A stretch of 63,286 nt of DNA from Piscinibacter caeni (GTDB taxonomy: Bacteria; Pseudomonadota; Gammaproteobacteria; Burkholderiales; Burkholderiaceae_C), in NCBI GenBank assembly GCA_003265685.1, contig QJOU01000052.1, positions 1 to 63,286 of the forward strand, in the 5' to 3' direction. Position numbers and translations under genes: made by a program. The notes beneath the pieces were generated by a model. That model was not told the DNA's origin. It did not search any database and saw nothing but the letters and a program-made list of their open reading frames with translations. Below, piece after piece: positions 1 to 63,286 of the stretch. How positions within the stretch are numbered: the first letter of the stretch is position 1; every line of letters begins with the position of its first letter.

Positions 1-1199
1 GTGCCGGCCGCGGCGCGGGCGATCGACTGGGCGCGCGACGACAGCGCCACCGTGCTGCGCAAGATCCGCAGCGCCGACGGCCACCCCGGCGTGGCCGACA
101 CCTTGTTCGGCCGGGCCTGCCGGCTGCACGACGCGCATGCCGCGACGCCGGCCACCCTGGCGCGCGCACCGCACGGCGCCCCCGGCGAACTGCTCGCACG
201 CCGCGGCCCGGCGCTGCTGCGTCGCACGGTGGACGGCGCCGTCTGGATCGGCCATGTGCGCGTCGGCACGCTCAAGCTCGCCGCGACACGCGCCTTCGCC
301 GCCGAGGCGGCGGCGCTCCCTGAGCTCGACGTCCCCCTGCAGCGCGACCCGGCCGAGTGGGACGAACTGCACTACGCCGAGACCGGCCCGGACGGCGCAC
401 GCGTCGGCTGGCTGCGCTTCGAGTTCCACAACGGCGCGATGTCCACGCGCCAGTGCGAGCGCCTGCGCGAGGCGCTGCGCAGCCTGCGCGCGCGGCCGGT
501 GCGCCTGCTGGTGCTCGCCGGCGGCAGCGACTTCTTCAGCAACGGCATCCACCTGCACGACATCGAGGCCTGCGCCGAGCAGCCCGGCGACAGCGCGGCC
601 GACGCCTCGTGGCGCAACATCCAGGCGATGAACGACCTGGTGCACGAGCTGCTGACGCTGGACGACCGGCTCACCGTCGCGCTGCTGCGCGGCAACGCGG
701 GCGCGGGCGGCTGCTTCCTCGCCTTCGCGGCCGATCTCGTCTGGGCCCACGCGGGCGTGGTGCTGAACCCGCACTACAAGAACATGGGCAACCTGTACGG
801 CTCGGAGTACTGGAGCTACACCTTGCCGCGCCGTGCCGGCGCGCAGGGGGCCGCACTGATGCAGCGCCGGTTGCCGACCGGCGCGCGCGAGGCCGCCGCG
901 CTCGGCCTGGTGGATGCGGTGCTCGGCGCGGACGCGACCGAGCTGCAGGAACTCGCCGCGCAGCAGGCCGCCACGCTCGCCGGTGCGTGCGATCATGCAC
1001 AGCGCATCGCCGCCAAGCAGCTCAGGCGCACCGAGGACGAGGCGCGCCGCCCGCTGGCCGCCTACCGCGAGGACGAGCTCCAGCACATGCACCGCAACTT
1101 CTACGGCTTCGACCCGAGCTACCACGTCGCGCGCCACCACTTCGTGACGCGCAAGCCGCACGCCTGGACGCCGCGCCACCTCGCGACGCATCGCAAGTG

Positions 1200-1200
<1 letters not shown>
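1..1200 (+). CDS. hypX: Hydrogenase maturation factor HypX/HoxX, C-terminal part (5' truncated by window edge)
   Basis: This open frame runs in from the window edge, so the GTG at base 1 is probably internal. HypX makes the CO ligand of the [NiFe] active site under aerobic conditions: the N-terminal formyltransferase-like half moves a formyl group from formyl-tetrahydrofolate to CoA, and the C-terminal crotonase-like half releases CO. What is visible is the end of the first half (a stretch like 'AIDWARDDSATVLRKIRSAD') and then an enoyl-CoA hydratase-like domain at about fragment residues 130-340, with 'AGAGGCFLAFAAD' and 'NMGNLYGSEYW'. The stop overlaps the hoxA start by one base. Identity rests on family recognition plus the hoxABCJ neighbourhood, which matches Cupriavidus necator. 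Confidence 0.9.
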
Positions 1201-2638
<1,438 letters not shown>

Positions 2639-2642
<4 letters not shown>

Positions 2643-3634
2643 ACGTGCTGTGGCTGCAATCGGGCGGCTGCGGCGGCTGCAGCATGTCGCTGCTGTGCGC
2701 CGACACGGCCGACTTCCCGGCGATGCTGAAGGCCGGCGGCCTCGAGCTGTTGTGGCACCCGTCGCTCTCGCTGGCCAGCGGCACCGAGCTGGTGGCGCTG
2801 CTGGAGGCCTGCCGCGACGGCCACCAGCGGCTCGACGTGCTGTGTGTCGAAGGCGCCCTGCTGCGCGGCCCGCAGGGCAGCGGGCGTTTCCACGTGCTGG
2901 CCGGCACCGGGCGCCCGATGGTCGACTGGGTGCGCGAGCTGGCGCAGGCCGCCACCCACGTGGTGGCGGTCGGTTCCTGCGCGGCCTGGGGCGGCCTCAG
3001 CGCCACCGGCGCCAACCCCACCGAGGCCTGCGGCCTGCAGTACGAGGACGACCGGCCCGGCGGCCTGCTCGGCGAGGCCTTCGTCGCGCGCGGCGGCCTG
3101 CCGGTGGTCAACGTGGCCGGCTGCCCGACGCACCCGGGCTGGGTACTCGACACGCTGATGGCGCTGGCCGCCGGGCTGCTCACACGCGAGGACCTTGACC
3201 CGCTGAACCGCCCGCGCTTCTACGCCGACCAGCTGGTGCACCACGGCTGCACGCGCAACGAGTACTACGAGTTCAAGGCCAGCGCCGAGAAGCCGTCCGA
3301 CCTCGGCTGCATGATGGAACACCTGGGCTGCAAGGGCACGCAGGCACATGCCGACTGCAACACCCGGCTGTGGAACGGCGAGGGCTCGTGCACGCGCGGC
3401 GGCTACGCCTGCATCAGCTGCACCGAGCCGGGCTTCCAGGACCCGGGCCACCCGTTCCACCGCACGCCCAAGCTGGCCGGCATCCCGATCGGGCTGCCGA
3501 CCGACATGCCCAAGGCCTGGTTCGTGGCGCTCGCGTCGCTGTCCAAGAGCGCGACGCCGCGGCGCGTCAAGAGCAACGCCACCGCGGACCACCTGGTCGT
3601 CGCCCCGGCGGTGCGCAAGACGCGGCTGAAATGA
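2639..3634 (+). CDS. hoxB: Regulatory [NiFe] hydrogenase small subunit HoxB
   Basis: 331 residues. This is the electron-transfer subunit of the H2-sensing hydrogenase. It begins directly with 'MNVLWLQSGGCGGCSMS' (CxxC at Cys11 and Cys14, proximal cluster ligands) and has no twin-arginine signal, as expected for the cytoplasmic regulatory type; energy-conserving membrane-bound small subunits carry a long Tat leader. Further Cys/His-rich segments ('HHGCTRNEYYEF', 'LGCKGTQAHADCNTRLW', 'CISCTEPGFQD') hold the medial and distal clusters. It overlaps hoxA and hoxC by ATGA junctions, giving equal expression with HoxC. Confidence 0.95.
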
Positions 3635-5088
3635 GCACCCGGCTGGTCGTCGGCCCGTTCAACCGCGTCGAGGGCGACCTCGAGGTGCGGCTCGAAGTGG
3701 CCGACGGCCGGGTCGTCGAGGCGCATGTCAACGCGCCGATGTACCGCGGCTTCGAGCAGATGCTCGCCGGCCGCGCGCCGCACGACGCGCTGGTGATCGT
3801 GCCGCGCATCTGCGGCATCTGCTCGGTGTCGCAGTCGGTCGCCGCGGCACGCGCGCTGGCGGATGCGGCCGGCCTCGAGGTGCCGCCCAACGGGCTGCAC
3901 GCGGTCAACCTGATGCTCGCCTGCGAGAACCTGGCCGACCACCTGAGCCACTTCTACCTGTTCTTCATGCCGGACTTCACCCGCCCGGCCTATGCCGCGC
4001 GGCCCTGGTTCGGCGAGGCGGTGCGGCGCTTCGCCGCGCTGGCCGGCGAGCATGCCCGCGCGGCGATCGCGGCGCGCCAGCGCTGGTTGGAGCTGATGGG
4101 CACGCTGGGCGGCAAGTGGCCGCACACCGGCAGCGTGGTGCCGGGCGGCAGCGCCCGCGCCATCGAGGCGGCCGAGCGGCTGCGTCTGCTGGCGCGGGTG
4201 CGCGAGTTGCGCGCCTTCCTCGAGGCGACCACCTTCGCCGCGCCGCTGGAGGAGATCGCCGCGCTGCCCGACGAGGTCGCGCTGCAGGCCTGGCACGCGG
4301 CCGACCCGCTGCGCGGCGACCTGCGCCTGTTCCTGACCATCGCGGCGGACGTGGCATTGCACGGGCTCGGCCGCGGGCCGGGCCGCACGCTGAGCTACGG
4401 CGCCTACCCGCAGCCCGGCGGCACGCACGCCCTCGCCGTCGGGCTGTGGGATGCGGCCGCCGGCGTGCTGGAGCCGCTAGACCTGCGCACCATCACCGAG
4501 GACAGCACCCACGCCTGGCTGGCCGGCGACGGGCCGCGCCACCCGGCGCAGGGCCACACCGAGCCGCAAGCCGACAAGCCCGGCGGCTACACCTGGAACA
4601 AGGCGCCGCGCCTGGCCGGCCGGGTGGTGGAGACCGGTGCGATCGCGCGCCAGCTGGCCGACGGCCAGGGCCTGCTGCGCGACGCGGTGGCGCGCCACGG
4701 CGCGAGCGTCTACACCCGCGTGCTGGCGCGGCTGGTCGAGCTGGCGCGCGTGCTGCCGATGATGGAGCGCTGGCTCGTGGCGCTGCAGCCGCGCGAACCG
4801 TTCTGCGCGCCCGAGAACCTGCCCGACGACGCCGAGGGCACCGGCCTCACCGAGGCGGCGCGCGGCGCGCTCGGCCACTGGCTGCGCGTGCGCCACGGCC
4901 GCATCGCGCACTACCAGATCGTCGCGCCGACCGGCTGGAACTTCTCGCCGCGCGACGCCGCCGGCACGCCGGGCGCGCTCGAGGCCGCGCTGGTGGGCGT
5001 GCCGGTGGCCGCGGGCGAGAGCACGCCGGTGGCCGTGCAGCACGTGGTGCGCTCGTTCGATCCGTGCATGGTCTGCACGGTGCATTGA
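3631..5088 (+). CDS. hoxC: Regulatory [NiFe] hydrogenase large subunit HoxC
   Basis: 485 residues. It carries the Ni-Fe site: the N-terminal CxxC is Cys61/Cys64 in 'RICGICSVSQ' and the C-terminal pair is Cys479/Cys482 in 'DPCMVCTVH'. The protein stops exactly at that histidine. Catalytic hydrogenases carry a C-terminal peptide after this His that is removed by a maturation protease; regulatory hydrogenases lack it, as here. With HoxB it binds H2 and passes the signal to HoxJ. The start overlaps the hoxB stop (ATGA); hoxJ starts two bases after its stop. Confidence 0.95.
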   Translation: MSTRLVVGPFNRVEGDLEVRLEVADGRVVEAHVNAPMYRGFEQMLAGRAPHDALVIVPRICGICSVSQSVAAARALADAAGLEVPPNGLHAVNLMLACENLADHLSHFYLFFMPDFTRPAYAARPWFGEAVRRFAALAGEHARAAIAARQRWLELMGTLGGKWPHTGSVVPGGSARAIEAAERLRLLARVRELRAFLEATTFAAPLEEIAALPDEVALQAWHAADPLRGDLRLFLTIAADVALHGLGRGPGRTLSYGAYPQPGGTHALAVGLWDAAAGVLEPLDLRTITEDSTHAWLAGDGPRHPAQGHTEPQADKPGGYTWNKAPRLAGRVVETGAIARQLADGQGLLRDAVARHGASVYTRVLARLVELARVLPMMERWLVALQPREPFCAPENLPDDAEGTGLTEAARGALGHWLRVRHGRIAHYQIVAPTGWNFSPRDAAGTPGALEAALVGVPVAAGESTPVAVQHVVRSFDPCMVCTVH

Positions 5089-5089
5089 G

Positions 5090-6433
<1,344 letters not shown>

Positions 6434-6541
6434 AGCCCTGGGGTTTCCAGGGGGGTCGCTTACGTAGTTTCCGCCATGCCTCGGCAGGGGGGGGCCACCA
6501 CAATCCGCCCCATCCCGTTGCCGCCCCGAAAGGACGCCCCG

Positions 6542-7513
6542 ATGAAGCGCTACATGCTGGCCGCGCTGGCCGCCCTCACGACCACCGCCGCGTTCGCGGA
6601 ATACCCCGAGAAGCAGATCACGATCGTCGTGCCCTTCGCCGCCGGCGGGCCCACCGACAAGGTGGCGCGCGACCTGGCCGAGGCGCTGCGCAAGCAGCTC
6701 AACAACGCCACCATCATCATCGACAACACCGGCGGCGCCGGCGGCACGCTGGGCGCCACCAAGGTGGCGCGTGCGGCCAACGACGGCTACACGCTGCTGC
6801 TGCACCACATCGGCATGGCCACCTCGCCGGCGCTGTACCGCTCGCTGCAGTACAAGACGCTGGAGGACTTCGAGTACCTCGGCATGATCAACGAGGTGCC
6901 GATGACGCTGATCGGCAAGCCCACGCTGCCGGCCAACACCTACCCCGAGCTGCTGAAGTGGCTGGAGGCGAACAAGGGCAAGATCAACCTCGCCAACGCC
7001 GGCCTGGGCGCGGCCTCGCACCTGTGCGGACTGCTGCTCCAGCAGAGCCTGAAGATCGACATGCAGACCGTGCCCTACAAGGGCACCGCCCCGGCGATGA
7101 ACGACCTGCTCGGCGGCCAGGTCGACATCATGTGCGACCAGACCACCAACACCACCGGCCAGATCGAGGCCGGCAAGGTGAAGGCCTACGCCGTGACCAC
7201 CACCAAGCGCCTGACGACCCCGGCGCTGGCCAAGCTGCCGACGCTCGACGAGAGCGGGCTGAAGGGCTTCAACGTCAGCATCTGGCACGCGCTGTACGCC
7301 CCCAAGGGCACGCCCAAGGCGGTGACCGACAAGATCAACGCCGCGCTCAAGCTCGCGCTGAAGGACCCGCAGTTCGTCAAGAACCAGGAGGCGCTCGGCG
7401 CGGTGGTGGTGAGCGACGCGCGCACCAACGGCGCCGAGCACAAGAAGTTCGTCGAGGCCGAGATCGCCAAGTGGGGCCCGGTGATCAAGGCCGCCGGTCA
7501 GTACGCCGACTGA
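6542..7513 (+). CDS. Bug-family periplasmic solute receptor (tripartite tricarboxylate transporter type)
   Basis: 323 residues with a clear signal peptide ([19 protein letters not shown], cut before EYPEK). The mature part opens with '[20 protein letters not shown]', the signature of Bug receptors, which bind small carboxylates in the periplasm; 'GGAGGTLGA' and '[15 protein letters not shown]' are also typical. The TctA/TctB membrane subunits are not nearby, which is normal for this greatly expanded betaproteobacterial family. The start at 6542 was chosen because it begins the signal peptide; the frame is open further upstream. The 3' end overlaps the convergent dtd gene by 29 bases. The substrate cannot be read from the sequence. 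Confidence 0.92.
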
Positions 7514-7946
7514 GGCGCATGTTGATCGTCACCGGTCCGTCGTTCACCAGATGGACCTGCATGTCCGCGCCGAACTCCCCGCAGGCGACCTGCGGGTGTG
7601 AGGCGCGGGCGCTCGCGAGCACGCGCTCGTAGAGGTGCCGGCCGAGCTCCGGCGGCGCCGCGCCGGTGAAGCTCGGGCGGTTGCCGCCCGAGGTGTCGGC
7701 GGCCAGCGTGAACTGGCTCACCACCAGCAGGCCGCCGGCCACATCGGCCAGGCTGCGGTTCATCTTGCCGGCGTCGTCGGAGAAGACGCGCAGCTTCAGC
7801 ACCTTGGCGACCAGCCGGTCGGCCGTGTCCTCGTCGTCGTCCGGCTCGGCGCAGACGAACAGCAGCAGGCCCGGGCCGATCGCGCCGACCGTGCGGCCCG
7901 CGACCTCGACATGGGCCCGCGCGACACGCTGCAGCAGCGCGATCAC
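7485..7946 (-). CDS. dtd: D-aminoacyl-tRNA deacylase
   Basis: 153 residues. It frees tRNA mischarged with D-amino acids or glycine. The family signatures are present: '[17 protein letters not shown]' and the cross-subunit 'NDGPVTI' (Gly-cisPro motif). Translation most likely starts at the GTG at 7946, giving [15 protein letters not shown]; that GTG overlaps the stop of the upstream CDF gene (GTGA), so the two are translationally coupled. The C-terminal tail ([10 protein letters not shown]) extends into the 3' end of the convergent Bug gene. Confidence 0.93.
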
Positions 7947-8833
7947 ACCAGGTCCTTGGGGTCGTCGAAATGGGCCTCGACGTCCGAGGGCAGCAGCTGG
8001 ATCGAGGCGCGCAGGCCCGGCACCGCGCTCATCAGCGCCTGCTCGACGCTGGTGCGCAACGCCGCCGCGCGGCCGAGCGACCAGTTGGCCGGCATGTGCA
8101 TGTGCACGTCGACGAAGCGGCGCGTGCCGGCCCGGCGCGTGACGAGGTGGTCGAAGCGGATCGTGTGATGGGCGAACTGCGCCAGCGTCGCATCGATCGT
8201 GCGGCGCACCTCGGGCTCGACCGCGGTGTCCATCAGGCCGTCGACCGAGCGCGAGGCGAGCCGCCAGCCCTCGTAGAGGATGTTCAGCGCGACGCCGATC
8301 GCGAGCACCGGGTCGAGCCAGAGCCAGCCGGTGACGGACACCAGCAGCAGGCCGACCACCACGCCGGCGGAAGTCCAGACGTCGGTGAACAGGTGGCGCG
8401 CGTCGGCCTCCAGCGCGATCGAACGCTGCTCGCGCGAGGCCACCAGCATGCGCCAGGCGAGCAGCCCGTTGATGGCCGAGCTGAGCACCGACAGCATCAG
8501 GCCCCAGCCGAGCTGCTCGAGCGGCTGCGGGTGCAGGAAGCGGTCGACCGCCGTCCAGATGATGCCGGCCGCGGCGCCGACGATCAGCAGGCCCTCGAAG
8601 CCGCTCGAGAAGTACTCCGCCTTGTGGTGACCGAACGGGTGGTCGGCATCGGCCGGGCGCTCGGCGATCGTCACCATCATCACCGCGAACAGCGCCGCGG
8701 CGAGGTTGACGAAGGACTCCATCGCGTCGGACAGCAGGCCGACCGAGCCGGTGAGCCACCAGGCCAGCGTCTTCAGCGTGATGGTCGCGATGGCCGCGAC
8801 CACCGAGAGCTTCAACAGCGTCTTGGCCTGCAT
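7943..8833 (-). CDS. Cation diffusion facilitator family metal transporter (FieF-like)
   Basis: 296 residues with an N-terminal membrane domain of about six segments (residues 8-200) and a C-terminal cytoplasmic domain (about 205-290). Members export Zn2+, Fe2+, Cd2+ or Mn2+ by proton antiport. '[16 protein letters not shown]' in TM2 and '[14 protein letters not shown]' are typical. The second transport-site motif is HxxxD ('HLFTDVWTS'), but the first reads Asp36-x3-Ser where Asp/His-x3-Asp is more usual, so the metal preference may differ from FieF. It lies 5 bases after tyrS and overlaps dtd, so tyrS, this gene and dtd probably form one transcript. Confidence 0.9.
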
Positions 8834-8838
8834 GCGGA

Positions 8839-10074
8839 TCAGCGCAGGGTGACCCGCGCGAACTTGCGCTTGCCCACTTGCACGACGTAGGTGCCGGCGC
8901 CGAGCTTCAGGCCCTTGTCACCGACGACCGTGCCGTCGATGCGCACGCCGCCGCCGTCGACCAGGCGCAGCGCCTCGCTGCTGGACGGCGCGAGGCCGGC
9001 CTGCTTGAGCAGCGCGCCGAGGCCCAGCGGCGCGCCCGACAGCGCGAGCTCGGGGATCTCGTCCGGGATGCCGCCACGCGCGCGGTTCTCGAAATCGGCC
9101 TCGGCCGCGTCGGCCGCGGCGGCCGAGTGGAAGCGCGTGGTGATCTCCTTGGCCAGCAGCACCTTGGCTTCCTTCGGGTTGCGCCCGGCCTCGACCTCGG
9201 CCTTGAGCCTGGCGATCTCCGCCTCGCTGCGGAAGCTCAGCAGCGTGTAGTACTTCCACATCAGCGTGTCGCTGATCGACAGCAGCTTGGCGAACATCGT
9301 GTTCGCCGGCTCGGTGATGCCGATGTAGTTGCCCTTGCTCTTGGACATCTTCTCGACGCCGTCCAGCCCCTCGAGCAGCGGCATGGTCAGGATGCACTGC
9401 GGCTCCTGGCCGTACTCGGCCTGCAGCGCGCGGCCGACGAGCAGGTTGAACTTCTGGTCGGTGCCGCCGAGCTCGAGGTCGCTCTTCAGGGCCACCGAGT
9501 CGTAACCCTGCATCAGCGGGTAGAGGAACTCGTGCACGCTGATCGGCGTGCCGGCCTTGAAGCGCTCGGCGAAGTCGTTGCGCTCCATCATGCGCGCCAC
9601 CGTGTAGCGCGCGGCGAGCTGGATCATGCCGCGCGCGCCCAGCGGGTCGCTCCACTCGGAGTTGTAGCGGATCTCGGTCTTGTCCGGATCGAGCACCAGG
9701 CTCGCCTGCCGGTAGTAGGTCTGCGCATTGGCCTCGATCTGCTCGCGCGTCAGCGGCGGGCGCGTGGTGTTGCGGCCGGACGGGTCGCCGATCATCGACG
9801 TGAAGTCGCCGATCAGGAAGATCACCGTGTGCCCCAGGTCCTGCAGCTGGCGCATCTTGTTCAGCACCACGGTGTGGCCGAGGTGGATGTCCGGCGCGGT
9901 CGGGTCCAGCCCGAGCTTGATGCGCAGTGGCACGCCGGTTGCTGCAGACCGGGCGAGCTTGGCGGTCCAGTCCGCCTCCGGTAACAGTTCGTCGCAGCCG
10001 CGGCGCGTGAGGGCGAGGGCCTCGCGCACGCGGTCGGTGACGGGGTAGCTCGGGGGGGGCGTGCCTGGGGACAT
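8839..10074 (-). CDS. tyrS: Tyrosine--tRNA ligase (TyrRS)
   Basis: 411 residues. A class I synthetase charging tRNA-Tyr. The HIGH-type motif is 'HLGH' in '[17 protein letters not shown]' and the KMSKS loop is '[13 protein letters not shown]'. A C-terminal S4 RNA-binding domain (about 345-405, '[17 protein letters not shown]') completes the bacterial architecture. The length and '[15 protein letters not shown]' fit the TyrZ-like subtype common in betaproteobacteria rather than the E. coli TyrS type. First gene of a minus-strand operon, divergent from the M23 peptidase gene. Confidence 0.96.
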
Positions 10075-10272
10075 TCGAGGGCTTTAGTGGTTCTACGCAA
10101 TGGCCCGCAGCACCCGGCCGGTATACTGCGGCGCGGTCTTGCACCGCCTGCGACCGGCCCGCGAGGGGCCCGTCAAGCGCAGGGATTCTAGTGGACGCGC
10201 CTCGGCGCTCCCGGACGATCCCGCCGTCCGACCCATGACCGCCGGAGCCGCGCGCTCCCGAAGACAGAACCG

Positions 10273-11652
10273 ATGTCGTTGGAATCCGCTGAACGCAGCC
10301 TGGCCGCCGGACTCGCCGGTGTGCAGCGCTTCGTCGCCACCCACCCGCGCAGCCTGGCCGCGGCGGTCGCCTTCGCGCTGGCCGGCTTCGGCGCCACCGC
10401 CTGGGGTATCGCCACGCAGGGCCCGGATGCGGCCGACCTGCCGCGTCGACTGGTGACGGAAATGGTCACCCCGGAGGACGTGCCGGCGCAGCTCGAGGCG
10501 CTGGCCGAGCACGAGCTCGAGCTCTACCGCAGCGACCTGACCCGCGCCAGCGACACCGCCGACAGCCTGCTCGCGCGGCTGGGCGTCAGCGATGCCGAGG
10601 CGGCGGCCTTCCTGCGCCGCGACCCGGTCGCGCGCCGCCTGCTCGAGGGCCGGGCCGGCAAGATGGTGCGGGTGGTGACCGGCGAGACCGGCCGGCTGAC
10701 CGAGCTCGTGGCGCGTTATGCGCCGGCCGACACGAAGCTGCTCGGCACTCATTTCACACGCCTGACCGTGCGGCGCGACGCCGTCGGCCTGACCGCAGCG
10801 GTCGAAACCGACCTGCTGGCCAGCCAGGTGCGCCTGGGCAGCGGCACGATCCAGAGCTCGCTGTTCGCCGCCACCGACGAGGCGCGCATCCCGGACAACG
10901 TCGCCAGCCAGCTGGCCGAGGTGTTCTCCACCGACATCGACTTCCACCGCGAACTGCGCCGCGGCGACACCTTCTCGGTGGTCTACGAGGCGCTCACCGC
11001 CGACGGCGAGCCGATCACCTGGAGCAACGCCGGTGGCCGCGTGGTGGCCGCGGAGTTCGTCAACAAGGCCGAGCGCCATTCGGCCGTCTGGTTCACCGAC
11101 GAGCAGGGCAAGGGCGGCTACTACGACCTGGATGGCCGCAGTAAGCGCCGCGCCTTCCTGGCCAGCCCGATGGAGTTCTCGCGCGTCACTTCGGGGTTCG
11201 CGATGCGACTGCATCCGATCCTGAACCAGTGGCGCCAGCACAAGGGCGTGGACTACGGCGCCCCGACCGGCACGCCGGTGCGCAGCGTCGGCGACGGCGT
11301 GGTGAGTTTCGCGGGCTGGCAGAACGGCTACGGCAACGTGGTCGAGATCGAGCACAGCGGCAACCGCTCCACCGTCTACGCCCACCTGAGCCGCATCGAC
11401 GTGCACAAGGGTCAGCGGGTCGACCAGGGCGTGCGCATCGGCGCGGTCGGCTCGACCGGTTGGGCCACCGGGCCGCACCTGCACTTCGAGGTCAAGGTCG
11501 CCGGCCAGCAGCGCAATCCGATCACCATCGCGCAGAACTCCGAGGCGATCGAGCTGAGCGCCGCCGCGCGGCCACGCTTCACGGCCCTGGCGGCCGGCCT
11601 GCGCGGCCAGCTCGAGGCGGCAGGCACGCTCGGCGGCAGCGTCGCCGAGTAA
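10273..11652 (+). CDS. Membrane-anchored M23 murein DD-endopeptidase (MepM-like)
   Basis: 459 residues. A single N-terminal membrane segment (about 27-48) anchors a periplasmic region. An OapA/LysM-like middle part ('LRRGDTFSVVYEALT') precedes a C-terminal LytM/M23 domain with the zinc ligands of 'HKGVDYG' (about 323-329) and 'HLHFE' (about 401-405). Family members cut peptidoglycan cross-links during wall growth. anmK follows 14 bases later, linking wall cleavage with recycling of anhydro-MurNAc. A bactofilin gene lies 2 kb away; bactofilins often recruit M23 enzymes, but here they are not in one operon. Confidence 0.93.
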   Translation: MSLESAERSLAAGLAGVQRFVATHPRSLAAAVAFALAGFGATAWGIATQGPDAADLPRRLVTEMVTPEDVPAQLEALAEHELELYRSDLTRASDTADSLLARLGVSDAEAAAFLRRDPVARRLLEGRAGKMVRVVTGETGRLTELVARYAPADTKLLGTHFTRLTVRRDAVGLTAAVETDLLASQVRLGSGTIQSSLFAATDEARIPDNVASQLAEVFSTDIDFHRELRRGDTFSVVYEALTADGEPITWSNAGGRVVAAEFVNKAERHSAVWFTDEQGKGGYYDLDGRSKRRAFLASPMEFSRVTSGFAMRLHPILNQWRQHKGVDYGAPTGTPVRSVGDGVVSFAGWQNGYGNVVEIEHSGNRSTVYAHLSRIDVHKGQRVDQGVRIGAVGSTGWATGPHLHFEVKVAGQQRNPITIAQNSEAIELSAAARPRFTALAAGLRGQLEAAGTLGGSVAE

Positions 11653-11666
11653 GGCGCGCTGCGGCC

Positions 11667-12782
11667 ATGGCCAGCGCGGCCTACGTCGGGCTGATGTCCG
11701 GCACCTCGCTGGACGGCGTCGATGGTGTGCTAGTCGAACTGGACCTCGACGATCCGCAAACCTGGCGCGTGCACGCCCATGTGCATCAGCCGTTCGCGCG
11801 CCCGCTGGCCGACGAACTGCTCGCCCTCAACGCGCCGGGGCCCGACGAACTGCACCGCGCCGCGCTGGCCGGCAACGCCCTGGCCCGCGCGTATGCCGCG
11901 GTGACGGCCGAACTGCTGGAACGCGCCGGCATGGCGGCAGGCGGCGTCCGCGCGATCGGGGCCCACGGCCAGACGGTGCGGCACCGACCGCAGTCGTTCG
12001 ACGGCACCGGCTACACGCTGCAGTTGCTCAATGCCGCGCTGCTGGCCGAGCTCAGCGGCGTCGACGTCGTGGCCGACCTGCGCAGCCGCGACGTCGCCGC
12101 CGGCGGCCAGGGTGCGCCGCTGGTGCCGGCCTTCCACCGGGCCCGCTTCGCGCGCTCCGGGCAGGCGATCGCGGTGTTGAACCTCGGCGGCATCGGCAAC
12201 CTCAGCCTGCTGCATGCCGACGGCTCGGTCACCGGCTTCGACTGCGGCCCGGCCAACGCGCTGCTCGACCACTGGGCGAGGCGGCATCTCGGCCAGGACT
12301 TCGATGCGGGCGGCCGCTGGGCCGCCGGCGGACGTGTCGACGCCACCTTGCTGGCCGCGCTGCAGCGCGAGCCCTACTTCGCGCTGCCACCGCCCAAGAG
12401 CACCGGGCGCGACCTGTTCAATGCGGATTGGCTCGCGGGCGTCGGGCCGGACAGCGTCGCAGCGCAGGATGTCCAGGCCACACTGGCCGAGCTGACCGCC
12501 TGGGCGGCCGCGCAGGCCCTGCAGCTGCACGGCCCGGCGACGACCGAGCTGCTGGTCTGCGGCGGCGGCGCGTTCAACGACGACCTGATGGCCCGCCTGC
12601 GCGCCCGCCTGCCGGGCTGCACGGTGTCGACGACAGCCGCCCGCGGCCTGCCGCCCGACCAGGTGGAAGCCTGCGCCTTCGCCTGGCTGGCTGCGGCCTT
12701 GGTGCAGCGCCGGCCGGGCAACCTCGCATCGGTCACGGGCGCGCGCGGGCCGCGGCTGCTCGGGGCGCTCTACCCCGCCTAG
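11667..12782 (+). CDS. anmK: Anhydro-N-acetylmuramic acid kinase
   Basis: 371 residues. It hydrolyses the 1,6-anhydro ring of anhydro-MurNAc and phosphorylates it to MurNAc-6-phosphate, recycling cell wall fragments in the cytoplasm. The N-terminal nucleotide-binding loop 'GLMSGTSLDGVDGVLVEL' and the motifs 'GAHGQTVRHRP', 'LNLGGIGNLS' and 'VCGGGAFN' are diagnostic. Start ATG at 11667, 14 bases after the M23 gene, so probably co-transcribed. A hairpin follows its stop. Confidence 0.95.
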   Translation: MASAAYVGLMSGTSLDGVDGVLVELDLDDPQTWRVHAHVHQPFARPLADELLALNAPGPDELHRAALAGNALARAYAAVTAELLERAGMAAGGVRAIGAHGQTVRHRPQSFDGTGYTLQLLNAALLAELSGVDVVADLRSRDVAAGGQGAPLVPAFHRARFARSGQAIAVLNLGGIGNLSLLHADGSVTGFDCGPANALLDHWARRHLGQDFDAGGRWAAGGRVDATLLAALQREPYFALPPPKSTGRDLFNADWLAGVGPDSVAAQDVQATLAELTAWAAAQALQLHGPATTELLVCGGGAFNDDLMARLRARLPGCTVSTTAARGLPPDQVEACAFAWLAAALVQRRPGNLASVTGARGPRLLGALYPA

Positions 12783-12791
12783 AAACGACGA

Positions 12792-12811
12792 AGGCCGCCC
12801 GCAGGCGGCCT
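12792..12811. terminator. Hairpin between convergent anmK and erpA
   Basis: A perfect 8-bp stem (aggccgcc / ggcggcct) with a CGCA loop sits between the two convergent genes. It has no clear T-run on either side, so it is at best a bidirectional GC-rich terminator. Confidence 0.55.
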
Positions 12812-12830
12812 CGAGTCGACGGGCAACGGG

Positions 12831-13211
12831 TCAGACGGAGAAGCTGGAACCGCAGCCGCAGGTGGTGGTCGCGTTCGGGTTCTTGATCACGAACTGGGCA
12901 CCCTGCAGATCGTCCTTGTAGTCGATCTCGGCGCCGACCAGGTACTGCAGGCTCATCGCGTCGATCAGCAGCGTGACGCCGTTCTTCGTCATCTGCGTGT
13001 CGTCCTCGTTGACGACTTCGTCGAAGGTGAAGCCGTACTGGAAGCCCGAGCAGCCACCACCCTGGACGAAGACACGAAGCTTCAGGTCAGGGTTGCCTTC
13101 CTCGTCGACCAGTTCCTTGACCTTGCCGGCCGCGCTGTCGGTGAAGATGATCGGCGCCGGCGGCTCGTCCATCGGGACCGCGGTCTGGAGGTTCTCCGCC
13201 ACTGCACTCAT
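12831..13211 (-). CDS. erpA: Iron-sulfur cluster insertion protein ErpA
   Basis: 126 residues, A-type Fe-S carrier that hands [4Fe-4S] or [2Fe-2S] clusters to apoproteins. The three conserved cysteines are present: Cys54 in '[11 protein letters not shown]' and Cys118/Cys120 in 'TTCGCGSSF'. The ATG at 13211 was chosen because an AAGGAG ribosome-binding site stands seven bases before it; a GTG 18 bases upstream lies across that site and is unlikely. ErpA rather than IscA is inferred from the isolated location and the N-terminal extension. Confidence 0.93.
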
Positions 13212-13248
13212 CGTCTGCTCCTTCGGCACCCTGCCGAGGCGCCGATTG

Positions 13249-13641
13249 TCACATGTTGGCCGCGGCCAGTTTCAACGATGGTTTTTCCTCGGCCTTGAGC
13301 GGGCGCAATTCGCCGTCGATCGTGGCGCCCTGATGCATCTCCAGCACCTCGTAGCGCACGTCACCGGTGATGCGCGCCTTGGGCTGCAGCTCGAGCAGGT
13401 CGGTCGACTGAATCGGACCGATGACCGTGCCGTTGACGATCACATGGCCGGCGATGACCTTGCCGGTGATGCGCGCCTTCTCGCTGATCACGAGGATGCT
13501 GTAGGCGTCGCCTTCGGACAGCACGTCGCCGATGACCTCGCCGTCGATGCGCAGGCCGTCGGCGAACTTCAGCTCGCCGTGGATCACGGTGCCCTCGCCG
13601 ATCAGCGTGCGGATGGGCGGTTGTTTCTTCTTGCCGAACAT
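13249..13641 (-). CDS. Bactofilin (polymer-forming cytoskeletal protein)
   Basis: 130 residues. After a short charged N-terminus (MFGKKKQPP) comes the right-handed beta-helix core: hydrophobic/glycine repeats such as '[19 protein letters not shown]' and '[18 protein letters not shown]'. Bactofilins polymerise without nucleotide and position wall enzymes, often M23 peptidases. Start at 13641 has a GGAGGG site eight bases upstream. It is followed by erpA and preceded by the DUF6776-like gene, all on the minus strand. Confidence 0.93.
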
Positions 13642-13666
13642 GCGCGGGTCCCTCCGGATCAAAGGA

Positions 13667-14380
13667 TTACATCTTCAGCGTGTGAGTTGCAAGAACCGAA
13701 CCGCGGCCATCGGTGACCTTTACTGTCACCGAGCGCACCTGCGCCAGCGGCGGGTGCTCGATCACGCCCTCGATGCGGCGGTACTGGCGCAGCTGCAGCG
13801 GCTTGGGGCCACCGGGCTCGGCCTGCACCCAGGGCTTGCCGTCCAGCGTCCCGCCGAGGCTGACCTCGAGCCGGCCGTTGAATTCACCACGCCCCTTGCC
13901 GGTCTGCATCAGCAGCAGCTGGTAACGAAGCTGACCGTTCCCGGCCTCCTCGGCCTGCAGCCCGCGCACGCTCAAGCCGCTGTCGCCGGTGCCTGCGGGC
14001 AGCAGGCGCTCGAAGAAGCCGAGATCGTTCTTCAACGCGAGGTTCTCGGATTCGACCTGCTTGAGCTGCTGGGCCAGCTTCTCCTGCGCCGCCCGTTCCG
14101 TCTTGAGCAGGCTGTCGACGCTGCTGGCGATCGCCAGGGCCTTCTCCCGCTCGGCACGCAGGTCGGCGACCTCGACGCGCAGCTGCGCCAGTTCTTCCTT
14201 GGCGCCGCGGTCCAGGCCGGCGATGTCCTTGCCGAACTCGAAGGCCCACAGCGCGATCGCTGCCGAGAAGCCGAGCGCCAGCGCCGCCACCGCCCAGCGC
14301 AAGGGCCAGGGCAGGTGGCTGCGGACGATCATCCTCGGCGCACTCACCGAGAGACGACGACGCAAGAGTTTCCAGCGCAT
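13667..14380 (-). CDS. Inner-membrane coiled-coil protein of unknown function (DUF6776-like)
   Basis: 237 residues. A basic N-terminus is followed by one membrane segment (about 27-48), a long coiled coil (about 60-125, rich in E/K/L heptads) and a C-terminal beta-rich domain (about 145-237). The shape resembles a proteobacterial family repeatedly found beside bactofilin and erpA genes, which suggests an envelope or cytoskeleton role; this is inference from context only. No catalytic motif is visible. Confidence 0.8.
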   Translation of the reverse strand: MRWKLLRRRLSVSAPRMIVRSHLPWPLRWAVAALALGFSAAIALWAFEFGKDIAGLDRGAKEELAQLRVEVADLRAEREKALAIASSVDSLLKTERAAQEKLAQQLKQVESENLALKNDLGFFERLLPAGTGDSGLSVRGLQAEEAGNGQLRYQLLLMQTGKGRGEFNGRLEVSLGGTLDGKPWVQAEPGGPKPLQLRQYRRIEGVIEHPPLAQVRSVTVKVTDGRGSVLATHTLKM

Positions 14381-14421
14381 CGCGTGGCGTGCTTCGTTTC
14401 GTCCACCGGCCGCGGAAACGA

Positions 14422-14447
14422 ACGAGGCCGCGCAGCGGCGGCCTCGT
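14422..14447 (-). terminator. Terminator of the rplM-rpsI operon
   Basis: A perfect 10-bp stem (acgaggccgc / gcggcctcgt) with a 6-base loop starts about 24 bases past the rpsI stop. On the minus strand it is followed by TCGTTTC, a weak T-rich tail. Confidence 0.7.
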
Positions 14448-14470
14448 CGTGACAGGGTCGGCGTGACGCC

Positions 14471-14863
14471 TCAGCGCTTGCTGAACTGCTTGCGGCGACG
14501 CGCGCCGTGCAGGCCGACCTTCTTGCGCTCGACCTCGCGCGCATCGCGCGTCACGAAGCCGGCCCGGCTGAGCTCGGGCTTGAGCGCCGCGTCGTAGTCG
14601 ATCAGCGCGCGGGTGATGCCGTGGCGCACCGCGCCGGCCTGGCCGGACTCGCCGCCGCCGTGCACGTTGACCTTGATGTCGAAGGCCGCGTCGTTGGCCG
14701 TCAGCAGCAGCGGCTGCTTGACGATCATGATCGAGGTCTGGCGGCCGAAGTACTGCTCGACCGGCCGGCCATTGACGAGGATCTGCCCCGTGCCCTTCTT
14801 GATGAACACGCGGGCCACCGACGATTTGCGGCGGCCGGTGCCGTAGTTCCAGTTTCCGATCAT
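14471..14863 (-). CDS. rpsI: 30S ribosomal protein S9
   Basis: 130 residues: [20 protein letters not shown], with the C-terminal RRRKQFSKR tail that reaches the ribosomal P site. Two ATGs stand in tandem (14866 and 14863); the second gives the usual betaproteobacterial start and better spacing from AAGGAG. It lies 9 bases after rplM, the normal L13-S9 pair. Confidence 0.97.
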
Positions 14864-14872
14864 CACCGCTCC

Positions 14873-15301
14873 TTAGATCGCCAGCGCCTTGGGCTGCTGG
14901 GCGGTGTGCGGATGCGTGGCACCGGCATACACCTTCAGCTTCTTCACCATCGCGTAGCCCAGCGGGCCCTTCGGCAGCATGCCCTTGACCGCCTTCTCGA
15001 GCGCGCGCCCGGGATGCTTGGCCTGCATGTCCTTGAACTTGGTGCCGTAGATGCCGCCCGGGAAGCCGGAGTGGCGGTAATAGACCTTGTCCTCGGCCTT
15101 GTTGCCGGTGACGCGGATCTTGTCGGCATTGACGACGATGATGAAATCGCCGGTGTCGACGTGAGGCGTGTAGATGGCTTTGTGCTTGCCGCGCAGGCGG
15201 AGGGCGACTTCACTGGCCACCCGTCCGAGGACCTTGTCGGTCGCGTCAATCACAAACCACTCATGCGTCACTTCGGCCGGCTTGGCGCTGAAGGTTTTCA
15301 T
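14873..15301 (-). CDS. rplM: 50S ribosomal protein L13
   Basis: 142 residues beginning [20 protein letters not shown], with the L13 signature around '[18 protein letters not shown]'. First gene of rplM-rpsI. The frame is open upstream to 15523, but homologues start at this ATG. The 225 bases to the divergent acetyltransferase gene must hold promoters in both directions; no strong consensus was found. Confidence 0.97.
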
Positions 15302-15526
15302 GGATGTGGGTCGTTGGTCGCCCCTGGGGCCGGATCGGCCCGGGCCCGCACAGGTGCCGCTTCTCGTGTGGCGGCCTCTGTCAGGCTCCCCGGCAGGGCA
15401 AAACGGAGAACCCGAAATGGTATCAGAAGTTCCTCGCCCAGGCGATGGCCGGGACGCGACGAGCACTGAGCAGGCGTCAATCGATTCGCGTAGACTGGGG
15501 TTAACCCTTACTGAGGAGGTCACTCA

Positions 15527-16252
15527 ATGACCTTGCCCCAAGACAGGCCGGCCACCGCCGTGCCGACACCGGGTCCACAAGACTCGGGCACACCCCCCGC
15601 TTCGTCCAGCACGCGCTGGGCCTGGGTGCCCACCCGATCGCTCGGCGCCAGGCACCGCGACCGGATCATGGCCCACCTCGTCGGGCTCGACGAGGCGGAT
15701 CGCTACCTGCGTTTCGGCTATGCGGCGACGGATGCGCAGATCGCCAAGTACGTCGACATGCTCGACTTCGACCGCGACGAGGTGTTCGGCATCTTCAATC
15801 GCCGGCTCGAGCTGATTGCGCTGGCTCACCTGGCCATGCCCGACGCCCCGACGACCCCGCCCGGCGGCGGCACGGCCGAGTTCGGCGTGTCGGTGGTTCG
15901 CAAGGCACGTGGCCGGGGCTTCGGCGCCCGGTTGTTCGAGCACGCGATGTTGCATGCCCGCAACCGCGGCGTGCAGACCTTGACGATCCACGCGCTGAGC
16001 GAAAACGCGGCGATGCTGAAGATCGCACGCAATGCAGGCGCCACCATCGAACGTGCCGGACCCGAATCCGAGGCCTGGGTACGCCTGCCGCCGGACACAT
16101 TGGCCTCGCACATGGAGCAGATCATGGGCGACCAGGCCGCGGAAGTGGACTATCACCTGAAGCTTCACGCCAACCAAATGGGCCGTCTTCTCGACATCGT
16201 CTCGGAAGTAAAGGCAAACTTGTCCAAGGCATCCCACATCGCCGGCGAGTAG
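15527..16252 (+). CDS. GNAT-family N-acetyltransferase
   Basis: 241 residues. An N-terminal tail of about 35 residues rich in P/S/T is followed by a GNAT fold; the acetyl-CoA loop is seen as 'VRKARGRGFGARLFEHA' (R-x-x-G-x-G/A pattern). A good GAGGAGGT ribosome-binding site precedes the ATG. The acceptor is unknown: it could be a protein, an antibiotic or a small amine. It is a single gene between rplM (divergent) and the DUF2726 gene. Confidence 0.85.
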   Translation: MTLPQDRPATAVPTPGPQDSGTPPASSSTRWAWVPTRSLGARHRDRIMAHLVGLDEADRYLRFGYAATDAQIAKYVDMLDFDRDEVFGIFNRRLELIALAHLAMPDAPTTPPGGGTAEFGVSVVRKARGRGFGARLFEHAMLHARNRGVQTLTIHALSENAAMLKIARNAGATIERAGPESEAWVRLPPDTLASHMEQIMGDQAAEVDYHLKLHANQMGRLLDIVSEVKANLSKASHIAGE

Positions 16253-16405
16253 TTCCCGGCGCGGTCCGACCCCGCGAACTCACCGCAGGCGGCCCCCGGG
16301 TCTGGGGCTCTCGCCCCGGCCAACGGCAACCGTAACATCCTGTACATTGCCGGCCGGGGCGCCTTGCCATCCTCTGCGCCCAGCAGCCAGCAGCGGGCCC
16401 TGAAG

Positions 16406-17200
16406 ATGCAAACCCCACCGTGGATCATCGTGACAGCAGCATTGGCAGGCTTCGCGCTTGCGGCGCTCGTCGGTTGGTGGTGGCAGCGTCGTCCGCCGAA
16501 ACCGATTCCGCTTCCGACCGACTGGTCCCTCTCCTCCAGACCGGTGTTCTCGACCGACGAGCGGCGCGTCTACCGCCTGCTGCGCGAGGCCTTGCCGCAC
16601 CACATCATCCTGTCCAAGCTGCCCTTGGTGCGATTCAGCCAGCCGGTGGATCCGGGCCGGGTGCGGTTCTGGTACGACCTGCTGGGGTCGATCCACGTCA
16701 CCTTTGCCGTGTGCAGTGCCAATGGCCGGGTGCTGGCGGCGGTCGACCTCGACACGGACCGCGGCAACTCGCGCCGGGTCATGCAGATCAAGCAGGCGGT
16801 GCTCGGCGCCTGCCGAGTGCGCTACCTGCGTTGCCCGGTGGATCACCTGCCGTCGGTGGCCGAGTTGCAGTTGCTCGTGCCGCAGTCGGGCTCCACGCCG
16901 CGTGCGCCGCAGGCCGTGCCGGCGTCGGCTCCAACGCTGGACCAGGCGCGTGATTCGCTGTCCAGCACGGTGGCGACCCGGCGCGCGGCGCGCACCGCGC
17001 TGTGGCAGGACTCGACGCTGTTCCAGGATTCCTTCTTTGCGCCGGACACCCGACCGGACGGCTTCTCCGGCAGCGAGTTCGGCAGCCTGGCCGGTCCGCG
17101 CACAGTGCCGGGACCGGCGCGCGCCAGCGATGACGCGGGCGACGACATCGCCGGCGTGGTGGTCGACAACCCTCACCCGTCGGCGCCCTCGCGCTTCTGA
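16406..17200 (+). CDS. DUF2726 domain membrane-anchored protein
   Basis: 264 residues. An N-terminal membrane segment (about 7-25, ending in WWWQRR) is followed by a compact domain (about 45-160: 'FSTDERRVYRLLREALPHH', 'VTFAVCSANGRVLAAVDLD') that resembles DUF2726, a restriction-endonuclease-like fold, and then a disordered S/A/P-rich tail. Many DUF2726 proteins have unclear roles in DNA or nucleoid processes; nothing here proves activity. ATG at 16406 chosen because it starts the membrane segment; the ribosome-binding site is weak. Confidence 0.75.
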   Translation: MQTPPWIIVTAALAGFALAALVGWWWQRRPPKPIPLPTDWSLSSRPVFSTDERRVYRLLREALPHHIILSKLPLVRFSQPVDPGRVRFWYDLLGSIHVTFAVCSANGRVLAAVDLDTDRGNSRRVMQIKQAVLGACRVRYLRCPVDHLPSVAELQLLVPQSGSTPRAPQAVPASAPTLDQARDSLSSTVATRRAARTALWQDSTLFQDSFFAPDTRPDGFSGSEFGSLAGPRTVPGPARASDDAGDDIAGVVVDNPHPSAPSRF

Positions 17201-17226
17201 ACCCCGCGCCCCGCGTAGGATGCGGG

Positions 17227-18288
17227 ATGCCCCCGCCCGACGCCGCACCTTCCGTCACCCCGTTCGCCGCCCTGCTGCCCGAGACCGTGCTCGACGCGCT
17301 CGACGCCGTCGGCCTGCGCGGCGATGGACGGCTGATCCAGCTGAACTCCTACGAGAACCGCGTCTTCCAGGTCTTCCTGGAAGACGGCCGGGTGGTGGTG
17401 GCGAAGTTCTACCGCCCGGGCCGCTGGAGCGACGCGCAGATCCTGGAGGAGCACGCCTTCGCCGCCGAGCTGGCCGCACAGGAGATCCCGCTCGCCGCGC
17501 CCTGGCCGCTGCAGGCGGACGCGTCCTCGTTGCATGCCGACCACCTGACACCCTGCGGGCCCACGCTGGCGAGCTTCGCCACGCCCGACGGGCCCTACCG
17601 CTTCGCCGTGGCGGAGCGCCGCGCCGGGCGCGCGCCCGAAACCGAGAACCTGGAGGTGCTGGAATGGATCGGCCGCTTCCTCGGCCGCATCCATGCCGTC
17701 GGTGCCGTGCGCCCCTTCGATCATCGCCTGACGCTGGACGTGGCCGGCTTCGGCCACGGCGCACGCAACGCGCTGCTGGCGATGGACTGCATTCCGCCGG
17801 ACGCGCGGCCGGCGTGGGAGCACACCAGCGCCGACGCGCTCGCGGCCGTGCAGCAGGCCTTCGACACCCTGCCCGAGCTGCGGCACCTGCGCCTGCACGG
17901 CGACTGCCACCTCGGCAACATCCTCTGGACCGAGGCCGGCCCGCATTTCGTCGACCTCGACGACGCGATGAACGGCCCGGCCGTGCAGGACCTGTGGATG
18001 CTGCTCGCCGGCCCGCGCACCGAGCGCGCGGGTCAGCTCGCCGCCATACTCGACGGCTACGAGCAGTTCATGGACTTCGACTGGCGCGAGCTGCGCCTGA
18101 TCGAGCCGCTGCGCACCCTGCGCATGATCCACCACAGCGCCTGGATCGCCCGGCGCTGGGCCGACCCGGCTTTCCCGATCGCCTTCCCGTGGTTCGAAAG
18201 CCCGGCCTACTGGAACGAGCAGACCACGCGGCTGCGCGTGCAGATCGAGGCGATGGCGGAGCCGCCGCTGGGCAGCCCCGCCGACTGA
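17227..18288 (+). CDS. srkA: Stress response serine/threonine kinase SrkA (YihE/RdoA)
   Basis: 353 residues, aminoglycoside-phosphotransferase-like fold. Catalytic loop 'LHGDCHLGNILW' (Asp and Asn present) and the metal-binding 'FVDLDDAMNGP' are intact; the N-terminal 'LNSYENRVFQVFLEDG' is typical of SrkA. In E. coli this kinase protects against envelope stress and programmed death. The start at 17227 lies 26 bases after the DUF2726 gene. Convergent with htpG. Confidence 0.93.
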   Translation: MPPPDAAPSVTPFAALLPETVLDALDAVGLRGDGRLIQLNSYENRVFQVFLEDGRVVVAKFYRPGRWSDAQILEEHAFAAELAAQEIPLAAPWPLQADASSLHADHLTPCGPTLASFATPDGPYRFAVAERRAGRAPETENLEVLEWIGRFLGRIHAVGAVRPFDHRLTLDVAGFGHGARNALLAMDCIPPDARPAWEHTSADALAAVQQAFDTLPELRHLRLHGDCHLGNILWTEAGPHFVDLDDAMNGPAVQDLWMLLAGPRTERAGQLAAILDGYEQFMDFDWRELRLIEPLRTLRMIHHSAWIARRWADPAFPIAFPWFESPAYWNEQTTRLRVQIEAMAEPPLGSPAD

Positions 18289-18298
18289 AGGCTGACGT

Positions 18299-20179
18299 TC
18301 AGGCCGTCAGCAGCGCGTTGACCCGCCGCACGTAGGCGGCCGGGTCCTCGAGCTGGCCGCCCTCGGCCAGCAGCGCCTGGTCGAACAGGATGTGCGCCAG
18401 GTCGTCGAAGTGCGCGCTGCCGTCCAGGCGCTTCACGAGCGCGTGCTCGGCATTCACCTCGAGGATGGGCTTGCCCTTGGGCGCGTCCTGGCCGGCCTGC
18501 TTGAGCAGGCGCGCGAGGTGGCCGCTGATGTCGCCCTCGTCCACCACCAGGCAGGCCGGCGAATCGACCAGGCGCGTCGTCACGCGCACGTCCTTGGCGC
18601 GGTCCTTCAGCGCCTCCTTCAGCTTCTCGAGCAGCGGCTTGAAGGCCTCGGCGGCTTCCTCGGTCTTCTTCTTCTCTTCCTCGTCCTGCAGCTTGCCGAG
18701 GTCCACCGCGCCCTTGGCCACGCTCTGCAGCGGCTTGCCGTCGAACTCGAACAGGTGGGCGAGCATCCACTCGTCGACCCGGTCGACCAGCAGCAGCACC
18801 TCGATGCCCTTCTTGCGGAAGATCTCCAGCTGCGGGCTGCTCTTCGCGGCGGAGAGCGTGTCGGCGGTGATGTAGTAGATCGCCTCCTGGCCGTCCTTCA
18901 TGCGCTTGACGTAGTCCGTCAGCGACACGCCTTCGTCCGCCTGCGTCGAGGCGAAGCGCAGCAGCTTGGCGAGGCGCTCCTGGTTGGCGTGGTCCTCGCC
19001 GACCCCTTCCTTCAGCACCGCGCCGAAGTCCTTCCAGAACTTCGCGTACTTCTCCCGCTCGGCCGCGTCCTCGCTGTCGGCCAGGCTCTCGAGCATCGAG
19101 AGCACGCGCTTGGTCGAGCCCTCGCGGATCGCCTTCACGTCGCGGCTTTCCTGCAGCAGCTCGCGGCTGACGTTCAGCGGCAGGTCGGCCGAATCGATCA
19201 CGCCCTTGACGAAGCGCAGGTACACCGGCATCAGCGCCTCGGCGTCGTCCATGATGAAGACGCGCTTGACGTACAGCTTCACGCCGCCGCGCTTGTCGCG
19301 GTTCCACAGGTCGAACGGCGCCTTCGCGGGGATGTAGAGCAGCTGGGTGTACTCGCTGCGGCCCTCGACGCGGTTGTGCGTGTAGGCCAGCGGTGCCTCG
19401 GTGTCGTAGGAGATCTGCTTGTAGAACTCCTCGTACTGCTCCCGCGTGATGTCGTTCTTCGCGCGGGCCCACAGCGCCGAGGCCTTGTTGACCGGCGCCC
19501 ACTCGTCGGTGAGCTTCTGCTGGCCGGCCTCGCTGTCCCATTCCTCCTTGCGCATCAGGATGGGCAGCGAGATGTGGTCGGAGTACTTGCCGATGATCGA
19601 GCGCAGCTTCCAGGACGCGAGGAATTCGTCCTCGCCCTCGCGCAGGTGCAGCGTCACGCTGGTGCCGCGTTCCGGGCGCGTGATGGTCTCGACCTCGAAG
19701 TCACCCGCGCCTTCGCTGGTCCAGCGCACACCCTCATCCGGCGTCAGGCCGGCGCGGCGTGATTCGACCGTGATGCGGTCGGCCACGATGAAGCCGCTGT
19801 AGAAGCCCACGCCGAACTGGCCGATCAGGTTGGCGTCCTTCTTCTGGTCGCCTTCCAGCTTGGCCATGAACTCGCGCGTGCCGCTCTTGGCGATGGTGCC
19901 GAGGTTGGCCACTGCCTCGCTCTCCGACAGGCCGATGCCGTTGTCGGTGATGGTGATGGTCTTGGCCTCGGGGTCGAACGCGACCCGCACCTCGAGGTTG
20001 GGCGTGTCCTCGTACAGCGCGGCGTCGTTCAGCGCCTCGAAACGCAGCTTGTCGCAGGCGTCCGACGCGTTGGAGATCAGCTCGCGCAGGAAGATCTCCT
20101 TGTTGGAGTACAGCGAGTGCGTGACGAGGTGCAGGATCTGCTTGACCTCGGCCTGGAAGGAGAGGGTCTGTTTGCTCAT
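18299..20179 (-). CDS. htpG: Chaperone protein HtpG (Hsp90)
   Basis: 626 residues, the usual bacterial Hsp90 length. GHKL ATPase motifs are present: '[14 protein letters not shown]', '[10 protein letters not shown]' and '[11 protein letters not shown]', followed by the middle and C-terminal dimerisation domains. The ATG at 20179 ([16 protein letters not shown]) fits homologues; ten extra upstream codons are open but lack support. No sigma-32 promoter could be identified with confidence. Confidence 0.97.
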
Positions 20180-20238
20180 GGTCTGGGAATGCGTTGCCCG
20201 CCGGTCCACCCGCCGGCGGACCGGAGTATGGGGGCACC

Positions 20239-20261
20239 GCCCGGGCTTTCAAGGCCCGGGC
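20239..20261 (-). terminator. Hairpin after pulA, upstream of htpG
   Basis: An 8-bp GCCCGGGC stem repeated as an inverted repeat around a TTTCAAG loop, 17 bases past the pullulanase stop. No T-run follows on the minus strand, so termination strength is uncertain. Confidence 0.5.
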
Positions 20262-20277
20262 GATCCACACCCTCAGC

Positions 20278-23200
20278 TCACTCCAGCACCCAGACGACCG
20301 CGCTGCGCGGCGGCACGGTGAAGGCGCCGCTGGCCGCGTCGTAGCGCGCGTCGTTGGCGGCGCGCCGGTCGGCCGCGCCGGGCGCGCGCTGCACCGGATG
20401 CAGCGCCCACGCCTTGCCCTTGTCGGCGTCGATCGTGACCGTCTGCGCCACCTTGTCGACATTGACGAGGTAGAGCACCTCCTTGAAGCGCGCCCCCGGA
20501 TAACCGTTGCCATCCAGGTGGCCGGCCAGCACGGTCGGCACCTGGCCCGAGCCGATGTTGCGGAAGGCCAGGCGGGCCTTCACGTCATCGGCCGTGCGCA
20601 ACCGGAAAAGCGTGGAGCTGCCGCGGATCGCCAGCAGGTCGCGGAAGGCGTCGCGGGTCCAGGCGATGTTCTCGGGCGCCGGCTTCAGGTCGGCGTTCGC
20701 CAGCCGCGGCTTGATCAGGAACCAGTTGTCGCCGTTGTCGCCCTGGGGCGGCGCGCCGGTGCCGAAGTAGTTGTCCTGGTAGCTCCAATCCAGCCGGTTG
20801 AACCAGTCGCCCGAGTTGTAGCTGTTGCGGTCCATCGACTTGCTGCGCAAGGTGTCCACGCCGGCATGGAAGTAGGCGATGCCCTGGCTGAAGGCATTGA
20901 TCGCCGCACCCAGCATCTGCACGCGCGCCCGGTCTTCCTTGCTCGTGGCCAGCGGCAGCTTGTAGGCGCTGATGTCGAACAGCGTCTGGTTGTCGTGGTT
21001 CTCGACGTAGTTCACCACCTCGGCCGGGCTGGTGACGTAACCCGCCGGCTGGCCGTTGTAGTCGAGCGATTCGAGCGTGCGCTGCTCGTCCCAGTGCGTG
21101 GTCAGCACGTAGTCGCGGATCGAGCCGGCCAGGCCCACCTTGATGATGTCGGCGGACCACATCAGGTCCGTCTTGCTCTTGTTGCCGCCGCTGCCGTTGT
21201 CGTCGTACCAGAGGCCGCTGATGTAGCCCTGGTTCTTCACCAGGCTGTCGCCGCCGTCGAACGGCCCGCCGCCGCGCACGTGGTCGCGCGCGCGATCGCT
21301 GAAGGTGGCGATGCCCGAGCCGTTGAGCGAGAGCTGCGAGGCCTGCACGAAGCGCGCGCCGTTGGCCACCTCGCCGAAGTTCCAGCCCTCGCCGATCAGC
21401 TGCACCGGGCGGCCGGCGGCCTTGTCGACCGTCTTCTTCAGCTGCTCCATCACCGCGCGCGGCTGGTGCGCCATCAGGTCGAAGCGGAAGGAGTCGATGC
21501 GGTACTGCGTCGCCCAGGTCTTCACCGAGTCGATCATGAGCTTGCCCATCATCAGGTTCTCGGTCGCGGTGTTCTCGCAGCAGGTCGAGCGCTCGACGTT
21601 GCCGCTGCCATCGAGCCGGTGGTAGTAGCCCGGCACGATGCGGTCGAGCACCGCCTTGTCGTTCTGCCCCGAGGCCGACGTGTGGTTGTAGACCACGTCC
21701 ATGCCCACCCGCAGGCCGGCACGGTGCAGCGCCATCACCATCTGGCGGAACTCGACGATGCGCCTGGCGCCATCGGCCGCATCGCTGGCGTAGCTGCCCT
21801 CGGGCACCGTGTAGTGGAACGGGTCGTAGCCCCAGTTGAAGCAGTCGGCATCGCGCACCGCGTTCACCGCGGCCTGCTGCGTCTCGGCATCGGGTGCGTC
21901 GTTCGGGATCGCCGGCGTCACGCAGCCCTTCTCGGGCACCGACGCGATGTCGAACACCGGCAGCAGGTGCACGTCGGTCAGCCCGGCATGCGCGAGCGCG
22001 TGCAGGTGGCGCATGCCGTTCGACGCCGGGTAGGTGAACGCGCGGTACTTGCCGCGGTCCGCCAGCGGCACCGTCGGGTCGTTGACCGAGAAGTCGCGCA
22101 CGTGCAACTCGTAGATCGACATGTCGGTCTGCGCCGGGATGCGCGGGGCGCGGTGCTGGTCCCAGCCCGCGGGCTTGAGCGCGCGATCGTCCAGGTCGGC
22201 GATGTAGCTGCGTGCGGAATCGGTGGTCAGCCCGATCGAGTACGGGTCGGTGACGAGGTTGCGCACGAGGCCGGTGCCGCGCACGAACACCTGCACGGCG
22301 TAGCGGTAGTAGCCGCCTTCGACCTGCGGGCGCTGCGCGCTCCAGATGCCGGTGTCCGGGTTGAAGCGCATCGGCTCGGCCGCGCGCGCCGGGCCGTCGC
22401 CGCTACCGTAGAGGCACAGCTGCACCTTCTGCGCGGTCGGCGCCCAGAGCTTGAAGTGCGCCGAGCGGCCGTGCAGCTCGACACCCAGGTCGTCTTCGCG
22501 CGCCGCGCGGGCGAAGGCCGCATCCAGCGCGCCGGGCAGCTGCGCGGTCGTCGCGTTCTGCACCTTGCCCTGCGCATCTTCCTGCACCAGCACCAGCTGG
22601 CTCGCGAGCAGGCTGTGCGCGAGGCGCTGCGCATCGCGCCGCGAGACCGAGAGTACCGCCCCCGGGGCGACGAACTTGAAGCGTGTCGCCACGTCGCCGG
22701 GCACGCCGGCGGTGTTCACGGCCAGCGTGATCGCGCCGTCCGCACCGCTCACGGCCGCATCACGTGCCGCGACGATCTGCCCGCGCGCCGAGTGGTAGAG
22801 CTTGAACGTGCCCGACACATCCACCTTCGGCCACTGCAGCAGCCGGTCGGTCAGCCAGTAGGCCCGTGCGTCGGTGGTCGAGACCTGGCGCAGATCCGGC
22901 TCGCGGTAGAACACCTGCGGCGTCTCCTGCACCAGCCAGATGTCCGCCACGCCGTTGACCGCGGTGAGGTTGGCGTAGGCGACGCGGACGTTGTCGCTCC
23001 AGCCGTCCTTGTTGCCGCTGCCGCCGTTCGGGTTGTCCGGCGTGCCGTGGATGATGAACTCGACCGAGCTGCGCGAGGCATCGTCCTTCGGGTTCAGCAC
23101 CGGCAGCTCGAACACGATCTCGTTGGCGCTCGTGGCCGCATAGCCCGGCATCGAGGCGAAGCGCACCGGGTTCTCCCACACGTTCAGCGTCAGGCCCGGC

Positions 23201-23865
23201 AGGCGCGCCGCATCGATGCGGCTGGTGTCCCACAGGTGCAGGCCCCAGGGCGCGAAGTTCGCGTCGAAGCGGCGGTAGTGCACGCGCAGCGTGTTCAGGT
23301 CGAGCGAGGCGAGTGCGTCCGGGTTCGTGCGGTAGACCGTGCCCTCGCCGGACTTGAGCCAGAGCTCGTCGCCGTCGGCGAACTTCCAGATCCGGTCCAA
23401 CCCCGGCGGGTCGCCGTCGGCGCTGGGCTTGTGCACGATGAAGCCGAAGCCCGCCGCATCGCTGCGGAACACGCTCGCATCAATCAGCCAATAGGCGCCG
23501 TAGGCATCCGTGCCGGCCTGCGGCAGCGGGTTGGGCCAGCTGACGTTCGGGTAGTCGGCGATGTAGGCATTGGCGGCATTCACCTGCCAGACATGCAGGC
23601 CGAAGTCGGCGTAGTTGCCGTCGGCACGCTGGTAGTGCACCTTGACCTGGCCGCTCGGCGCCGGCGTGGGCGGCGTGGGCACGGCGGCCAGCACGGTGGA
23701 GAGGTTGGCCGCGTTGCACACCGCCAGGTCATCGCCCCGCCCGGCATGCTGTGCCGTGGCGCGCTCGTCGAGCGCGGTCGCGCTGCCGTCATCGCCGCCA
23801 CCACATCCGGCCAGCAGGGCCAGCAGCAGCACCAGTCCGAAACGCCAACTCGTCGCGATGCCCAT
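20278..23865 (-). CDS. pulA: Pullulanase-type alpha-1,6-glucosidase, lipoprotein (GH13)
   Basis: 1195 residues; cleaves alpha-1,6 branches of pullulan and starch at the cell surface. The signal peptide ends in the lipobox 'LLAGC' (Cys21). Two pullulanase-associated starch-binding domains follow ('[20 protein letters not shown]' near 85, '[20 protein letters not shown]' near 200), then the N2/CBM48 region and the GH13 barrel. Catalytic signatures: 'YNHTSASG', nucleophile Asp in 'SFRFDLMAH', acid/base Glu in '[10 protein letters not shown]', transition-state Asp in '[10 protein letters not shown]', and the pullulanase 'NWGYDP'. ATG at 23865 has a nearby AGGAGA; the frame is open 13 codons further. 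Divergent from an amylase lipoprotein, so the two form a starch-use locus. Confidence 0.95.
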
Positions 23866-23914
23866 GGCCGTCTCCTGGCCCGCCGAAGGTGGCGGGGAAA
23901 GCATGGTATTGAAG

Positions 23915-24003
23915 TCAAACTACAAGCCAGAACCCGTGCTTACCCTAGCGAGCAGCGTCTCACGGCCATGTAGTCGAGCGTAGTTCAGGGTAATTCGACT
24001 ACA
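23915..24003. promoter_or_regulatory. Candidate operator region with TGTAGT/ACTACA half-sites between pulA and the amylase gene
   Basis: The divergent intergenic region holds a perfect 9-bp inverted repeat: tgtagtcga at 23969-23977 and tcgactaca at 23995-24003, spaced by 17 bases. A further half-site cgtagt stands at 23979-23984 and another actaca at 23919-23924. The placement between two starch genes suggests a shared maltodextrin-responsive operator. The regulator is not encoded in this window. Confidence 0.5.
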
Positions 24004-24036
24004 CACCCTGGCGCGGCACCGCTAGAGTCGCGCGCC

Positions 24037-25647
<1,611 letters not shown>

Positions 25648-25778
25648 GGCGGCACGAAGGCGTCGGGACGGCCTGTCAAACGGGGCGCCGATTGCCCCGG
25701 CCCGGCGCCCGGTTTCGGCGCGGCGCGCGGGCTGCGGTGGTACGGTTCGCGCCGTTGCCATTCCCCCGGGAGAGCCGC

Positions 25779-26234
25779 ATGCCCCGCCTGAACGTCAACG
25801 GCCAGACGCGCGAATTCGACGCCGAGCCCGACACCCCCCTGCTGTGGGTGCTGCGCGAGCAGCTCGGCCTGACCGGCACCAAATACGGCTGCGGCATCGC
25901 GCAATGCGGCGCCTGCACCGTGCATGTGGACGGCGTCGCCACGCGCTCCTGCGTGCGGCCGCTGTCCACGCTGACCGGGCAGGAGAAGATCGTCACCATC
26001 GAGGGCCTGTCGAGCGACGGCCGCCACCCGCTGCAGCGCGCCTGGGAGAAGCTCGACGTGCCGCAATGCGGCTTCTGCCAGTGCGGCATGCTGATGACCG
26101 CCGCCGCGCTGCTGAAGGAGAAGCCGCGCCCCAGCGATGCCGACATCGACGCCGCGATGAGCAACATCTGCCGCTGCGGCACCTACAACCGCGTGCGCGC
26201 CGCGATCAAGCTCGTGGCCGCGCAGCAGGCCTGA
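25779..26234 (+). CDS. iorA: Molybdenum hydroxylase small subunit, two [2Fe-2S] clusters (IorA type)
   Basis: 151 residues. Plant-type ferredoxin cluster ligands in '[20 protein letters not shown]' plus a later Cys ('TRSCVRPL'), and the second cluster in 'CGFCQCGM' and 'ICRCGTY'. It carries electrons from the molybdenum subunit encoded next. The family (isoquinoline 1-oxidoreductase, aldehyde oxidase) hydroxylates N-heterocycles or oxidises aldehydes. It is the first gene of a run continuing through iorB into soxXYZA. The gene symbol describes the subunit type, not a proven substrate. Confidence 0.85.
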
Positions 26235-26245
26235 GGGAGGCGGCC

Positions 26246-28423
26246 ATGAGCGACACGAACCTGCTCTCGCGCCGCGGCTTCCTCGGCGGCACGGCCGCCG
26301 TGACCGGCAGCCTGGTGGTCGGCTTCCCGGTGCCGGCGGCGCAGCCCGCCGCCGAGGTGCCGGCCGTGCCGGAGATCAACGCCTGGGTCGTGGTGCAGCC
26401 CGACGAGCGCGTGATCGTGCGCATCGCGCGCTCCGAGATGGGCCAGGGCTCGCTGACCGGCCTGGCCCAGCTCGTCGCCGAGGAGCTGGACTGCGACTGG
26501 GGCAAGGTCAGCACCGAGTACCCCACCCCCGGCCAGAACCTGGCGCGCAACCGCGTCTGGGGCAGCTTCTCCACCGGCGGCAGCCGCGGCATCCGCGATT
26601 CGCACGAGTACGTGCGCAAGGGCGGCGCGATCGCCCGCGCGATGCTCGTGCAGGCTGCGGCCGAGCAGTGGAAGGTGCCCGCCACCGAGTGCAGCACCAG
26701 CGCCGGCACGATCACGCATGGCCCCTCGGGCCGGCGCACCACCTACGGCGCGGTGGCGCCGGCGGCCGCGCGGCTCAAGCCGCCGGCGGACGTGGCGCTG
26801 AAGGACCCGAAGGCCTGGACGATCGCCGGCAAGCCGCTGCCGCGCCTGGACACGCGCGACAAGCTGACCGGCGCGCAGGTCTACGGCATGGACCTGAAGC
26901 TGCCCGGCATGCTCAACGCGGCGATCCGCGCCTGCCCGGTGTTCGGCGGCAAGCTGAAGTCCTTCGACGCCGCAGCGATCGCCAAGCGGCCGGGCGTGAA
27001 GAAGGTGGTGCGCGTGGGCGACAACGCCGTCGCCGTGGTGGCCGACACCTGGTGGCGCGCCAAGACCGCGCTCGACGCGCTGCCCGTCGAGTGGGACGAG
27101 GGCCCGCATGCGCAGGCCAGCAGCACGGCCTTCGCCGCCACGCTCAAGGCCGGGCTGGACGCGAGCGACGCGGTGGTCGGCCACAGCGCCGGCGACGCGA
27201 AGGCCGCGCTGGCCTCGGCGGCGCGGCGCATCGAGGCGGTGTACTCGTACCCGCACCAGAACCACGCGACCATGGAGACCATGAACGCGACGGCGCGCTG
27301 GACGCCCGAGCGTTGCGAGGTCTGGACACCGACGCAGAACGGCGAGGCCGCGCTGGCCGCCGCGGCCGAGGCCTCGGGCCTGAAGCCGGCGCAATGCGAG
27401 GTCTACAAGCTGCACCTGGGCGGCGGCTTCGGCCGGCGCGGTGCGGTGCACGACTGGGTGCGCCAGGCGGTGGCGATCGCGAAGGAGCTGCCGGGCACGC
27501 CGGTCAAGCTGATCTGGTCGCGCGAGGAGGACATGGTCCAGGGCCGCTACCACCCGGTGACGATGTGCAAGCTCAGTGCCGGGCTGGATGCGCAGGGCAA
27601 GCTGACCGCGCTGCACATGCGCATCTCGGGCCAGTCCATCCTCGCGGGCATCTTTCCGCAGAACATCAAGGACGGCAAGGATCCGGTGGTGTTCCAGGGC
27701 CTGAACGCGCCCGGCCCCGAGGCCTCGATCGGCTACACCGTGCCGAACCTGCTGGTCGACCACGCGATGCGCAACCCGCACGTGCCCCCGGGCTTCTGGC
27801 GCGGCGTGAACCTGAACCAGAACACGCTCTACCTGGAGTGTTTCCTCGACGAGGTGGCGCATGCGACGAAGCAGGACCCGCTCGCGCTGCGCCGCAGCCT
27901 GATGGCCGGGCACCCGAAGCACCTCGCGGTGCTGGAGGCGGTGGCGAAGAAGGTCGGCTGGGACCAGCCGGCGCCCGCCGGCGTGTTCCGCGGCCTGGCG
28001 CAGACCATGGGCTTCGGCAGCTACGTGGCCGCCTGCGCCGAGGTGTCGGTCGCCACCGACGGCACGCTGAAGATCCACCGCATCGTCGCCGCCACCGACT
28101 GCGGCCACGCCGTCAACCCGCAGCAGATCGAGGCCCAGGTCGAGGGCTCGTTCGCCTACGGGCTGTCGGCCGCGCTGTGGGGCGAGTGCACGGTCGACAA
28201 GGGCCGCATCGTGCAGACCAACTTCGACAGCTACCCGGTGATGCGCATGGACACCATGCCCAAGGTCGAGACGATCGTGATGCCCAGCGGCGGCTTCTGG
28301 GGCGGCGTGGGCGAGCCGACCATCGCGGTGGCGGCGCCGGCGGTGCTCAACGCGATCTTCGCGGCCACCGGCAAGCGCATCCGCGACCTGCCGCTCAAGC
28401 ACCACAGCCTCAAGCGCGCGTGA
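26246..28423 (+). CDS. iorB: Tat-exported molybdopterin hydroxylase large subunit (IorB type)
   Basis: 725 residues. A twin-arginine leader 'SRRGFLGGTAAVTGSL' targets it to the periplasm as a folded enzyme, together with the leaderless small subunit by hitch-hiking. Molybdenum-cofactor motifs typical of the IorB branch are present: 'SEMGQGSLTGLAQLVAEEL', 'HLGGGFGRRG', 'GFWRGVNLNQN' and the C-terminal 'GVGEPTIAVAAPAVLNAI' with the catalytic Glu. No FAD subunit follows, as usual for IorAB-type enzymes, which pass electrons to cytochrome c. Its stop overlaps the soxX start (GTGA), an unusually direct link to sulfur-oxidation genes. The substrate is unknown. Confidence 0.87.
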   Translation: MSDTNLLSRRGFLGGTAAVTGSLVVGFPVPAAQPAAEVPAVPEINAWVVVQPDERVIVRIARSEMGQGSLTGLAQLVAEELDCDWGKVSTEYPTPGQNLARNRVWGSFSTGGSRGIRDSHEYVRKGGAIARAMLVQAAAEQWKVPATECSTSAGTITHGPSGRRTTYGAVAPAAARLKPPADVALKDPKAWTIAGKPLPRLDTRDKLTGAQVYGMDLKLPGMLNAAIRACPVFGGKLKSFDAAAIAKRPGVKKVVRVGDNAVAVVADTWWRAKTALDALPVEWDEGPHAQASSTAFAATLKAGLDASDAVVGHSAGDAKAALASAARRIEAVYSYPHQNHATMETMNATARWTPERCEVWTPTQNGEAALAAAAEASGLKPAQCEVYKLHLGGGFGRRGAVHDWVRQAVAIAKELPGTPVKLIWSREEDMVQGRYHPVTMCKLSAGLDAQGKLTALHMRISGQSILAGIFPQNIKDGKDPVVFQGLNAPGPEASIGYTVPNLLVDHAMRNPHVPPGFWRGVNLNQNTLYLECFLDEVAHATKQDPLALRRSLMAGHPKHLAVLEAVAKKVGWDQPAPAGVFRGLAQTMGFGSYVAACAEVSVATDGTLKIHRIVAATDCGHAVNPQQIEAQVEGSFAYGLSAALWGECTVDKGRIVQTNFDSYPVMRMDTMPKVETIVMPSGGFWGGVGEPTIAVAAPAVLNAIFAATGKRIRDLPLKHHSLKRA

Positions 28424-28839
28424 AGCCGGCGCTGCTGGTCGTCGCCCTGCTCGGCACCGGGGCCGCCGCCGCGCCGCCGGCCTGGGAGGGCGACGCCCTG
28501 CCCACGCCGCTCACCGCCACCCCGGGCGACCCGGCCCGCGGCCGTGCGCTCGTGGCCGAGCGCCGCACCAGCCTGTGCCTGCTGTGCCACCCGGCGCCGA
28601 TCCCCGGGCAGCAGGCCGGCAACCTGGCGCCCGACCTGGCCGGCGCCGGTGCGCGCTGGAGCGCCGCGCAGCTGCGGGCCCGCATCGTCGACGCGCGGCG
28701 CCTGAACCCGGCCACCACCATGCCGCCCTTCCACGCCAACGAGGGGCTGCAGCGCGTGGGCAGCGCCTGGCAGGGCCGACCGGTGCTCGAGGCGCAGCAG
28801 GTCGAGGACATCGTGGCCTGGCTGCAGACATTGCGTTGA
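28420..28839 (+). CDS. soxX: Sulfur oxidation c-type cytochrome SoxX
   Basis: 139 residues from a GTG at 28420 that overlaps the iorB stop. A cleavable signal peptide (to about residue 18, GAAAAPP) precedes one haem-binding motif, Cys53-Leu-Leu-Cys56-His57. 'LAPDLAGAGARWSAAQLRAR' and 'IVDARRLNPATTMPPFH' are typical SoxX, with the Met of 'TTMPP' as likely axial ligand. SoxX pairs with SoxA to attach thiosulfate oxidatively to the SoxY cysteine. The alternative reading, a generic cytochrome c serving IorAB, is less likely because soxYZA follow directly. Confidence 0.88.
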   Translation: MKPALLVVALLGTGAAAAPPAWEGDALPTPLTATPGDPARGRALVAERRTSLCLLCHPAPIPGQQAGNLAPDLAGAGARWSAAQLRARIVDARRLNPATTMPPFHANEGLQRVGSAWQGRPVLEAQQVEDIVAWLQTLR

Positions 28840-28846
28840 CGTTGCG

Positions 28847-29281
28847 ATGACCTTGCCACGACGCCACCTGCTGATCGCCGCCGGCGCCGCGGTGTGCCTG
28901 CGCCCGGCGCGCGCGACGCCGCTCGAGATGGAGCTGGCGATCGCCGCCTTCACCGGCGGCGCGCCGCTGCGCGAGGGCCGCGTGACGCTGGAGATCGCGC
29001 CGCTGGTGGAAAACGGCAACGCGGTGCCGGTCGGCCTCGGCGTCGAGGAGGCGCTCGCCCCCGGCGCGGTGCGCGCGCTGGCGCTGTTCACGCCGGGCAA
29101 CCCGCAGCCCGGCGTGATCGTCGCGCGCTTCGGCCCGCGCAGCGGCCGCGCCCGGCTCGACACGCGCATGCGCCTGGCCAGCTCGCAGACCGTGGTCGCG
29201 CTGGCGCAGTTCGCCGACGGCAGCTGCTGGCGCCGCAGCGCCGAGGTGGTGGTGACGCTGGCCGCCTGCGTGGAAGGTTGA
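28847..29281 (+). CDS. soxY: Sulfur carrier protein SoxY with atypical C-terminus
   Basis: 144 residues. A Tat-like leader ('PRRHLLIAAGAAVCL') is followed by the SoxY beta-sandwich: 'LVENGNAVPVGLGVEEAL' and 'RLASSQTVVALAQFADGSCW'. The carrier cysteine sits near the end (Cys141 in 'TLAACVEG'), but the canonical swinging arm ends GGCGG; here the cysteine is flanked by Ala-Ala and Val-Glu-Gly. It forms a heterodimer with SoxZ, encoded 4 bases later. The change may affect which enzymes can dock on the arm. Confidence 0.87.
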   Translation: MTLPRRHLLIAAGAAVCLRPARATPLEMELAIAAFTGGAPLREGRVTLEIAPLVENGNAVPVGLGVEEALAPGAVRALALFTPGNPQPGVIVARFGPRSGRARLDTRMRLASSQTVVALAQFADGSCWRRSAEVVVTLAACVEG

Positions 29282-29285
29282 CGCC

Positions 29286-29612
29286 ATGGCGACCCGCGCG
29301 ATCGTCACCCTGCCGCCGCCGGCCCGCCCGGGCGAGGTGGTCGAGCTGCGCGTGCTGGTCAGCCACCCGATGGAAACCGGCTACCGGCGCGACGCCGACG
29401 GGCGCATGCTGCCGCGCGACCTGATCCGGCGCTTCCGCTGCCGCTGCGACGGCGAGACCGTGATCGAGGCCGAGCTGCACGCGGCCATCGCCGCCAACCC
29501 CTACCTGGCCTTCTGGCTGCAGGTGGGCGAAGGCCCCGGCCTGCTCGAGTTCGAGTGGGAGGGCGACAACGGCTTCGTGCACCAGGAACGGCGCACGCTG
29601 CTGCGCAGATGA
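29286..29612 (+). CDS. soxZ: Sulfur carrier partner SoxZ
   Basis: 108 residues, no signal peptide, so exported with SoxY. Typical sequences are 'RVLVSHPMETGYRRDADGR', 'IRRFRCRCDGETVIEAEL' and 'NPYLAFWLQVGEGPGLLEF'. Its stop codon forms the first of four ATGA junctions that run through an 11-bp tandem repeat to the soxA start. Confidence 0.92.
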   Translation: MATRAIVTLPPPARPGEVVELRVLVSHPMETGYRRDADGRMLPRDLIRRFRCRCDGETVIEAELHAAIAANPYLAFWLQVGEGPGLLEFEWEGDNGFVHQERRTLLRR

Positions 29613-29651
29613 GGCGCGGATGAGGCGCGGATGAGGCGCGGATGAAGTGCG
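29608..29651 (+). repeat. 11-bp tandem repeat forming a chain of ATGA junctions between soxZ and soxA
   Basis: Three perfect copies of gatgaggcgcg (29608-29618, 29619-29629, 29630-29640) and a diverged fourth copy, gatgaagtgcg, that contains the soxA start. Each copy supplies an ATG whose four-codon frame (Met-Arg-Arg-Gly) ends at a TGA overlapping the next ATG. The soxZ stop and the soxA start are the outer links of this chain. Confidence 0.9.
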
Positions 29652-30406
29652 TGCAAGCCGCGCTGCTGATCGCCGCCTTGCTGGCCGGCTGCGCCCTGCC
29701 GGACGCTGCGCCGCGGCGCAGCGGCTTCGACGACATGAGCCCCGCACTGCAGGCGCTGCAGCGCGACGACGCCCAGAACCCGGGCCTGCTGGCGGTGCTG
29801 GAGGGCGCGGCGCTGTGGGACCAGCCGGCCGGGCCGCAGGGGCAGCGCTGCAGCGGCTGCCACGGCGATGCGGCGGCCACGATGCGCGGCGTGGCCGCGC
29901 GTCACCCGCGCTTCGACGCGGCGAGCGGCCGGCCCGTCTCGCTCGGCCAGCGCATCGCGGCCTGCCGCGTGCGCCAGGGCCTGCAGCGGCCCGGCCCGGA
30001 GGACGGCGCCCGGCTCGCGCTCGAGGCCTACGTGGCGCACCAGTCGCGCGGCCTGCCGATCGAACCCGACCCCGACCCGCGCCTGGCCCCCTGGCGCGAA
30101 CGCGGCCGCGCCCTCTACGGGCAACGCATCGGCCAGCTCAACCTCGCCTGCACGCAGTGCCACGACGGCCTGGCCGGCAAGCGCCTTGGCGGCAGCACCA
30201 TCCCGCAGGGCCACCCGACCGGCTACCCGGTCTACCGGCTCGAATGGCAGGCGCCCGGCTCGCTGCAGCGGCGCCTGCGCGGCTGCCTGGCCGGCGTGCG
30301 CGCCGAGCCGTTTGCGCCCGATGCGCCGGAATGGGTCGAGCTCGAGCTGCACCTGATGCAGCGCGCCGCCGGCATGCCGCTGGAGACACCCGCGGTTCGG
30401 CCTTGA
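29642..30406 (+). CDS. soxA: Sulfur oxidation dihaem cytochrome SoxA
   Basis: 254 residues. N-terminal signal with a possible lipobox ('LLAGC', Cys17). Two haem motifs: Cys70-Ser-Gly-Cys73-His74 and Cys170-Thr-Gln-Cys173-His174. The active-site cysteine that ligates one haem is Cys215 in 'RLRGCLAGVRAEPF', the conserved SoxA pattern. With SoxX it joins thiosulfate to SoxY. No soxB, soxC or soxD follows; the next gene is convergent and begins one base after the stop. A lipid anchor, if real, would fix SoxAX to a membrane. Confidence 0.9.
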   Translation: MKCVQAALLIAALLAGCALPDAAPRRSGFDDMSPALQALQRDDAQNPGLLAVLEGAALWDQPAGPQGQRCSGCHGDAAATMRGVAARHPRFDAASGRPVSLGQRIAACRVRQGLQRPGPEDGARLALEAYVAHQSRGLPIEPDPDPRLAPWRERGRALYGQRIGQLNLACTQCHDGLAGKRLGGSTIPQGHPTGYPVYRLEWQAPGSLQRRLRGCLAGVRAEPFAPDAPEWVELELHLMQRAAGMPLETPAVRP

Positions 30407-31624
30407 TCAGCGCTTGAGCACCTTGGGCACCGGGTTCGGTCGCAGGCGGTAAGCGTCGGGCATGCCCGAGCCGAGCAGCGGGCGCAGGTAGAGGCGGAAG
30501 GCGTCGGTCACGTCGGTGCCGGAGTCGCTGATGAACGCGTCGTCCATCGTGCGCGTCTTGCCGGCCACCGTCTCCAGCGGCACCAGCTCGTAGTCGGCCG
30601 AGTAGTAGCCGGTGCGCTTGATCGCCACCGAGCCGTCGCGGTCGCCCCACATGGCGTACTGCACCGCCTTCTCGCCGACCTCGCGCGCCTCGCGCTGGTC
30701 GACGTCGCTGACGCAACCGATGAACGAGCGCTGCAGGTAGCCGAAGGTGTCGCCGCGCACGCGCTTGATACCGAGCTTCTCCTTGATCTCCTCGCACAGC
30801 AGGTCGGCCAGCGCGCCCGTGCCGGAAAGCTGCACGTTGCCGTGGGCGTCGTGCTCCAGGTCCTTGGCGAGCTGCGCGGCGATCGCCTGGCCGCTCGCGT
30901 CGTGGATGCCTTCGGAGACCGCGATCACGCAGCGCCCGTAACGCTCGTACATGGTCTTCACGTCGGCCAGGAACCTCGGCAGCTCGAAGGTGCGCTCGGG
31001 CAGGTAGATCAGGTGCGGGCCGTCGTCCGGGAACTTCTTGCCCAGCGCCGAGGCGGCGGTCAGGAAGCCGGCGTGGCGGCCCATCACCACCGCCACGTAG
31101 ACGCCGGGCAGCGCGGCGTTGTCGAGGTTCGCGCCGGCGAAGGCCTGGGCGACGAAGCGTGCGGCGGAGGGGAAGCCGGGCGTGTGGTCGTTGCCGACCA
31201 GGTCGTTGTCGATCGTCTTCGGAATGTGGATCGAGCGCAGCGGGTAGCCGGCCTTCTTCGCCTCCTCGCTGACGATGCGCACTGTGTCGGAGGAGTCGTT
31301 GCCGCCGATGTAGAAGAAGTGCCCGATCTCGTGCGCCTGCAGCACCTTGAAGATCTCCTGGCAGTACTTCAGGTCGGGCTTGTCGCGCGTCGAGCCCAAC
31401 GCCGAGGCCGGCGTGCCGGCCACCAGCTCGAGGTTGTGGCTGGTCTCCTGCGTGAGGTCGACGAAATCCTCGTTGACGATGCCGCGCACGCCGTGGTGCG
31501 CACCGTACACCTGCCGGACCTCGCGGAAGCGCCGCGCCTCCAGCACCACGCCGACGAGCGACTGGTTGATCACTGCGGTCGGTCCGCCGCCTTGCGCGAC
31601 GAGGATCTTGCCGGATGGCTGCAT
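30407..31624 (-). CDS. 6-phosphofructokinase, probably PPi-dependent type
   Basis: 405 residues; phosphorylates fructose 6-phosphate. The phosphoryl-donor loop reads 'FYIGGNDSSDTVRIV': where ATP enzymes have GGDGS there is an Asp after GGN, the substitution that normally blocks ATP and marks PPi enzymes. 'PKTIDNDLVGNDHTPGF' and 'VVMGRHAGFLT' are typical of PPi-PFK. The first Asp of the usual GGD is Asn here. ATG at 31624 has a GGAGGA site; the frame is open upstream without support. A reversible PPi enzyme would suit autotrophic or gluconeogenic growth (inference). Confidence 0.88.
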   Translation of the reverse strand: MQPSGKILVAQGGGPTAVINQSLVGVVLEARRFREVRQVYGAHHGVRGIVNEDFVDLTQETSHNLELVAGTPASALGSTRDKPDLKYCQEIFKVLQAHEIGHFFYIGGNDSSDTVRIVSEEAKKAGYPLRSIHIPKTIDNDLVGNDHTPGFPSAARFVAQAFAGANLDNAALPGVYVAVVMGRHAGFLTAASALGKKFPDDGPHLIYLPERTFELPRFLADVKTMYERYGRCVIAVSEGIHDASGQAIAAQLAKDLEHDAHGNVQLSGTGALADLLCEEIKEKLGIKRVRGDTFGYLQRSFIGCVSDVDQREAREVGEKAVQYAMWGDRDGSVAIKRTGYYSADYELVPLETVAGKTRTMDDAFISDSGTDVTDAFRLYLRPLLGSGMPDAYRLRPNPVPKVLKR

Positions 31625-31685
31625 GCGGGCTCCTCCAAATGGTCCGGGCGGGGATCGTACCCCCGCCCGGGGCCCGCAGCGCGGC

Positions 31686-31925
31686 TCAGGCCGCCAGCCG
31701 CAGCGGCGCGCGGCGCGCGCCTTCATAGGCCTGCAGTTCCTCGAGCGCGCGGCGGATGTCCTGCTCGTCGCCGTCGATCACCGCGCGGTCGGCGCGGCGC
31801 AGCGAGGCCTCGATCAGGGCCGAGGCGAACGCCCCCGCCGAACCGATCGCAACGTACTTGCGGACCAGCTCGCGGCAGCGCGCCTGTTCGGCAGGAAGGG
31901 CATGGAGGAGTTGGGTGTTCAGCAT
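31686..31925 (-). CDS. Small conserved hypothetical protein
   Basis: 79 residues, predicted mostly helical, with no signal or membrane segment: MLNTQLLHALPAEQARCREL, then 'AIGSAGAFASALIEASLRRA'. Coding is supported by a plausible GAGG site before the ATG and a full-length frame just upstream of pfk on the same strand (61-base gap). Function unknown; it may be co-transcribed with the phosphofructokinase gene. Confidence 0.7.
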   Translation of the reverse strand: MLNTQLLHALPAEQARCRELVRKYVAIGSAGAFASALIEASLRRADRAVIDGDEQDIRRALEELQAYEGARRAPLRLAA

Positions 31926-32094
31926 GATGGTCCTCGGTGTCGGTGATCCGGACGGCCGGCGCTGCGGTGTCGTCCTGGCTTCATTTCAGTCCAGCGTGCT
32001 TCCCATTGCGACGCAGCCGCGGCCGGTCCGGATGGGGGGGGAGCGGCGACGATCGGCAGACGATCGTCGCGTGCCGGCGGGCCCCGCAAGCGCT

Positions 32095-32129
32095 GCGGGC
32101 CACCCCGGCCGGACACCGGGGTGGCCCGC
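32095..32129 (-). terminator. Strong hairpin after the clostripain-like gene
   Basis: A perfect 14-bp stem (arms 32095-32108 and 32116-32129) with a 7-base loop, 17 bases past the stop at 32146. A smaller hairpin (cccgca / tgcggg, 32083-32099) competes for the outer arm. No T-run follows. Confidence 0.5.
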
Positions 32130-32145
32130 ACGGGCAGCGACGGGT

Positions 32146-33783
32146 TCAGCGCGCCTTGCGGCCGACCAGGCCCGCCGCGGGCGGGGTGTAGGGCAGGTGC
32201 GGCAGCGTGCCGGCCGCGCCGGTGCTGCCGGGCGTGCCCGGGACCTTCTGGCTCGGCTTGAAGCTCGCGTTGAAGACCGGGAACTCGGGGATCGCCGCGG
32301 GCAGCAGGCGCACGTAGCTGCCGTCCAGCGGCGAATCGCGGTGGTACTCGATCAGGAAGTCGACCCAGTCGGTCACCTTGACGAACTCGATGATGTGCGG
32401 CTGCACCGGCGGCCGGGCCGGATCGGGGTTGACGTCGAGGTAGAACGGGCTGCGCCAGTCCCACACGCCGCGCAGCAGCGGGTCGGGCAGGAAGATGTTC
32501 ATCGCCAGCAGCGGCGAGCCGAAGTTCCAGGTGATGTTGGTGCCGTCGGCCACCCAGGGCTGGTCGGCGTCGCCGTAGACCTTGATGCCCTTGAGCGCAT
32601 CCTGCAGCGCGCGGCAGGCCGGGTGCACCGGGTGCGGCCGGAAGTCGAACTTCAGCAGCTGCGAGGCGAAGCTGTACAGGTCGGTCAGCTGGTCGGGCGT
32701 CTCGAGCGCGAAGCCGCTCTCGGTGTCGTACTGCTGCGCCAGGATGATGGCGTTCATGATCCGCTGCACCACCACCTTGCGCTGGTCCGGCCCGGGCGCG
32801 CTGCGCATCGCGGCCAGCAGCGCGTCGGCCAGGTCGTCCACGCGCTCGGCGATCGCGCCCATGCGCGCCAGCCGCACCACGCAGCCGGCGGTCGGGTGGT
32901 TGCCCTTGGCCTGCAGGATGGCGTGGTTGCCCTCGGCGAACCAGAGCGCGAGCTGCTGGGCCGTGGCGCTGCCCTGCTGGCGCAGCTTGTCGAACACGCC
33001 CGGGTACGGCGCGCCGGCGGTGAAGAAGTTGTAGTTGGGGTAGCCGGTGGCGTAGTCGGCGTAGGGCGCCACCGTGTGCAGCACCTCGACCGACATGTTG
33101 AAGCAGTTGTCGAAGTGGATCACCGACAGCCGCGGCACGCCCGCCTCCAGCGCCATCTTCAGCGCCGCGCCCAGCCCCCAGGTGGACAGCGGCATGTGGT
33201 TGGCCGGCAGCATCGGCGAGCCGCCGGGCAGCATGGGCGAGCCGCCCGGCAGCATCGGCGAGCCACCCGGCAGCAGCGGCGAATCGCCCGGCAGCACCGG
33301 GGCAGCGCTGTCGGCATTGAAGCGCCACTCGAAGCGGCCGTTGTCGGTCAGCGTGGCGGTGTCGAGCTGGGTGCGGTCGATCTCCGGCAGGAAGCCGGCG
33401 CCATGGCCCTCGAGTGCCAGCACGATCGCGGCGGTCGGTCGGCTGCGGTGCGCGTGGCGCAGGAAGCCGGCCAGGTTGCGCGGCTGCGACATGTCCTGCT
33501 TCCAGCGCGAGCTGACCACCATCCCGGCCGGCTTGCCGGCCTCGATCTCGACCAGCCAGGTGTCGTCGTCGACCCGGTCGATCAGTGCACACACGTGCAC
33601 GCCGGCATCGGCCACCTTCAGCAGGCCCTGCACCAGCGGATGCTGGGCCAGCGTCTGGCTGTCGCCGTCGGGAAAGGTGCTGAGCACGGGGTCGGTGCCG
33701 AACGGCGCGTACACCGCCAGCAGCACGCTGTCGGTGCGCGCCGGGTCGTTGGGCTTCTCGGGCAACAGCCGGGGCAGGGTCAT
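32146..33783 (-). CDS. Clostripain-like (peptidase C11, caspase-fold) protein
   Basis: 545 residues, no signal peptide, so cytoplasmic. The likely catalytic dyad is His127 in 'LALEGHGAGF' and Cys227 in 'IHFDNCFNMSVEVLHTV', matching the His-Gly and Asp-Ala-Cys regions of clostripain; 'YADYATGYPNYNFFTAG' follows as in C11 enzymes. Between the two residues lie four copies of the heptad LPGGSPM (164-191), where clostripain carries its excised linker. The C-terminal half (about 300-545) has no recognised domain. It faces away from a large TPR regulator gene 120 bases upstream. Assignment is by motif and is moderately sure; proteolysis is untested. Confidence 0.7.
   Translation of the reverse strand: MTLPRLLPEKPNDPARTDSVLLAVYAPFGTDPVLSTFPDGDSQTLAQHPLVQGLLKVADAGVHVCALIDRVDDDTWLVEIEAGKPAGMVVSSRWKQDMSQPRNLAGFLRHAHRSRPTAAIVLALEGHGAGFLPEIDRTQLDTATLTDNGRFEWRFNADSAAPVLPGDSPLLPGGSPMLPGGSPMLPGGSPMLPANHMPLSTWGLGAALKMALEAGVPRLSVIHFDNCFNMSVEVLHTVAPYADYATGYPNYNFFTAGAPYPGVFDKLRQQGSATAQQLALWFAEGNHAILQAKGNHPTAGCVVRLARMGAIAERVDDLADALLAAMRSAPGPDQRKVVVQRIMNAIILAQQYDTESGFALETPDQLTDLYSFASQLLKFDFRPHPVHPACRALQDALKGIKVYGDADQPWVADGTNITWNFGSPLLAMNIFLPDPLLRGVWDWRSPFYLDVNPDPARPPVQPHIIEFVKVTDWVDFLIEYHRDSPLDGSYVRLLPAAIPEFPVFNASFKPSQKVPGTPGSTGAAGTLPHLPYTPPAAGLVGRKAR
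33206..33294. repeat. 21-bp in-frame minisatellite (four copies) in the C11 peptidase gene
   Basis: Four consecutive 21-base units starting at 33206, 33227, 33248 and 33269 differ by a few substitutions and encode LPGDSPL followed by three LPGGSPM on the minus strand. A partial fifth unit follows. Copy-number change would keep the frame. Confidence 0.9.
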
Positions 33784-33903
33784 GGGAGCTCCTCGTTCTT
33801 GTCAGGCCGGCAACGGTAATCCTGCCCGACTTGCATTCACAAGCATCTCGTCCCTCGGTGGGATGGTGCTGCTCAGACGATCGTGAGACGATTTCGGCCG
33901 CCC

Positions 33904-36162
33904 ATGGAAAACCCGAACCTCTCTCCCGCCCCGGCGCCCTCGGCGCGGCGGCGCGTGCCACCACCGGCACTGGCCGAGGCGCTGGTCGGCGCCCTGCTGG
34001 CGGCCCACAAGGCCGGCACGCTGGAAGGCTGGTTGCGCCGGCATCGCCGCATCGCGCGCTGGCTGCAGGCGCATTGGCTCGCGCCGGTGCTGGCCAGCGG
34101 CGGCGACGCGGCGCGCGAGGGGGCGGGGGCCGCGGCTGTCGGCCTGCTGCTGCGCTGGGCCGTGCTGCAGCTGCGGCCCGACCGCGCCGGCGAGGACGTG
34201 CCGGTGCCGCGCGAGGCCTGGCTCGACCGCACCAGCTGGCGCCCGATGCTGGCCCTGTGGTGCCAGTTCGGCTTCGGCCCGGTGCCGGCCTTCCGCGACC
34301 GCTACCGCGGCCATGCCGACGAGCCGGCCGCCAGCCACCTGTGCGGGCTGTGGTCGGTCGGCCCGAGCACCTACTACCGCTACCTCGACAAGGGCAAACG
34401 TGGCCTGGCCGCGCTGCTCGGCGATCCGCCGGGCCCGGCGGCCGGGCGGCTGGCGCTGCGGGCCATGGCACGCGACCAGGCCCTGGCGCGGCTGGGCCTG
34501 GACGGCGTGCCGCAGCGCCAGGCCTGGCACCGGCAGCGCGCGGGCGAGGCGCTGACCCGGCACGACAGCGCCTCGGCGCTGTGGCACCTGGCCCAGGCCG
34601 GCGACCAGGCCGGCTTCGCCCAGGCGCTGCAGCGGCACAGCGTCGAGCTGGCCAGCGAGCCCGAGACCGATGCGCTGCTGGAGGCGATGCGCGCCGCCAC
34701 CGCCGGCGTGCGCGAACGCTGCGAGCTGCTGCTGGCCGAGGCCTCGCTGTGGCGCATGCGCGGCCAGGCCGAACGCGAGCTGCAGGCCTGCGAGCAGGCG
34801 CTGCGCGAGGCCGTCGCGGGCGACGACACGCTGATGCTCGGCGTGGTCTACGGCGAGCTCGGCAAGTTCCACGAGCTGCGCGACATGGACCGCGCCTTCG
34901 CCTGCTACCAGGACAGCGCCGACGCGCTGCTGCGCTCGGGCGTGGCCGACGACCGCGCCGCGACCGACCGCGTCATCGAGGCCTATGCGGTGACGCTGGC
35001 GCGGCTCGCCTGGCTCTACGTGCTGCGCAACGACCCGCGCGCGCGCCCGGTGCTCGAGCGGGCCCAGCAGCTGTGCGCGCGGCCCGGCATCACGCTGCCG
35101 ACGCTGGCCATGCTCGAGCAGACCTGGGGCGAATGCTGCCGGCGCAGCGGCGACCTGCCCGGCGCGATCGAACATCGCCACCGCGCGCTGCTGCTGTACG
35201 AGCGGGTCGATGACCGCCAGGCGATCCTCAAGACCTGCGGCAACCTGAGCCTCATCTACGGCGAGGCCAAGGACTACGAACGGGCCCGCGAGTACGCGCG
35301 GCGCGTGCTGGCGCTGGCCGACACGATGGCGGTGGACCCCGAGATCCTGGCCAGCACGCACCTGAACCTCGGCGTGGCGCATTTCTGGCAGGGCCACTAC
35401 GCCGAGGCGAGCGCCGAGTACGAGCAGGCCCTGGAGATCGCGCTGCGCGCGCAGTTGCGCCGGGTGGCCGGCGTGGCGCACTACAACCTCGCCGAGGTGG
35501 CCTACCTGCGCTTCAAGCAGACCCGCGACCCGCACGACGAACAGCGCGGCGACCGCCATGCCGCGGCGGCCGTGGCCGTCTGGCCGCACGAGAGCGACCC
35601 GTCGCACGCCGAGAGCACCAAGCGGCTCAAGCGCGACATCCTCGGCCCGGCCGAGGACCGCTCGCGCGACCGGCTGCTGAGCGCCGAGGCGATGGACCAC
35701 CTGCCCGAGATGAGCGAGGTGACGCGCCAGCGCGAACGCCTGGCCGTGCCGGCCGCGCCCGAGGAGCATGTGCGGGCGCGCCTGGCGATCGCCAACGCCT
35801 ACCTCGCGGTGGCGGTCAAGGAGCGCGAGGCGGCGCTGGCGCTGATCGAGCGGCACGGACTGGGCGGCCGCTTCGCCGACGAGCTCGACGGCCTGCGCCG
35901 CACCTTCGAGCGCCAGATCTCGCGCGAGCAGCGCCTGGCCGCCGCCTGGCGCGCGGCCACCGCCGACCTCATCACCAGCCAGCGCTGCCAGGCGCTGCTG
36001 CAGCACCTGCTGGCCGACGGCACGCTGAACAAGAGCCGCTACGCCGAGCTGTGCGGGCTGAGCCCGGCCACCGCGTCCAAGCACCTCGGCCTGCTGGCCG
36101 AGCGCGGCCTGCTGCAGCAGACCGGCAAGGGCCCGAGCACGCGCTACACGCTGCCGGCGTAG
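33904..36162 (+). CDS. TPR-repeat protein with C-terminal winged-helix DNA-binding domain
   Basis: 752 residues. The N-terminal region (about 1-180) includes a W/R-rich segment ('SVGPSTYYRYLDKGKRG') that resembles a regulator module. Helical TPR-like repeats follow (about 200-560: 'LGVVYGELGKFHELRDMDRA', 'NLSLIYGEAKDYERAREYAR', 'NLGVAHFWQGHYAEASAEYE'). The C-terminus (about 690-745: 'NKSRYAELCGLSPATASKHL') is a winged helix. It has no NTPase motif, so it is not an NLR. ATG at 33904 chosen over a GTG at 33883; neither has a strong ribosome-binding site. Divergent from the caspase-fold peptidase, which it may control. Its 3' end overlaps the convergent diguanylate cyclase gene by 19 bases. Confidence 0.75.
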   Translation: MENPNLSPAPAPSARRRVPPPALAEALVGALLAAHKAGTLEGWLRRHRRIARWLQAHWLAPVLASGGDAAREGAGAAAVGLLLRWAVLQLRPDRAGEDVPVPREAWLDRTSWRPMLALWCQFGFGPVPAFRDRYRGHADEPAASHLCGLWSVGPSTYYRYLDKGKRGLAALLGDPPGPAAGRLALRAMARDQALARLGLDGVPQRQAWHRQRAGEALTRHDSASALWHLAQAGDQAGFAQALQRHSVELASEPETDALLEAMRAATAGVRERCELLLAEASLWRMRGQAERELQACEQALREAVAGDDTLMLGVVYGELGKFHELRDMDRAFACYQDSADALLRSGVADDRAATDRVIEAYAVTLARLAWLYVLRNDPRARPVLERAQQLCARPGITLPTLAMLEQTWGECCRRSGDLPGAIEHRHRALLLYERVDDRQAILKTCGNLSLIYGEAKDYERAREYARRVLALADTMAVDPEILASTHLNLGVAHFWQGHYAEASAEYEQALEIALRAQLRRVAGVAHYNLAEVAYLRFKQTRDPHDEQRGDRHAAAAVAVWPHESDPSHAESTKRLKRDILGPAEDRSRDRLLSAEAMDHLPEMSEVTRQRERLAVPAAPEEHVRARLAIANAYLAVAVKEREAALALIERHGLGGRFADELDGLRRTFERQISREQRLAAAWRAATADLITSQRCQALLQHLLADGTLNKSRYAELCGLSPATASKHLGLLAERGLLQQTGKGPSTRYTLPA

Positions 36163-37907
36163 CCGGGCTGGGCCGGCGGCACGCCGCGCCGCACGCAGCC
36201 CTTGCCGCCCTGCTTGCCGGCGTACATCGCGGCATCGGCCTGGCGCAGCAGGCTGGCCGGGTCCACGCCGTCCTGCGGCACCAGCACGAAGCCGATCGTC
36301 AGGCCGACCTCGATGCGGCGCTGCCCCGACAGCTCGAACGGCGTGCGGAAGGACTCCACCAGCTTGGCGCCGATATCGCGTGCCTGCTGCTCGTCGGCCA
36401 GGCCGGCAGCGGTGACGACGAACTCGTCGCCGCCCAGGCGCGCGACCACGTCGCTGGCGCGCAACTGCGACTGCAGGCGCCGGCCCACCAGCACCAGCAG
36501 TTCGTCGCCGGTGTCGTGGCCATGGCGGTCGTTGACCTGCTTGAAGCCGTCCAGGTCGAGCATGTAGACGGCCAGCTGGCGGTCGGGCCCGCAGTCGCGC
36601 ATCGCCTGGGCCAGGCGGGCGTCGAGGCCGCGCCGGTTGGGCAGCCCGGTCAGCGCATCGGTGTGCGCCATCGAGACGAAGGTATCGCGCTCGCGCACCG
36701 CATGCACCGCCGCGGCATGCACCGCCTTCATGCGCAGGCCCAGCACGCGCAGGAATAGCACCATGTCCAGCGCCGCGCCGGCCTGGAAGGAATGCAGCGT
36801 CCACCAGTTCGCGTCCACGTGGCCCTTGATGACGCCGACCATGGTCGCGGTGGAGACGAAGTAGCCCAGCCATGCGACCAGGAAGTACCAGCCGATCGAG
36901 TCGCCGCGGCGCGCGCGCCGCACCGCGCCGGGCAGGCCCATCAGCGCCGGCAGCAGCCCGAGCGAACCGACCACCGTGCTGACCAGGTGCACGTGGATCA
37001 GGTCGAGCGCGTACAGCAGCGCCGTCAGCCCGAGCGCGGCAGCGCCGCCGAACATCACGCGGCTGAAGTGCCGGCTGACGTCCGGGCCGCGCAGCACCTC
37101 CTCGACGAACAGGAAGGTGCAGCCCGAGGCGAGCAGCGCCGCCAGCGCGGCGGCGTGCTGCTCGAGCCACAGGTTGCCGGGCCACAGGTACATGCCGCCC
37201 AGGCCGAACTGCACCACCGAGAACATCATGCTGCCGAAGGTCAGCAGCGCGTACTTCAGGAACAGCGGCTCGCGCGTCGAGGCCCATTGCGCCAGCGTGT
37301 AGAGCACCAGGCACAGCGCCAGGCCGGTGAGCAGGCCCTGCAGCAGCATCTCGTCCTGGGCGCGGCTGTGGAACTCGGTCAGCCGCGTCAGAGAGATCGG
37401 CAGGATCATCGCGCCCAGCGTGTCGACGCGCAGCAGCAGCTCGTGCGGCACGCCCGGCGTCAGATCGAGGGCGACGGCGTGCGAGCGCGAGCGCACCGGC
37501 CGCTCGTCGGGGGGCTGCAGGTTGCCCAGGCGCGCCTGCTGCACCAGCCGGCCCTCGCGCAGCAGGTGCACGTCGACGCGGTTCAGCACCGCGTAGTCGA
37601 TGTCGAGCAGCCAGCGGGCACGGCTGTCGGGCGCACTGCGCAGCGGGATGCGCAGCCACACCGCCTCCTTGCGCAGCCCGAGCGTCTGGCGCGCCGAGAC
37701 GGGCGGCTCGAAGCGTTCGGCCGCCCGCAGCGCGGCCACCCAGTCGAGCCGGCGCTGCGGATCCGGCAGGATCTCCACCACCGACCAGGCCTCGACCCGC
37801 GGCCGGGCGTCCTCGAGCAGCAGTTCGCCGCCGGCGCGCGCCGGCAGCGCGGCCGCCAGCAGCAGCAGGAGCAGCAGGCCGCGCAGCAGGACGGTCGGCG
37901 CCCTCAC
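36144..37907 (-). CDS. 7TM-DISM membrane diguanylate cyclase
   Basis: 587 residues. Signal peptide, a periplasmic 7TMR-DISMED2-like domain (about 30-175), seven membrane helices (about 185-395) and a GGDEF domain (about 425-570). The active loop is 'RLGGDEFVV' and the inhibitory I-site RASD stands five residues before it, so the enzyme should make c-di-GMP with product inhibition. The first codon is a GTG at 37907 that overlaps the stop of the MpaB-like gene (GTGA), linking a c-di-GMP signal to that protein. Confidence 0.92.
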   Translation of the reverse strand: MRAPTVLLRGLLLLLLLAAALPARAGGELLLEDARPRVEAWSVVEILPDPQRRLDWVAALRAAERFEPPVSARQTLGLRKEAVWLRIPLRSAPDSRARWLLDIDYAVLNRVDVHLLREGRLVQQARLGNLQPPDERPVRSRSHAVALDLTPGVPHELLLRVDTLGAMILPISLTRLTEFHSRAQDEMLLQGLLTGLALCLVLYTLAQWASTREPLFLKYALLTFGSMMFSVVQFGLGGMYLWPGNLWLEQHAAALAALLASGCTFLFVEEVLRGPDVSRHFSRVMFGGAAALGLTALLYALDLIHVHLVSTVVGSLGLLPALMGLPGAVRRARRGDSIGWYFLVAWLGYFVSTATMVGVIKGHVDANWWTLHSFQAGAALDMVLFLRVLGLRMKAVHAAAVHAVRERDTFVSMAHTDALTGLPNRRGLDARLAQAMRDCGPDRQLAVYMLDLDGFKQVNDRHGHDTGDELLVLVGRRLQSQLRASDVVARLGGDEFVVTAAGLADEQQARDIGAKLVESFRTPFELSGQRRIEVGLTIGFVLVPQDGVDPASLLRQADAAMYAGKQGGKGCVRRGVPPAQPGYAGSV

Positions 37908-39259
37908 GCACGCCCCCCGGCCGCCCAGGCACGCATCATCTGGTCGGTCTTCGCGCGCAGGTGCTCGGGCAGCTTGAGCGGGCGCGTCTGGTCCATCAGC
38001 AGCCCGGTGATGAGCCGCGTGCCGAGCAGCCGGCTGATCACGCGCGCGAGCGAGAAGCCGGGCGAGAACCAGCGGCCGACCGTGTCGAACACCCGCACCA
38101 GGCCCATGACCAGCGCGAACAGCAGCCGGCTCGTCCAGCCGACCTGGCCGTCCAGGCGCAGATCCGCCGACGAGCGCGGACCGATCAACTGGCGACACAG
38201 CAGCAGCGGGAAGGACCGCAGCGCGGCGAACGGGAGCGCGCGCGCCAGGGTCGCGAACAGCGCGCCGGCCAGCGCGCCGCGCTGGTCGGGCAGGTGCAGG
38301 TCGGCGCGGCCGCGCTGCTGCATGCGCTCGAACAGCGCCTGCGCCTCGCCCATCGACTCGACCATCAGCTCGTCGCGGATGCCCACCAGGTGCCCGACCA
38401 CGTTCCAGGCATGCAGCACGTCGCGCTCCTGCTGCGGCGTGGCCGGCACGCCGAGGCTGCGCATGCCGCGCAGCGGCACGTAGCCGAAGGTCAGCAGGGT
38501 GTAGGCCTGCTCCTCCTGGTTGCTGGGCAGGCCGCGCTCGGGCACGTTCCAGCCGTGCGCGAAGAGCGCCTGGTGCATGCCGGCCGCTGGGCCCTGCAGC
38601 GCCAGCGGCGCGAGCGCCGCGGCGCCGGGCAGCACCGCATCTGCGGGCGTGCCGCGCAGGATCAGGTGGCGCACCGTCGCGTGGATCAGGCGCACCTTGA
38701 GGACCTGCGCCACGCCGGCGCCCGCCGGGTCGGTCAGGCCGCCGGCCATCATCACCGGGAAGATCATCGCGGCGGTGCTGCGGATGCGGTAGTCGGTGCG
38801 CTGCTCGAGCGCGCCGGTGGTGTGCAGCACCTCGGCCAGGTCCGGCACCACGTAGCACTCCGGCAGGCTGGCGCAGAACAGCAGCAGCACGGAGAGCAGG
38901 CCCTGGTCGAAGAACATCGCCTCGGCGCGGGCCAGCGCGTCGCGGTCGGCCCAGCCGGGCAGGCGATGCGCGGCCTCGAGGTAGCGGCGCAGCGGCTGTG
39001 CGATGGCCGCGGGCAGGTCGGCCGGGGCCTGCCAGTGCGCCACGTCGGCGTTGGTCTGCCAGCCGGCGATGGCGCGGTTCACCTGGCGCAGGCGCTCCCA
39101 CTGCGGCTCGAGCGCGGCGAGCGTGGTGTCGCGGCCTAGCGCGGCCGGGTCCGCGGGCCAGGGCCCGAGGATCGCGGCGATCGTGTCATCCGCCAGCGGG
39201 TCGGCCTGGTACTGCGCGCGGACCAGCTGCTCCTCCGTCACGGGCGTGCGCTGCGGCAT
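37904..39259 (-). CDS. MpaB/Lcp-like haem oxygenase family protein (DUF2236)
   Basis: 451 residues, no signal peptide. The conserved core 'KVRLIHATVRHLIL' holds the histidine that in latex-clearing protein ligates haem b, and 'NQEEQAYTLLTFGYVPLRGM' is the second family signature. Lcp members cleave polyisoprene and MpaB acts in mycophenolic acid synthesis, but most family members have no known substrate. The C-terminal 100 residues are hydrophobic/amphipathic and may bind membrane. Translationally coupled to the diguanylate cyclase gene downstream. Confidence 0.82.
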   Translation of the reverse strand: MPQRTPVTEEQLVRAQYQADPLADDTIAAILGPWPADPAALGRDTTLAALEPQWERLRQVNRAIAGWQTNADVAHWQAPADLPAAIAQPLRRYLEAAHRLPGWADRDALARAEAMFFDQGLLSVLLLFCASLPECYVVPDLAEVLHTTGALEQRTDYRIRSTAAMIFPVMMAGGLTDPAGAGVAQVLKVRLIHATVRHLILRGTPADAVLPGAAALAPLALQGPAAGMHQALFAHGWNVPERGLPSNQEEQAYTLLTFGYVPLRGMRSLGVPATPQQERDVLHAWNVVGHLVGIRDELMVESMGEAQALFERMQQRGRADLHLPDQRGALAGALFATLARALPFAALRSFPLLLCRQLIGPRSSADLRLDGQVGWTSRLLFALVMGLVRVFDTVGRWFSPGFSLARVISRLLGTRLITGLLMDQTRPLKLPEHLRAKTDQMMRAWAAGGRA

Positions 39260-39375
39260 GTGGTGTCAGGACGTTTCCGACGCAAGAAAGCGCGCACGGT
39301 AGCGAAGCGCGCGCCGCGCCGCAAGTGAACTTGGCCACACTCGAGCGGACTCGGGGCGTCGGGCGCCCCGCGGAC

Positions 39376-39888
39376 TCACTCCATCGCGACGCCGCCCTCG
39401 ATCTGCACTGCCGGCGTCTTGTCCGACGCCCGCGCACGCCGCCCCTTCTTCGCCGCCGCCTTGCGCGGCGCGGCCGGCCTCTTCGACACCTTGGCGGCCT
39501 TGGCCGGCTTGCTCGCCTTGGCGCGTCGCGGCGCGGCGGGCGCCGCTGCCGCCTCGGCCGCCGGCGCCGAGGTGATCAGGAAGGCGTCGCGGTCCTTGGC
39601 CCCGACGATCCAGACCGGCGGGCGGCCGCGGCCGGTCCAGGTCTGGCCGGTCTTCGGGTCGCGGTACTTGGCCACCCCGCTGCCGGGGCGGCGCTTGGCC
39701 GCCGGCTTGGCGGCACGGCGCATGCCGCGGCCACCGGGCACGAGGCCGAGCTCCTCGGCCGTCAGGCCGTATTCGGCGATGGTCTTCTTCAGTTGCGCCA
39801 CGACGGCCTTCACCTGGGTCTGGCGCAGGGCCTCGGCCTGCTGCTCGAGTTTGGCGATCTGGGCCCGCAGGGCCTTGTAGCTTTTCAT
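39376..39888 (-). CDS. H-NS family nucleoid protein with Ala/Lys-rich tail
   Basis: 170 residues. N-terminal coiled coil (about 1-45, oligomerisation), then the H-NS DNA-binding motif 'YRDPKTGQTWTGRGRPPVW' (about 75-95), and a tail of about 65 residues made mostly of Ala, Lys, Pro and Arg, like the histone H1-type tails of some betaproteobacterial nucleoid proteins. H-NS proteins silence AT-rich DNA; the tail adds charge and may widen binding. Single gene, divergent from the Ldh gene. Confidence 0.9.
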   Translation of the reverse strand: MKSYKALRAQIAKLEQQAEALRQTQVKAVVAQLKKTIAEYGLTAEELGLVPGGRGMRRAAKPAAKRRPGSGVAKYRDPKTGQTWTGRGRPPVWIVGAKDRDAFLITSAPAAEAAAAPAAPRRAKASKPAKAAKVSKRPAAPRKAAAKKGRRARASDKTPAVQIEGGVAME

Positions 39889-39977
39889 CGGCGTTCCTTG
39901 GTCGTTGGCAGCCCCGTCGGCGGTCCTGCGCCGCCCGGTTCTGCAGCGCGCATTGTGCCCATAGCAGAATCGAATCC

Positions 39978-41060
39978 ATGGGCGACAAGCAACATCTCGT
40001 GCCGGCGGACCGGCTGCAGCACGCGGTCGAGCGCGTCGTGCGGGGCTTCGGCAGCACGCCGCAGGAAGTCGTCGCGGTGGCCGGCAACCTGGTCGAGGCC
40101 AACCTCACCGGGCACGACTCGCACGGCATCGGCATGCTGCCGCGTTATGCCGACGCCTGGCTGGAAGGCGGGCTGCGGCCGAACACCCACGTGAAGCTGC
40201 TCGCCGACGCCGGCACGCTGCTGCGGCTGGACGGCCAGGCCGGCTTCGGCCAGGTGATCGGGCAGGAGGCGATGGCGCTGGGTATCGAGCGCGCTCGCGC
40301 CGCGGGCAGCTGCATCGTCGCGCTGGGCAACGCGCACCACCTCGGCCGCATCGGCGCCTGGGCCGAGCAGTGCGCGGACGCCGGGCTGGTGTCGATCCAC
40401 TTCGTCAACGTGATCTCGCGGCCGATCGTCGCGCCGCACGGCGGCGCGGACGCGCGCTTCGGCACCAACCCGTTCTGCGCCGGCGTGCCGCTGGCCGGGC
40501 GCGCGCCGGTGATCCTGGACTTCGCCACCAGCGTGATCGCGCAGGGCAAGACACGCGTGGCCTATAACAAGGGCGAGCCGGTCGCGCCGGGCTGCCTGCT
40601 GGACGACCAGGGCCGCTCCACGACCGAGCCGCGCTACACCGTGGTGCCGCCCTGGGGCGCGCTGCTGGCCTTCGGCGCCCACAAGGGCTACGGGCTGGCC
40701 CTGCTGTGCGAACTGCTCGGCGGCGCACTGGCCGCCGGCCGGACGCTGCACGACGCCGACGACGGCAAGCGCCGCGTGCTCAACGGCATGCTGAGCGTGC
40801 TGCTCGATCCCGCAGCGCTGGGCGATGCAGCGGCCTTCGAGGCGCAGGCGCGGGCCTTCATCGACTGGGTGCAGCAGAGCCCGCCGCGCGAGGGTGTCGG
40901 CGCGGTGCAGGTGGCCGGTGACGCCGAGCGGGCGATGCGCGCGCAGCGCCGCCGCGACGGCGTGCCGGTGGATGCGACTACCTGGCGCGAGATCCTCGCG
41001 GCGGCCGCGACGCTGCAGGTCGACCCCGCGGCGGTCAACGCGGACGCCGGGATCGGCTGA
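39978..41060 (+). CDS. Malate/L-lactate dehydrogenase family (Ldh-type) oxidoreductase
   Basis: 360 residues. NAD(P)-dependent oxidoreductase of the YbiC/MdH/ComC fold. Characteristic motifs are 'GHDSHGIGMLPRYADAWLEG' near 45-64, 'LGNAHHLGRIGAWAE' and 'GAHKGYGLALLCELLGG'. Members reduce 2-oxoacids to 2-hydroxyacids (malate, lactate, sulfolactate, ureidoglycolate). The adjacent convergent IclR regulator and the MFS transporter beyond it suggest a hydroxy-acid catabolic locus; the substrate is unknown. Confidence 0.88.
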   Translation: MGDKQHLVPADRLQHAVERVVRGFGSTPQEVVAVAGNLVEANLTGHDSHGIGMLPRYADAWLEGGLRPNTHVKLLADAGTLLRLDGQAGFGQVIGQEAMALGIERARAAGSCIVALGNAHHLGRIGAWAEQCADAGLVSIHFVNVISRPIVAPHGGADARFGTNPFCAGVPLAGRAPVILDFATSVIAQGKTRVAYNKGEPVAPGCLLDDQGRSTTEPRYTVVPPWGALLAFGAHKGYGLALLCELLGGALAAGRTLHDADDGKRRVLNGMLSVLLDPAALGDAAAFEAQARAFIDWVQQSPPREGVGAVQVAGDAERAMRAQRRRDGVPVDATTWREILAAAATLQVDPAAVNADAGIG

Positions 41061-41867
41061 TCACAGCACCGCGCGGATCGCCCCGGCCGCGTCCTGCAGT
41101 GCCGGCAGCAGGCGCGTCAGCGCCGCCTCGCGCGGCCAGGCCTGGGCCTGGAAGGTGGTGCTGATCGCCCCGACGCAGCGCCCGCGCCGGTCGGTCAGCG
41201 GCACGGCCAGGCCGCACAGGCCGGCATCGATGTACTGGTCGACGAAGGCGTAGCCGAGCCGTCGCGTGGCCTCCACTGCGGCACGGAAGCCCTCGGCCGC
41301 GGCGATGGTCTGCGGCGTGAACTTGGCGAAGTCGTGCGCCGCGATCCAGGCCTCCAGCGCCGCCTCGTCGAAGGTTGACAGGATCGCGTAGCCCGGCGAG
41401 ACCACGTGCGCCGGCACCCGTGCGCCGGCGTGGAAGCCGATCGACAGCACCCGCGGCGAGTTGCTGCGCGCCAGGTAGACGATCTCGTGGCCGTCGAGCA
41501 CGCCGAGGTTGGCGGTCTCGCCGATCTGCATCGACAGCCGCTGCAGGAAGGGCTGCGCCAGGCGCGGCAGGCGCGCCGACTCGAGGTAGCTGCGCCCGAG
41601 CCGCAGCACCGCCGGCAGCAGCCAGTAGTGCTTGCCGTCGGTGGCCGCATATCCGTAGTGCACCAGGCTCACCAGGTAGCGCCGCGCGGCGGTGCGGGTC
41701 AGGCCGGTGCGGCGCGCGGCCTCGGTGGCGGTCTGGCGCGGCTGCTCGTCGGAGAAGGACTCGATCACGCGCAAGCCCTTGCCCAGCCCCTCGATGAGCA
41801 GGGAGCGGTCGACGGTGGCGGTGGGCTTGGCCAGGGATAACCCGCGGTGCGATCGATGATCGCCCAA
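41061..41867 (-). CDS. IclR-family transcriptional regulator (PcaR/PobR-like)
   Basis: About 268 residues. Winged helix at the N-terminus ('GLGKGLRVIESFSD', 'TATEAARRTGLTRTAARRYL') and the IclR effector domain after it ('GETANLGVLDGHEIVYLARS', 'YIDAGLCGLAVPL'). No ATG is available; the only upstream start is a TTG at 41867, which lies inside a large inverted repeat and has no ribosome-binding site, so the true N-terminus is uncertain by some 15-20 residues. Divergent from an MHS-type transporter, its probable target; convergent and abutting with the Ldh gene. Confidence 0.88.
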   Translation of the reverse strand: MGDHRSHRGLSLAKPTATVDRSLLIEGLGKGLRVIESFSDEQPRQTATEAARRTGLTRTAARRYLVSLVHYGYAATDGKHYWLLPAVLRLGRSYLESARLPRLAQPFLQRLSMQIGETANLGVLDGHEIVYLARSNSPRVLSIGFHAGARVPAHVVSPGYAILSTFDEAALEAWIAAHDFAKFTPQTIAAAEGFRAAVEATRRLGYAFVDQYIDAGLCGLAVPLTDRRGRCVGAISTTFQAQAWPREAALTRLLPALQDAAGAIRAVL

Positions 41868-41887
41868 TCGCGATCGATCATCGATCG
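41849..41887. promoter_or_regulatory. Inverted-repeat operator between the IclR regulator and MFS transporter
   Basis: A 13-bp perfect inverted repeat (cgatcgatgatcg at 41850-41862; cgatcatcgatcg at 41875-41887) spaced by 12 bases. Each arm is itself nearly palindromic: gcgatc/gatcgc at 41849-41863, and cgatcgat-c-atcgatcg at 41871-41887. The position, in the divergent gap of an IclR gene, fits autoregulation plus control of the transporter. Confidence 0.65.
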
Positions 41888-41966
41888 TTCTCCTCGGGAA
41901 GGCACTGGGATTTGCCCGCCCCGCTGCCTACAGTGCCCGGACACGTCCACACCATCGGAGACATCG

Positions 41967-43361
41967 ATGTCCAGCCTCACCGAGCACGAACCGCACGGGG
42001 CGCACCAGACCAGGAAGGCCACTGCCAGTGGCTGGATCGGCTCGGCGCTCGAGTACTACGACTTCTTCATCTACGCGACCGCCGCGTCGCTGATCTTCCC
42101 GCAGGTCTTCTTCCCGAAGACCGACCCGACCGTGGCCATCATCGCCTCGCTGGCCACCTACGGCGTGGGCTACGTGGCGCGGCCGATCGGCGCCTTCTTC
42201 CTCGGCCACTGGGGCGACACGCACGGCCGCAAGAACGTGCTGATCCTGTGCATGTTCCTGATGGGCTTCTCGACCGTGGCCGTCGGCCTGCTGCCGACCT
42301 ACGAGCAGGTCGGCCTGCTGGCGCCGGCGCTGCTGGTGCTGCTGCGCCTGATCCAGGGCTTCGCGGTGGCCGGCGAGATCTCCGGCGCCAGCTCGATGAT
42401 CCTCGAGCATGCGCCGTTCGGCCGGCGCGGCTTCTTCGCCAGCTTCACGCTGCAGGGTGTGCAGGCCGGGCAGATCCTCGCCGCGGCGGTGTTCCTGCCG
42501 CTGGCGCACTACATGCCCAAGGACGATTTCAACAGCTGGGGCTGGCGCATCCCGTTCCTGCTCAGCGTGGTCGTGATCATCGCCGGCTGGATCATCCGCC
42601 GCGAGGTGCAGGAGACACCCGCCTTCGCCGAGGAGAGCCAGCAGCACACGGTGCCCAAGGCGCCGGTCGTCCAGGCCGTCACCGAGAGCTGGCGCGACAT
42701 GCTGCGCGTGATGCTGTGCTCGCTGATGAACGTGATCCCGGTCGTCACCACGATCTTCGGCGCCGCCTACGCGGTGCAGCCGGGGTACGGCATCGGCTTC
42801 GAGAAGGACGTGTACCTGTGGATCCCGGTGCTGGGCAACATCGTCGCCTGCGTCGTGATCCCGTACGTCGGCAACCTGTCCGACCGCATCGGCCGCCGCC
42901 CGCCGATCATCGTCGGCTCGGTGCTCGCGGGCCTGCTGTCGTTCGGTTATCTCTACGCGATCAGCGTGCACAACGTGTGGCTGGCCGTTGCCATGTCGCT
43001 GCTGATGTGGGGCGTGGTCTACCAGGGCTACAACGCGGTGTTCCCGAGCTTCTACCCGGAGATGTTCCCGACCCGCACGCGCGTCTCCGGCATGGCGATC
43101 TCGCAGAACCTGGGCACCGCGGTGACGGCGCTGCTGCCGGCGCTGTTCGTGGCCGTCGCGCCGCCGGGGGCGAGCAACATCCCGCTGACGGTCGGTGCGA
43201 TCACGCTGGCCATCACGGTGGTGGCGGCGATCGCGGCCTGGACGGCGCGCGAGACCTACCGCCTGCACATGAACGACCTCGGCCGCCAGGATGCCGAGCC
43301 GGTGGCCAAGCGCGAGTACGACGACCTGCGCGCGCAGGTGCTGGCCGGCCACGCGGCCTGA
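41967..43361 (+). CDS. MFS transporter, metabolite:H+ symporter (MHS) family
   Basis: 464 residues, 12 predicted membrane helices. 'GSALEYYDFFIYATAASLIF' near the N-terminus and the loop 2-3 motif 'GHWGDTHGRKNVLI' mark the MHS family (ShiA, KgtP, ProP), which imports organic acids or osmolytes with protons; 'NLSDRIGRRPPIIVG' repeats the motif between helices 8 and 9. ATG at 41967 has GGAG at good spacing; the open frame upstream runs through the operator and is not coding. Probably controlled by the divergent IclR protein. Confidence 0.92.
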   Translation: MSSLTEHEPHGAHQTRKATASGWIGSALEYYDFFIYATAASLIFPQVFFPKTDPTVAIIASLATYGVGYVARPIGAFFLGHWGDTHGRKNVLILCMFLMGFSTVAVGLLPTYEQVGLLAPALLVLLRLIQGFAVAGEISGASSMILEHAPFGRRGFFASFTLQGVQAGQILAAAVFLPLAHYMPKDDFNSWGWRIPFLLSVVVIIAGWIIRREVQETPAFAEESQQHTVPKAPVVQAVTESWRDMLRVMLCSLMNVIPVVTTIFGAAYAVQPGYGIGFEKDVYLWIPVLGNIVACVVIPYVGNLSDRIGRRPPIIVGSVLAGLLSFGYLYAISVHNVWLAVAMSLLMWGVVYQGYNAVFPSFYPEMFPTRTRVSGMAISQNLGTAVTALLPALFVAVAPPGASNIPLTVGAITLAITVVAAIAAWTARETYRLHMNDLGRQDAEPVAKREYDDLRAQVLAGHAA

Positions 43362-43370
43362 ACGAAGACG

Positions 43371-43697
43371 CTAGGGCGCGGTCTGCCAGACCAGCATCGC
43401 GCCGTCGTCGCCGGGCAGCAGCGACAGCGACGAGCGGGCGCCGAGCTCCATCGTCAGGGCCGGCGTGTGGCGCCGGCCCAGCTGCGCCTGCAGCGGGCCG
43501 CGCAGGCCGAGCGCGACGCCGGCCGACAGGCGCACGCCGCCCCACTCCACCGAGGTGGCCTCGGGCTTCCACAGGCGCCGCGAGACGGCGCCGTTGCGCT
43601 GCAGGTCGTCCGCATCGAGCCAGGGCTCGGCCTGCGCCGCCGCGGCGCCGAGCAGCAGCACGGCGGCGGTGGCACGGAGCAGGGGCGAGCGAGGCAT
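43371..43697 (-). CDS. Small exported protein of unknown function
   Basis: 108 residues with a clear signal peptide (to about residue 23, AAAAQAEP). The mature 85 residues contain 'ATSVEWGGVRLSAGVALGLR' and look beta-rich; no known domain. It ends 9 bases from the convergent MFS gene. Coding is supported by the signal peptide and codon use. Function unknown. Confidence 0.65.
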   Translation of the reverse strand: MPRSPLLRATAAVLLLGAAAAQAEPWLDADDLQRNGAVSRRLWKPEATSVEWGGVRLSAGVALGLRGPLQAQLGRRHTPALTMELGARSSLSLLPGDDGAMLVWQTAP

Positions 43698-43776
43698 GAC
43701 CTCAGTGTGGCCGCGGCGGGCGCCGGCGTGGGGGCCCGCAACGGTTTCAGCGGTTGCAGGACGTGTACGCCGTCAA

Positions 43777-44358
43777 CTAGCGCACGGTCGGCAGCACCCT
43801 CGCCTGGAGGGCGCGCGCCGGCCAGGCGAACTGTCCCCCACCGAGGTGGTGCAGCGTGTGCAACTCGAGGTTGTCGTCGCGGAACGACCAGCGCCCCTGG
43901 GCGAACACGCGCTCGTCCGCGTACGCGGAGAGCACCTCGCCGAAGCAGGTGTCGTAGGCCTGCTGGGCATGCGGCTCGGGGATCAGGCGGCACTCGAGCC
44001 AGGCGATGCAGCCTTCGATCAGCGGCAGCCCGAGCGCCGGCCCGGCGAAGGTCTCGATGCCGTAGCGTGCGAACTTGTCGCCGCCGTCGCGCCCGGACAC
44101 GCTGCCCACCGTGTAGGTCAGGTCGGCCAGTGCGCGACCGGGGATGCTGAGCGCGAACGCTCCGCCGGCCTGCACCAGCTCGCGCGTGAAGGTGCTCTTG
44201 TCGATCACCACCGCCACGCGCGGCGGCGTGAACTCGACCGGCATGGACCAGGCCGCCGCCATCACGTTGCGCTGCCCGTTGGCGGCACTTGTGACGAGCA
44301 CCGTCGGCCCGTGGTTGATCAGCCGGCTGGCGTGGTGGAGCGCGACCGCCGTTCTCAT
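43777..44358 (-). CDS. Flavin reductase-like FMN-binding protein
   Basis: 193 residues. The FMN-binding split-barrel fold is indicated by '[20 protein letters not shown]', '[19 protein letters not shown]' and '[19 protein letters not shown]'. Members reduce flavin or act as FMN oxidoreductases. ATG at 44358 overlaps the stop of the CoA-transferase gene (ATGA), so the two proteins are made together. The substrate link is unknown. Confidence 0.85.
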
Positions 44359-46283
44359 CGGGCCGGATTCCCGCGCTCCAGCCGCGCCTTCAGGAAGCCG
44401 CTGGCGGCGTAGCGGGTCACCCGGCCGTAGTAGCGCGCCGCCAGCCGCTGCACCATCGCCGTGTAGGCGTCCATCAGCTCGGCGGGGATGCTGAAGTGGT
44501 CGTAGTTGACCACCACGTCGACACGCTGGCCGAGCGGGTCGAGCAGCGTACCGACGGCGCGCTCGATGGCATCGACGTCGGCGACGCTCGCCACCGCGAG
44601 CCCCTCGAAGTCGATGAACAGGAGGCGGCGCACCGCATCGAGCTCGAGCCGCTGCGCCAGCGGTACCGCCAGCAGCCGCTCGCGCAGGCCGAGCGGGCCG
44701 GGCTCGAACAGGCGCGGGTCCATGGTGCGCAGCTGCGGGCTGATCGCCGGCTCGAACTCCATCTGCGCGAGCACGTCGCGCTCGAGCGAGATGCCCGGCG
44801 CGATCTCGATCAGCTCGAGCCCGCCGTCGACCAGCCGGAACACGCAGCGCTCGGTGACGTAGAGCACGCGTTGGCCACGCTGCAGGGCCACCGCGCCGCT
44901 GAAGGTGCGGTGCTCGACCTCGCGCACGAACTTCTTCATCGTGCCTTCGCTGGCGATGCGCAGGCGGCCCTCCCGCACCTCGACCTGCAGGTCGCCGGCG
45001 GTGAAGGTGCCGACGAACACCACCTCGCGCGCCGACTGGCTGATGTTGATGAAGCCACCCGCCCCGGCCAGGCGTGGGCCGAACTTGCTGACGTTCAGGT
45101 TGCCCTGGGCGTCGGCCTGCGCGAGGCCGAGCACGGCCAGGTCGAGGCCGCCGCCGTCGTAGAAGTCGAACTGGTTCGGCTGGTCGATGATCGCCTGCGT
45201 GTTGACCGCCGCGCCGAAGTTCAGCCCCGAGGCCGGGATGCCGCCGATCACGCCCGGCTCGGCGGTGAGCGTCAGCAGGTCGAAGATCTTCTCCTCGGTG
45301 GCCACGTCGGCCACGCCTTCGGGCATGCCGATGCCGAGATTCACGACCGCGTTGCGCTGCAACTCGAGCGCGGCGCGCCGCGCGATCACCTTGCGCTCGG
45401 TCAGCGGCAGCGGCGGCAGCGTGGCCACCGGCACGCGGATCTCGCCGGCATAGGCGGCGCTGTAGGGCGTGGCGAAGGTCTGCTGGTGGTGCTCGGGCTT
45501 CTCGGCGACGACCACGCAGTCGACCAGCACGCCGGGGATCTTCACCTGGCGCGGGTTCAGCGAGCCGCGCTCGGCCAGGCGCTCGACCTGCGCGATCACG
45601 ATGCCGCCGCTGTTGTGCGCCGCCATCGCGATGGCCAGCGCCTCGAGCGTCAGCGCCTCGCGCTCCATCGTGAGGTTGCCGTCGGCGTCGGCCGTGGTCG
45701 CGCGGATGATGCCGACGTGGATCGGGAAGCCCTTGTAGAAGAGCAGTTCCTCGCCGTCGATCTCCATCAGCCGCACCAGCTCGTCGGTGCTTCTGTCGTT
45801 GATGCGACCGCCGCCCAGGCGCGGGTCGACGAAGGTGCCCAGGCCGATGCGCGAGAGCGTGCCGGGCTTGCCCGCCGCGATGTCGCGGAACAGGTGCGTG
45901 ATCACGCCCTGCGGCAGGTTCCAGGCCTCGATCTGGCCGGCCACCGCGAGGGCCTGCAGCTTCGGCACCAGGCCCCAGTGGCCGCCGACCACGCGCCGCA
46001 CCAGGCCCTCGTGGCCGAAGTGGTTCAGTCCGCGCTCCTTGCCGTCGCCCTGGCCGGCGGCGTAGACCAGCGTGAGGTCGTGCGGCGCGCCGCGGCCCGT
46101 CTCGGCCTGCGTGGCGAGAAAACGCTCCTCCAGCGCCACGGCGATGCCTTCGGCGAAGCCGATGCCCACGAAGCCCCCGGTGGCCACGGTGTCGCCGTCG
46201 TGGATCAGCCGCACGGCCTCGGCGGCGCTGACGATCTTGTCGCGCGGGGCATGGGCGCGGCGGTGCGGGTCGTGGGGCAGCAT
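44355..46283 (-). CDS. Acyl-CoA:carboxylate CoA-transferase (YdiF/propionate CoA-transferase type)
   Basis: 642 residues; longer than most fused family I enzymes (about 520-570). Fused alpha and beta halves: '[21 protein letters not shown]' with '[20 protein letters not shown]' in the first, and '[18 protein letters not shown]' with the catalytic Glu (near residue 320) in the second. The enzyme moves CoA between acids through a glutamyl-CoA intermediate. The extra C-terminal 100 residues ('[20 protein letters not shown]') form an added domain of unclear use. Coupled to the flavin reductase gene. Confidence 0.88.
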
Positions 46284-46367
46284 CGGTGACCTCCTCGCCG
46301 CAGCTTAGCCGCGCCGGCAAAACGGCGGCCATCGGGGCCTGCACCGGGGCCGCATGCCGGAAACGAC

Positions 46368-46390
46368 GAAGCCCGCACGGGGCGGGCTTC
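46368..46390 (-). terminator. Terminator of the initiator tRNA gene
   Basis: A perfect 9-bp stem (gaagcccgc / gcgggcttc) with a 5-base loop, 10 bases past the tRNA 3' end on the minus strand, followed there by GTCGTTTCC. Confidence 0.7.
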
Positions 46391-46400
46391 GGTGATTCGG

Positions 46401-46477
<77 letters not shown>

Positions 46478-46526
46478 ACTGAGCCTGAAAGTATAACACA
46501 GCGCGCGACGTGTGCAGGACCTGATG

Positions 46527-46928
46527 TCAGCGGCGCACCCACCACCGCAGTCGCTCGCCCAGCGCGAGAGGCCGTCCGAAACGCGGCCGGCGGGCGTGGA
46601 AGCGCTCGAGCTTCTGCAGTTCGAGCGTGATGCGCTCCGGGAAACCGCGCCGCTTGCCGCGCCGGTCGTTGAGCAGCTCGTCGAACAGCCGGTCCGTGCG
46701 TTCGACGTCATCCCAGGCCTCGGCCAGACGGTTCGCCACGTGCGGGTAGTACCGGCACAGGCGCTTCGGGTGCAGCGGGGTCGGGACGTTGCGCAGCCAC
46801 AGGTGCGTGGGGGTCAGGATCACCCGGTCCCGATCGCTTGCCGGCTTGCGCACGCGGCTCCAGTCGGGTGCGCCATCCGGGCCCGTGGGTGGCCGCAGCC
46901 GGAAACGGGGAATCAGGTGCTCGAGCAT
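46527..46928 (-). CDS. Conserved hypothetical protein, basic
   Basis: 133 residues from the ATG at 46928 (MLEHLIPRFRLRPPTGPDGA). Strongly basic with 'LTPTHLWLRNVPTPLHPKRL' and 'WDDVERTDRLFDELLNDRRG'; no membrane segment or signal. It stands alone between the initiator tRNA and the rplQ terminator. No function can be assigned. Confidence 0.65.
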   Translation of the reverse strand: MLEHLIPRFRLRPPTGPDGAPDWSRVRKPASDRDRVILTPTHLWLRNVPTPLHPKRLCRYYPHVANRLAEAWDDVERTDRLFDELLNDRRGKRRGFPERITLELQKLERFHARRPRFGRPLALGERLRWWVRR

Positions 46929-46967
46929 GCCCTGAACTCTGCTCGCGGCAACGCGCCCGATCAAGAC

Positions 46968-46993
46968 GAAAGGGCCGGCAAGCCGGCCCTTTC
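46968..46993 (-). terminator. Terminator at the end of the alpha ribosomal operon
   Basis: A perfect 12-bp stem (gaaagggccggc / gccggccctttc) separated by only AA, about 30 bases past the rplQ stop. The A-rich/T-rich outer ends suit termination in both directions. Confidence 0.85.
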
Positions 46994-47022
46994 GAGGAGG
47001 ATTTCTCGCGCAGTCCGCTGCC

Positions 47023-47424
47023 TTATTCGGCCTTCTCGGTCACTGCAGGCTCGGCGGCGGCCGGCTCGGGCCGGTCGACCAGTTCGACATAGGCCATCGG
47101 CGCGTTGTCGCCGACGCGGAAGCCCATCTTCAGGATGCGCGTGTAGCCACCCGGGCGCGCCTTGTAGCGCGGGCCGAGTTCGTTGAACAGCTTGACGACG
47201 ATCGCGCGGTCGCGCAGGCGGTCGAAGGCCAGGCGCTTGTTGGCCAGCGTCGGTTCCTTGCCGAGCGTGATGAGCGGCTCGACGACGCGGCGCAGTTCCT
47301 TGGCCTTCGGGACGGTGGTCTTGATGGCCTCGTGCTGCAGCAGCGAGACGCACATGTTGCGCAGCATCGCGAGGCGGTGCTCGCTGGTGCGGTTGAGCTT
47401 GCGGAGTCCGTGACGGTGACGCAT
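47023..47424 (-). CDS. rplQ: 50S ribosomal protein L17
   Basis: 133 residues: [20 protein letters not shown], then '[20 protein letters not shown]'. The last 20 residues are Ala/Glu-rich and less conserved. Last gene of the alpha operon, 71 bases after rpoA; that gap contains an imperfect hairpin (about 47446-47474) without a T-run. Confidence 0.98.
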
Positions 47425-47495
47425 GGTGCTTTCCTGTCTTTATTGAACCCCGGCCGTATCAGGTACCGGGGGTTGCACACACGCCGAGCTGTCGC

Positions 47496-48488
47496 TCAGC
47501 GTTTGTCGAGGCCCTGCGGGGGCCAGTTCTCGAGGCGCGCGCCGAGCGTGAGCCCGCGCGACGCCAGCACTTCCTTGATCTCGTTGAGCGACTTGCGGCC
47601 GAGGTTCGGCGTCTTCAGCAGTTCGGTCTCGGTACGCTGGATCAGGTCGCCGATGTAGTAGATGTTCTCGGCCTTCAGGCAGTTGGCCGAACGCACCGTG
47701 AGCTCGAGCTCGTCCACCGGGCGCAGCAGGATCGGGTCGAACTTCTGGTCGCTGCGGTCGCGCGCACCCGGCTCGAACAGCTGGTCGACCTGGCCCTCGA
47801 GCTGCGCGAACACCGCGAGCTGCTCCACCAGCACCTTGGCCGACGAGCGGATCGCCTCTTCCGGCGTGATGGCGCCGTTGGTGACGATCTCCATCACCAG
47901 CTTGTCGAGGTCGGTGCGCTGCTCGACGCGCGCGCTTTCGACCGTGTAGCTGACGCGCGAGACCGGCGAGAACGAAGCATCGAGCACGATGCGGCCAATC
48001 GACTTGGTCGGCTCGTCGCCGTAGCGGCGTAGCGTGCCCGGCACGTACCCGCGGCCCTTCTCGACCTTGATCTGCATGTCGAGCTTGCCGCCCTGCGACA
48101 GGTGCGCGATGACGTGCTCGGGGTTGATGATCTCGACGTCGTGCGGCGTCTGGATGTCGCCGGCCGTCACGGGGCCTTCGCCCTCCTTGCGCAGCACGAG
48201 GGTGACCTCGTCGCGGTTGTGCAGACGGAACACCACGCCCTTCAGGTTGAGCATGATGTGGACCACGTCCTCCTGAACCCCGTCGATCGTCGAGTACTCG
48301 TGCAGCACGCCGGCGATCGTCACCTCGGTCGGCGCGTAGCCCACCATCGACGACAGCAGCACGCGGCGCAGCGCGTTGCCCAACGTGTGGCCGTAGCCGC
48401 GCTCGAAGGGCTCGAGCGTGACCTTGGCGCGATTGCCGCCCAGCGGCTCCACGTTGATGGCTTTGGGTTTCAGCAGATTGGTTTGCAT
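47496..48488 (-). CDS. rpoA: RNA polymerase alpha subunit
   Basis: 330 residues. The N-terminal dimerisation domain (about 1-235; '[20 protein letters not shown]') and C-terminal DNA-binding domain (about 255-320; '[20 protein letters not shown]') are complete, joined by a flexible linker. It follows rpsD across a 152-base gap that contains a stable hairpin. Confidence 0.98.
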
Positions 48489-48597
48489 TGAGTCCTGTTC
48501 CTCTCGTGCCCTCGGCTCGTTACACCGATAAGGCTGGCGGACATCGCCGGGCGGGTGACCGATCGCTTCGCTCCGGCACGCGAAGCATCGCCGAGAG

Positions 48598-48624
48598 GGG
48601 GTGAGGGCCGCCGGCCGTCACCCC
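48598..48624 (-). other. Stable hairpin in the rpsD-rpoA gap
   Basis: A 7-bp perfect stem (ggggtga / tcacccc) encloses a GGCC-GCC-GGCC inner stem. It begins 17 bases past the rpsD stop. There is no T-run, so it may be an RNA-stability or attenuation element rather than a full terminator. Confidence 0.4.
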
Positions 48625-48640
48625 GCCCTCGTGTTGTGCA

Positions 48641-49264
48641 TCAACGGGAATACAGTTCGACGATCAGCGCTTCCTTGATGTCGGCGCCGAATTCGTCGCG
48701 GTCCGGCGTCTTCTTGAAGACACCTTCCAGCTTGCTCGCGTCGACCTGCACCCAGGCCGGCATGCCCTGCGCCTCGGCGAGCTTGACCGCGTCGGTGACG
48801 CGCAGCTGCTTCTTGGCCTTCTCGCGCACGGCGATGGTGTCGCCCACCTTCACCAGGAAGGAGGCGATGTCGACCACCTTGCCGTTGACCGTGATCGCCT
48901 GGTGCGAGACCAGCTGGCGTGCCTCGGCTCGGGTCGAGCCGAAGCCCATGCGATAAACCACGTTGTCCAGGCGCGACTCGAGCAGCGTCAGCAGGTTCGC
49001 GCCGGTGTTGCCCTTGCGGCGCTCGGCTTCCTCGAAGTAGCGGCGGAACTGGCGCTCCAGCACGCCGTACATGCGCTTGACCTTCTGCTTCTCGCGCAGT
49101 TGCAGGCCGAAGTCCGACGTGCGGGTGCCCGAGGTGCGGCCGTGCTGGCCGGGCTTGGAGTCGAACTTCGCCTTGTCGCTGATGGCGCGGCGCGCGCTCT
49201 TCAGGAACAGGTCGGTGCCTTCGCGGCGGGCCAGCTTGGCCTTGGGTCCGAGGTAACGTGCCAC
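48641..49264 (-). CDS. rpsD: 30S ribosomal protein S4
   Basis: 207 residues: [20 protein letters not shown] and the S4 RNA-binding domain ('[20 protein letters not shown]', '[19 protein letters not shown]'). S4 is a primary 16S rRNA binder and in E. coli represses the alpha operon. Here a canonical terminator separates it from rpsK upstream. Confidence 0.98.
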
Positions 49265-49359
49265 TTTGCTTTCCTTCGTTCAATCTGACGCGACCGGTAA
49301 CGTCGCGCGAGCCAGGCGGGTGTTGTTGTGGGCGCTCTGGCGGTGGGCTTCTACAAGCG

Positions 49360-49394
49360 AAAAAGTCGGCGAGGCCGCCGAGGGCTTCGCCGAC
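49360..49394 (-). terminator. Intrinsic terminator between rpsK and rpsD
   Basis: On the minus strand, a 12-bp stem with one G-T pair (arms 49383-49394 and 49365-49376, GTCGGCGA...TCGCCGAC at the base) is followed directly by TTTTT (49360-49364). This is the best-formed intrinsic terminator in the window and lies inside the alpha operon. Confidence 0.75.
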
Positions 49395-49409
49395 CGCGAA
49401 AAACGGCGC

Positions 49410-49814
49410 TCAGATGCGACGGCGCTTCTGCGGGCGGCAGCCGTTGTGCGGCAGCGGCGTCACGTCGGAGATCGACGTGATGCGGATGCCCAGCGAGGCC
49501 AGCGCGCGCACCGAGGACTCGCGGCCCGGGCCCGGGCCCTTGATCCGCACGTCCAGGTTCTTGATGCCCTGCTCCTGGGCGGCGCGGCCGGCGTTCTCGG
49601 CCGCCACCTGCGCGGCGAACGGCGTGCTCTTGCGCGAGCCCTTGAAGCCCTGGCCGCCGCTGCTGGCCCAGGCCAGCGCGCCGCCCTGGCGGTCGGTGAT
49701 CGTGATGATCGTGTTGTTGAACGACGCGTGCACGTGCGCGATGCCGTCCGCGACGTTCTTGCGGATCTTCTTGCGGACGCGCTGCGCGGCGGTATTGACG
49801 GGAGCCTTAGCCAT
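49410..49814 (-). CDS. rpsK: 30S ribosomal protein S11
   Basis: 134 residues beginning [20 protein letters not shown], with '[20 protein letters not shown]' and the C-terminal '[18 protein letters not shown]'. Platform protein of the 30S subunit. It lies 19 bases after rpsM; a terminator-like hairpin follows. Confidence 0.98.
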
Positions 49815-49833
49815 GTTCGTGACCTTCGTTCAA

Positions 49834-50199
49834 TTACTTCTTGACCAGGGCGCCGGACTTGCGCGGGCCCTTGCGCGTGCGCGCGTTGGTCTTGGTGCGC
49901 TGGCCGCGCACCGGCAGGCCGCGGCGATGGCGGAAGCCGCGGTAGCAGCCCAGGTCCATCAGCCGCTTGATGTTGATCGACATCTCGCGGCGCAGGTCGC
50001 CCTCGATCGTCAGCTTGCCGATCTCCTCCCGGATCTTCTCCAGGTCGGTGTCGGTCAGGTCCTTGATCTTCTTCGCGTACGGCACGCCGACCGTGTCGCA
50101 GATCTTCTGCGCGGTCGTGCGGCCGATGCCGTAGATGTGGGTCAGGCCGATCTCGGTGTGCTTGTGCGGCGGGATGTTGATGCCGGCGATGCGTGCCAT
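49834..50199 (-). CDS. rpsM: 30S ribosomal protein S13
   Basis: 121 residues: [20 protein letters not shown], with '[20 protein letters not shown]' and the basic tail that touches P-site tRNA. It follows rpmJ by 13 bases, in the betaproteobacterial order secY-infA-rpmJ-rpsM. Confidence 0.98.
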
Positions 50200-50212
50200 G
50201 GTGTTCCTCTGC

Positions 50213-50326
50213 TCAGCCTTGACGTTGCTTGTGGCGCGGGTCGGTGCAGATCACGCGCACGACGCCCTTGCGCCGGATGATCTTGCAGTTGCGGCACATC
50301 TTCTTGACGGAAGCGGCTACTTTCAT
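50213..50326 (-). CDS. rpmJ: 50S ribosomal protein L36
   Basis: 37 residues, starting [20 protein letters not shown] and ending DPRHKQRQG. The zinc-binding C+ form: Cys11, Cys14, Cys27 and His32 are all present. Short gene between infA and rpsM. Confidence 0.97.
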
Positions 50327-50354
50327 GCTCTTCTCCTCAGCCTCGTCTGGCTGC

Positions 50355-50573
50355 TCACTTGGCCCGGAACACGATCCGGGCACGACTCAAATCGTAGGGC
50401 GTCAGCTCGACCGTCACCTTGTCGCCCGGGAGGATGCGGATGTAGTGCATGCGCATCTTCCCGGAGATGTGGCCGAGCACGATATGCCCGTTCTCCAGCT
50501 TCACGCGAAACGTGGCGTTGGGAAGGTTCTCGATGATCTCCCCCTGCATCTGGATGACATCGTCTTTCGCCAT
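50355..50573 (-). CDS. infA: Translation initiation factor IF-1
   Basis: 72 residues, one OB-fold domain: [20 protein letters not shown], then '[19 protein letters not shown]'. It occludes the 30S A site during initiation. It starts one base after the secY stop, a location typical for betaproteobacteria. Confidence 0.98.
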
Positions 50574-50574
50574 C

Positions 50575-51885
50575 TCAGCTCGCCTTGAAGTTCGCCTTCT
50601 TCAGCAGGCTCTCGTACTGCTGACTCATCACGTAGCTCTGCACCTGGGCCCAGAAGTCCATCGTCACGACGACGATGATCAGCAGCGAGGTGCCGCCGAA
50701 GTAGAACGGCACGTTGTACTTCAGTACCAGGAACTCGGGCAGCAGGCAGACCAGCGTGATGTAGATCGCGCCGGCCAGCGTCAGCCGCGAGAGGATCTTG
50801 TCGATGTGCCTGGCCGTCTGCTCGCCCGGGCGGATGCCCGGGATGAAGGCGCCGCTCTTCTTCAGGTTGTCGGCCGTCTCGCGGCTGTTGAACACCAGCG
50901 CCGTGTAGAAGAAGCAAAAGAACACGATCGCCGCGGCGTACAGCATCACGTAGATCGGCTGGCCTGGCGAGAGCAGCGCGGCCAGGTCCTTCAGCCAGCG
51001 GAAACCCTCGCCGGTGGCGAACCAGCCCACCACCGTGGCCGGCAGCAGGATGATCGACGAAGCGAAGATCGGCGGGATCACGCCCGACATGTTCAGCTTC
51101 AGCGGCAGGTGCGACGACTGCCCGCCGTAGACCTTGTTGCCGACCTGACGCTTGGCATAGTTCACCAGGATCTTGCGCTGGCCCCGCTCGACGAACACGA
51201 CGGCGAAGGTCACCAGCACCACCAGCGCGATGATGAACAGCGAGACGATGATGCTCATCGCGCCGGTGCGCACCAGTTCGAACAGCCCGCCGATCGCGTT
51301 CGGCAGGCCGGCGGCGATGCCGGCGAAGATCAGGATCGAGATGCCGTTGCCCAGCCCGCGCTCGGTGATCTGCTCGCCCAGCCACATCAGGAACATCGTG
51401 CCGGCCACCAGGCTCACCACCGCGGTGAGGCGGAAGCCGAAGCCCGGGGTGATCACCAGGCCCGGCGAACCTTCCAGCGCGAGCGCGATGCCCAGCGACT
51501 GGAACAGGGCCAACCCGAGCGTGCCGTAGCGGGTGTACTGCGTGATCTTGCGGCGGCCGGCCTCGCCTTCCTTCTTGAGCGCCTCGAGTGAGGGCACCAC
51601 GTAGGTCATCAACTGCATGATGATCGACGCGGAGATGTACGGCATGATCCCCAGCGCGAACACCGTGAAGCGCGACAGCGCGCCGCCCGAGAACATGTTG
51701 AACAGGCTCAGGATGCCGCCCTGCTGGCCCTGGAACAACTGCTGCAGCTGTTGCGGGTCGATGCCCGGCACCGGGATGTGCGCCCCGATACGGTAGACGA
51801 CGAGCGCGAGCAGCAGGAAGACCAGGCGACGCCGGAGGTCGCCGAACTTCCCGCTCTTGGCCAGCTGGTTCGCGTTGGTTGCCAC
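50575..51885 (-). CDS. secY: Protein translocase subunit SecY
   Basis: 436 residues with ten predicted membrane helices; the channel of the Sec translocon. Plug and lateral gate regions are recognisable ('[20 protein letters not shown]', '[20 protein letters not shown]'), and the cytoplasmic loop '[20 protein letters not shown]' is conserved. Follows rplO by 22 bases at the end of the spc group. Confidence 0.98.
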
Positions 51886-51907
51886 TGGGACCCCGTTCGC
51901 CCGTCGC

Positions 51908-52342
51908 TCAGGCCGCGACGGAGCCGCCGGCCGCCTCGATGGCCGCCTTGGCGCCGGCGGTCGCGCCGATACCCTTCAGCACGACCTTCTTGGTCAGCTC
52001 GCCGGTCTTGATGACCTTCACCGTGTCGGCCAGCTGGCTCACCAGCTTGGCCTGCTTCAGCACCAGCAGGTCCACCTCGGCGGCGCCGAGCTTCTCCAGA
52101 TCGGCCAGCGTCACCTCGGCGTTGAACTTCTGCTGCGCCGACTTGAAGCCGCGCTTGGGCAGGCGGCGCTGCAGCGGCATCTGGCCGCCTTCGAAGCCCA
52201 CCTTGTGGTAGCCGCCGGCACGCGACTTCTGGCCCTTGTGGCCGCGACCCGCGGTCTTGCCCAGGCCCGAGCCGATGCCGCGGCCGACGCGCCGGCGCGC
52301 CTTCTTGGCGCCCGCAGCGGGCTTGATCGAGTTGAGTTCCAT
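51908..52342 (-). CDS. rplO: 50S ribosomal protein L15
   Basis: 144 residues: [20 protein letters not shown] with the L15 signature '[20 protein letters not shown]'. Its ATG shares one base with the rpmD stop (TGATG), so the two are translationally coupled. Confidence 0.98.
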
Positions 52343-52524
52343 CAGAGCACCTTCACCAGGTACGAGACCTTGTTGATCATCCCGCGCACCGCGGGCGTGT
52401 CTTCCAGGGTCGACTCGCTGTTGAGCTTGCGCAGGCCCAGGCCGCGCACCGTCGCGCGGTGCGACTCGCGCGTGCCGGCAATGCTGCGCACCAGCTTGAC
52501 CTTGACGGTTTTCTTGTCAGACAT
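52342..52524 (-). CDS. rpmD: 50S ribosomal protein L30
   Basis: 60 residues: '[20 protein letters not shown]' and '[20 protein letters not shown]'. Standard bacterial length and place, between rpsE and rplO. Confidence 0.98.
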
Positions 52525-52543
52525 GACTTCTCTCCGCGGCCGC

Positions 52544-53062
52544 TCAGCCGAACAGCTGCTCGACGGTCATGCCGCGCTTGGCGGCAACCTCGGCCGGCGT
52601 GGTCGAGCTCTTCAGCGCGTCCAGCGTGGCGCGCACCATGTTGTACGGGTTGGTCGAACCGTGGCTCTTGGCGACGATGTCGGTCACACCCATCACCTCG
52701 AACACCGCGCGCATCGGGCCGCCGGCGATGATGCCGTCGCCGGCCTTCGCCGGCGCCATCAGCACCTTGGCCGAGCCGTGCTCGCCGACCACCTTGTGGT
52801 GGATCGTGCCGTCCTTCAGCTGGACCTTGAACATGTTGCGGCGCGCGGCTTCCATCGCCTTCTGCACCGCCACCGGCACTTCGCGTGCCTTGCCCTTGCC
52901 CATGCCGATGCGGCCGTCGCCGTCGCCCACCACGGTCAGCGCGGCGAAGCCGAGGATGCGGCCGCCCTTCACCACCTTGGTGACGCGGTTCACCGCGATC
53001 ATCTTTTCCTTCAGGCCGTCGTCGCGGCCTTCGTCCTGAACGCGGGGTTGGAACTTTGCCAT
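52544..53062 (-). CDS. rpsE: 30S ribosomal protein S5
   Basis: 172 residues from the ATG at 53062 ([20 protein letters not shown]). The double-stranded RNA-binding half ('[20 protein letters not shown]') and the C-terminal half ('[20 protein letters not shown]') are complete. The frame is open upstream through the end of rplR, but this ATG is the family start. Confidence 0.98.
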
Positions 53063-53078
53063 CTCGTGTCTTCCTTGC

Positions 53079-53447
53079 TCAGAACTGCAGGCCGGCTTCG
53101 CGCGCCGCGTCCGCCAGGGCCTTGACGCGGCCGTGGTAGGCGAAGCCCGCGCGGTCGAAGGCCACCTTCTCAATGCCGGCGGCCTTGGCCTTCTCGGCGA
53201 TGCGCTTGCCGATCACGGTCGCCGCGGCGACGTTGCCGCCCTTGCCCGCCGCGCCGAGCTCCTTGCGCACGTCGGCCTCGGCGGTCGACGCGCTGGCCAG
53301 CACACGGGTGCCGTCCTCGGAGATCACGCTGGCGTAGATGTGCAGGTTCGTGCGGTGCACCGTCAGGCGCGCGACGCGCTGCGTGGCGATGCGGCCACGC
53401 GTCTGGCGGGAGCGGCGGATGCGCTGTTCCTTCTTGGTCAGGGACAT
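53079..53447 (-). CDS. rplR: 50S ribosomal protein L18
   Basis: 122 residues: [20 protein letters not shown], basic N-terminus that binds 5S rRNA, and the conserved end '[20 protein letters not shown]'. Between rplF and rpsE. Confidence 0.98.
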
Positions 53448-53459
53448 GGTCGTCGCTCC

Positions 53460-53993
53460 TTACTTCTTCTTGGTTTCCTTGAGGGAAACCTTCTCGTCGG
53501 CGTAGCGGATGCCCTTGCCCTTGTAGGGCTCGGGCGGACGGATCGCGCGGACTTCCGCGGCGACCTGGCCCACCACCTGGCGGTCGGCGCCCTTGATGAC
53601 GATCTCGGTCTGCGTCGGGCACTCGACCTTGATGCCGGCCGGCATGTCCTTGGCGACCGGGTGCGAGAAGCCGATCTGCAGGTTCAGCTTGCTGCCGGCG
53701 GCCTGGGCACGGAAGCCCACGCCCACCAGGGTCAGCTTCTTCTCGAAGCCCTTGCTCACACCGTTGACCATATTGGCCACCAGCGCGCGCATCGTGCCGC
53801 TCATCGCATCGGCCTCGGTCGACTCGTTGGCCGGCGCGAACTGCAGCTTGCCGCCTTCGTTCTTGACCGTGACCAGCGCATTGGCCGGGCGCACCAGCGT
53901 GCCCAGCGCGCCCTTGACGCTGATCTGATCGGCGTTGACCGACACGTCCACACCTTGCGGCAGGGCGATCGGCATCTTTCCCACGCGAGACAT
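53460..53993 (-). CDS. rplF: 50S ribosomal protein L6
   Basis: 177 residues: [20 protein letters not shown] and the L6 signature '[20 protein letters not shown]'. Two related domains sit at the base of the factor-binding stalk. Confidence 0.98.
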
Positions 53994-54004
53994 GTTCTTG
54001 CTCC

Positions 54005-54400
54005 TCAGGCGACGTAGCAGAGCACTTCGCCGCCGATGCCGGCCTGGCGTGCCTTGCGGTCGGTCATCACGCCCTTGGGCGTGGTGACGATGGCCACGCC
54101 CAGCCCGTTCATCACGGACGGGATGTCGTGGCGGCCCTTGTAGATGCGCAGGCCCGGGCGGCTGACCCGCTCGAGCTGCTCGATGACCGGGCGGCCGGCG
54201 TAGTACTTCAGCGCGATCTCGAGCTCGGCCTTGGCCGGCTCGCCGCGCACCGCGAAGTTCTCGATGTAGCCCTCGTCCTTCAGGACCTTGGCGATCGCGA
54301 CCTTCAGCTTGGACGCGGGCATCGACACGCTGGCCTTCTCGACCATCTGCGCGTTGCGGATGCGCGTCAGCATGTCCGCGATGGGATCACTCATGCTCAT
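54005..54400 (-). CDS. rpsH: 30S ribosomal protein S8
   Basis: 131 residues: [20 protein letters not shown] and the C-terminal '[20 protein letters not shown]'. In E. coli S8 represses the spc operon by binding the rplE start region. Two near ATGs (54400 and 54394) are possible; the first matches relatives. Confidence 0.98.
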
Positions 54401-54424
54401 GGGTTATCTCCTGCGATGCGCCGA

Positions 54425-54730
54425 TCACCAGCTGGCCTTGACGACACCGGGGATGTCGCCCTTGAAGGCCAGTTCGCGGATCTTGTTGCGGGCCAGGCCG
54501 AACTTGCGGAACGTGCCGCGCGGGCGGCCGGTCAGCTCGCAGCGGTTGCGCAGGCGCGTCGGGTAGGCGTTGCGCGGGAGCTTCTGCAGCTCCAGGCGCG
54601 CGGCATAACGCTCGTCGTCGGACTTCTTGGCGTCGTTGGCGACGGCCTTGAGTTCGTCGTACTTCTTCTTGTACTTGGCGACCAGTTGCTCGCGCTTCTC
54701 TTCGCGCTTGATCAGGGACAGCTTAGCCAC
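54425..54730 (-). CDS. rpsN: 30S ribosomal protein S14 (GTG start)
   Basis: 101 residues from a GTG at 54730 (reads [20 protein letters not shown]). The long, zinc-free form: the region '[20 protein letters not shown]' lacks the CxxC pairs of the short zinc-binding type. The frame is open upstream into rplE, but the GTG is the family start, 8 bases after the rplE stop. Confidence 0.96.
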
Positions 54731-54738
54731 GGGCCACC

Positions 54739-55320
54739 TCAGTTCTTGAACGGGAACTTGAATGCGGCGAGCAGCGCCTTGCATTCGTCGTCGGTCTTCG
54801 CGGTCGTCGTGATGCTGATGTTCAGCCCGCGCAGCGCGTCGATCTTGTCGTAGTCGATCTCGGGGAAGATGATCTGCTCCTTCACCCCGATGTTGTAGTT
54901 GCCGCGGCCGTCGAACGCGCGGCCCGAGATGCCGCGGAAGTCGCGCACGCGCGGCAGCGCGATCGTCACGAAGCGGTCGATGAACTCGTACATGCGCACG
55001 CCGCGCAGCGTGACCATCGTGCCGATGGGTACGTTGTCGCGGATCTTGAAGTTCGCGATCGCCTTGCGCGACTTGGTCACGACCGGCTTCTGGCCCGCGA
55101 TCTTGGTGAGGTCGCCGACGGCGTTGTCCATCACCTTCTTGTCCGCCACCGCTTCGCTCACGCCCATGTTCAGCGTGATCTTGGTGATGCGCGGGACCTG
55201 CATCGTGGTCTTGTAGCCGAACTTCTTCATGAGGTCCGGCACGATCTTCTCGCGGTAGACGGCCTGCAGGCGGGCCGACTTCGGCTCGGCGCCCTGGGCA
55301 GCAGCTTGTTGTTTCGCCAT
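54739..55320 (-). CDS. rplE: 50S ribosomal protein L5
   Basis: 193 residues from the ATG at 55320 ([20 protein letters not shown]). A 5S rRNA-binding protein; '[20 protein letters not shown]' and '[20 protein letters not shown]' are conserved. The N-terminus is about ten residues longer than in E. coli. Confidence 0.97.
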
Positions 55321-55334
55321 GGTCAGCAACCCTC

Positions 55335-55652
55335 TCAGGCCTTGATCTCTTCGCCGCTGGACTTGTAGACGCGCACGCGCTTGCCGTCGCCCAGGACCTT
55401 GACGCCGACGCGGTCGGCCTTGCCGGTGGTCGCGTTGTAGATGGCGACGTTGCTCTGGTGGATCGACAGCGTCTTGTCGACCACGCCGCCGGTGGTGCCC
55501 TTCATCGGGTTCGGCTTGACGTGCTTCTTCACCACGTTGACGCCCTCGACGACGACGCGCTCGTCATCGACGCGCTGCAGCACGGTGCCGCGCTTGCCCT
55601 TGTCGCGACCGGTCAGCACGATGACCTGGTCGCCCTTGCGAATCTTGTTCAT
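55335..55652 (-). CDS. rplX: 50S ribosomal protein L24
   Basis: 105 residues: [20 protein letters not shown] (KOW motif) and '[20 protein letters not shown]'. An early assembly protein of the 50S subunit, placed between rplN and rplE. Confidence 0.98.
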
Positions 55653-55674
55653 GGCCTGTCCTTCAGCTCGACGC

Positions 55675-56043
55675 TCAGAGCACTTCCGGCGCGAGCGACA
55701 CGATCTTCATGAAGCGCTCGGTGCGGAGCTCGCGCGTCACCGGCCCGAAGATGCGGGTGCCGATCGGCTCGAGCTTGGCGTTCAGCAGCACGGCGGCGTT
55801 GCCGTCGAACTTGACCAGCGAGCCGTCCTGGCGGCGCACGCCCTTGGCGGTGCGTACGACGACGGCGCTGTAGACCTCGCCCTTCTTGACCCGGCCGCGC
55901 GGCGCAGCCTCCTTGATGGAGACCTTGATCACGTCACCGATGCCGGCGTAGCGCCGCTTGGAGCCGCCCAGCACCTTGATGCACATGACGGACTTGGCGC
56001 CAGTGTTGTCCGCGACGTCGAGTCGCGATTGCATTTGAATCAT
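55675..56043 (-). CDS. rplN: 50S ribosomal protein L14
   Basis: 122 residues: [20 protein letters not shown], with the L14 signature '[20 protein letters not shown]'. First gene of the spc operon, with its own consensus promoter about 130 bases upstream. Two genes and a terminator separate it from rpsQ, its usual neighbour. Confidence 0.98.
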
Positions 56044-56170
56044 TGTCTGATCCCCAACTTGAACCGGCGCCAGGCGTCGGTCAGTCTTGGGCCCCGTGAG
56101 TTACCGAAGGGGCGGATCCGAAGCAGGCGAATTCCGAATGGAACTCGCCTGGCTGTCGGCGAAGCTGCGA

Positions 56171-56200
56171 ATTATGAGGGCATTCCCGGGTCCGTGTCAA
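56171..56200 (-). promoter_or_regulatory. Sigma-70 promoter of the spc operon
   Basis: On the minus strand TTGACA (56200-56195) and CATAAT (56176-56171) are separated by 18 bases: a perfect -35 and a five-of-six -10. Transcription would start near 56164 and give a leader of about 120 bases before rplN. The -35 box lies within a CCCGGG inverted repeat (56185-56210) that may also end the upstream peroxiredoxin transcript. Confidence 0.8.
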
Positions 56201-56225
56201 ACGGCCCGGGCTTGGCGCGGCGGGT

Positions 56226-56741
56226 TCAGGCCCGCAACTGCTTCGCCTGCGCCAGCAGCGTGCCGGCGTCGCTGACCTCGAACTTGCCCGGTCCCTCGAC
56301 GTTCAGCGTCTTGACCACGCCGTCGACCACCAGCATCGAGTAGCGGTTCGAGCGCAGACCGAGGCCTCGCGCGGTCAGGTCCAGCGTCAGGCCGATGGCC
56401 TTGGCGAAGTCGGCGCTGCCGTCGGCCATCATGCGCACCTTGCCGGCGGTGTGCTGGTCACGCCCCCAGGCACCCATCACGAAGGCGTCGTTGACCGACA
56501 CGCACCAGATCTCGTCGATGCCGGCGGCGCGCAGCTCGTCGTACTTCTCGACATAGCCGGGCACGTGCTTGGCGGAGCAGGTCGGCGTGTAGGCGCCGGG
56601 CAGCCCGAACAAGGCGATCGTCTTGCCGGCGGTCGACTTCTGGATGTCGAAGGTGTTCGGGCCCAGCGTGCAGCCGTTGCCTTCGACCTCGATGAACTCC
56701 TGCAGGCTGCCGGCGGGCAGCTTGTCTCCGACCTGGATCAT
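56226..56741 (-). CDS. Peroxiredoxin of the Prx5 (TPxCS) group
   Basis: 171 residues from ATG 56741 with a GAGGAG site. The peroxidatic cysteine stands in 'LPGAYTPTCSAKHVPGY', the Prx5-type motif; 'DEIWCVSVNDAFVMGAWGRD' follows. It reduces H2O2 and organic peroxides with glutathione or thioredoxin. It lies between the S10 and spc ribosomal operons, in the same direction, and is probably read with the unknown gene upstream. Confidence 0.93.
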   Translation of the reverse strand: MIQVGDKLPAGSLQEFIEVEGNGCTLGPNTFDIQKSTAGKTIALFGLPGAYTPTCSAKHVPGYVEKYDELRAAGIDEIWCVSVNDAFVMGAWGRDQHTAGKVRMMADGSADFAKAIGLTLDLTARGLGLRSNRYSMLVVDGVVKTLNVEGPGKFEVSDAGTLLAQAKQLRA

Positions 56742-56811
56742 GGGCTCTCCTCGTTGGGAATGATGGGGAACGGCCGCAAGTATCTCCGCCCGCGCGACGC
56801 CCTGTCGACGT

Positions 56812-57795
56812 TCAGGCCTTCGCCGGCACCCGGGCTGCGGCCGCGGCGTCGTTCCCGACCCGGGCAAGGTCCGACTCGAAGCGGGTCAACGCCGCGTCGA
56901 TCGCGTCGGCGTCGGCACCTTCCGGCCAGTGGGCTGCCCGGGCCTGGATCAGCGCGCGCAGCCGCTTGCCGAGCGCAGCGTCACCCGCACCGGCAAGCTG
57001 CCGGGCCAGGCGCAGCAGTTCGCGGTCGACCGCCGGCGCCGCGGCGCTCACCCGCGCGGCCAGGCGCTCGATGCGCTGCAGCGCCGGCAAAGCCTGCGCC
57101 TGGGCAGCGCGGACGTCGCCGCGGGCCAGCACCTTGTGCGCGTCCACCTCGATGAAGTCGAGCTCGGCGAGCAGGCTGCGACGGCAGCGCTCGGCCGGAA
57201 CGCGCTTGACGATGGCCTCGGTGCGCGCGCGCTGCGGCAGCCAGGCGGCGCGCAGCCACTCGCCGGCACGTCGCGCCGGCTCCAGCCGGCGCAGGAACTG
57301 CTCGACCTCGGGCAGCAGCTTCTCGAGCGCGGCGATGCCACCGGGGGTGGCGCAGCGTTCGCCCTCGAGCTCGTTGAGCGCCAGGCGCAGCGCCGCCTGC
57401 TCGCGCTGCAGCGGCAGGCGCTGCACCGGCGGCTCGATGCGGCCGACCTCGACCATCGCCTGCGCCAGCAGCGCGCGCGCCTTGTTCAGCAGCGGCAGCG
57501 CGCGATCGGCCAGGTCCTTGGCGTTGGCCTCGCTGGCCTTGTCGGCGAGCCTGGCGGCCTCCTTGACCAGCGCAGCGACCGGCTTGGCCGCGGCTCGCGC
57601 GTCCGCGCCGTCCAGTGCGTCGGCCAGGCGCTTGCGCAGCGCCGTCACCTCACGCCGCAGCCCGGCGCGCACGCTGTCCGTCCGGATCAGCTCGATGAAG
57701 TCCTCGGCGCAATCGAGCGATTCGTCGATGTCCGCCACCTGGCGGGCGAGCGCCTTGTCGGCACGGAGGGCGGGCGGCAGGATCGTCGGGCGCAT
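56812..57795 (-). CDS. Alpha-helical protein of unknown function
   Basis: 327 residues from ATG 57795, with GAGG seven to eight bases upstream. Almost entirely helical and rich in Ala, Leu, Arg and Glu ('LRREVTALRKRLADALDGAD', 'AALEKLLPEVEQFLRRLEPA'); no membrane segment, no known motif. It sits directly after the S10-operon terminator and before the peroxiredoxin gene. I do not recognise a family. Confidence 0.75.
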   Translation of the reverse strand: MRPTILPPALRADKALARQVADIDESLDCAEDFIELIRTDSVRAGLRREVTALRKRLADALDGADARAAAKPVAALVKEAARLADKASEANAKDLADRALPLLNKARALLAQAMVEVGRIEPPVQRLPLQREQAALRLALNELEGERCATPGGIAALEKLLPEVEQFLRRLEPARRAGEWLRAAWLPQRARTEAIVKRVPAERCRRSLLAELDFIEVDAHKVLARGDVRAAQAQALPALQRIERLAARVSAAAPAVDRELLRLARQLAGAGDAALGKRLRALIQARAAHWPEGADADAIDAALTRFESDLARVGNDAAAAARVPAKA

Positions 57796-57900
57796 GGATC
57801 GTTCCTCAAGTGCGGGAACGCCATGCTCGGCGGCACGCGTTTCACGCGGGCTCCGTGCAACGGCCCGGCGCGTTTCGTTTGTTGGCCGCACCAAAAGCAA

Positions 57901-57936
57901 GACGGCTGGGCCCGGTTGCCCGGGACACCAGCCGTC
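57901..57936 (-). terminator. Terminator of the S10 ribosomal operon
   Basis: A 9-bp outer stem (gacggctgg / ccagccgtc) encloses a second stem (cccgg / ccggg). It begins 23 bases past the rpsQ stop and is followed on the minus strand by TTGCTTTTGG. Confidence 0.8.
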
Positions 57937-57958
57937 GTGCGGCGCGGCGCGCGGCGGA

Positions 57959-58243
57959 TCAGACCGACTGCGCCTTCTGCACCAGGCGGGTCACGACCCA
58001 GGACTTGGTCTTGGAGATCGGCCGGCTCTCGGCGATCTCGACGACGTCGCCCAGCTTGTACTCGCCCTTCTCGTCGTGCGCGTGGTACTTGCTCGACTTG
58101 CCGACGATCTTGCCGTACAGCTCGTGCTTGGTGCGGCGCTCGACCAGCACGGTGATGGTCTTGGCGCGCTTGTCGCTGACGACCTTGCCGATCAGGGTGC
58201 GGGTGTTCTTCGCCTTCGGCGCGGCGGCTTGGGCTTCGCTCAC
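57959..58243 (-). CDS. rpsQ: 30S ribosomal protein S17 (GTG start)
   Basis: 94 residues from a GTG at 58243 that overlaps the rpmC stop (GTGA). '[20 protein letters not shown]' and '[20 protein letters not shown]' are typical. Last gene of the S10 operon here; a terminator follows and rplN is displaced by about 2 kb. Confidence 0.97.
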
Positions 58244-58440
58244 TTCGCGGCCTCCTTCTTCTTCTCGGCCAGGATGGTCTTGGCGCGCGCGATGTCCCGC
58301 TTGGTCTTGCCCAGCTGCGAATGGTTCGTCAGCTGCTGGGTCGCCTTCTGCATGCGCAGGCCGAAATGGGCCTTCAGCAGATCGCTGACCTCCTTCTCGA
58401 GGCCGGCGACGTCCTTGGCGCGCAGTTCAGATGCTTTCAT
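58240..58440 (-). CDS. rpmC: 50S ribosomal protein L29
   Basis: 66 residues, two helices: [20 protein letters not shown], then '[20 protein letters not shown]'. Sits at the tunnel exit beside L23. Overlaps rpsQ. Confidence 0.98.
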
Positions 58441-58450
58441 CGTTTGCTCC

Positions 58451-58867
58451 TCAGGTCCCGATGGCGCGCGCCACGAAGGTCGTCTTCAGCGGCAGCTTGG
58501 CCGACGCCAGCGTGAACGCCTCGCGGGCCAGCGCCTCGGGCACGCCGTTGATCTCGTACAGCACCTTGCCCGGCTGGATCTCGGCCACGTAGTACTCGGG
58601 GTTGCCCTTGCCGTTGCCCATGCGGACTTCGGCCGGCTTCTGCGAGATCGGCTTGTCGGGGAAGATGCGGATGAAGATCCGGCCGCCGCGCTTGATGTGG
58701 CGCGAGATGGCACGGCGCGCGGCCTCGATCTGGCGCGCCGTCAGGCGGCCACGCTCGGTGGCCTTCAGGCCGAAGTCGCCGAAGGAGACCGCAGCACCGC
58801 GCGTGGCGATGCCGGTGTTGCGGCCCTTCTGCTCCTTGCGGAATTTTCTGCGTGCAGGTTGCAGCAT
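58451..58867 (-). CDS. rplP: 50S ribosomal protein L16
   Basis: 138 residues: [20 protein letters not shown], with '[20 protein letters not shown]'. Organises the 50S A-site region. It starts 3 bases after the rpsC stop. Confidence 0.98.
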
Positions 58868-58870
58868 TGT

Positions 58871-59767
58871 TTATTCTCCTTTGCCCTCGGCGCCCGGCGC
58901 GGCGGCCTTGCGCACGCGCTTGACGGCCGGGGTCTTGGGCGCATCGGCGGCGGCGGCCGGCTTGTCGCTGCCGTCGACCGGGGCGGCCGTGGTGGCGGAG
59001 CCACGCGGGCCGCGATCGCCACCCGGGCCGCGCGGGCCACCGCGACGGTCGTCACGGCGGTCGCCGGGGCCACGCGGGCCGCGGCGGTTGCGGCGGTCGT
59101 CTTCCTGCGTTTCCGGCTTCACGGCCGGGGCCTCGCCCTGGCCGAGGCGGTCGCCGCGGTAGACCCAGCACTTCACGCCGATCACGCCGTAGGTCGTCTT
59201 CGCCTCGGAGAAGCCGTAGTCGATGTCGGCCTTCAGGGTGTGGAGCGGCACGCGGCCTTCGCGGTACCACTCGCAGCGCGCGATCTCGATGCCGTTCAGG
59301 CGGCCCGAGGACATCAACTTGATGCCCTGCGCGCCCAGGCGCATCGCGTTCTGCATCGCACGCTTCATCGCGCGGCGGAACATGATGCGCTTCTCGAGCT
59401 GCTGGGTGATGCTGTCGGCGATCAGCTGCGCATCGATCTCGGGCTTGCGCACCTCCTCGATGTTCACCGCGACGGGCACGCCCAGGCGGCGGGTCAGCTC
59501 GGCCTTCAGGTTCTCGATGTCCTCGCCCTTCTTGCCGATCACGACGCCCGGACGAGCCGAGAAGATCGTGATGCGCGCGTTCTTGGCGGGGCGCTCGATC
59601 AGGATGCGCGAGACGGCGGCGTTCTTCAGGCGCGTCTTCAGGAAGTCGCGCACCTTCAGGTCTTCGGCCAGCATGCCGGCGAAGTTCTGGTTCGACGCGT
59701 ACCAGCGCGAGGACCAGTTCCGCGTGACCGGCAGACGGAAGCCGACCGGATGAATTTTCTGTCCCAT
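58871..59767 (-). CDS. rpsC: 30S ribosomal protein S3 with long Arg/Gly-rich tail
   Basis: 298 residues, against 233 in E. coli. The KH domain ('[20 protein letters not shown]') and C-terminal domain ('[20 protein letters not shown]', '[15 protein letters not shown]') are complete by about residue 220. The rest is a low-complexity tail of Arg, Gly, Asp and Pro followed by an Ala/Lys-rich end. Such tails occur in related betaproteobacteria but are of unknown use. Confidence 0.97.
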
Positions 59768-59783
59768 GGTCTTCCTTGTGGCC

Positions 59784-60113
59784 TCAGTCGCCGACGGTGA
59801 CGAAGATGTGGCAGGTGGGCTTGCTGATGCGGTTGCCGCGGCCCTTGGCGCGCGCGGAGAAGCGCTTCAGCGTGGCGGCCTGCTCGACAAAGATCGTCTT
59901 GACCTTCAGCTCGTCGATGTCGGCACCGTCGTTGTGCTCGGCGTTCGCGATCGCGGACTCGAGCGCCTTCTTGATGATGCCGGCGGCCTTCTTGGGCGTG
60001 AAGGTCAGGATGTTGATCGCCTGGTCGACCTTCTTGCCGCGGATCATGTCGGCGACCAGCCGGCCCTTGTCGGCCGACAGGCGCACGCCGCGAACGATGG
60101 ATCTGGTTTCCAT
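59784..60113 (-). CDS. rplV: 50S ribosomal protein L22
   Basis: 109 residues from the ATG at 60113 ([20 protein letters not shown]), chosen because AAGGA stands at proper distance; an ATG nine bases upstream overlaps that site. The tunnel-lining hairpin is '[20 protein letters not shown]'. Confidence 0.97.
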
Positions 60114-60124
60114 GCTGCTCATCC

Positions 60125-60403
60125 TTACTTCTTCGCCGCCTTCTTGTCGGCCGGGTGGCCCTTGAACGTGCGCGTCAGCGCAAATTCACCGAGCTTGTGG
60201 CCGACCATCTGGTCGGAGACGTAGACCGGTACGTGCTGCTTGCCGTTGTGCACGGCGATCGTCAACCCGATAAACTCGGGCAGGATCGTGCTGCGGCGCG
60301 ACCAGGTCTTGATGGGCTTCTTGTCCTTGATGGCGGCGGCCTTCTCGACCTTGGCCATCAGGTGGTGGTCCACGAAGGGACCCTTCTTGAGCGAACGCGT
60401 CAT
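60125..60403 (-). CDS. rpsS: 30S ribosomal protein S19
   Basis: 92 residues: [20 protein letters not shown], with the signature '[20 protein letters not shown]'. Head protein of the 30S subunit, between rplB and rplV. Confidence 0.98.
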
Positions 60404-60415
60404 GTCGTCGGCCCC

Positions 60416-61240
60416 TTATTTCTTGCGGCGCGAGACGATGAACGTCTGCGTGCGCTTGTTGTTGCGCGTGCGGTAGCCCTTGGTCAGCGTGTTCCACGGC
60501 GACACCGGAGCCTGGCCCTCGCCGGTGCGGCCTTCGCCGCCACCGTGCGGGTGGTCCACCGGGTTCATCGCGACGCCGCGCACGGTCGGGCGGATGCCCT
60601 TCCAGCGGATCGCACCGGCCTTGCCGTACTGGCGCAGGCTGTGCTCTTCGTTGCTGACCTCGCCGATCGTCGCGCGGCAGTCGATGTGGATCTTGCGCAC
60701 CTCGCCCGAACGCATGCGCACCTGGGCGTAGGTGCCTTCGCGCGCCAGCAGCGTGGCCGAGGCACCGGCCGAACGTGCCACCTGCGCACCCTTGCCGGGC
60801 AGCAGCTCGATGGCGTGGATGATCGAACCGACCGGGATGTTGCGGATCGGCAGCGTGTTGCCCGCCTTGATCGGCGCCTCGGAACCGGAGACGACCGTCG
60901 AGCCGACCTCCAGGCCGCGCGGGGCGATGATGTAGCGGCGCTCGCCGTCGGCGTAGCACACCAGCGCGATGTGGGCGGTGCGGTTCGGGTCGTACTCGAT
61001 GCGCTCGACCTTGGCCGGCACGCCGTCCTTGTTGCGGCGGAAATCGACGACGCGGTAGTGGTGCTTGTGGCCACCACCCTTGTGCCGCATCGTGATGTGG
61101 CCGTTGTTGTTGCGGCCGGCGTTCTGCTTCTGCGGCTCGAGCAGCGAGGCTTCCGGCTTGCCCTTGTGCAGGTGCGCATGCACCACCTTCACCACGGCAC
61201 GGCGGCCAGGCGAAGTCGGCTTGACTTTGACGATGGCCAT
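60416..61240 (-). CDS. rplB: 50S ribosomal protein L2
   Basis: 274 residues: [20 protein letters not shown], with the conserved end '[20 protein letters not shown]' including the His near the peptidyl-transferase centre. Its ATG overlaps the rplW stop by one base. Confidence 0.98.
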
Positions 61241-61554
61241 TACGCGGCCTCCCCGGAGAAGTTGAGCTCCTGGCCCGGCTTCAGCGCGACGTACGCCTTC
61301 TTGACGTGGTCGCGGCGGCCGATGGAACGGCCGAAGCGCTTGACCTTGCCCTTCTGGGTGACGGTCGACACCGACGCCACCTCGACCTTGAACATCAGCT
61401 CGACGGCCGCCTTGATCTCCGGCTTGGTCGCGTCGCGCAGCACCTTGAAGAGCACCTGGTTGTGCTTCTCGCCCACGCGCGTGGCCTTCTCGGAAACGAT
61501 CGGCGCCACCAGCACCTGGGCCAGCCGGCCCTCGTCATGCTTCACGGTGCTCAT
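61240..61554 (-). CDS. rplW: 50S ribosomal protein L23
   Basis: 104 residues from the ATG at 61554 ([20 protein letters not shown]), with '[20 protein letters not shown]'. Docking site for trigger factor and SRP at the tunnel exit. Overlaps both rplD (ATGA) and rplB. Confidence 0.98.
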
Positions 61555-62186
61555 GCGAACATCTCCTTGAGCTGCTCCATCGCGCCCTTGGTCACCAGCA
61601 CCTTCTTGAAGTGCACCAGCGACAGCGGGTCGGCGTAACGCGGCTCGACCACCAGCACGTTGGCCAGGTTGCGCGAGGCCAGCGCGACGTTGTCGTCCAC
61701 CTGGTCGGCGATCACCAGCACCGAGTTGTCGGTGCCGGTGCCCAGGCCCATGGCCTTGAACTTGGAGGCCAGCAGCTTGGTCTTGGGCGCCTCGATCGAC
61801 AGCGAGTCGACCACGGCGACACGGCCTTCGCGGGCCAGCTGCGAGAAGATGGCGGCCATGCCGGCGCGGAACATCTTCTTGTTGATCTTCTGGCTGAAGT
61901 TCTCGTCCGGCCGGTTCGGGAAGATGCGACCGCCCCCGCGCCACAGCGGCGAGGAGGTCATGCCCGCGCGGGCGCGGCCGGTGCCCTTCTGGCGGAACGG
62001 CTTCTTGGTCGAGTGCTTCACCTCGCCGCGGTCGAGCTGGGCACGCGTGCCCTGGCGCGAATTGGCCTGGTAGGCGACGACGACCTGGTGCACCAGCGCC
62101 TCGTTGTAGTCGCGCGCGAATACGGTGTCCGGCGCGTCGACCTTCGAGGTGGCCTGCCCTTGTTCGTTCAGGAGCTCGAGCTGCAT
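61551..62186 (-). CDS. rplD: 50S ribosomal protein L4
   Basis: 211 residues from the ATG at 62186 ([20 protein letters not shown]), which overlaps the rplC stop (ATGA). The loop '[20 protein letters not shown]' reaches the exit tunnel. In E. coli L4 also represses the S10 operon. Confidence 0.98.
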
Positions 62187-62857
62187 CACTGGGCCCCCTT
62201 CTTCAGCTTGGCCTTGACGGCCGGGCGCACGACCACGTGGCCGTTCTTCGCGCCCGGGACGGCGCCGCGCACCAGCAGCAGCGAACGCGCTTCGTCGATG
62301 CGCACGATGTCGAGGTTCTGGACCGTCTTGGTGACGTCGCCGAGGTGGCCGGACATCTTCTTGCCCGGGAACACGCGCCCCGGGTCCTGCGCCATCGAGA
62401 TCGAGCCCGGCACGTTGTGCGAACGGCTGTTGCCGTGCGAGGCGCGCTGCGAGCCGAAGTTGTGGCGCTTGATGGTGCCCGTGAAACCCTTGCCGATGGA
62501 CGTGCCCTGCACGTCGACCAGCTGGCCGACGGCGAAGGTGGTCACCGGCAGCGTGGCGCCCGGCTTCAGCCCGGCGGCGATGTCGGCGGCGACGCGGAAT
62601 TCCTTCAGCACTTCACCGGCTTCGACACCCGCCTTGGCGAGGTGGCCGGCTTCGGGCTTGTTCACGCGGGAGGCCTTGCGGGCACCGAACGCCACCTGGA
62701 TGGCGCTGTAGCCGTCGGACTCCGCGGTCTTGACCTGGGTGACGCGGTTGTTTGACACGTCCAGCACGGTCACGGGCACGGCATCGCCGTCGTCCGTGAA
62801 GATGCGCATCATGCCCACCTTGCGCCCCAGCAAACCGAGACGGTTGCTCAGACTCAT
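62186..62857 (-). CDS. rplC: 50S ribosomal protein L3
   Basis: 223 residues from the ATG at 62857 ([24 protein letters not shown] upstream). The loop '[20 protein letters not shown]' contacts the peptidyl-transferase centre and '[16 protein letters not shown]' is the family signature. Confidence 0.98.
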
Positions 62858-62942
62858 GTTTTCTCCAATGCCCCACATCGATTGGCGGAGCTGACGAGTT
62901 TGGCCCGACACATGAGGTGTCGGGCCGGAAAAGCCTGCGATT

Positions 62943-63254
62943 CTACTGCAGCTTGATTTCGACGTCCACGCCGGCCGGGAGATCGAGCTTCATCAGCGCG
63001 TCCACGGTCTTGTCGGTCGGGTCGACGATGTCCATCAGGCGCTGGTGCGTGCGGATCTCGAACTGGTCGCGGCTCGTCTTGTTGACGTGCGGCGAGCGCA
63101 GGATGTCGAAACGCTGCATGCGCGTCGGCAGCGGCACCGGGCCCTTGACGATGGCGCCGGTGCGCTTGGCGGTGTCGACGATCTCGAGCGCGCTCTGGTC
63201 GATCAGCTTGTAGTCGAACGCCTTCAGGCGGATGCGGATCTTCTGTTTCTGCAT
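62943..63254 (-). CDS. rpsJ: 30S ribosomal protein S10
   Basis: 103 residues: [20 protein letters not shown], with '[20 protein letters not shown]'. Also the NusB partner in antitermination (NusE). It lies 10 bases after the tuf stop with a TAAGGAG site made from that stop. Confidence 0.98.
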
Positions 63255-63264
63255 GGTCCGCTCC

Positions 63265-63286
63265 TTACTCGATGATCTTCGCCACG
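63265..63286 (-). CDS. tuf: Elongation factor Tu, last codons only (cut by window edge)
   Basis: The minus strand reads Val-Ala-Lys-Ile-Ile-Glu-stop, the usual C-terminus of EF-Tu, directly upstream of rpsJ where a tuf gene normally stands in betaproteobacteria. Only six codons and the stop are inside the window. Confidence 0.8.

Follow-up and report, generated by a model that had tools for sequence, protein, structure and literature searches.

A recurring molybdenum hydroxylase and SoxXYZA gene set with an AAC-arm SoxY in Piscinibacter caeni and its relatives

The DNA analyzed here (the window) comprises 63,286 nucleotides, positions 1 to 63,286 of contig QJOU01000052.1 from Piscinibacter caeni (assembly GCA_003265685.1). 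Six genes follow one another on its forward strand between positions 25779 and 30406. iorA (25779-26234) encodes the small [2Fe-2S] subunit of a xanthine oxidase-family molybdenum hydroxylase (151 aa; Fer2_2, 95.3 bits; Fer2, 41.8 bits), and iorB (26246-28423) encodes the large Mo-binding subunit, a 725-aa protein with a Tat leader (MoCoBD_1, 117.9 bits; MoCoBD_2, 111.5 bits). Next come soxX (28420-28839), which begins with GTG and specifies a c-type cytochrome of 139 aa (TIGR04485, 73.9 bits; cut-off, 61), and soxY (28847-29281), whose 144-aa product carries an AAC arm (TIGR04487, 163.6 bits; cut-off, 172; SoxY Pfam, 83.9 bits; cut-off, 28.4). The set is completed by soxZ (29286-29612), encoding the 108-aa partner of SoxY (SoxZ Pfam, 87.6 bits; TIGR04490, 74.4 bits, just below the cut-off of 76), and soxA (29642-30406), encoding a 254-aa diheme cytochrome with a cysteine heme ligand (TIGR04484, 198 bits; cut-off, 110).

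From iorA to soxA, successive genes are separated by 11 bases, an overlap of 4 bases (GTGA), 7 bases, 4 bases, and 29 bases. The first-pass annotation of this DNA had described six genes on one strand with gaps of at most 11 bases except at the soxZ-soxA repeat, a soxX GTG overlapping the iorB stop, and no soxB in the cassette, and on all these points it was correct. Translational linkage of iorB and soxX is plausible from the overlap. By predicted starts, the two genes overlap in 7 of the 34 fetched loci where they are direct neighbors and lie within 30 bases of each other, overlaps included, in 23 of the 34. The wider soxZ-soxA gap and the soxZ stop are spanned by a tandem repeat (29608-29640, without strand) that reads directly in the sequence as three copies of the 11-base unit GATGAGGCGCG. 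Colinearity with a same-genus genome (G1115) stops at about position 29599, just ahead of this repeat.

The molybdenum enzyme shows the features of the IorAB type of the xanthine oxidase family, namely, Mo-binding domains, two [2Fe-2S] domains, and a conserved glutamate. IorA cysteines 38, 43, 46, 58, 97, 100, 131, and 133 were invariant in all 46 aligned sequences, that of the window included, as was the glutamate of the GVGE motif of IorB (46/46), which we take to be the catalytic residue of the hydroxylase. Judged by these residues, the cassette's Mo enzyme retains a hydroxylase active site. The nearest solved chain to IorB was 8gy3_C, the "large subunit of aldehyde dehydrogenase" (245.3 bits over residues 2-724). 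Like that enzyme and other IorAB-type Mo hydroxylases, the cassette enzyme has two subunits with [2Fe-2S] clusters and Mo, Tat export, and the GVGE glutamate; unlike them, it is joined to a sulfur carrier system, and the adjoining cytochromes are SoxX and SoxA. Tat leaders had been proposed for both IorB and SoxY. The one on IorB was supported by the Tat model (20.2 bits against 16.7), whereas SoxY had no listed match to the model and has a PRRHLL N terminus recognizable by eye only.

In SoxX, the CxxCH motif and the methionine of TTMPP were conserved in 46/46 aligned sequences, and the two CxxCH motifs, Cys215, Arg211, and Arg199 of SoxA were identical in all 46 aligned SoxA proteins of these loci, including that of the window. 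The nearest solved chain to SoxA was 1h31_A (146.3 bits). Active-site residues of SoxA have been tied to thiosulfate conjugation in the relevant passages of PMC4423706; reading the 1h31_A alignment together with these, we equate Arg199 with Arg232 of R. sulfidophilum. On this residue evidence, the cassette SoxXA retains a thiosulfate-type conjugation site.

The window SoxY ends in LAACVEG, retaining the carrier cysteine in place of a GGCGG arm, and it scored 72.5 bits against the GGCGG model TIGR04488 (cut-off, 125). That it is not a GGCGG carrier had been overlooked in the first-pass annotation. Its best family is NCBIfam TIGR04487, "SoxY-related AACIE arm protein," with which it shares the AAC arm, and it falls 8 bits short of that family's cut-off. 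Copies above 172 bits were present in 25 of 200 genomes sampled from the same family as the window. The score alone is unspecific, since GGCGG carriers reached up to 144 bits against TIGR04487, and arms were therefore read individually. Ala140 and Cys141 of the arm were invariant in all 31 sequences of one alignment (A1), and an AGC arm was seen in two relatives outside it. Residue by residue, the cassette SoxY is a separate type of carrier in which AAC replaces GGC. The "SoxY-related AACIE arm" label also appears in annotations of Neorhizobium and Methylobacterium plasmids, where genes for SoxX, SoxZ, SoxA, and a Mo enzyme are its neighbors; neither "SoxY-related" nor "AACIE arm" was found as a term in the literature searched. 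A 2024 survey of SoxY (PMC11237559) discarded, according to the part describing its filter, sequences lacking a "GGC" motif, and such a filter would exclude carriers with the arms seen here.

We evaluated how widely the gene set recurs. Among the 200 same-family genomes, 35 carried an AAC-type SoxY, a count that excludes weaker TIGR04487 matches of <100 bits; iorAB was absent from the fetched loci of the four best of these weaker matches (L085-L088, 82 to 88 bits). All six genes occurred together in 29 of the 35, the window's own genome included. The 129 fetched loci, which are partly non-independent and include one GGCGG control, had the orders iorAB-fccB-soxXYZA (75 loci), iorAB-soxXYZA (33 loci), iorAB-fccA-fccB-soxXYZA (7 loci), and others (14 loci). 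Most of them thus have either the iorB-soxX junction itself or an otherwise identical set in which fccB or fccAB separates the two genes. A profile search of genome contigs with a 10-sequence alignment (A2) confirmed at least 540 relatives, and 76 of the 80 loci kept were from Bradyrhizobium by title. In another family, here called f225, this SoxY was carried by 45 of 101 genomes, with an AAC arm in 45/45; the order was iorA-iorB-fccA-fccB-soxX-soxY-soxZ-soxA in 41 of the 45 fetched loci, and the other four lay on short contigs. The module is thus found in Burkholderiales, among them a genus with small genomes, in Bradyrhizobium, and in one or more additional families. This recurrence rules out chance adjacency of iorAB and the sox genes. 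The ratio dN/dS was ≤0.36 in all 45 computable comparisons out of 48, each of one gene in one pair of loci, and the cassette genes are under purifying selection.

The fcc genes mark the form of the cassette found in Bradyrhizobium and in f225, where a flavocytochrome c sulfide dehydrogenase is encoded alongside the six genes; the form in the window's family is without FccAB. FccB matched the sulfide dehydrogenase chain 5n1t_A with 495.2 bits, and two relatives scored 164.7 and 156.5 bits for FCSD_central and 68.9 and 86.0 bits for FCSD-flav_bind. In the alignment to 5n1t, the relatives' FccB has the cysteines of CPPGPYER and TCYSL, presumably the redox cysteines of flavocytochrome c sulfide dehydrogenase. 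Beyond the cassette, the 40 widest clusters of flanking open reading frames in 68 chosen loci reflected mainly synteny within Bradyrhizobium or among related Burkholderiales, and a larger operon that might reveal the substrate was rejected. The lineage-spanning clusters among them reached just 5 or 6 of the 68 loci, and therefore no gene beyond the cassette is general. By eye, these clusters encode an ABC transporter ATPase, a Crp-like regulator, and a dihydrolipoamide dehydrogenase-like protein.

Some genomes have lost parts of the set. Genome G197 has lost soxX and most of soxA, with no SoxA elsewhere, and the G184 locus is devoid of both genes, with two SoxA copies elsewhere in that genome; both retain iorAB-soxYZ. 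soxA is missing from the locus of G1115, which represents the sister species of the window, and in two further genomes (G074 and G083) the carrier gene has no adjoining iorAB. Because L081, the locus of G184, branches as sister to the other loci, we considered iorAB-soxYZ as an ancestral core that preceded soxXA. The related genome G1108 has all six genes at its locus (L275), and L081 therefore reads as a loss.

The absence of soxB from the cassette had been offered as a sign of a variant pathway, with soxB elsewhere in the genome as the plain alternative. For this genome, the alternative is true and a missing soxB is ruled out: contig C32 carries a soxCDYZAXB cluster with soxB (867 bits), soxC, soxD, a GGCGG-type SoxY, soxZ, soxA, and soxX. 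A full second cluster with soxB and soxCD had been named, jointly with a lack of conservation of the iorB-soxX junction in relatives, as evidence that would speak against the variant pathway; the cluster was found, but the lack of conservation was not. SoxB was also present in 25 of the 34 other same-family carriers of AAC-type SoxY, and it was found in 16 Bradyrhizobium-type genomes and others outside f225 (30/30). Conversely, it was not found in 9 of the 35 same-family carriers, all nine of them 96 to 100% complete, nor in any of the 101 f225 genomes, 45 of which carry this SoxY. The cassette SoxA was the sole SoxA in 11 of 13 SoxB-less genomes tested. The variant-pathway proposal thus holds up, because the junction is conserved and SoxB was not found in many relatives. 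The particular roles proposed with it, in which the Mo enzyme works on organic or SoxY-bound sulfur or passes electrons to SoxAX, are candidates on which these comparisons do not decide. Since the set recurs, is under purifying selection, and occurs in many carriers without detected SoxB, it is, by these comparisons, a distinct module that SoxB need not accompany. Given the many carriers without detectable SoxB, its job probably differs from canonical sulfur oxidation. With the canonical SoxXAYZBCD system it shares homologues of SoxX, SoxA, SoxY, and SoxZ, the cysteine heme ligand of SoxA, and a carrier cysteine on a C-terminal arm. It differs in having neither SoxB nor SoxCD in the cassette, an AAC rather than a GGCGG arm, and a xanthine oxidase-family Mo hydroxylase in the operon.

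A published counterpart is the "second sox cluster" of Starkeya novella, soxX2Y2Z2A2F2 (Snov_1982-1977) with a xanthine oxidase-family Mo enzyme (Snov_1975/1976) (PMC3797975). In the passages on this cluster, it is presented as a single locus whose function is in doubt rather than as a module that recurs, and its expression during growth on thiosulfate was very low. Its content, as described there, is that of the alphaproteobacterial form (SoxXYZA, flavocytochrome c, and the Mo enzyme, but neither SoxB nor SoxCD); the gene order differs, judged by locus numbers, and the likeness is one of gene content and genus only. For Bradyrhizobium diazoefficiens, a passage in PMC5748708 that cites earlier work states that soxY1 alone is essential for thiosulfate oxidation and soxY2 is not; by gene content and genus only, this soxY2 may correspond to the cassette SoxY. 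In SAR324 (PMC4782131), flavocytochrome c likewise adjoins SoxYZ without the rest of Sox, and a non-conventional mechanism was proposed there too. In contrast to the cassette, no further sox subunits were recovered, and the text consulted mentions isoquinoline 1-oxidoreductase with no link to SoxYZ seen.

We tentatively favor, with a probability of about 0.4, one periplasmic oxidation module that is separate from the cell's thiosulfate-oxidizing Sox system and that loads and oxidizes a small sulfur compound by means of SoxY. SoxXA would form a disulfide between the SoxY arm cysteine and this compound, which would be either thiosulfate or an organic thiol. IorAB, most likely an enzyme oxidizing aldehydes or activated carbon, would oxidize the carbon moiety while it is still on the arm or once it has been released. 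The sulfur left on SoxY would be cleared without sulfonate hydrolysis of the SoxB type; in alphaproteobacteria, the cassette-encoded flavocytochrome c sulfide dehydrogenase FccAB would take it off, and c-type cytochromes would carry the electrons away. Several observations count against this explanation: relatives of IorB occur without sox genes (see below), the set is incomplete in the genomes listed above, FccAB is missing from the cassette in the window's family, and in that family SoxB was commoner in genomes with AAC-type SoxY (26/35) than in those without (86/165; p = 0.02, with kinship ignored). A more specific version, which we regard as unlikely, has the Mo hydroxylase acting directly on the disulfide-tethered substrate on the Sox swinging arm and opening a C-S compound there. 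After loading of a thiol by SoxXA, IorAB would hydroxylate the carbon next to the sulfur, freeing an aldehyde or acid, and FccAB would clear the persulfide remaining on SoxY.

The two enzyme systems may instead be coupled only through electron flow, IorAB being an ordinary periplasmic oxidase of aldehydes or heterocycles with SoxX or SoxXA as nothing more than its cytochrome c acceptor, and SoxYZ and SoxXA performing a separate sulfur reaction. We consider this doubtful, though it deserves serious attention. It is in keeping with the aldehyde dehydrogenase subunit as the nearest structure to IorB and with the Sox-free relatives of the enzyme. Such IorB relatives, with 61 to 69% identity, lie on Sinorhizobium, Rhizobium, and Agrobacterium plasmids with no adjacent sox genes and a class I cytochrome c beside them; they are nested within the same IorB clade, the small cytochrome c adjoined in 4/4 loci inspected, and the neighbor in Sinorhizobium medicae is a sorbosone dehydrogenase-like gene. 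Coupling of this sort predicts that soxYZ would be lost before soxXA, but G197 and the G184 locus lost soxXA and kept iorAB-soxYZ, in a sample that was found through SoxY and is thus biased towards its retention. Because these IorB relatives stand without sox genes, IorAB can apparently work without SoxYZ, which also speaks against the improbable converse, that SoxYZ and SoxXA, instead of handling a substrate, form a thiol or persulfide relay that maintains the cysteines, hemes, or Mo sulfido ligand of IorAB. A sulfide dehydrogenase within the cassette likewise better suits sulfur from a substrate. For such a relay one can cite the fused SoxYZ-like carriers (TIGR04557) that recur, according to part of PMC12997753, beside periplasmic PQQ alcohol dehydrogenases. 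Two fused SoxYZ-like open reading frames of this type, one of them scored, lie on contig C1 of this genome.

We give just as little weight to the AAC carrier as an accessory thiosulfate module that feeds canonical SoxB and SoxCD. The many carriers with SoxB, this genome among them, and the thiosulfate-type site kept in SoxXA agree with it; the SoxB-less carriers of f225 and the window's family, in the face of purifying selection, and the missing glycines of the GGCGG arm do not. The dispensability of soxY2 in B. diazoefficiens and the very low expression of the S. novella cluster on thiosulfate, as far as those accounts go, also argue against it. That low expression under the conditions tested, together with the partial losses in some genomes, would fit functionless duplicated sox genes, a relic as suggested for S. 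novella. The constraint on dN/dS, the retained catalytic residues, and the spread of the cassette over several lineages make a relic very improbable.

Sox genes are widely taken as a marker of thiosulfate oxidation, and the widespread SoxXYZA set described here probably does something else. Direct action of the hydroxylase on the tethered substrate, if true, would amount to a Sox pathway that processes organic sulfur without SoxB. If the substrate of the module is organic sulfur, the cassette would give the sulfur cycle a new periplasmic entry point; otherwise, the Sox carrier arm would still be shown to have been put to another use.

The genes iorA, iorB, soxX, soxY, soxZ and soxA occupy positions 25779-30406 of the window, all on the positive strand and separated by 11, -4, 7, 4 and 29 bases, in agreement with the compact single-strand unit described in the first-pass annotation. 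The alpha-amylase-type gene upstream (24037-25647, positive strand) and the convergent pyrophosphate-dependent phosphofructokinase gene downstream (30407-31624, negative strand) do not look like part of this unit. SoxX and SoxA exceeded the curated cut-offs of their family profiles, IorA and IorB matched their Pfam domains, and SoxZ was 1.6 bits short of its NCBIfam cut-off. The carrier differs from the usual SoxY type: its C terminus reads LAACVEG, and it scored 163.6 bits against TIGR04487 (the NCBIfam "SoxY-related AACIE arm protein"; cut-off, 172) versus 72.5 bits against the GGCGG model TIGR04488 (cut-off, 125). The arm cysteine was kept in 48 of 48 relatives translated from fetched loci, a count that excludes the GGCGG control L144, and was preceded by alanine in 46 and glycine in 2. 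Ala140 and Cys141 were invariant in a 31-sequence SoxY alignment. Two SoxY relatives encoded beside soxZ (loci L093 and L094) have arms ending in GGAGGCG and GGAGACG, in which the cysteine is displaced.

The first-pass annotation noted that the unit has no soxB and gave its presence elsewhere as the plain alternative to a variant pathway. For this genome the alternative is true, since a soxCDYZAXB set lies on the minus strand of contig C32 and its soxB scored 867.3 bits. In the same set, soxC, soxA and soxX scored 590.2, 237.3 and 85.2 bits, and SoxY has a GGCGG C terminus and 159.3 bits in the GGCGG model; soxD was recognized by position and haem motifs, with no NCBIfam match, and soxZ was assigned from sequence and place, without a score. 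The canonical SoxA (locus L003 from C32, 4692-5486, minus strand) is without the first CxxCH, whereas the cassette SoxA (window 29642-30406) has two. The canonical copy has lost its first haem motif, which leaves the genome with two SoxA types. A third Sox-like carrier system is found on contig C1 (182670-187070; 6670-11067 of locus L089, minus strand), where two carriers resembling fused SoxYZ, of the quinoprotein-dehydrogenase type, are encoded; one of them, the only one scored, matched TIGR04557 at 227.9 bits. Genes for a zinc hydrolase resembling SoxH and for a beta-propeller-like protein, both assigned by eye, lie beside them.

We evaluated how widely the gene set is kept in 200 genomes of the same family, defining as carriers those with a TIGR04487-type SoxY of at least 100 bits. 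There were 35 carriers, and in the 34 loci fetched besides the window the arm was AAC, AGC or SAC. The iorB-soxX junction, whose conservation the first-pass annotation had left to be checked, is conserved: all six genes were found in order in 28 of these 34 loci, or 29 of 35 with the window. Among the exceptions, soxX and most of soxA are lost at L059, iorAB is lacking beside soxXYZA at L064, L080 has soxYZA with neither soxX nor iorAB, L081 has iorAB-soxYZ, and the cassettes of L071 and L082 meet contig ends. The L064 genes (5143-7162, AGC arm) lie downstream of a recJ-like gene, assigned by eye, with no iorAB nearby. Four weaker SoxY matches (L085-L088, 82-88 bits) were fetched but left out of the carrier count; iorAB was present at none of them.

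Outside the family, the same six genes occurred in one genus of the same order with genomes of 1.7-2.1 Mb (L134, L135, L137 and L141) and at L140. The Bradyrhizobium form is iorAB-fccB-soxXYZA, with fccA detected in some (L145-L224, at least 76 of 80 so titled, and L130-L133, assigned through the match of the contig of genome G748 to the L163 record). In a second family, f225, AAC SoxY was found in 45 of 101 genomes; every one was fetched, and the arm was AAC in 45 of 45. The order iorA-iorB-fccA-fccB-soxX-soxY-soxZ-soxA was present in 41 of them, and the other four miss upstream genes where contigs are short. Plasmids of Neorhizobium galegae and Methylobacterium sp. NMS14P have the same neighbours, with SoxY annotated as an AACIE arm protein. 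Family match and solved relatives identify the fccB product as the flavoprotein of flavocytochrome c sulfide dehydrogenase. The locus survey undercounts fccA, which it registered only through matches to a diverged query.

The genes are under constraint, with dN/dS of at most 0.36 for every computable gene in eight locus pairs (45 of 48 comparisons, synonymous sites being saturated in the other three). Three of the pairs came from SoxB-less genomes (L078/L079, L083/L084 and L138/L139). All 46 SoxA sequences aligned keep two arginines, the cysteine haem ligand and both CxxCH motifs; from PMC4423706 and our reading of the alignment to the solved chain 1h31_A, these SoxA residues would match Arg119 of TsdA and Arg232 of SoxA. 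The GVGE glutamate of IorB, eight IorA cysteines, and the CxxCH and one methionine of SoxX were likewise kept in 46 of 46, and the IorB GGGFG with one F-to-L change. A simple Tat-like pattern was seen in 29 of 45 IorB N termini, many of whose starts are only predicted.

The first-pass annotation had proposed counting relatives that have the junction genes and lack soxB, and such relatives exist. At a profile E value of up to 1e-100, SoxB was found in 112 of the 200 same-family genomes and in 26 of the 35 AAC carriers; it was not found in the other nine, which are 96 to 100% complete. The positive association in this family (odds ratio, 2.65; p = 0.02, uncorrected for kinship) speaks against full independence of AAC SoxY and SoxB. 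In f225, SoxB was found in 0 of 101 genomes. The model itself works, since it matched 112 of the 200 same-family genomes and, in another set, 30 of 36 genomes or records. That set comprised 34 genomes and two plasmids, which are not whole genomes; the four of these 34 genomes without SoxB are f225 members. Of 13 SoxB-less genomes, 11 had exactly one SoxA, at the cassette, G011 had two, and none was found in G197. SoxB is dispensable for carriage of the AAC module.

In a 62-sequence tree, sox-linked IorB proteins form one clade with four sox-free proteins from Sinorhizobium, Rhizobium and Agrobacterium plasmids (support, 100/100 without and 100/98 with L081; the program warned that the bootstrap was unsettled, and several branches are long). 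The sox-free proteins are nested within this clade, which reads as losses of sox. No SoxX, SoxY, SoxZ or SoxA match was found at their four loci (L225-L228), each of which encodes, close to IorAB, a class I cytochrome c. A sorbosone dehydrogenase-like gene follows in S. medicae and an XdhC gene in Agrobacterium; the locus with XdhC also has an NTP transferase. A diverged form of the cassette occurs in the related genomes G184 and G1108. Since it is complete in G1108, the six-gene set is probably old, with pieces lost later. At L081 (G184, reverse strand), iorAB-soxYZ is preceded by genes for a ModA-like binding protein and for another Mo hydroxylase, read by eye with a weak IorB match, and a 303-aa protein without assigned family follows; in G1108 (L275), the full cassette is followed about 3 kb downstream by a ModA-like gene and a counterpart of the 303-aa gene. 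These pieces are soxXA in both G197 and the G184 locus and, in the window's sister species G1115, the soxA of the locus; SoxY losses are invisible in these counts because loci were found through SoxY. Up to about 29599, the G1115 locus matches that of the window at 94% identity; beyond this point the two diverge, and G1115 has no soxA there. In the region 29599-29641 of the window, colinearity ends just before the 11-base unit that is repeated three times between soxZ and soxA, where G1115 has a convergent gene resembling a PAS-type histidine kinase (by eye).

Our searches of one open-access literature collection found such a locus described in print only for Starkeya novella. Its second sox cluster has the same gene content as this cassette type (PMC3797975); SoxB and SoxCD are missing from it, its expression on glucose, methanol and thiosulfate was very low, and its function was left open. 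That collection returned no paper for "SoxY-related" or "AACIE arm", and the available part of one examined paper pairing "isoquinoline 1-oxidoreductase" with "soxY" gave no description of the cassette. NCBIfam already names the carrier type (TIGR04487), and a SoxY survey discarded sequences without a "GGC" motif (PMC11237559). Added here are the wide spread of the module, a conserved carrier arm of its own type, a stable gene content with FccAB optional, and a whole family, f225, that carries the module with no SoxB found.

A sulfur substrate is favoured by the conjugation site of SoxXA and, in alphaproteobacteria, by the sulfide dehydrogenase. The nearest solved relative of the Mo hydroxylase is an aldehyde dehydrogenase, which argues for carbon oxidation, and the AAC arm and SoxB absence speak against the usual thiosulfate cycle. 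All three lines would fit an organic sulfur compound. Thiosulfate use by B. diazoefficiens requires soxY1 and not soxY2, according to earlier work cited in PMC5748708; soxY2 is likely the AAC gene, because a strain of this species is among the carriers (L216).
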